From positions 1 through 37,625 of the forward strand of contig JAQXJX010000013.1 of assembly GCA_029009155.1 (NCBI GenBank): a stretch of 37,625 bases of DNA. The letters run 5' to 3'. Both the position numbers and the translations under genes were made by a program. The notes beneath the pieces are model-generated. The model ran no database searches. It saw only the letters and a list, made by a program, of their open reading frames with translations, and was not told where the DNA came from. How positions within the stretch are numbered: position 1 is the stretch's first letter; the number at the start of each line of letters is the position of its first letter. Positions 1-37,625 of the stretch are shown one piece after another. This DNA comes from Mycoplasmataceae bacterium (GTDB lineage: Bacteria > Bacillota_I > Bacilli_A > Mycoplasmatales > Mycoplasmoidaceae).

Positions 1-155
1 TTTTCTCCTGAGCATTTAGCAGGATCTTTTTTTGCTATCCTTGATCACTTACATTTAATAATTGAAGTTTCATTATGGATAGGAGAAAGTTCAAATTGGC
101 GTTGTATGTTTTCTACTGAGTGAAAACTCTTTTGTGAAATATTTATACGCGGCAT
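1..155 (-). CDS. Unidentified protein, N-terminal 51 codons only
   Basis: Minus-strand frame beginning with ATG at 155 and running off the left edge. An AAGGAT ribosome binding site lies 6-7 bases upstream and a TATAAT box at 191-196 fits as promoter. The visible start is MPRINISQKSFHS, followed by a polar stretch; one internal TGA must be read as Trp. There is no signal peptide or membrane segment in the visible part. I do not recognise the family. It lies downstream of pgk on the same strand but with its own promoter, so it is probably a separate unit. I am fairly sure that it is a gene and have no view of its function. Confidence 0.6.
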
Positions 156-190
156 TTTTTTATCCTTAAAATCATTTATAATGAAGATTT

Positions 191-196
191 ATTATA
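191..196 (-). promoter_or_regulatory. -10 box for the gene starting at 155
   Basis: The minus strand reads TGGTATAAT, an exact TATAAT -10 with a TGn extension. The predicted transcript start is about 30 bases before the ATG at 155. No convincing -35 box is seen. Confidence 0.5.
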
Positions 197-201
197 CCAA
201 A

Positions 202-235
202 ATATCATGAATGTTTCTATATGCACTCATGATAT
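202..235 (-). terminator. Probable terminator of pgk
   Basis: Inverted repeat with 9-bp arms ATATCATGA / TCATGATAT, followed on the minus strand by TTTTGG. It starts 18 bases after the pgk stop codon. The T run is short, so strength is uncertain. Confidence 0.5.
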
Positions 236-252
236 AAAAAATGGTAGATTAA

Positions 253-1482
253 TTATTTTTCGCTAATTTTGTCAATACCAACTAATGATGAACCTTCAAT
301 TAAAGCTAAACAAGCTCCACCACCAGTTGAAACAAAGCTATAATCTGTTTCTTTAAAACCTAAAGCAACTACAGCAGCAGCACTATCACCACCACCAATT
401 AAAGTATAGCAACCTTTTGCAGTAATATCTTTTAATGTTTTTGCAACAGCTTCAGTTCCAGCTTTGAAGTTTTCAAATTCGCTTACACCACATGGACCAT
501 TTCAAACTACAGTTTTAGCATTAGCTAATGTGTTGTTAAATAATTCGATAGTTTTAGGACCAATGTCAAGACCCATTAATTCACCAAAAGGTTTTGTGTG
601 ATCCATATAAGTTGGTTTAACATCAGCATATTCAGGAGCACATTCACTATCACAAGTTAAAACTAATTTGTTTCCATATTTTGCCATTAATTCTTTAGCT
701 GTTGGAATCATTTCATCTTCACAAATTGATTTACCAATTTCTAAACCTTGTGCTTTTAAGAAAGTATAAACCATTCCACCTGTAACAATGATTTTGTCAG
801 CTTTATTAACTAAATTGTTAATAACTTTTAATTTATCACTAACTTTAGCACCACCTAAAATTGCTACATATGGTCTTGCTGGATTATCAATAGCTTTAGA
901 AATATTTTTAATTTCTTTTTCAACTAAGAAACCAATGCATGATTCAGCGATATTAGCAGCAATTCCTGCATTTGAAGCATGAGCACGGTGAGCAGTACCA
1001 AATGCATCATTAACAAATACTTCTCCTAAACCAGCTCATTCTTTAGCTAATTCTGGATTATTTTTAGATTCTTTTTTAACAACTTCGTTATTAGCATTAA
1101 CATCATTGTATCTTGTGTTTTCTAATAATAAAATTTCTCCAGCTTTTAAATTAGCAGCGGCATTTTTAACATTTTCACCAATGTTTTCATTCATGAAAAT
1201 TACCTTATTGTTTGGTAGTAATTCTTGTAATCTTTTTGCAACAGGAGCTAATGATTTTTTACCACTATTGATGTCATCTAATGATTTAATACGGCTTAAG
1301 TGGCTTAAACAAATAATTGAGCAGTTGTGAGATAATAAATAATTAATTGTTTCAAGAGCTGCAACTATTCTTTTGTCATTAGTTACTTTTCCATCTTTTA
1401 ATGGAACATTAAAATCAACACGAACAACAACTTTTTTATTGTCTAAGTTGATATCTTTTAAAGTTTTTTTATTTTCGTACAT
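253..1482 (-). CDS. pgk: Phosphoglycerate kinase
   Basis: Cytosolic glycolytic enzyme that transfers phosphate from 1,3-bisphosphoglycerate to ADP, one of the two ATP-yielding steps of glycolysis. The 409-aa product has the usual family length. The N-terminus carries RVDFNVPL (substrate-binding basic patch), and CLSHLSR and LLLENTRYN follow in the N-domain. The C-terminal domain has the nucleotide-binding GGGDSAAAV stretch near 360-400. The frame is split by TGA after PELAKE (about 1036), read as Trp in the family motif. The ATG at 1482 is preceded by AAAGGAT. It follows gap on the same strand, separated by a hairpin that may attenuate read-through, so gap and pgk form a glycolytic pair. Confidence 0.96.
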
Positions 1483-1524
1483 AATTATCCTTTACTATGA
1501 ATACTTTTTTATTATAAATAAAAA

Positions 1525-1552
1525 AACCAAACATATAAATATATGCTTAGTT
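1525..1552 (-). terminator. Hairpin between gap and pgk
   Basis: A 13-bp stem with a few G-U pairs (minus strand AACTAAGCATATA / TATATGTTTGGTT) ends in a run of seven T on the minus strand. It lies 32 bases after the gap stop and 43 bases before the pgk start. It looks like an intrinsic terminator or attenuator for gap. Confidence 0.65.
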
Positions 1553-1583
1553 TTTTGTTATGTTTTTATAAGCTAAATTACTA

Positions 1584-2606
<1,023 letters not shown>

Positions 2607-2610
2607 TCAT

Positions 2611-2616
2611 ATTATA
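2611..2616 (-). promoter_or_regulatory. -10 box of gap
   Basis: The minus strand reads TTACTATAATATG, an exact TATAAT. The same TACTATAAT core occurs before two BspA-like genes and the 102-aa gene at 8631, so it looks like the housekeeping -10 consensus here. Confidence 0.6.
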
Positions 2617-2886
2617 GTAATTTATAAAAATCATAAACATATTTTTACCCAAAATCTTTTACTTTTAAACTAATCCATATAAAAATGGTTTAGATTTTAA
2701 TAGTAAAGTATATAAAAAAAGACAGCAAAATGCTCTTATATATAATTTTTATTATTTGTAAATAATATTTAAATTTTTAAACCACTAATTAGGTTATGTA
2801 ATTATATGAAAAGAATACAAATAAATATCTATTTACAAGAGACTAAGAAACATTGTTATACGAAAAAAACGTAATTTTACATTTGG
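2617..2886. other. Intergenic region between divergent promoters
   Basis: Between the gap -10 box and the -10 box of the surface-protein gene. It holds an imperfect inverted repeat near 2680-2703 (CTAATCCAT / ATGGTTTAG, one mismatch) and a small AGCA/TGCT hairpin near 2723. A 22-codon plus-strand frame at 2806 has no ribosome binding site and I do not call it a gene. Nothing else is recognised. Confidence 0.5.
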
Positions 2887-2892
2887 TATAAT
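2887..2892 (+). promoter_or_regulatory. -10 box of the Ig-like surface protein gene
   Basis: TGGTATAAT gives an extended -10. The ATG at 2932 lies 39 bases downstream, with AAGGAAA at 2918-2924 as ribosome binding site. Confidence 0.6.
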
Positions 2893-2931
2893 TTAAATGT
2901 TTTATATCTAATAAATATAAGGAAAAAAGTT

Positions 2932-4356
2932 ATGTTTACTAACAAAAATAAAAGAACATTTAAAGTAAAATGATTTTTAAAACTTTTGGGCTTATCATCA
3001 CTACTATTATCACCATTAGCATTTAATTCAATAAACATTTCACAAAATAATAAAACAAATTTAAAAAAAATAAATGTTAATGGTTTATCCATTAAAGCTG
3101 CAAAAGATACTGATATTGCAATAAACGAAAAAATTAAAGTAGAAGTTTTAGATGGTGCAGATGATGGTGATGTAATTAGTTTTACTGAGAACTCTAATGT
3201 TAAATTTTATTTAAAATCAGATAGTGGATATGAAGAAGCTACATCAATGACTTATGATTCTTTTGATTTATCAGAATTTTATGTAGCGATGATTAACGAT
3301 CCAGATACTGCTATTACAATTGAAGTAACTAACCAAACTTCTTCTGAAACTGGTTCATGTGTTATTAACTATAAAGGAGTAAAGCAAGTAACATTAGATA
3401 AGAACAATATTATTGCTAAAGCAAATACTTCTAATAATGAATTGATTGCTACAATTGATTCAAGTGCAAATCCTTCATCACAAATTTTGTGAGCAGTTAG
3501 TGACCCTACAGCAGTAGATTTTATCTATCCAACACAATCAAAAAAGTATACACTAACTGGACAAAAGATCCAACTATCATTAAAAAAACAAGGAGAATAC
3601 ACAGTTACTGCAAGTTGTAATGGTCATTTTGCAACATGTTCATTAGTAGTAAGTTGTGCTTCAGTAGAAAATGTAAGCATCGATAATTTTCCATTAACTA
3701 ATTATGAAACTGAATGTGGATCAAGTGGTGAAATTGATCATGATTTAAATCCAGTAATTTCTCCTCAAGGTGCTAATCAACGAATTAAATGAGAAATCAA
3801 AATGGTTGATTCATCAGTAAAAAAACCTGTATGACTTGATGTTATTAATAACAAAATCAAATGATCTGGAAATTCAACTATTGGTAGTTATAGATTTAGT
3901 GTTATTGCCACTTCAGTTGCTGATCCAACAAAATTTGCTGAATCAAATGTAATTAATTTATCTTTTAAAGAAGCTTCTTTAAAAGTAATGAATCTTGAAA
4001 CAGTTGGTGCTAATAATGCAAAAGTTGGTAAAACTATTACATTAGTTGCAAAACTAAATAGTGGTGTAAGTTCATTTCATTTAATTAATTGAAAAATTAG
4101 TAATAACGAAGTAGCAGTTTTAAAGAACTCTAGTTCACGTTCAAACCAAGAGGTTACTGTTCAAATTAATAAAGAATTTGATGGACCTGTTGTAGTAACT
4201 GCTGAATGTGATTTTTTATCAAGAGAAATTAATATTTACTCTGAACATGAAACTATTAATTTACCTTTAATAATTAGTACTTCAGTAATTGGTGGTTTTA
4301 TTCTTATTGCTGGATTAGTAACATTAATTGTAATTAAAATGCATAAAGAGCAATAA
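2932..4356 (+). CDS. Surface protein with Ig-like domains and C-terminal membrane anchor
   Basis: 474-aa secreted, membrane-anchored protein. Residues 1-35 form a signal peptide: a basic start (MFTNKNKRTFKVKW) then a hydrophobic core. There is no lipobox cysteine, so it is not a standard mycoplasma lipoprotein. The ectodomain is beta-rich; the segment near 140-230 resembles bacterial Ig-like group 2 domains (KQVTLDKNN, then QGEYTVTASCNG). The segment near 270-345 has WLDVINNKIKWSG and GSYRFSVIATS, a putative cadherin/Ig-like fold also seen before the anchor of the three BspA-like proteins. Residues about 440-468 form one membrane helix with a short KMHKEQ tail inside. Several Trp are TGA. Function is unknown; adhesion or antigenic surface display is a guess. 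Confidence 0.8.
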
Positions 4357-4403
4357 TTTTCAGATAAATAACCTATTTTTATAACAAATAGAAAATTATT
4401 TAT

Positions 4404-4790
4404 ATGAATATGCTTCAAGATCACAAAAAGAAAATTATTTTATTTTTTCTAATCTTTATTGGAATAATATGTATTATTCCAATATTTTTTTGTTTACCTG
4501 TACCAATATCAAAATCTACTCTAATGATTGTAAGCAATAATGTATTAATCAAACCATCAGTAGTAAACATCTCTAATTATTTTTTAAAAAATAATGAAAA
4601 AATGTATTCTTTTGAATCGATTGATAAAAAAACTGTTAAATGTTATATTAGTGGTTCATATGTTAATAACAATGAATATTATTTTAAATTATCAATTAAA
4701 AATGAAATTGTTTTAGATGAGGGGATGTATTGAGTAAATTTTAATTATGGTAATTTTAGTATTATGGAATATTACTATTACTTTAGCTAA
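4404..4790 (+). CDS. Small single-span membrane protein, unknown function
   Basis: 128-aa product starting MNMLQDHKKKII. Residues about 11-32 are a strongly hydrophobic helix (LFFLIFIGIICIIPIFF), followed by a polar domain rich in Asn, Lys and Tyr. One TGA is read as Trp near residue 111, after EGMY. The N-in topology with an outside domain follows from the basic residues before the helix. It sits 47 bases after the Ig-like surface protein and 14 bases before ybeY, so it may share a transcript with either. An AAATAG-type hairpin lies in the upstream gap. I do not recognise a family. Confidence 0.65.
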
Positions 4791-4804
4791 TATATAATAT
4801 TAGC

Positions 4805-5260
4805 ATGTTAATTTTTAATGTTAATAACCAATGTAAAAGTAAAGAATACAATAAAAATGTTTCTAAATTATTTACTTTAGCAGCAAAAGAAATATTCAAA
4901 GAACTTGATATTAAAAAAGAATTATTTTTTGATGTAAATTTCTTTGATATTGACCAAATGCATGAATTAAACTTAAAATATCGCAAAATAGATAAACCAA
5001 CAGATGTAATTACTTTTGCTTTTTGAGATGTTAAAGACAGTATAAAAACTCCTTTATTAGGAGAAATATTTTTATGTGTTGATATTATTAAGCAAAAAGC
5101 AATTGAACAAGAAAATGATTTAATAACACAAATTGTTTTTACTTTTATTCATGGTGTTTTACATTTACTAGGATATGATCACATGATCCAAAAAGATGAA
5201 GAAATCATGTTTGAATTACAAGATAAAATTTTAATGAAAGTGATGAAATATGAAAATTAA
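4805..5260 (+). CDS. ybeY: Endoribonuclease YbeY (rRNA maturation factor)
   Basis: Zinc-dependent single-strand endoribonuclease family needed for 16S rRNA 3'-end maturation and 70S quality control. The 151-aa product has family length. The signature HGVLHLLGYDH near residues 119-129 supplies the three metal-binding histidines (HxxxHxxxxxH), and DKPTDVITFAFW upstream is also typical. One TGA (FAFW) breaks it in the standard code. Its end overlaps the start of era by 11 bases. The ybeY-era pairing is widely conserved in bacteria and ties both to small-subunit assembly. Confidence 0.95.
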
Positions 5261-6134
5261 AACAGGAACAGTTGTTATTACAGGAAAACCTAATGTTGGT
5301 AAATCAACATTAATTAATACTATTGCAAATAAATTAATTGCAATTACTAGTCCTAAACCACAAACAACTAGAAATAAAATTAAATTTACTTATAATGATG
5401 ATAAAAATAAAATAGCTTTTATTGATACTCCAGGATATCACATACCTAATAACAAATTAGATATGTTTTTAAATTCTGAAATTAAGAACGCATATAAATT
5501 AGCTGATATCGCTTTATTAGTAATTGATTTAACTAGAGAAATAGACCAAGAAGATATAGAAGTTATAAATATTATTAAAAGTTACAATGTTAAAAAAGTT
5601 ATATTGGTTTTAAATAAAATTGATGTAGCTAAACAAGGCATTGATCAAAAATATGAAGCAAAAGTTAAAGAATTAATTGAAATATCACAAGTAATTAAAA
5701 TTTGTGCTAATAAAATTGAATCTGTCAAAGAAGTTATTGATACAATTCATAATCATTTAGATGATAATAATGATTTAGTTGAAGATGTTGAAATAGCTGA
5801 TAATTTTTTCATTTCAGAAATTATTAGAGAACAAATTATTTTTAATTTTAAACAAGAAGTACCATATGCAACTTGTATTGCAATTAGAAAAAAGAATTAC
5901 GATCCTAATACAAATGTGTTTGAAATTTATGCAGATATAGTTGTAGAAAAAGAATCACAAAAACCAATTATCATTGGTGCAAAAGGACAAATGATTAAAA
6001 AAATTGGAACTAAGTCAAGAGAGAAACTATTGGAATTTTATGATTGTAAAATTGTTTTACATCTTTTTGTTGTTACTAAAAAAGATTGAAGAAATGATAC
6101 AACTTTCTTGAAAGAAAATGGCTATTATCGATAA
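5250..6134 (+). CDS. era: GTPase Era
   Basis: Ribosome-associated GTPase that binds the 3' end of 16S rRNA during 30S maturation. The 294-aa product has family length. GTPase motifs: G1 GKPNVGKST at 12-20, G3 DTPGYH near 60, G4 NKID near 125. The C-terminal KH domain carries GAKGQMIKKIG near 248. One TGA near residue 281 is read as Trp. The start ATG lies inside the end of ybeY, and the stop TAATG overlaps the recO start by one base, giving translational coupling across the three genes. Confidence 0.97.
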
Positions 6135-6838
6135 TGGCAGAAAGCATATTTAAAGGTTATTTAATAAATAAGGTAGATTATTTATTAAATGATGAAATAG
6201 TAACTTTTATTACAGAAGATGGGACAAAATTACCATGCTTATCAATGGGGAGTAGAAAAATATCTTCAAAGAATGGGAGAAATTTATTTCTTGGTAATTA
6301 CTGTGAATTTGAAATCTTTTTAGCTAGAAATGTTGCTAAAATGAGTAGACTGAAAAAATGTCAAGCAATAACTCAAACAGATTGAAAGTTATCATTATAT
6401 CAACCTTTTAATTTACTTTGTGAATGTGTTAATAGAACTATTGAAACTAATCATTACACCTATCTTTTTTTTAAAAATATGTTAGTAATGATTAATGATA
6501 GTAAATATAGTGAAAAAACCAAAATTCTGATAATCTTACAAAAATTTTGTATTTTAAGTGGAATTGGTTTAGAAGTTAACTGTTGTGTTGAATGTGGTAA
6601 TAAATGTTTAAAAACCATTAATTTTAAAAAAAGAGGAATGGTTTGCAACTTGCATTTTAATAAAAATAAAGACCACTTATATTCACTAAAAATTAGCAAA
6701 TTATTTCACTATTTATTTAATGAAAAATATGATGAATTAAACATATTCTTTGATGAATTTAACTTTGCTATTAAAATTTTAAAAGAATATATTGATCACA
6801 ATTTAGGAATTAAATTATTTACAATAAATAATTATTAA
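6134..6838 (+). CDS. recO: DNA repair protein RecO
   Basis: Recombination mediator of the RecFOR pathway that helps load RecA on SSB-coated DNA. The 234-aa product has an N-terminal OB-fold region (KGYLINKVDYLLNDEIVTF) and a C-terminal zinc-finger-like part: CCVECGNK near 152-159, with a further MVCNLH. The family is divergent and mollicute copies are weakly conserved, so the call leans on this zinc knuckle, length, and position directly after era, a common arrangement. One TGA is read as Trp near residue 84. It overlaps era by one base and ends before a strong bidirectional terminator. Confidence 0.85.
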
Positions 6839-6845
6839 TAAATAA

Positions 6846-6881
6846 AAAACACAACCTTATATTTACAAAAGGTTGTGTTTT
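6846..6881. terminator. Bidirectional terminator between recO and tig
   Basis: Perfect 13-bp stem (AAAACACAACCTT / AAGGTTGTGTTTT) with a 10-base loop, flanked by A and T runs. It can stop both the plus-strand recO transcript and the minus-strand tig transcript. Confidence 0.85.
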
Positions 6882-6905
6882 AATATTGAATGTAAAACTA
6901 TTTAA

Positions 6906-8213
6906 TTATTTCATTAAGTTTAATTCAATGATTTTGTCAAATAATTTATCTTGAGTTAAATAGTTGATAATGTGACTAATGAATTGTGAATTTTTCTTAA
7001 CTTCATCAACACCCATGTGATAAATTGAAGCAATATTGTTAACTTCTTTTTCAATTTCTTCATTAGAAACTTTAATTTCTAAATCATTGATAATTTTATC
7101 AATTGCTAGCGCTAACATGATGTGATCAGTAGCTTCAGCTTTAATTTTGTTATTAAAATCATCCATTGATGAATAATTAATTTCTTTAATGTATTCTTCA
7201 ATTTTCTTATTTTTTTGTTTAGCTTGATTTTCGATTTCTGATTTTAAACGGTTAATTTCTTTATCTAATATTGTTTCAGGAACATAATTAGCTTTTGTGT
7301 TTTTAGCTAAAAAATCAGTAATTTGTTTAACAGCTACTTGTTTTTCTGAATAATTTTTGTAACGGAAAATATCAGATTTAATGTGTTCTTTTAATTGAAC
7401 TTCATTTAATACACCTGGGATGTTTAATTTTGCAATATAGCCTGCGTCAATAGTAGGTTTAGAAATAGTTTCAACTTTTTTAATATTTAATTCAAATGTT
7501 ACAGGTTTACCTGCTAATTCTTTTGCATGATAATCTGCAGGGAATGTAACATCAATCTTAGTTTTATCACCAACTTTTAATCCAACCATTTTTTCTTCAA
7601 AACCAGGGATAAATTGGTGTGAACCAATTTCTAAGCGGTAATCAGCAGCTTCACCACCTGGGAAAGCTTCAGTTCCTAAAAAACCTTTGAAATCAAAAGT
7701 AACCATGTCACCATTTGCAATTGTGTTATCTGCTTTAGGTGCAAAACTACGGTCAGCCATAGTCATACGGTTTAATTCATCATTAATTTCTTGGTCAGTT
7801 ACTTCTGGTTTTTTGTAGTTTAAATCTTTAATACTTTTATATTCTGGTAAAGTTATAGTAGGTTTGTTGTCAAAGCTTAAAGTAATAATAAGTTTTGATT
7901 CATCAATATCTTTAATATCAATTTTTAATGTTTCATCAATAATTTGTTTGTTTTCTAAATATTTAGGTGATTGATAAAATTTATCAATAGTTTTATCAAT
8001 CATTGATGAAATAGCTTTATTCATAACTTCTGAAGTAGAAATGTATGAATTTGCTTTTTCTAAAGGAACATGTCCTTTTCTAAAACCAGGAATAACTAAT
8101 TCTTTAGCTAATTGTTTACGAGTATTAGTTTGTTCATTAACTCAATCATTTTTATCAACTTCGATTGTAAAAATTGTTTTAATTTCTGTTTTTTCTAAAT
8201 TTGTAATTTTCAT
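6906..8213 (-). CDS. tig: Trigger factor
   Basis: Ribosome-bound chaperone with peptidyl-prolyl isomerase activity that meets nascent chains at the exit tunnel. The 435-aa product has family length. The N-terminal ribosome-binding domain carries the signature GFRKGHVP near residues 43-50. The FKBP-like PPIase domain (about 160-245) shows GDMVTFDFKGFLG and GFEEKMVGLKVG. A helical C-terminal substrate-binding domain follows. The start at 8213 was chosen by reading through a TGA Trp near residue 24 and by the AGAAAG upstream. It ends shortly before a shared terminator. Confidence 0.95.
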
Positions 8214-8322
8214 AATATTTTCTTTCTATAAGTATGAGAATAATAATTATTTAACCCTTATTTTTATATGTTTAAACAACTAATATAAATATTTTATATA
8301 TTTATCATTACTTTTTAGTGTT

Positions 8323-8631
8323 TTAGTTATAAAAACTGCAGTTAATATTTTTTGCATTATTATCAAAATATTTCTTTAATATTTGTTTACAACAGTTATC
8401 ATTGTTTTTAAAAACATCTATTAAGTAATTAATGATTGTAATATCCTCATTTTGAATTAATTTTATGTATCAATAAGTACCATTTTCTTGATCATAGAAA
8501 AGGTTACTTTTAATCTTAATACAATGATTAATAGATAAATTAATCACATCATTTCAATTAGAAACAATATGATTAATATCAATTTTGTTATTTACAACCT
8601 TTAATTTTCTGATAATTATACATTGGTCCAT
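8323..8631 (-). CDS. 102-aa protein of unknown function between lon and tig
   Basis: A minus-strand frame with two TGA Trp codons gives a 102-aa product starting MDQCIIIRKLK and ending NINCSFYN. It has four internal Cys plus paired CC near 80, no membrane segment, and a mixed alpha/beta look (LIQNEDITIINYLIDVF). It is not recognised. The ATG abuts the end of a 22-base palindrome that contains TATAAT, so the message would have almost no leader and no Shine-Dalgarno site. It lies between lon and tig, two proteostasis genes, which suggests but does not prove a related role. Coding status rests on an uninterrupted code-4 frame between a plausible promoter and stop. Confidence 0.6.
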
Positions 8632-8653
8632 ACTATAATTCTTGAATTATAGT
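8632..8653. promoter_or_regulatory. Perfect inverted repeat containing TATAAT, abutting the 102-aa gene
   Basis: Arms ACTATAATTC and GAATTATAGT around a 2-base centre. On the minus strand it forms TACTATAAT, the same -10 core as gap and two BspA-like genes, placing a start of transcription only about 8 bases before the ATG at 8631. The symmetry also puts TATAAT on the plus strand. It may be a near-leaderless promoter, an operator, or a hairpin at the translation start. Confidence 0.55.
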
Positions 8654-8679
8654 ATAGATAAAATATTGATAATTAATCA

Positions 8680-11013
8680 TTATTTAAAAAGTTCATTGTA
8701 AATTTCATCATATGTTTCAACAAAATGAAATTTAATTTTGCTTTTAATTTCTTCTGGAACATCTTTTAAATAACGTTCATCATCTTTAGGCATAAAAATT
8801 TCATTGATTCCAGCACGAGCTGCAGAAATAACTTTTTCTTTTATACCACCTACAATTGTAACTCTACCACGTAAAGTGATTTCTCCAGTCATTGCGATGT
8901 TTGAAGGAATAGAAACGCCTTTCAATGTAGAGATTATTGCTGTAGTAAGAGTAACACCAGCACTTGGTCCATCTTTTGGAATACCACCAGCTGGAACATG
9001 CATTTGAATGTCTAATGTTTTTAAATCACTAGGAGAAATACCAAATTTTTCTGCATTTGCTTTAACATAGCCTAGTGCTACAGAAGCAGATTCTTTCATT
9101 GTTTCTTTTAAATTACCAGTAATAGACATTTTGCCACTTCCTGAGTAATGAGTAGCTTCAATTGGTAATAAATCTCCACCTGCTTGAGTATAAGCCATTC
9201 CATTTACAATTCCTGGAATACGTTGTTTTTCAGTCATTGTATAGTCAAAAATTTCTTTATCTAAATATTTAACTATGTTGTTTGTGTCAATTACATCAGT
9301 TGTAATTTCTTTATGTAATTGTTTAACAATAAACTTACGAGCGATTTTGTTGATTAAACGTTCAAGATTACGAACACCAGCTTCACATGTATAACGATTG
9401 ATAATGTAAGAAATACCAGCATCAGTAAATGAAAGATCACTATTTGTTAAACCTGTTTGTTCTAATACACGTGGAATAATGTGACGTTTACAAATTTCAA
9501 GTTTTTCTCTTTCAGTATATGATGTTAAATCAATAATTTCTAAACGGTCATATAATGCATGAGGAATTTGGTCAGCATAGTTTGCAGTTGCTACAAACAT
9601 AACTTGTGATAGGTCATATTCTTCTTCGATATAGTTATCCATGAATTTTGTATTTTGTTCAGGATCTAAAACTTCTAACATTGCACTAGCAGGGTCTCCA
9701 TGCATACGGTCAGATGACATTTTATCAATTTCATCTAATAAGAATAATGGATTAATAACTCCAACCTTCTTCATACCCTTAATGATTTTACCAGGCATTG
9801 CACCAATATAAGTTTTTCTATGACCTCTAATTTCAGCTTCATCATGTACACCACCTAAAGACATTTTTACAAATTTCTTGTTTAATGCTTTAGCAATAGA
9901 CATAGCTAATGAAGATTTACCAACTCCAGGAGGACCTACTAAACAAATAATAGGTGATTTAGATTGAGGATTTTTAGCCTTAACTGCTAAATATTCAATA
10001 ATTCTTTCTTTTACTTTTTCAAGTCCATAATGAGTTGCATTCAATGATTCTTCAACTTTAACTAAATCGTTGTTGTCTTCTGTTTTAGTTCAATATGGTA
10101 AATCTAATAATCAATCAAGGTAAGTACGAGTAATTGCACCTTCTTGAATATTCATGCTACTTTCCATTCTTGAAATTTCATCTAAAGCTTTTTCACGAAT
10201 AGGTAAAGGATAAGGATTAGATTCAACTTTGTTTTTTAATTTCTTAATATCTTTTAAACTTGATGAATACTCACTTAATTCTTCTTTAACAGTTGCTAAC
10301 TTTTGACGTAAGTAAAATTCTCTTTGTTGTTTGCTTAAAGTTGCATTCATTTTTTTATTAATATCAAATTCAACTTTTTCTTCATCTTTTTGATTTGCAA
10401 ATTCAGAACAAAGAATATCAATTCTTTCTAAAACGTTTGGACTAGATAAAATTTTCATTTTTTGTTCTAGTCTTAAAAAAGAAGTATTAGCAATTAAATC
10501 AACTGCTTTTTGTGGTGTTGATGATGAGTATATTACAGATAAAACATCATCTGGTTTTTTAACCTTTGTGCAAGAGTTAATCATTTGAATTAAAACATCA
10601 ACTTTTGCAACTATTTCCTTTTTATCAACTTTTACATCTTTAATTGGTTCATAATCAACAACAAAATTTGATTTATAAGTTGTATCATCAAAAGTTGATT
10701 TTTCTGTACAATAATCCATCTTGTTGATATGAATACGTTTTAATCCTTTTACAATGATTGTATATTCAACAGGATTAGATAAGGTTTTCTTAATTGAAGA
10801 AATTTCACATAATGTACCATATTGGTAAACTTGGTCAAATTTTGGATCTTCATCAGAATTATTTAATTGTGGTACAATAATCACATTTTTGTTAAAATGT
10901 TTAATTGCAACCTGCATAGATTCAAGAGATTTTTCTCTACCTATTATTAGAGTATTTTTAGCATTTGGAAAAACTACTATACCTCTTGTAAAGATAACGG
11001 GATACTTATTCAC
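8680..11013 (-). CDS. lon: ATP-dependent protease La (Lon)
   Basis: Cytosolic AAA+ serine protease that degrades misfolded and regulatory proteins. The 777-aa product has the LonA layout: N-terminal substrate domain (PVIFTRGIVVFPN at the start), coiled region, AAA+ module with Walker A GPPGVGKS near 360-367 and Walker B LFLLDEIDKM near 423, and protease domain with the Ser-Lys dyad (PKDGPSAG, Ser near 684; GGIKEK, Lys near 725). The start codon is GTG at 11013 with TTGGAGG six bases upstream. A TGA Trp cluster lies near residues 302-315. A CIRCE operator 34 bases upstream indicates HrcA control, known for lon in several mycoplasmas. Confidence 0.97.
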
Positions 11014-11046
11014 TTTTTTCCTCCAATGTTTATTAATATATTTATT

Positions 11047-11073
11047 TTAGCACTAAAATAATAAGAGTGCTAA
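11047..11073. promoter_or_regulatory. CIRCE operator (HrcA binding site) of lon
   Basis: TTAGCACTA, a 9-base spacer, then GAGTGCTAA. The CIRCE consensus is TTAGCACTC-N9-GAGTGCTAA, so only one base differs. It sits between the alaS stop (5 bases away) and the lon GTG start, which makes lon a heat-shock gene repressed by HrcA. No hrcA gene is in the window. Confidence 0.93.
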
Positions 11074-11078
11074 TTTTT

Positions 11079-13802
11079 TTAATTTATTTTTGAAAGAAAA
11101 GCTAATAATTCTACTTTTTTAGCTAAATTAGCAGTTCCACCTTGAGCAAAATTTTTACTTCCGCCACCACTACCATTAGTAATTTCATTAATTTTTTTAA
11201 TTAAAGTGTTAGACCAGTAGTTTTGATTATTCATTAATTTGCTACCAGTAACTATTAGATATTGCATTTTATTATCAACTTCATTAATTGCAATAATAAC
11301 TTTATCTTGGTGTTCATTAATGATACTATTAGCAGATTGTAAAATTGTTTTAATTGGTTTATTAGTAAATGAATAAACATTAATAGTTTGATCTTTAATA
11401 TTAGATAATGTTGTTTTTATTTCTTCAATAGCTTTTTCGTTATTAATTTTCTCAAGTTGTTTTTTAATTTGGGTAAAAATAATTTCTAATTGTTTAAATT
11501 GTTCACTAATTAGACGATAATTTTTAACTGTCAAATCATATGAAATTGTTTTAACTAATTGTTCAAATTTTGGATCATTAACTTTATTTGCAACAACAAA
11601 TTCTTTAAAACTTTCGATCTTTGTTTTAAATTGGTTAATTTGAGTAGTTAAAAAATTATTAATTAATTCATTTGAAGTAATAGCTTCAATTCGGCACATA
11701 CCTGAACCTTTAACTTCAAAATTAGTAATCATGAATTGTTCAATTTCTTTAGTGTTGTGAACATGAGTACCACCACAAACTTCTACAGAAATATCTTTCA
11801 TGAATAAAACTCTTAATTTTCCATTAAGTTTTTTATAAACATTTTCAAAATTTGCAATAGCATTGCTTTCTTTTGCTTCTTGTAATGTCATTAATTTTGT
11901 TTCTACATCTTTAGCTGCTAAAATAAATTCATTAACTTTTGCTTCAACTGCATTGATTTGGTCGATTGATAGTTTTGATGAATAATTAAAGTCCATTGTC
12001 AATCTTTGAGGAGTTAAATTGGAACCTTGTTGGTGAATTGAATCAGAAATTAATTGTTTCAATGCTGTTTCTAATAAATGGTGAGCAGAATGGTTTCTAG
12101 ATAAAGCAAGACGACGTTTTTTATCAATAACTAAATTTGCTACCATTGTAGTATCAATTAATGAATTATCATTAAGTTCAACATAATGGAAATGTTGACC
12201 ATTAGGTCCTTTAATTACATTTGTTACATCATAACTTAAATTATTGATGTAAATTTTACCATTATCATGTTCTTGACCACCACTTGTTGCATAAAAACAT
12301 GTTTTATCAAATACAACTCATCCTGGAGCTGTTAGATGATGAACTGGATTAAAATCTTGATCAAAAATACCTATAATCTTAGCGTTTGTTAACTCTTTGT
12401 TATCATAATCAAATTCAGATGGAAGTTTAAAATTTAGTAAGTTTTCATTTTGACTTGCCATTGCTTTAATGTTAGTATTAGCTGATTTAGAGATTTGTTT
12501 ATGCTCATTAGCTTTATTTTCATAATCCTTTTCATCAAATTTGATGTGTCTTTGATTACATAAATTTTGAATAACTTCTAATGGGAAACCAAAAGTATCT
12601 GTTAATTTAAAGATAGTTTCTCCATCAATATGATCCTTATTGTGAGTTGATTCAAAGAATAATTTAAATCCATTCTCTAATGTTGAATTAAATAATTTTT
12701 GTTCATTAACAATAGCATTAATAATCAATGACTTTTGTCCTACTAAATATGGATAGAAATCTTTCATTGTATCAATAATAGCTTCAATAGTAGGTGTTAA
12801 GAAATCGCCTTCTAATTCAAGTTCATAAGCACAAATAATTGCACGACGAATTAATTTTCTTAATACTGAACCTCTTTCTTTAGCTGTAATTGTAGCACCA
12901 TCTGCAATAGCAAAAATATTAGCTTTTAAATGGTCTACTACAACAATGAAGTTCCGGTTAATATTTTTTTGTTTTTCATCATTAGAAAAATAAGCATTAG
13001 GATCATACTTATATTTTTTAGTGAATTTCATTAATACATTAATAACAGGAGCAAATAAGTCAGTATCATAATTAGTATTAGCCTCTTGCATAATACAAGC
13101 TAATCTTTCTAATCCAGCACCAGTATCAATATTTTTTCTAGTTAATTCAGTATATTCATTTTTACCATTATTATTAAATTGAGAAAAAACTATATTTCAT
13201 ATTTCAACATAACGGTCATTTTCTATATCTTCAAAAAATAGTCTTTCTCCTATTTTTTTAGGATCAAATTTTTCGCCTCTGTCAAAATATATTTCTGTAC
13301 AAGGACCACAAGGACCATTACCTACATCTCAAAAATTACGGTCACGGTTACATTTGACAATATGTTCTTTAATAATACCTTCTTTAATTCATTGTTCATA
13401 TGCTTGAGTATCTTCTTCATAAACAGTAATATAAAGTTTATTAACATCGATCTTAAAATTATTAATTAATAAATCATAAGCAAAATGAATTGCTTCTTTT
13501 TTGAAATAATCACCAATTGAAAAATTACCTAGCATCTCAAAAAAAGTATGATGACGGCTTGTTACACCAACATTAAAAATATCATTAGTTCTAATACATT
13601 TTTGTGAACTAGTTAAACGATTGGCAGGAGGATTTTTAATTCCTGAAAAATATGGCTTTAAAGTAGCAACTCCAGAATTAATTCATAGTAAAGAAGGGTC
13701 ATTTACCGGAATTAATGATTGTGAAGGAAATAACATGTGTTGATGATTAGAAAAGTAATCTAATCAAATTTGTCTAATTTGGTTTGTAGTTAGTTTATTC
13801 AT
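11079..13802 (-). CDS. alaS: Alanyl-tRNA synthetase
   Basis: Class II synthetase that charges tRNA-Ala and edits Ser/Gly mischarging. The 907-aa product has family length. The N-terminal catalytic domain begins [14 protein letters not shown] and contains [18 protein letters not shown]. The editing domain has NHSAHHLL (HxxxH) near 565 and CGGTH near 665, which bind zinc. The C-terminal DHHA1 part shows [13 protein letters not shown] near 885. Several TGA Trp codons split it in the standard code; the joined frame runs cleanly from ATG 13802 to TAA 11079. It lies upstream of lon on the same strand; read-through could reach lon past CIRCE. Confidence 0.97.
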
Positions 13803-13850
13803 AAATAATGTGTGTTATTAATTTTACCTTTAATTATAGATATAAAACAA

Positions 13851-13876
13851 AATCCTAAGCAATATTGCTTAGGATT
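13851..13876. terminator. Terminator after the first BspA-like gene
   Basis: A 26-base perfect palindrome with arms AATCCTAAGCAAT / ATTGCTTAGGATT (in practice an 11-bp stem and tetraloop), followed by TTGTTTTA on the minus strand. It lies 17 bases after the BspA-like stop and before alaS. Confidence 0.75.
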
Positions 13877-13892
13877 ATATTTTTATGATTAT

Positions 13893-16800
13893 TTATTTCT
13901 TGCTGTTAGCTTTTAATTCTTTTTGTTTTCTAATTCTTACTTTATATGTTAATCAGAAAATAAACATTGCAACTAGAATTGAAGGAATAGCAACTGAAAT
14001 TGATAAGATAACTCAGAATGTAGCATCAGCTGATTGAGGTTTCATTGTAGCAACAACATCAATTTGCATAACTCTTGTAATATCAGATAATTTATTACCT
14101 TCAGGTGTAGTAGATTTAGTTTGAGCTTTAATTCTGAATTGATAAGAACCTAAAACTTGTGTTTCTTGGTTAGCTTCACAATAGATTACTCCAGTAGCTG
14201 GATCAATTTTTAATCATGGAGCTTTATTTTTATCAAATTCTTTATCTTGTTGAGCATCTCACAATTCTCAAGTACATTCTTTTGAATCACCACCATCAGT
14301 TTTTACAATTACTCGTTTATTTTCTTGATCATTAATTGATCTACTCTTTCCAATAACTCATTTTCTATTTTCATAGTCATTATTTGAGTTAGATAAGAAA
14401 TCAAATAATTTAGAATCATCTAAAGTCATTTTAGTTAGATCTTTTGTACCAACATCATCAATATTGATGTTAACGTTTGATTCGAAATAACTATCTTTTG
14501 AGTTAGCAGGAATAATTATTCTACCGTCTTCACATAATTTAGGATTTCATTGATATCCCATCTTAGGAGCAGTTTCACCATTGAAAATAATAGTAGAGAA
14601 TTCAGTATCTGCAAACGCATGGTCATTAATGAATTTTAATGATGCAGGGAATGTAAGAGTAGCTTTTGTATGTGTAGTTCCTTCAGTATGACATCCACCA
14701 CATCCATTAAATGCACTAGCACCTATCATTTCTAACCCTTCAGAAAGTGAAATGTTTCCTGTAATATTAGTACATCCAGCAAAAGCTTCATCACCAATGT
14801 ATTTTAAGTTTAATGGAGCTGTACCTGAAGTATTAAATGTTCCTGTAAAGCCAGTACATCCTTTAAATGCTTGTACACCAACTGTTTCAAGGAATTCAGG
14901 TAAATTTAATTCTCCTTTAAGACTAGTACATCCGGCAAAAGCTTCATCATCAATTAAAGTTACTTTTCTTGGTAAACTTGTTATTCCTTGTTCATCATTA
15001 CTGCCTAAACTTGAACAGTTTAAGAAAGTACCTTTTTCAATTCTTGTTAAATTAGAAAGATCAGAGTTAGTAAAATTTAAACTACCATTTAATGAAGAAC
15101 AATTTTTAAATGCATATTCACCAATTAAAGTTACATTGCTTCCAATGTCTATACTTCCAGTTACTTGACTACATCCATCAAATGCATGTGCACCAATTTT
15201 AGTTAAACTTTCAGGTAATTTTAATATTCCACCCAAACCAGTACATGAAGCAAAAGCAGAATCACCAATTATTTCTAAAGCAGGTTGTTTACCTGGGTCT
15301 ATAACGAATGAAAAACCATATAAAGAAGTACAGTTTTCAAAAGCAGAATCACCAATGTATTTTAAATCATTATCAAATGAAATACTACCAGTGAATGTTT
15401 TAATATCTTTAAATGCTCCACCAGCAATACCTACAGTGTTATTACGTAATGTAAAGCCTGCATTTCCTACATTATTAGTGATTTTACCTAAACATCATTG
15501 AGCATATTGACTTTGTTCAAAACTTGTACCGTTTGAATATAAAATTCCATTCTTACAATATGTAGAATTATTTAATCCATTACATCCAAAGAAAGGTAAA
15601 ACACCAACTTCTTTTAATGTATATGGTAAGTTTACATAACCTGTAATAGTTGAACAACTTTGGAAGGCATATGAACCTAAAGTTTCAAGTTTGTTACCAA
15701 AAGCTAAAACGTTACTTGTTCCTGCTTGTTTTAATGCTGTACATCCACTGAAAGCATAGTTGTCAATAACTTTAATTTCTCCAGCTTCTGCTAATGAGAA
15801 ATTAGCAAGTGCTGTGGAATTCATAAATGCTCCACCAGCAATACCATAAATTGGAATTAAATTTCCTTCTGTTGAATTTGGGTGTTTGATTACAACATCA
15901 CCAGTTAAAGTGGCACCACACATACCAATACATCATGCATTGTATGCACTTGGGTTAGTTTCAGAAATTGATGAATATAAAACACCTTGAGTTGTTTTAC
16001 CTTCTAGTAAAGTACATCCTTTAAAAGCTAAGTCTTTAATTCTTGTTACAGAATTAGGGATAAATACATTACCTTTAAGTTTTGAACAGTTTTCAAATGC
16101 TTTTTCTGATATTGTTTTAAGTCCACTTGGGAAGTATAGATCAGTTCCTGTTGAATTACTTGTAACAGTTACTAATGATGTACAGCTAAGGAAAGCACTT
16201 TTTCCAATAGTTTCTAATTTATTAGGAAGAATAACTTTTGTAATCTTACTACATCCACTAAAAGCAGAATCACCAATTTTTGTAATTTTAGTTGTAGGAG
16301 CACCTGAATCAAAACATGCAAGATCAATTTCTCCAGTAAGTCCTGAGCAGTTATAGAAAGCTTCATTACTAATTTCAGTTAACTTTGAGCTAGTAATTTT
16401 TAATGAAGTAAGTCCTGAGCAGTTATAGAAAGCTGATTCTCCAATTTTTTCAATATCTGGTAATGATAATTGAGATGTAGCAGCAGTACAGCCATAAAAA
16501 GCACGTTTACCAATTTCTTTTGCGTTATTTAAATCAAGACCACGAATTCTGTTACATCCTTCAAAAGCTGAATCACCAATTTTGCTTGCACCAATTTGAA
16601 TATCACCAGCTAAATTTGTACAACTATAGAAAGCTTGTTTACCAATTAGATCTAATTTATCTGGTAATGTTAATGCTGTAATTTTTGTTGATTTAAAAGC
16701 ATAGTCACCAATAAGTGAAACTTTTGAACTACCTAAAGCAATTGTACCTGTTAAATTTGTACATTGATAAAATGCATGAGTACCAATAGATTTTAAAGTT

Positions 16801-17306
16801 TTAGGAAGAGTAACTGAAGTAATTCCAGTACATCCATAGAAAGCACCACCACCAATTGATGTAAGACCTTCTGGTAATGAAATTGCACCAGAAATTACAG
16901 TATTATTAGCAAAAGCAGAATCACCAATACCTAATAATTTATAAGATTTTCCAGCTAAAACAACTTCACTGTTGAATGAAATTGTAGAACCTGTAACATT
17001 TTCTGATCCAGTAATGATAACATAACTCTTTTCAGCTGGATCACCGTCTTTTTTATATTGTAAAGTTTGGTATCTAACTGAACCACCAATGTTTGTTCCA
17101 CTAACAAATTGTGAAAATACATCAATACCATCACCATTTGAAACTGAAGAAGTTAATTTAAATGTATCAATATCTGTATCTAATGATGAAGTTGCTACAT
17201 TATCACGATTAAAATTTGCTGAGTGCGAAATTGAATATATTGTACCGAATGTTGCACTTAATGTTGTTAAAGAACCTAATAATAATTTAATTTTTTTGTT
17301 TTTCAT
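13893..17306 (-). CDS. BspA-like leucine-rich-repeat surface protein 1 (1137 aa)
   Basis: Large surface protein of the LRR_5 / TpLRR (BspA-like) type. Signal peptide at 1-30 (MKNKKIKLLLGSL, no lipobox Cys), then about 28 repeat units of roughly 23 residues with the pattern L-P-x-x-L-x-x-IG-x-x-AF-x-x-C. They fall in three blocks of 13, 4 and 11 units separated by two WC(I/L)G...GIAGGAF modules near residues 460-490 and 605-640. After a Cys-less last unit comes a cap (FNGETAPKMG), a cadherin/Ig-like domain (WLKIDPATGVIY, GSYQFRIKAQT), one membrane helix and a basic tail. Start chosen by identity with the paralogue and equal spacing to the leader hairpin; ATG at 17315, nearer GGGAG, is an alternative. 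TGA Trp throughout. Likely host or microbe adhesion. Confidence 0.9.
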
Positions 17307-17336
17307 AAATCTCATTCTCTCTCCCATTTTTTGAGA

Positions 17337-17364
17337 AAACCATTACAAATATATAGAATGGTTT
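17337..17364 (-). promoter_or_regulatory. Leader hairpin of BspA-like gene 1
   Basis: Perfect 8-bp inverted repeat (minus strand AAACCATT / AATGGTTT) with a 12-base loop, CTATATATTTGT. It lies 13 bases after the -10 box and exactly 30 bases before ATG 17306, hence in the 5' leader of the transcript. A matching hairpin precedes BspA-like gene 2. Confidence 0.6.
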
Positions 17365-17377
17365 ACTATCAAAGTTA

Positions 17378-17383
17378 ATTATA
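17378..17383 (-). promoter_or_regulatory. -10 box of BspA-like gene 1
   Basis: The minus strand reads ATATACTATAAT followed by TAACTTTGATAGTAAA. BspA-like gene 2 has the same ATATACTATAAT with a similar downstream stretch. No clear -35. Confidence 0.65.
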
Positions 17384-17435
17384 GTATATATTTATATGTA
17401 AATATAATGTTTTTATTGATTAAAACACTTTTTAG

Positions 17436-17462
17436 TAAAAAAACTTGCAAATTTTGGCAAGT
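17436..17462 (-). terminator. Terminator of BspA-like gene 2
   Basis: Stem ACTTGC / GCAAGT with an 8-base loop, followed by a run of seven T on the minus strand. It lies 16 bases after the stop at 17479 and separates genes 2 and 1 into different transcripts. Confidence 0.75.
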
Positions 17463-17478
17463 CTTTTTTTAGCGCTTT

Positions 17479-20400
17479 TTATTTCTTAGCAGCTTTAAGA
17501 TTTTTATTTTTCTTAATGTGGTGAATAATTCATAAAGCTACAGAAATAGCAACCATAGTTGGAACTGTTGTACTTACAGGTAATACAATTCACATTCATC
17601 AATCATTAGTACTTGTTTTATCTGTAATTTTTAATGTTACACGGTTAACATCAGAATCAGAAACAGCATAATGAGCATGTTGAGGATCTGGAGTTTGTAC
17701 TTTAATATCTATTGTTCATTCACCTTCATAAGAATCATCAGTTCAAGAAATTAAACCAGTTGCTGGATCAATTTGGATGAAACTTGGGATGTCATTACGG
17801 TTATTAATTGCTCATTCTAGATTATTGTATGCACCATCATTTAGTGTAACAGTAAATGTTGATGGGTTTAATGATCCTGCAGCTCCTGCATCACCTGTTT
17901 GTTTTCTTAATTCACGAGGAATATCATTAATCTTAATTTCAGTTACTTCAATGTAAATAAGGTTGTAATTCTTTTCATTAATTGGAGCTTCTGAAGCAAA
18001 GAAATCATATTGTGTTTTAAATGGTACACTAATCTTTCCATCATTTCCAATTGAAGGTGCTCAATTAGTACCTAAACATGGAACTGTAGGAGTTTGGAAA
18101 ATAATTTTTTCCATTGTAACACCTGCAAAGGCATTAGGACCAACTTCTCTTACAGTTGATGGGAATTCTAATACACTGTTTTGTTGTTTACTTGCACAAC
18201 CAGCAAAAGCTTCTTCACCTATATATTGAACATGTTTAGGGATTGTAATGAATCTGAAATTTTCACATCCATAGAAAGCACGGTCATCAATTACAGATAT
18301 ATTTTTGCTTACTGCTTCTTGTAAATCAAATGTTTCTAATGAAGTACAATAACTAAATGCTCCAACACCAATTGTTGTAAGATTATCACGTTGTAAAGCT
18401 ACACGTTGTACATTAGTACATCCTCTAAATGCTTCAGGTTTAATTTCAGTAATAGTTGCAAATAAATCAATAGTACCTCCAATTGATTTACAATCATAGA
18501 AAGCTTGTCTTCCAATGTAAGATACTGTTTGGTCTAAATATAAACCAGATCATTGTAATTTTTCACAACCAAAGAAAGCTAAATCACCAATTGATCTAAC
18601 ACCACTGTGAATAATACTTGTTGATAAAGTACTTTCAGTTTTTAAATTCTTGCAACCTTTAAATGTGTTCTCTTTAATTTCAGTAATATTTTTTGGAAGA
18701 CCAGTGAAATAAGAGTTATCCATTTTACATAATGATTCACAATCTTCAAATGCTGATGCACCTAAGTAAGTTAAAGTCTCAGGTAATTGTAAGCTATTAT
18801 TAAAACCTGTACAGCCTTTAAAAGCACTATCACCAATATAAGTTAACATACATTGTTGAGATGCAGCCAAATCAATTGCACCTGTAAGACTTGAGCAATT
18901 TTCAAAAGCACCACCAGCGATACCATAAACATTATCTTTTAATGATCAATCAGTACCTGTAATACATGCAGCTGTTTTGCATCCTAAACATCATTGGTTA
19001 TTCTTATCATTAGTTTCAGAAGTATATATAGGGTTACTAGAAGGAAGAGGATCTGTAAAGCCACAATCAATGAAAGCTTGGTAAAGAATTGATTTAACTG
19101 ATTTAGGAATGTTTATATTATTACTTGCTGTTAAACCAGTACATCCTTTAAAAGCATGTTTACCAATTGTTACAAGATCAGATGGGAATGATACAGCTGA
19201 TATTCCAGTACATTCTAAGAAAGCACCACCAGCAATACCATAAGTTCCTTCTTCGATTTGAATTGATCCAGTTACTTTAGTAGCATTAATTGTTCCTAAA
19301 CATCATTGATTATATTGTTCATTTGCTGGAGAAGTATAGAAAACTGTAGAAGAGATATCACTTCTTTCAAATCCTGTGTTAAAGAAAGCTTGGCTACCAA
19401 TTTCAGTAACAGATTTAGGAATTTGTAATACTCTTATTGTACCTGCTGAACCTAATGCTGTACAACCTTTAAAAGCATTGTCACCGATTTTTTCTAGTGT
19501 ATTAGGTAAAATTAAATCTTTTGATAATGCTGTACAGCCTTCAAATGCTGAATCACCAATTGTTTTAACACTATTACCTAATTGAAGTTGTTTAATTTTT
19601 GTACAACCTTTAAAAGCATAGTTACCGATTGTTTTAACATCATTAGGGATATATAAAATTTCATTTTCAATAGCATTACAGTCAAGGAAGGCGTTTTCAC
19701 CAATAGTTTTTAAATTTTTAGAAAGAACCACGCTTGTAAATTTATTACCTTTAAAAGCATAAGTATCAATAGTTTCAACTGTACTTGGTAATCTAAGAAG
19801 TCCTTTAAATCCACAACTTGCAAATGTTGAATTGCTAATTGTTTTAAAGTTATCATTTGCTGGTAAAATTAAATCTTCATTTAGTCCTGAACAATTATTA
19901 AATGCATATTCGCCAATAAATTCAATAGTTGATGGTAAATGTAATCCACCATTTAATTTAGTACAACCATCAAAGGCATTTTTACCAATAAATTTAAGAG
20001 TTTCGTGAATATTTGTATTAAAATCAATTTTTGTATTTAATGCACTACAAGCTTTGAATGCTTTATCACCAATATATTTTAATGATGAAGGTAAAGATAA
20101 AGCTGCAGTATCACCAGATGTTAAACCAGTACAGCCTTCAAATGCAGAATCACCAATAATAGATAAATTTGTTTCTTTTACGTTATCACTAGCATTTTCA
20201 AAAACAAGTGATGTTAAAGCTTTACAATCCTTAAATGCACTACCACCAATTGATTTAATAGATGCTGGAATAGTAATTTTTCCTTTTAAATTAGTACTGC
20301 TGGCAAATGCATTACCACAAATTGCTACTAATTCATAAGTTGTTTCATCAATTACTACTTCATTTTTAAAAATAGGATCAGTTGCAGATGGGTTATTTCC

Positions 20401-20727
20401 TGTACCATTACTTGTTTGAACAATACGGCAAACATTTTTACCTTCAATAGTTGCTCTTTGAATTCTCACTATACCTTGAACTGCTGCTGAGCTACTAATT
20501 AAATAGTTTGCATCAATATTTAGTGTAGAAAAATTTACTTGTTCTTCTCACAATTCATTAGCAATATCATTATTTAAATAATAGCTATTTGTTTCGTTTT
20601 GACTTTCAATAGCATATGATGTATTATTTCTTGAAGCGTTAGCACCAATAAATGAAAATAATGTACCAAAAGTTGTACCTAAAGTTATTAAACAAGATGA
20701 TAATAATTTAATTTTTTTGTTTTTCAT
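17479..20727 (-). CDS. BspA-like leucine-rich-repeat surface protein 2 (1082 aa)
   Basis: Paralogue of the protein at 13893-17306. Signal peptide MKNKKIKLLSSCL, then 27 LRR_5-type units in blocks of 13, 3 and 11. The first unit (NAFASS) and the last (NAFAGV) lack the usual Cys, as capping units do. The two block separators read FYTSPANEQYNQWCLG and IYTSETNDKNNQWCLG, each followed by YGIAGGAF. Then a cap (TPTVPCLGTNW), a cadherin/Ig-like domain (FIQIDPATGLISWTD, EGEWTIDIKVQT), one C-terminal membrane helix and tail KKNKNLKAAKK. TGA encodes most Trp. Own promoter, leader hairpin and terminator. Role in adhesion is inferred from the family; BspA of Tannerella binds host proteins. Confidence 0.9.
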
Positions 20728-20757
20728 AAACTCTTTTTTCTCTTCCTTTAAATTTTC

Positions 20758-20789
20758 AAGTCACTATACATAAATCTAAATAATGACTT
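20758..20789 (-). promoter_or_regulatory. Leader hairpin of BspA-like gene 2
   Basis: A 10-bp stem with one G-U pair (minus strand AAGTCATTAT / ATAGTGACTT) and a 12-base loop TTAGATTTATGT. It ends exactly 30 bases before ATG 20727, the same distance as in gene 1. Stem sequences of the two genes differ, but the pairing and loop length are kept. Confidence 0.6.
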
Positions 20790-20804
20790 TACTATTCAAA
20801 ATGT

Positions 20805-20810
20805 ATTATA
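20805..20810 (-). promoter_or_regulatory. -10 box of BspA-like gene 2
   Basis: The minus strand reads ATATACTATAAT then ACATTTTGAATAGTAAA, closely matching the promoter of gene 1. The leader hairpin begins 15 bases downstream. Confidence 0.65.
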
Positions 20811-20874
20811 GTATATATTATTTATTATTTCTTAGTGTTTTCGTTAAAACTTTATGTTTTTTTTAAAAAAATAA

Positions 20875-23800
20875 CTACTTTTGCGATTTTTTCTTATTTT
20901 TAATCTTGCTAATGATTAAAAGTGAAATAGCTATAGCTATTACTGTAGGAATACTAGTAGCTAATGGTAATAAAACCATTGATCATTTAAAGCTATTATT
21001 ATTTTTTTTATTAATAAAGTTAATAGTTATACTTTCACTTGACACACAATTTCATTCTTCTGGATGTAAAAGTGAAGATGCTCTAATCTTAAAACTATAA
21101 GTTCCTTCAGTTGCTTTATCGGATCATTCAATTAAACCATTACTATTAACTGACAATCAATCGGGAAGAGGATTATTATCAATAGATAATAACTCTCATT
21201 TAACTCTTTCATCAGCACCTGGATTTACTTCAATTGCAAAATTATGTTCTAATGAACCAGAAACATCACATAATTTGTCATAATTTGTTGAATATATTCA
21301 TTTTTTGATTGAGAAATTAGTGATTGAAATAAATTCAATTTTCTCAATTTTAAAACCAATTCCAGCTTGGAAATAATTTACTTCTGATAAAAATGGAACA
21401 AAAATTCGAGAAAATTCAGTATTTACTAAATTTGGTTGTCAATTTGCTCCAAATAAAGGAGGATTGATAGAAAAAAATTTTATGCTATCAAAGCTATCAT
21501 TACTAAATGCACCTATACCAATTTTAATAACTGATGAACCAATATTCAATCTTCCATTAATTTTTAGACAATTATTAAAAGCATAATCACCAATAAACAA
21601 CAAGTTATTAGCAAAATTTAATCCTATTCCATTATCAAAGTTCGAACAATTGCTAAAAGCATAATCACCAATTTCAATTAAATTATCAGGTAAATTTAAT
21701 TCACAATTAAAGCCAGAGCAATTATCAAATGCATGTTTTCCAATAGTTTGGATAGTATTAGGTAAAACTAATGAATTACATAATCCTATGCAATGATTAA
21801 AAGCATAGTCACCAATTTTAATTAAATTATCAGGTAATACTAAACTTGTTAGGCGATAGCATTCACTAAAAGCATAGTCATTAATTTTTTTAATATCTCC
21901 AGTTAATTCAATTTTACCAGTTAAACTATGGCATTTATTAAATGCATATTTTCCTAGATATTTTAATGTTGATGGTAATGATAAATAATTATATTGAGGT
22001 AAAAATGAACCTAAATTTTCACATTCACTAAAAGCATAGTCACCAATCGATTCAATTTTAGCATCATTAAAATTAATTCCTTCATTTAAGTTTAAACACT
22101 TTTCAAATGCACTTTTTCCTATACTTGTTAAAATACAGTCTTTTTCAAATTCAATTCCACCAGACACATTAGTACAGTTGTAAAAAGCATAGTTTCCTAA
22201 ATAACCAATAGTTTTAGGAATCTTAATTCCTAAACATGAACATGAGGCATTATAAAAAGCTTTATCAGCTATTCCATAAGTTTCATTTTTAAATTCGATT
22301 GATTTACAAGAAAATGATGATGATATGCATCCTAAACACCATAAATTGTAATAAGCACCAGAACTTGTATAAGCAATATTGTTAGTATCACGGCTTAAGT
22401 TTGTATTATAAAAAGCTCATGAACCAATTCTAATCGTACTTTTAGGAATATATACTTGTTTAATTAAGCTACAATCATAGAAGGCTTCGTCACATATAAT
22501 TGTTACGCCCGACTGTTTTATTGGGTCAAACTCTAATGAAATATTGGTTAACTCATTACAACCTTTAAAAGCGCCTGCGGCTATTGCGTATGTTGAACTA
22601 TCAAAAACAAGATTACTTGTTACTTTTGATGAATTAATCATTCCTATACATCATTTATTAAAATTTTTAGCTGATTTTGAATAAAGAATATTATTTTCAT
22701 CTAAATTAAAGCTTGTATTATAAAAAGCTCGATTACCAATATTATTCACACTACTTGGAATGTATAAATCTCCTTTTAATCCTTTGCAATTATAAAAAGC
22801 AAAATCACCAATAGAGACAAGACTATTACCTAAAATTAATTTATTTTGAAATTTTGAACAATTATAAAAAGCTTCTGATCCAATTTCTTTTACACTATTA
22901 GGAATTAATAAATCACTACTTACTAATGAAGAACAATTTTTAAAAGCAGCATTACCAATAGTGGAAAGTTGTTTTGATAATATAAACTCATTATTATTTC
23001 CTCATCCTGTTAATGAGCTACAATTTTCAAATGCAGAATCACCTATACTTGTTATTGAATCATACATAAAAATTTTTTTAGCATTTGAACAATTATAAAA
23101 AGCATAGTCGCCAATTGAAGTAACACTACTTGGAAAATTAATAGCACCATCTAAGCTGGTACATTGATCAAAGGTGTGTGGTTTAATCTGTTTTAGTTTA
23201 TATGGCAAAATTAAAATTGGAATAGAAGAACATTTACTAAAAGCATATGTACCTAAATATTCAACATTAGCTTTGGATAAATCTAATTCTGCACTTATAC
23301 TATTGCAATTATAAAAAGCATAGTCGCCAATGTAAGTTAGATTATTAGTAAAAGTACCATAATTTGGGCCAATTAATAAATTCATTTTTGTATCATTACT
23401 AAAAGCATAGTCACCAATAGTTTTTAATGATTCAGGTAGTTCAATAGACTGATTTAATAAACTGCAATTACTAAAAGCATAGTCGCCAATAGTTTTACAT
23501 CCATTTTTAAACTTAATTCCATTAAGATTGGCACAATTATTGAATGCATAGTCACCAATAGTGTTAATAGATGAGCTAAAAGTAACAATTCCTGTTATAC
23601 CCGTATTATTATCAAAAGCATGAGATCCGATAGCAATTAGTTCATATTCTTCATCACTAATAGTTAATTTTTCTACAAAATTCGGATTTTCACACACAGC
23701 ATCAAAAGAATTAGTGATTCTTAAATATTTTTTATTATTTACTACAAATGCTTCATATTCAATAAAACCAGATGCTGATTCATTTGTTAGCACACGTTCA

Positions 23801-23970
23801 AACAATAATCTACCAGTAAATTCTAATTTTTTATCTGTTGAATTTATACTAGTATTCATTAGTGGAGAAGAATAATTAGCAGATTTACAACAAAAAAACA
23901 AACTACCAAAAGCGGGAATTATGGTAGAAAAACAACCTAACAATATACCAATTCGTTTGTTTTTTCTCAT
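20875..23970 (-). CDS. BspA-like leucine-rich-repeat surface protein 3 (1031 aa)
   Basis: Third and most divergent paralogue. Signal-like N-terminus MRKNKRIGILLGCF with a CC pair near residue 27. It has 27 LRR_5-type units, here very uniform (IGDYAF(S/N/Y)NC), again in blocks of 13, 3 and 11. Separators: ILYSKSAKNFNKWCIG and IAYTSSGAYYNLWCLG, followed by YAIAAGAF and YGIADKAF. After a Cys-less last unit (GAFSND) comes a cap (INPPLFGANW), the cadherin/Ig-like domain (WLSVNSNGLIEWSD, GTYSFKIRASS), one membrane helix and tail KNKKKSQK. Its promoter and leader differ from genes 1 and 2 and it has no leader hairpin, so it may be regulated separately. No obvious terminator follows it. Confidence 0.9.
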
Positions 23971-24001
23971 CTATTATGTTACTCTAATCCATTATTATTT
24001 A

Positions 24002-24007
24002 ATTATA
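24002..24007 (-). promoter_or_regulatory. Candidate -10 box of BspA-like gene 3
   Basis: The minus strand reads ATATATAATTAAAT; TATAAT lies 31 bases before ATG 23970. It is short of other promoter signals in this AT-rich sequence, so confidence is modest. Confidence 0.4.
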
Positions 24008-24029
24008 TATCTAACAATTAAACAATAAA

Positions 24030-24063
24030 AATAGAGTTAATGATTCAATTCACTAACTCTATT
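24030..24063 (-). terminator. Terminator of fba
   Basis: Perfect 10-bp stem AATAGAGTTA / TAACTCTATT with a 14-base loop, followed by TTTATTG on the minus strand. It lies 29 bases after the fba stop. Confidence 0.75.
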
Positions 24064-24092
24064 AAAACTTAGATAATTTAGAATTATTTAAA

Positions 24093-24968
24093 TTAAGCTT
24101 TACCTAAAGAACCAAAGATTTTGAATTTTTCAATAACTTTGTCAGTAATTGCTTGTGTACCTGGTTTTAATAATTTACGAGGGTCAAAACCTTTATTGTT
24201 TGTATCTAAATCTTTTTTAGCTTCAATGTATTTTCTTGTAGCATCTGCAAAAGCTAATTGACATTCAGTGTTTACATTAACTTTAGCAACACCTAAGCTA
24301 ATAGCTTTTTGAACCATTGAATCAGGAATACCAGTACCACCATGTAAAACTAATGGTTTGTGGTTAACACTATTTGCAATTTCTGTTAAACGATCAAAGT
24401 TTAATCCTTTTCAGTCAGCTGGGTAAATACCATGGATATTACCAATACCAGCAGCTAAACATGAAATTGGAAGTTTAGCAATTTCGCTACATTCTTTAAC
24501 GTCAGCTAATTCACCATTAGAAGTAACACCATCTTCACTTCCACCAATTCCACCAACTTCAGCTTCAACTGATGCACCAACTTTATTAGCAGCAGCAATA
24601 ACTTCTTGAACTTTTTTTAAGTTGTCAGCAAACGCTTCATGACTACCATCAAACATAACTGAACTAAAACCTGCAGCTAATGCATTCATTGCACCATCAT
24701 AGCTACCGTGGTCTAAATGTAAAGCTACTGGAACAGTAACTTTCATAAAATCCATTACTTCATGAACCATTCCAACAATGTTTTTAAAACCGCACATGTA
24801 TTTTGCAGCACCTTCACTAACACCTAAAATAATTGGAGTGTTAGTACTTTGAGCAGCTGCTAATGCACCTTTTATTCATTCTAAGTTGTTAATGTTAATG
24901 TGAGCTACTGCATAATGACCTGCTACAGCTTTATTTAACATTTCATTCATATTAACTAATTTTGCCAT
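24093..24968 (-). CDS. fba: Fructose-bisphosphate aldolase, class II
   Basis: Zinc-dependent aldolase that splits fructose-1,6-bisphosphate into the two triose phosphates feeding gap and pgk. The 291-aa product has family length. Visible motifs: YAVAHININNLEW near the start, VALHLDHGSYD near 80-90 (metal-binding His and catalytic Asp), the GGIGGSEDG loop near 140, PLVLHGGTGIPD near 205 (second metal His) and VNVNTECQLAF near 228. TGA Trp codons split the frame. ATG 24968 has GAGGAG 6-7 bases upstream. It is an independent unit ended by a clear hairpin. Confidence 0.96.
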
Positions 24969-25025
24969 ATTTTCTCCTCTATAATACTTTATTTATATAT
25001 TAAGTATGTTATACATTTGTTTTTT

Positions 25026-25460
25026 TTATTCTTCTTCGTCTTCTTCATCAGATGAAGATAAATTACTTTGAATTTCTTCGTAATCTTCATCAATGTCGCT
25101 ATATCCATCTGTACCAAGTAATTCTTCTTCAGATACAACTTTAGAAGAATATTTATCAGTTTCAATAACACTTTCATCTAAAACTTGTACATCTTTGAAA
25201 TCGTACATACGACTTTGCATCTTATCAATTTCACTTAAACTAACATATTCTTTTAATTGTCATTTGTTGTTACCTGTGTAAATGAAACGTGGATCTTGCA
25301 TGATATCAGAATAAAAATTTCCAATTTCTTCTAATGCTTCATCTGAATTTAAGTGTGCAAATTTAATAACTTTCTTTCATAAATCATTAAAAGTAAAATC
25401 TTTATTTTGGTATTCTTTTTTTGAAATATCATACGCTATATTAATTAATGATACTGACAT
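25026..25460 (-). CDS. rpoE: RNA polymerase delta subunit RpoE
   Basis: Firmicute/mollicute-specific RNA polymerase subunit that lowers non-specific DNA binding and speeds recycling. The 144-aa product has a folded N-terminal HARE-HTH domain (YDISKKEYQNKDFTFNDLW, DPRFIYTGNNKWQLKEY) and a long acidic disordered tail that ends SSSDEEDEEE, the family hallmark. Two TGA codons are read as Trp or lie at family Trp positions. The ATG at 25460 is preceded by AGGGGG, the strongest Shine-Dalgarno of the window. It lies between rarA and fba on the same strand. Confidence 0.93.
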
Positions 25461-25534
25461 TTAATGCCCCCTAAATGTATACTTACAATTTATAAATGTT
25501 ATATTATTTTAATAAAATAAAGGAAAATTACACT

Positions 25535-26770
25535 TTATTTTTTAGATTTTAATCATTTTAACCATGAATTTAATTTTTGTTCAATTTGATTATTACCCGG
25601 AATATAGTATTTTTTATCGATTAAAGCATTAGGTAAATATTGTTGTTGAACATAATTATTTTCATAATCATGAGGATATTTATATCCTGTACGATTTAAT
25701 TTTTTTGCACTTTTATAACTTTGATCTTTAATATGGTTAGGAATTGGATATTGTTTTTTATTTTGAATATCGACAATTGCATTATTAATAGCCATATAAG
25801 CAGAGTTAGATTTTAATGAAAGGCACATTTCTATTACAACAGTTGCATAAATTTGTTTACATTCAGGAATTCCAACCATCATAGCAGCATTAATTGCTTG
25901 AGAAACTCTTGCACATAAACTTGGATTAGCTAAACCAATGTCTTCATAACAACAAGCTAACAATCGCCTGTTAATTGCAACAAGATCACCAATTAATAAT
26001 AATTGTGCTAAATAGTAAATAGCAGCATCCGGATCGCTTCCTCTTAATGATTTATGAAATGCAGATAATAAATCATAATGGCTATCACCATATTTACTAC
26101 CAATTACACAATTATTACCAATGATTTGTTGAATAATTAATGGAGTGATTTCTACATCTTTATATAAAGTATTAATAATGTCAATAACATTTATTGCTGC
26201 TCTAAAATCTCCATTAGTTGATTCAGCAATCATTTTAATAATATCGTCAGTTAATTTAACATCTAAAGGATTTTCTGCTATTTTATGTTTAATTGCATCA
26301 TATATATCAGTCGATGTTAATGGTTTTAGTTCTAAAATATGACATCGACTACGAATTGCAGGATTTACTATAAAATAAGGATTTTCTGTAGTTGAAGCAA
26401 AAATATAAATTGTTCCATTTTCTAAAAAAGGAAGTAATATATCTTGTTTATCTTTATTTAAACGGTGAATTTCTTCACAAATTAATATGTATCCATTGAT
26501 TGATTTCTTAGCTAATTCTATTATGTTTACTAGTTTCGCCTTATCATCAATAACAGCATTAAATAAACTAAAAGGAACGTTTAATTCATTAGCTATTGCT
26601 AATGAAATTGAGGTTTTTCCTATTCCGGGTGGTCCATAAAATATTAGTGAATATGGTTGATGACATTTAACCATTCGATTTAAAAATGAATTTTCTGAAA
26701 ATAAATGTTTTTGACCAACAACATCTGATATTTTCTTAGGACGTCATAATACTGGTAATGGCTTATTCAT
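25535..26770 (-). CDS. rarA: Replication-associated recombination ATPase RarA (MgsA)
   Basis: AAA+ clamp-loader-like ATPase acting at stalled replication forks. The 411-aa product starts NKPLPVLWRPKKISDVVGQ, the classic RarA opening. Walker A FYGPPGIGKTS lies near 45, Walker B YILICEEIHRL near 92, and sensor ASTTENPYF near 120. The C-terminal tetramerisation part has KSLRGSDPDAAIYYLAQLL and CYEDIGLANP. A TGA near the end (after SWLK) extends the product by five residues. It overlaps the end of rnmV by 8 bases, making prs-rnmV-rarA a tightly packed operon. Confidence 0.95.
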
Positions 26771-27299
26771 TGTAATCTTTACACATTGATGATAATTCAT
26801 CAAATGTTATTCCTAGTAAATTAACTCTTTTATACAATTGTTTGTGGTTACAATAACTAATTTTTAATTTATTACATAGTTTTAACCTATTGTCATAGTT
26901 ATGTAATGGTAAAGAGTCAAAATCAATAAATTGAATGTTAGTTTTTTTGTCATTAACAAAAGTTGTTACATTTTTAATTGCTTCAATAATTGCTTCATCA
27001 TCTGCTTCACAAACACCAATCTTTTTAGTATTTCATTTATTTTGTTTAATAAATGCTTGTTTATATTCAGTTAAATTACTTGCAATTTTTTTACGAATTA
27101 ATTCGCCGGTTGAATCTGGATCTAATAACAAAATAACACCAACGTTTTTTGCTGCTTGACTAATTAAAGACATGGTCTTTTTATTAATAGCAGAACCGTT
27201 GGTTTCTATTGTTTGAACATCAAATAATCTTTTTAAATGAGTAGTATCAGTTTTTCCTTCTACCACTACTACTTCTTTAATAATTGGTAAATTTGACAT
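26763..27299 (-). CDS. rnmV: Ribonuclease M5
   Basis: TOPRIM-domain nuclease that matures 5S rRNA. The 178-aa product has the TOPRIM glutamate motif VVVVEGKTD near 10-18, then the ILLLDPDSTGELIRKKI acidic motif near 54-70 and EADDEAIIEAI near 100, as in RNase M5. ATG 27299 begins MSNLPIIKEV and lies 4 bases after the prs stop. One TGA Trp occurs near residue 89. The usual partner ksgA is absent here; instead the gene is coupled to prs and rarA. Confidence 0.92.
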
Positions 27300-27303
27300 T
27301 AAA

Positions 27304-28287
27304 TTACTTTTGAATTTTCTTTGTAATTGAAGAACAATATTCTGATAAAGAAGCATTACCAGAACGAAGTACTTTAATAATTCCAGCAATAAATTCACTT
27401 AAATCAACAATTTTTACATGTGGATTTTTGAAATTTACAACAGTAGGAATAGAGTTAGTTAAATATAAATTATCTAATCACTTGTTTTCAAATGCTTCTG
27501 TTAATCTACTTGTTGCAGGATCTGATAAAATACCATGAGAAGCAGTAACTGTTACAGATTTAGCTCCTTTAGCTTTTAATACTTTACAAGCACCAACGAT
27601 TGTTCCAGCTGTATCAATCATATCATCAACAATTAAACAATCCTTGTTTTCAATATCTCCTAAAACATTTAAAATTTCAGCAACATTTGGTTTAGGTCTT
27701 CTTTTATCTAAAATAGCTAATCCAACATCAAGTGTTTTAGCAATATTTCTTGAACGTTTAACAGCACCATAGTCAGGTGAAACAACAACTAAATTACTTC
27801 GATCAATATTTTTAATTGCTTCGCCAACTGCGACATAAGTTGCACTAACAGAATCAAATGGAATTTCAAAGAAACCTTGAGTTTGGTCACTGTGAACATC
27901 AACCACTGCTACATGATCTGCTCCTGCTGTTTCGATTAATCGAGCTAATAACTTAGAAGTAATTGGTTCTCTACCTTTACTTTTACGATCTTGTCTTGCA
28001 TAAGCATAATATGGAATAATAACACTAATACTACTTGCACTGGCTCTTTTTAATGCATCAATGCAAATTAATAATTCCATTACTGATTCATTAACTGGTT
28101 TAATTAAAGATTGAATAATAATAATGTTTGAATGACGTACAGGTTCTTCTGGCCTTACTAAAATCTCACCATCAGCAAAATGAGAAATAGTTACATCAAT
28201 TGGTTTAATATCAAGGATTTTACAAACACCTTTAGTAAGTTCGCTGGCTCCTGATAAGCCAAGTATTTTAATATTTTCTAATTGCAT
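27304..28287 (-). CDS. prs: Ribose-phosphate pyrophosphokinase (PRPP synthase)
   Basis: Makes phosphoribosyl pyrophosphate from ribose-5-phosphate and ATP, the entry to nucleotide salvage, on which mollicutes depend. The 327-aa product has family length. Motifs: FADGEILVRPEE near 37, YYAYARQDRKSKGREPI near 93-109, VDVHSDQTQGFF near 130, and the PRPP loop DDMIDTAGTIVGA near 218. One TGA near residue 271 is read as Trp, after AFENK. A TATAAT box lies only 10 bases upstream of ATG 28287 and no Shine-Dalgarno is seen, so the message may be nearly leaderless. First gene of the prs-rnmV-rarA operon. Confidence 0.96.
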
Positions 28288-28296
28288 AGCGATATT

Positions 28297-28302
28297 ATTA
28301 TA
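28297..28302 (-). promoter_or_regulatory. Candidate -10 box of prs
   Basis: The minus strand reads AATATAATAATATCGCT then ATG. TATAAT here would give a transcript with a leader of only a few bases. It could be chance in AT-rich DNA. Confidence 0.4.
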
Positions 28303-28330
28303 TTTTTATATTTTAAAATGAATATTTTAA

Positions 28331-28996
28331 TTATCATTTGCATCGCTTACATTTATCAAAAATTTTTAATAATGATTCATTGTTTGAAATACACTTTTTG
28401 GCATTAACAACAAAATAGTGATAAATATTTACAATTTGAATTACTGATAGATTCATTTTTTGAGCAATTTCCTGATTTTTATATCCAAGCAATTTATATT
28501 GAATCACTTTTTGTAAAAGATTTTGATTTTTAGTCTTAATATGAAATGAAATAAAATCTTTAAAACAATCAGTATCAATTTCTTGGATAGTTTTTTCCAT
28601 AATTGATGGTTTTTCATCTACCAAATAAGATAAATTACCATTATTTGTTTCAATGTTTTGATCCAAAGAATAGGAAGAATCTAAAATTTTATTTCCACTT
28701 GATATTTGTTTTCAACAATAATGAGCAATTAAAGAATGATTAATTGTGTACAAGGATTGAGCATAATTGAAAGATTTTTGTGATAAATCAAATTTTTTAA
28801 TTGCTTTTTCAATTGATAAATATACTAAGCTTCTAATTTCATTAGAAGATAGATCTATTGATGGAAAAGTATTTTTTACATAATATTTTGTTATATTTGT
28901 TAATTTCTCATTATATCGACCAAATAAAATTTCTTTGGCATAATGTAAATTTTCAGTTTTATATAAGTAAATTAATTCATTATCTGTAGTTTGCAT
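28331..28996 (-). CDS. Sigma-70-like factor (alternative sigma factor candidate)
   Basis: 221-aa product. The N-terminal part resembles sigma region 2: DNELIYLYKTENLHYAKEIL, RYNEKL, then SLVYLSIEKAIKKFD. The C-terminal part (about 165-190) has a region-4 helix-turn-helix: YKLLGYKNQEIAQKMNLS, followed by VIQIVNIYHYFV. The layout fits small ECF or SigH-like factors, and mycoplasmas such as M. genitalium have one such alternative sigma (MG428). The frame is joined through a TGA at residue 101 and ends with a TGA Trp before TAA. It has a CKRC tail. Its neighbours prs and truB do not indicate the regulon. A generic HTH protein is the alternative. Confidence 0.6.
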
Positions 28997-29028
28997 AATA
29001 AGAATAATATAAAACTAAAAAGTAAAAA

Positions 29029-29742
29029 TTACTTTTCAATGTTATTCCTATTTTTATTTTCATTTTTTTGAAAATCATAACAGTCATTTAAACTAAAATT
29101 ACCAGATTTTGTTCTTTTTAATTCAATTACTGTAGCATATGTATTCATTTTAATACCTAAATCATAAGCAAAACTACGAACATAAAAACCTTTTGATACA
29201 TCAATTAAAATGGTTATTTTTCCTTGATTTATATCAAAAGTCTTAATTTCATAGTTTATTAATTTAACCAAATTAGGTTTTAAACTAATTTCTTTACTTT
29301 CAATTGCTAATTTATATGCTCTAACTCCATTAACTTTTTTAGCACTATAAGCTGGTGGAACTTGTCAATAATCAGTATTTTTAAATTCATTGCAGATAAG
29401 TTTTAAATCATCTAAACTCATTTGCTTATTTCAATCTTTTGTTTTGATTGTATCAGTACCTAAATCATAAGATTTAGTTAATTGCCCTAATTGAATAGTA
29501 AATTCATATTGTTTTGTATCAGATAAATGATTAGAAAGTAATTTGGTTCCTTTTTCTACTCCGATTATTAAAACACCACTAGCTAATGGATCAAGTGTTC
29601 CTCCATGTCCTACTTTCTTAAAGCCATAGTATCTTTTAATATATGAAACAACATCATTAGAAGTTCACTTTAAAGGTTTATTAACGGCAAAAATTTCTTT
29701 TTGCTCTAATTCTTCTTTTTTAATTGAAAATAAATTAACCAT
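29029..29742 (-). CDS. truB: tRNA pseudouridine-55 synthase TruB
   Basis: Forms pseudouridine 55 in the T-loop of tRNAs. The 237-aa product is a little shorter than in E. coli, as usual for mollicutes without the full C-terminal PUA extension. FAVNKPLKWTSNDVV near 19-33 and VGHGGTLDPLASGVL near 44-58 hold the signature with the catalytic Asp; YWQVPPAYSAKKVNGVRAY near 123 and GFYVRSFAYDLG near 186 are the other conserved motifs. TGA Trp codons occur at three sites. It lies 32 bases upstream of the sigma-like gene on the same strand. Confidence 0.94.
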
Positions 29743-29774
29743 ATATATGTAAAAATAAGTAAATTAAATCAGAG

Positions 29775-30788
29775 TTATTTCTTTTTTTCTTGCTTTTTTA
29801 ATACTTTAATTTCTTGATTTGCTACTTGGTTATAAAACATAAAGAAGTTATTTTCTTCTTCATCAAATTTACGGTTAGCCTCATAAATTTGCTCAACCAT
29901 ACCTCTTGGAGTTGATAAAACATTATTGATAGCCACAATAGCAAAAGCACAAGACAAGAAAACAATACCCACAGGAAAAGCAATTAATAAATAAAAGATA
30001 CTTCCACAAGAATCTTGAGCAAAAGAAGGATATCCCATTTTGTCATAAACTAAATTAAAGCAATCAGAATTAAAATTAGTTATTGATCCATAAACAGAAG
30101 CGAAGCGATGTCCAGCAGGTGGGCAATATTTTTCATAATAAATTGATTCAGGTAACTGAGTAAAATTAATTGCTACAGCATAAGAACTATAAATAAAAAG
30201 ATAAATACATAACAAAAATCAAAATCTACTATTATTTATTCGGTTGATTGGGTTACGACAATCATATGGATAATTTACTGAAAAAATTGTAAATAAATCA
30301 AAGATTATCGGACATATTAAATGAAAGCAAAGTGTAGTTGATAATTCAAAGGGGTTAGTATTAAAAGATCTATTTGTAATCGCACTTGGAATAATAACAA
30401 TTCAATACCCAAACATTACTAAATTAATATAAATAGAACATGCTACTATAAAATCTCTACGATTAAATAATTTACTTTTGAAAGCAAATATAAATAATAA
30501 ATAGCAAATAATGATTAATAGATTATTTTGCTCAGTAAAATAGTGGAAAACATCAAATCAAAGTCTTGCAACAAAGCTAGAATAAACTGAAATTTTAGAC
30601 TGATCTTGAGCCATTGGATCAAGAATACTATAAATTTTGATTAAAAAAGCTAATAAACCCACTATTATTCCAGTAATTGCAAATCAGAATGCTTGTTTAC
30701 GAAAATTATGTTTTCTCAAGTCTGAATTACCTGCTAGAATAGAATGATTTTTATCTGATATATTTATCAAATGTAGTGGTGAAATCAT
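29775..30788 (-). CDS. Polytopic membrane protein, possibly DUF1600-like
   Basis: 337-aa integral membrane protein with about six or seven hydrophobic helices. The first follows a polar N-terminus at about 32-55 (FWFAITGIIVGLLAFLIKI). The segment VFHYFTEQNNLLIIICYLL near 90-108 recalls the FT-x-Q-(S/T)-N signature of mycoplasma DUF1600 and related AIG1-like membrane proteins; this link is tentative. A soluble loop with paired Cys (YCPPAGHRF, DCFNL, SCGS) precedes the last helix, and the end is basic (KVLKKQEKKK). Several TGA Trp. It is transcribed away from the TtcA-like gene from overlapping promoters. Function unknown; transport is a guess. Confidence 0.75.
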
Positions 30789-30810
30789 AAAATTTGTGCA
30801 ATCTTTTAAT

Positions 30811-30818
30811 ATTATAAT
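30811..30818. promoter_or_regulatory. Overlapping divergent -10 boxes
   Basis: ATTATAAT contains TATAAT on the plus strand (30813-30818, for the gene at 30841) and on the minus strand (30811-30816, for the gene starting at 30788). The 52-base divergent gap has no other space for two promoters, so the two transcripts may compete. Confidence 0.5.
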
Positions 30819-30840
30819 ATTAATATTTTAAAACATTATT

Positions 30841-31656
30841 ATGCGTGCACTTATTGGAAGCATTATTAAAAGTAATGAATTATTCAAATTTATTAAAAAC
30901 CATGATAAAATCATGGTTGGTGTAAGTGGAGGTAAGGATTCAACTTTATTATTTTATGCATTGACATTATATGCAAAAATGATGAAAGAAAAAAATAATT
31001 GGGACATAAAAGTTTATGGATATCATGTAAAAATTAACTTTTATGAAAACAAATATGATGATTACTTAAAATGAATGTCAGATCATGGTTTAGAAGTTAA
31101 AATTATTGAATCAAATGTTGCTGATATTTTAAAAGCAAAAGCAAAAAATAATAAAGTTATTTGTTCTTTATGTGCAAAAATGAAAAAGGCTATTTTAGTT
31201 AAAGAAGCTAAAAAACTAAAATGCAATAAAATTGCTATGGCTCACCACATTGATGATGCTATTGAAACATTATTTTTAAATATGATTTATGAAGGAAGAA
31301 TTGCAACTTTTAGTCCTAACATGTATATGGATAGGAGTAAAATGTGATTAATTAGACCTTTTGTTTTAGTTTCTGAAAAAGAAATTATTAGAACAAAAAA
31401 TCGTTTACAAGTACCAATTATTACTAATGCTTGTCCAAATGAAACAACTACAAAAAGAACATATTTAAAATACTTTTTAGAACAGAACTTTTATGAAAAT
31501 AAGAATTTTAATAATTGTTACAACAATTTTAAAAATTCTTTAATTAATGGAAAACAATCATATTTATGATTTAATTCCAACAAAAATACAAATAAAGATT
31601 TTCTAAAAATTATCAATTATGGTAAATTAAGTCAAATTAAGAAAATAAAAAAATAG
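30841..31656 (+). CDS. ttcA: TtcA-like PP-loop tRNA thiolation protein
   Basis: PP-loop ATPase family; TtcA puts sulfur on cytidine 32 of certain tRNAs using a [4Fe-4S] cluster. The 271-aa product has the PP-loop VGVSGGKDSTLL near 29-40. The cluster motif CSLCAKMKK lies near 107-115 (CxxC), with AHHIDDAIETLFLN near 134-147 and a third Cys in TNACPNE near 202. The CxxC within the PP-loop middle is what separates TtcA from TilS. Trp codons include TGA and one TGG. No Shine-Dalgarno is obvious. The next gene, 65 bases downstream, is a tRNA-Arg(UCU) with C32, a known TtcA substrate class. TilS is the alternative but its motifs fit less well. Confidence 0.8.
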
Positions 31657-31695
31657 ATTTTTTACAAATTAAATTAATATTATTATGTTAATTTA

Positions 31696-31701
31696 TATAA
31701 T
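31696..31701 (+). promoter_or_regulatory. -10 box of tRNA-Arg
   Basis: Exact TATAAT ending 20 bases before the tRNA, suggesting independent transcription in addition to possible read-through from the TtcA-like gene. Confidence 0.5.
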
Positions 31702-31721
31702 TAAAAATACTAATAACATCT

Positions 31722-31798
31722 GCGCTTGTAGCTCAGTTGGATAGAGCACACGCCTTCTAAGCGTGTGGTCGAGAGTTCGAATCTCCCCAAGCGCGCCA
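31722..31798 (+). tRNA. tRNA-Arg (anticodon UCU)
   Basis: 77-base cloverleaf with encoded CCA: acceptor GCGCTTG / CAAGCGC, D-stem GCTC / GAGC, anticodon stem CACGC / GCGTG, loop CTTCTAA with anticodon TCT, 5-base variable loop, T-loop TTCGAAT. The T-stem GAGAG / CTCCC has one A-C mismatch (50-64). C is at position 32. It reads AGA, the main Arg codon of AT-rich mollicutes. Confidence 0.95.
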
Positions 31799-31806
31799 TA
31801 AAAAAC

Positions 31807-31841
31807 AAAGGTTTGATACAATATCGTGTCAAACCTTTTTT
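31807..31841 (+). terminator. Terminator of tRNA-Arg
   Basis: A 13-bp stem including one G-U pair (AAAGGTTTGATAC / GTGTCAAACCTTT) with a 6-base loop and a following T run, 8 bases after the CCA end. Confidence 0.85.
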
Positions 31842-31957
31842 CGTTGTATAAGTATAAATACTGCAAATATTAATGTTTTATAGAACATTTCAGCCATAAA
31901 TATAGTAGTAGTATATAGAGTATTTATTTAAGAAATAAATCGTTAAACAACTACTTA

Positions 31958-32305
31958 CTATACACAAATACATATAAGAGAAGAAATATCAATTTTTATA
32001 AATACCACCACATGACGCGTGACAAACGTGACAGATTTTTGCAATTTAAAAACTCTAGCCTTATAAAAATAGAGTTCAATATTTATTATTGAGCCATCTT
32101 TGAAATTGAATTCGAGGTTGTTATCTTTATATACTTTTATGTTGATGATTGTTAAATCGAAGAGTTTATCGTTGAATTCTAAATTTAGTGTATCGGTAGC
32201 TTTAATCTCATTGATGAATGTTTGAAATTTAATCGATTGTCTATTCCTATCAACTTGTTCAGCTTTATGAACAAATACCTTCTCTATGAATTCTTGTGCT
32301 ATTCA
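31958..32305 (-). pseudogene. Remnant: recombinase-like C-terminal tail
   Basis: A minus-strand frame open for about 115 codons without a credible start. It reads AQEFIEKVFVHKAEQVDRN, then NEIKATDTLNLEF and NIKVYKDNNLEFNFKDGS, a pattern like the distal end of large serine recombinases of integrative elements, where a 'vekI.Vy..ieI.FkdG' strand pair is typical. It ends with SVTFVTRHVVVFIKI. No catalytic resolvase domain is present, so at most a tail survives. It overlaps the end of the primase-like remnant by a few bases. The family call is by eye and could be wrong. Confidence 0.4.
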
Positions 32306-32844
32306 TAAGTAAGCTCATCAATTCTTATGTATTTTTGACTAGTTTCATTGATATAATCAACTTTAGGCTCAGCACTTCCAAAAAGAAATCTAGCAGAATC
32401 TAATGCTTGCCCATCAACAAAAGGAAATATTGAGTAGACCTTTTCCTTCATAGCCCTATACTCTTTAACGTCCGTTAGCTTATCGATAGGAAATATAATG
32501 CAAAACTTTGGTCTAGCGGGTTTATTGTTTTTAACCTTCATATGGTTTCTGTTGCATTAAATATAGATAAGAACATCACTGAAGAAAGATGATACTTTAT
32601 TAGGAGTCATCCAATCATCAAGATTCTCACTATGATCATTATCAATATCAAAGACTATGGCATCAACATATAGGAAGTCATCAATAGAACGATGATTATT
32701 CTTACATACTGCACAGGCGTAATTCTTTAATATTACCTTCTTGAAATCCTCAAGTCATTCAACGACCACTGGATTTAAGTATTTTGATTTCTTAATGTCT
32801 TGATAATAATTAGACGGTGTTAATGTGATTTTAAATTTTATAAC
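32299..32844 (-). pseudogene. Degenerate archaeo-eukaryotic-type primase of a mobile element
   Basis: A minus-strand frame of about 180 codons with one in-frame TAA at 32557-32559 and no start codon. Upstream of the TAA it reads FKITLTPSNYYQDIKKSKYL and VDAIVFDIDNDHSENLDDWM, where DIDND matches the metal-binding DxD of AEP primases carried by conjugative elements and plasmids. Directly after the TAA it continues CNRNHMKVKNNKPARPKF and then CIIFPIDKLTDVKEYRAM, where the family has a catalytic His (Cys here), followed by DGQALDSARFLFG. It is therefore a dead replication primase. One Trp is TGA and one TGG, a mix that suggests longer residence than the neighbouring restriction genes. Confidence 0.6.
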
Positions 32845-33107
32845 ATTTCTCTACCTTTATTCATTGAGTAGTATGGAATAATTGACTGGCTAGTACATTT
32901 ATTCTTATAAATGTTCTTTAATGATTGCATTTTTTGAAAAGTTCTTTTTTTGTTCTTTCAAGAGATAATGTTAGCGTATCTACTATCTACCAAAAATTTG
33001 TGAAACTTTTTATCTTCCTTAGTGTTTCTTGGACATAAATATTGATTTTGGTCAGAGTTATTGAATTTTTTTCTTTCTCAATAGTCAATGACCAAGAAGA
33101 TGTCAAA
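32838..33107 (-). pseudogene. Unrecognised 89-codon fragment upstream of the primase remnant
   Basis: An open frame with no usable start: DIFLVIDYWERKKFNN, then QYLCPRNTKEDKKFHKFLV and the end YYSMNKGREML. Two TGA codons sit where Trp would be plausible. It ends at 32838, overlapping the primase remnant. Basic, not membrane. It is probably a further piece of the same decayed element; no family is recognised and it could be non-coding. Confidence 0.25.
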
Positions 33108-33220
33108 CTAACAAAACTTTTTCAATCCTCTGATAGTTAAATGGGAAGTTTATGTGTTTTTGTAAAAGAAAATTAAAAAATCCCTAAAATGAATCAGAGA
33201 CTAATTTGAGAAAAAAGTGA

Positions 33221-33226
33221 TATAAT
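33221..33226 (+). promoter_or_regulatory. Extended -10 box of the restriction island
   Basis: AGTGATATAAT matches TGnTATAAT exactly. It precedes the HTH gene at 33304 and the hsdR-hsdM genes, which follow at 1-base spacing and so are likely one transcript. Confidence 0.6.
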
Positions 33227-33244
33227 TTAGATAATTTTTTGATA

Positions 33245-33256
33245 TTCTTATAAGAA
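33245..33256 (+). promoter_or_regulatory. Palindrome TTCTTATAAGAA, possible operator
   Basis: Perfect 12-base palindrome, 18 bases after the -10 box and ahead of the HTH gene. Its place suits an operator for the HTH protein, but this is inferred from position only. Confidence 0.35.
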
Positions 33257-33303
33257 AACATCTATGGATTACAAAGTAATGGTAAAAAAAACTAAGGAAT
33301 AAA

Positions 33304-33459
33304 ATGTTTTTAACACAGTCAGAATTTGCAAAAGAGCTAGGTGTTTCTATTGCTTCTGTTGCAAGATGGGAAACTAGTGAAAATGAACCTACTATGAAAA
33401 TTAAAAGAAGATTGAATGATTTATTTATTAAATATTCTATTGAAACGGGGGAACATTAA
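33304..33459 (+). CDS. XRE-type helix-turn-helix protein of the restriction island
   Basis: 51-aa DNA-binding protein starting MFLTQSEFAKELGV, with helix-turn-helix residues about 4-22 and RWETSENEPTMKIKRRLNDL after. The family usually starts a few residues earlier (x-L-R-x-K-L-F-L-T-Q); the same frame upstream reads KKLRNKM but is cut off by a TAA at 33283. An ATG at 33279 enters this frame if one A is removed from the A8 run at 33284-33291. The chosen ATG has AAGGA six bases upstream. Its only Trp is TGG. It ends 1 base before hsdR, so it is probably the controller of the restriction genes. Confidence 0.75.
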   Translation: MFLTQSEFAKELGVSIASVARWETSENEPTMKIKRRLNDLFIKYSIETGEH

Positions 33460-33460
33460 T

Positions 33461-37624
<4,164 letters not shown>

Positions 37625-37625
37625 T

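Follow-up and report, generated by a model that had tools for sequence, protein, structure and literature searches.

The tandem LRR_5 genes

The window, meaning the whole stretch of 37,625 nucleotides that was analysed, is contig C13 of a mollicute-type genome (885 kb in 33 contigs) in which TGA is read as tryptophan. Three tandem BspA-like LRR_5 genes lie on its minus strand, between alaS and the gene for class II fructose-bisphosphate aldolase, in a genome with 136 LRR_5 matches. The genes, the start codons used here and the repeat between genes 2 and 1 are as follows.

13893..17327, minus strand: gene 1 (code 4), BspA-like LRR_5 surface protein, signal-like at the N-terminus and with a membrane segment at the C-terminus
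17479..20727, minus strand: gene 2, BspA-like LRR_5 surface protein, 30% identity to gene 1
20875..23970, minus strand: gene 3, BspA-like LRR_5 surface protein, leader without the hairpin described below
17304..17306, minus strand: gene 1 ATG, counterpart of the gene 2 start by homology; further in-frame candidates at 17327 and 17315
20725..20727, minus strand: gene 2 ATG, reference point of the 30-nt spacing
17443..17462: inverted repeat resembling a terminator, in the gap from gene 2 to gene 1, scored on the plus strand, the minus-strand copy also being followed by a T-rich stretch

The terminator-like repeat suggests that gene 1 forms a transcript separate from that of gene 2. Distances in the gene 1 leader are counted from the ATG at 17306, upstream of which both other in-frame ATGs lie; the start codon is uncertain because of these three candidates and of a purine tract, GGGAGAGAGA, which is able to pair with an upstream TCTC (all in the region 17304-17345, minus strand).

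Other features of the window include a divergent sigma-70-like protein (28331-28996, minus strand; TIGR02937, E = 1.4e-4 over residues 24-191, below the cut-off), possibly an alternative sigma factor of the lineage, and a weak, likewise below-cut-off match to a MAGa3780-family membrane protein (29775-30788, minus strand; NF046009, E = 6.7e-8). Type I restriction-modification genes are found at 33341-37346 on the plus strand, an HsdR-like helicase subunit followed by an HsdM-like N6 methylase.

Promoter and hairpin in the leaders of genes 1 and 2

The earlier note had proposed that genes 1 and 2 share a promoter and the stretch downstream of it, and this is borne out: both leaders contain an exact match to ATATACTATAAT, followed by TTTG(A)ATAGTAAA and then by a stem, and the two are homologous (local alignment score of 63 against 28.0, sd 5.0, in shuffles; z = 7.0, 0/300). 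The 12-mer ATATACTATAAT has exactly two copies in the window, and the pattern TATACTATAAT-N(4-9)-TTTG occurs exactly twice genome-wide, both times in these leaders. Mapped mollicute transcripts start with a purine at the 7th or 8th base past TATAAT, the 8th being used if the 7th is a pyrimidine (PMC4245973, PMC5573727). In both leaders the 7th base is T and the 8th is G, and starts are therefore predicted at 17370 and 20797.

17378..17389, minus strand: gene 1 promoter -10 region ATATACTATAAT, exact match, identical to gene 2; TATAAT at 17383-17378
20805..20816, minus strand: gene 2 promoter -10 region ATATACTATAAT, exact match
17370, minus strand: gene 1 transcription start predicted from mollicute rules, G, 8th base after TATAAT; 5' UTR of 64 nt
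20797, minus strand: gene 2 transcription start predicted from mollicute rules, G; 5' UTR of 70 nt
17337..17364, minus strand: gene 1 hairpin AAACCATT-N12-AATGGTTT, 8 bp; isolated hairpin -5.8 kcal/mol
17364-17357, minus strand: gene 1 hairpin, 5' arm AAACCATT
17356-17345, minus strand: gene 1 hairpin, 12-nt loop CTATATATTTGT
17344-17337, minus strand: gene 1 hairpin, 3' arm AATGGTTT
20758..20789, minus strand: gene 2 hairpin AAGTCATTAT-N12-ATAGTGACTT, 10 bp with one G-U; isolated hairpin -8.8 kcal/mol
20789-20780, minus strand: gene 2 hairpin, 5' arm AAGTCATTAT
20779-20768, minus strand: gene 2 hairpin, 12-nt loop TTAGATTTATGT
20767-20758, minus strand: gene 2 hairpin, 3' arm ATAGTGACTT

On the minus strand the leader of gene 1 reads TATACTATAAT-TAACTTTG-ATAGT-AAACCATT-CTATATATTTGT-AATGGTTT-30 nt-ATG and that of gene 2 reads TATACTATAAT-ACATTTTG-AATAGTA-AAGTCATTAT-TTAGATTTATGT-ATAGTGACTT-30 nt-ATG. 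The coordinates thus agree with the hairpin originally described, with its 12-base loop and its end 30 bases before the ATG in both genes; such exact spacing is what homologous leaders would be expected to show. Gene 3, as had also been noted, is without the element: the one strong stem there overlaps the likely -10 of gene 3 itself and therefore lies upstream of or across the promoter.

Comparison of the stem arms by hand confirmed that their letters differ while pairing is full, every pair being formed in both leaders with a single G-U, in gene 2. From gene 1 to gene 2, the 8 core pairs include two double-sided changes (A-U to G-C and C-G to U-A) and one single-sided change (U-A to U-G), and the gene 2 stem has two extra symmetric pairs on the loop side. 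When the registers were slid by 1 to 3 columns no double-sided pair change was seen. The loops agree at 7 of 12 positions, and the predicted fold of each has two inner pairs, the same in both, closing a hexaloop. In the 30 nt beside the stem the two genes differ at about half of the positions.

The stems begin 6 (gene 1) and 8 nt (gene 2) from the predicted 5' ends. Folded from its predicted start, the gene 1 leader is no more stable than its shuffles (z = -0.31, 76/200), and that of gene 2 is slightly more so (z = -1.68, 11/200). The gene 1 leader also has a competing structure, a second, weak UCUC/GAGA stem over the purine tract.

Covariation, chance and the search for further copies

Shared ancestry and chance could account for this: duplication or recombination would have left homologous leaders, and the stem would be a functionless AT-rich hairpin. 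This explanation has a substantial chance of being right, if short of an even one. In so AT-rich a genome such stems are frequent, and a hairpin of this size in a single leader is unremarkable; a comparable one is found in 52 of 201 real leaders (26%) and in 17-39 of 201 (about 13%) in ten shuffled sets. The frequency in shuffled leaders favours chance, as does the lack of excess stability in the predicted 5' UTR of gene 1.

Against a chance origin stand the two double-sided changes with the symmetric extension, and the completeness of the pairing beside a flank that is about 50% diverged. If two substitutions are placed at random in one arm and three in the other, about 1% of the placements leave all 8 pairs canonical, a figure that is weaker once corrected because the case was picked from a 37-kb window; at a per-site divergence of 0.3-0.5, full pairing would be retained by chance in about 1-5% of cases. 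Double-sided changes were reached in 112 of 500 shuffles, a control that cannot be strong with two sequences only. Retained pairing under this divergence appears moderately remarkable, and suggests that the pairing of the hairpin rather than its sequence was kept as genes 1 and 2 diverged. The earlier note had taken the full pairing as the mark of a conserved RNA structure. Such a structure is plausible and is suggested by the two compensatory pairs, the G-U and the symmetric extension (p of about 0.01, uncorrected), all within one sequence pair, the search having given no third homologue; the searched set holds two homologues with two compensatory pairs between them, and not a series of independent homologues with such changes. 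In an AT-rich genome, covariation between two sequences is thin evidence.

A covariance model, the check that had been suggested at the outset, was built from the two leaders, gene 2 being trimmed to the 8-bp core and shortened by one base for alignment. In the 885-kb genome it recovered its two training leaders (77 and 47 bits) and no further copy, the next match scoring 22.5 bits (E of about 1 or more). The 35-36 congeneric genomes gave no third copy either, their top matches scoring 27-28 bits; most of these weak matches seem to fall within coding sequence, and the layout of the leaders is seen in none. An exact-pattern search returned the two leaders and one further match, due to chance, ahead of the gene at 253-1482. 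That no copy was found elsewhere in the genome or in the genus genomes searched is consistent with a functionless hairpin. Searches of the leaders against Rfam, at gathering and relaxed thresholds, gave no match.

Paralogue leaders in the same genome were read from the stretches around LRR genes, and among the LRR_5 gene starts recovered no other paralogue has the hairpin of genes 1 and 2. Other leader pairs are homologous, each pair different from the next and without this hairpin (C2/C25, z = 10.8; gene 3/C27, z = 2.8), which again fits the chance explanation. Leaders are thus copied along with their surface genes, the hairpin belonging to one such pair. Stem-size hairpins occur in 6 of 20 LRR leaders of the genome (2.5 in shuffles) and in none of the 10 TATAAT-containing LRR leaders taken from relatives, so that a general excess of 5' hairpins is not established. 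An N-terminal search with gene 2 recovered paralogues in its own genome; in relatives the listed hits fell almost entirely in the repeat region and none was an orthologous N-terminus, so that this search gave no orthologous leader in which further covariation could be sought. A contig scan found one distant LRR locus.

Two paralogues deserve separate mention. One on contig C1 (L035, minus strand) has a stem of about 10 bp, composed of A and T only, right after TATAAT; its loop shares AGATTT with that of gene 2, but the leader as a whole is not similar in sequence to those of genes 1 and 2 (z = -0.7). The other (L037, contig C2 from 67839) is BspA-like with an in-frame TAA at codon 25, within the signal peptide, and may be a silent copy, a switchable allele or an assembly error.

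Interpretation and comparison with known systems

We tentatively prefer the reading (probability roughly 0.45) that an ancestral promoter and leader were kept in two old tandem paralogues, together with a weakly conserved 5'-proximal hairpin that has a modest mRNA-stabilising role. The promoters and 5' UTRs of genes 1 and 2 would descend from one ancestral leader. The predicted transcripts would open with a tail of 6-8 nt (GATAGT in gene 1, GAATAGTA in gene 2), followed by the 8-10 bp hairpin with its 12-nt loop and a purine-rich 30-nt spacer to the ATG; the hairpin would slow attack on the 5' end by putative RNase J-type enzymes, and the stem would leave the ribosome site open. Long downstream stretches of an mRNA can be stabilised in Bacillus subtilis by a hairpin located at the 5' end or close to it (PMC3997798), and translation in M. 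pneumoniae is reduced by hairpins in the vicinity of the ATG (PMC5573727). Here both stems end 30 nt before the ATG and do not occlude the ribosome-binding site. A stability element is plausible from this position alone. Against it, the single-stranded tail of 6-8 nt may be too long for a 5' exonuclease to be blocked. We infer the start sites, the folding in the cell and any effect on stability, and a stabilising role is preferred by a narrow margin over the absence of any function.

Repressors classically bind at inverted repeats within the initially transcribed region. The element could accordingly be a DNA operator, a dimeric-repressor site whose two half-sites co-evolve: it lies just downstream of the predicted start, and the symmetric changes are also consistent with altered half-sites. 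An operator is nonetheless unlikely, since the half-site sequence differs between the genes (AAACCATT and AAGTCATT), the outer span grows from 28 to 32 bp, a change that would turn the half-sites by about 137 degrees, and the site is not repeated elsewhere in the genome.

A regulated RNA switch for surface-protein expression (an attenuator, a protein- or small-RNA-responsive leader, or a thermometer) is very unlikely. The similar loops (7/12), with the same predicted inner pairs and hexaloop, would suit it, and the weak AU-rich stems could melt. The protein- or RNA-responsive leader of the earlier note is nevertheless unsupported: the leaders have no Rfam match, the other paralogues read are without the element, no T-run follows either stem, and the stem, ending 30 nt before the ATG, leaves the start region free. 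As for a transcription attenuator, AATGGTTT-TCTCAAAA and ATAGTGACTT-GAAAATTT are without an immediate T-run, which makes attenuation unlikely, and both are absent from the terminator scan. No ligand, protein or trans-acting RNA is indicated for the leaders, and we give scant credence to the idea of a lineage-specific leader element in which an RNA-binding protein or small RNA recognises the 12-nt loop, partly shared in sequence, on an exchangeable stem and so coordinates the two adjacent surface antigens apart from the other BspA-like paralogues.

The chance that the repeats are a recombination or phase-variation site around an invertible segment is next to negligible, even though surface-gene families of mollicutes invert at short inverted repeats (e.g. 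PMC3047005): no more than 12 bp lie between the arms, the promoter is outside them, and they could not recombine precisely with each other, because their sequences differ between loci. An invertible promoter element likewise does not fit, the arms being downstream of the -10 and enclosing 12 bp instead of flanking the promoter.

The element is thus most likely an ordinary minor leader hairpin and not a new regulatory system. Paralogous surface genes here inherit promoter and leader together. If the hairpin is functional, BspA-like surface antigens would offer a rare sign of control at the post-transcriptional level, in a mollicute lineage represented here by a draft genome only.

The genes themselves resemble the 26-member BspA-like LRR family of 'Candidatus Mycoplasma girerdii', which is also expanded, of the LRR_5/TpLRR type and in many members anchored in the membrane at the C-terminus (PMC4206474); the text of that paper mentions neither promoters nor inversion, and no description of a leader structure was found in it. 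Like Ureaplasma mba/UU172 and M. agalactiae vpma (PMC3047005, PMC2268961), they are paralogues encoding surface proteins and carry short inverted repeats close to promoters or starts. In contrast to the inversion systems of those organisms, the arms here are 12 bp apart, vary from one locus to the other and leave the promoter outside. Compared with the stabilisers of E. coli ompA and papA and B. subtilis aprE, the stem is weak and AU-rich, with a predicted tail of 6-8 nt and a start known by prediction. The arrangement would otherwise be alike in those leaders (PMC3997798): a short hairpin, here predicted to be near the 5' end, upstream of the ribosome-binding site and apart from it, on a gene for a surface or secreted protein.
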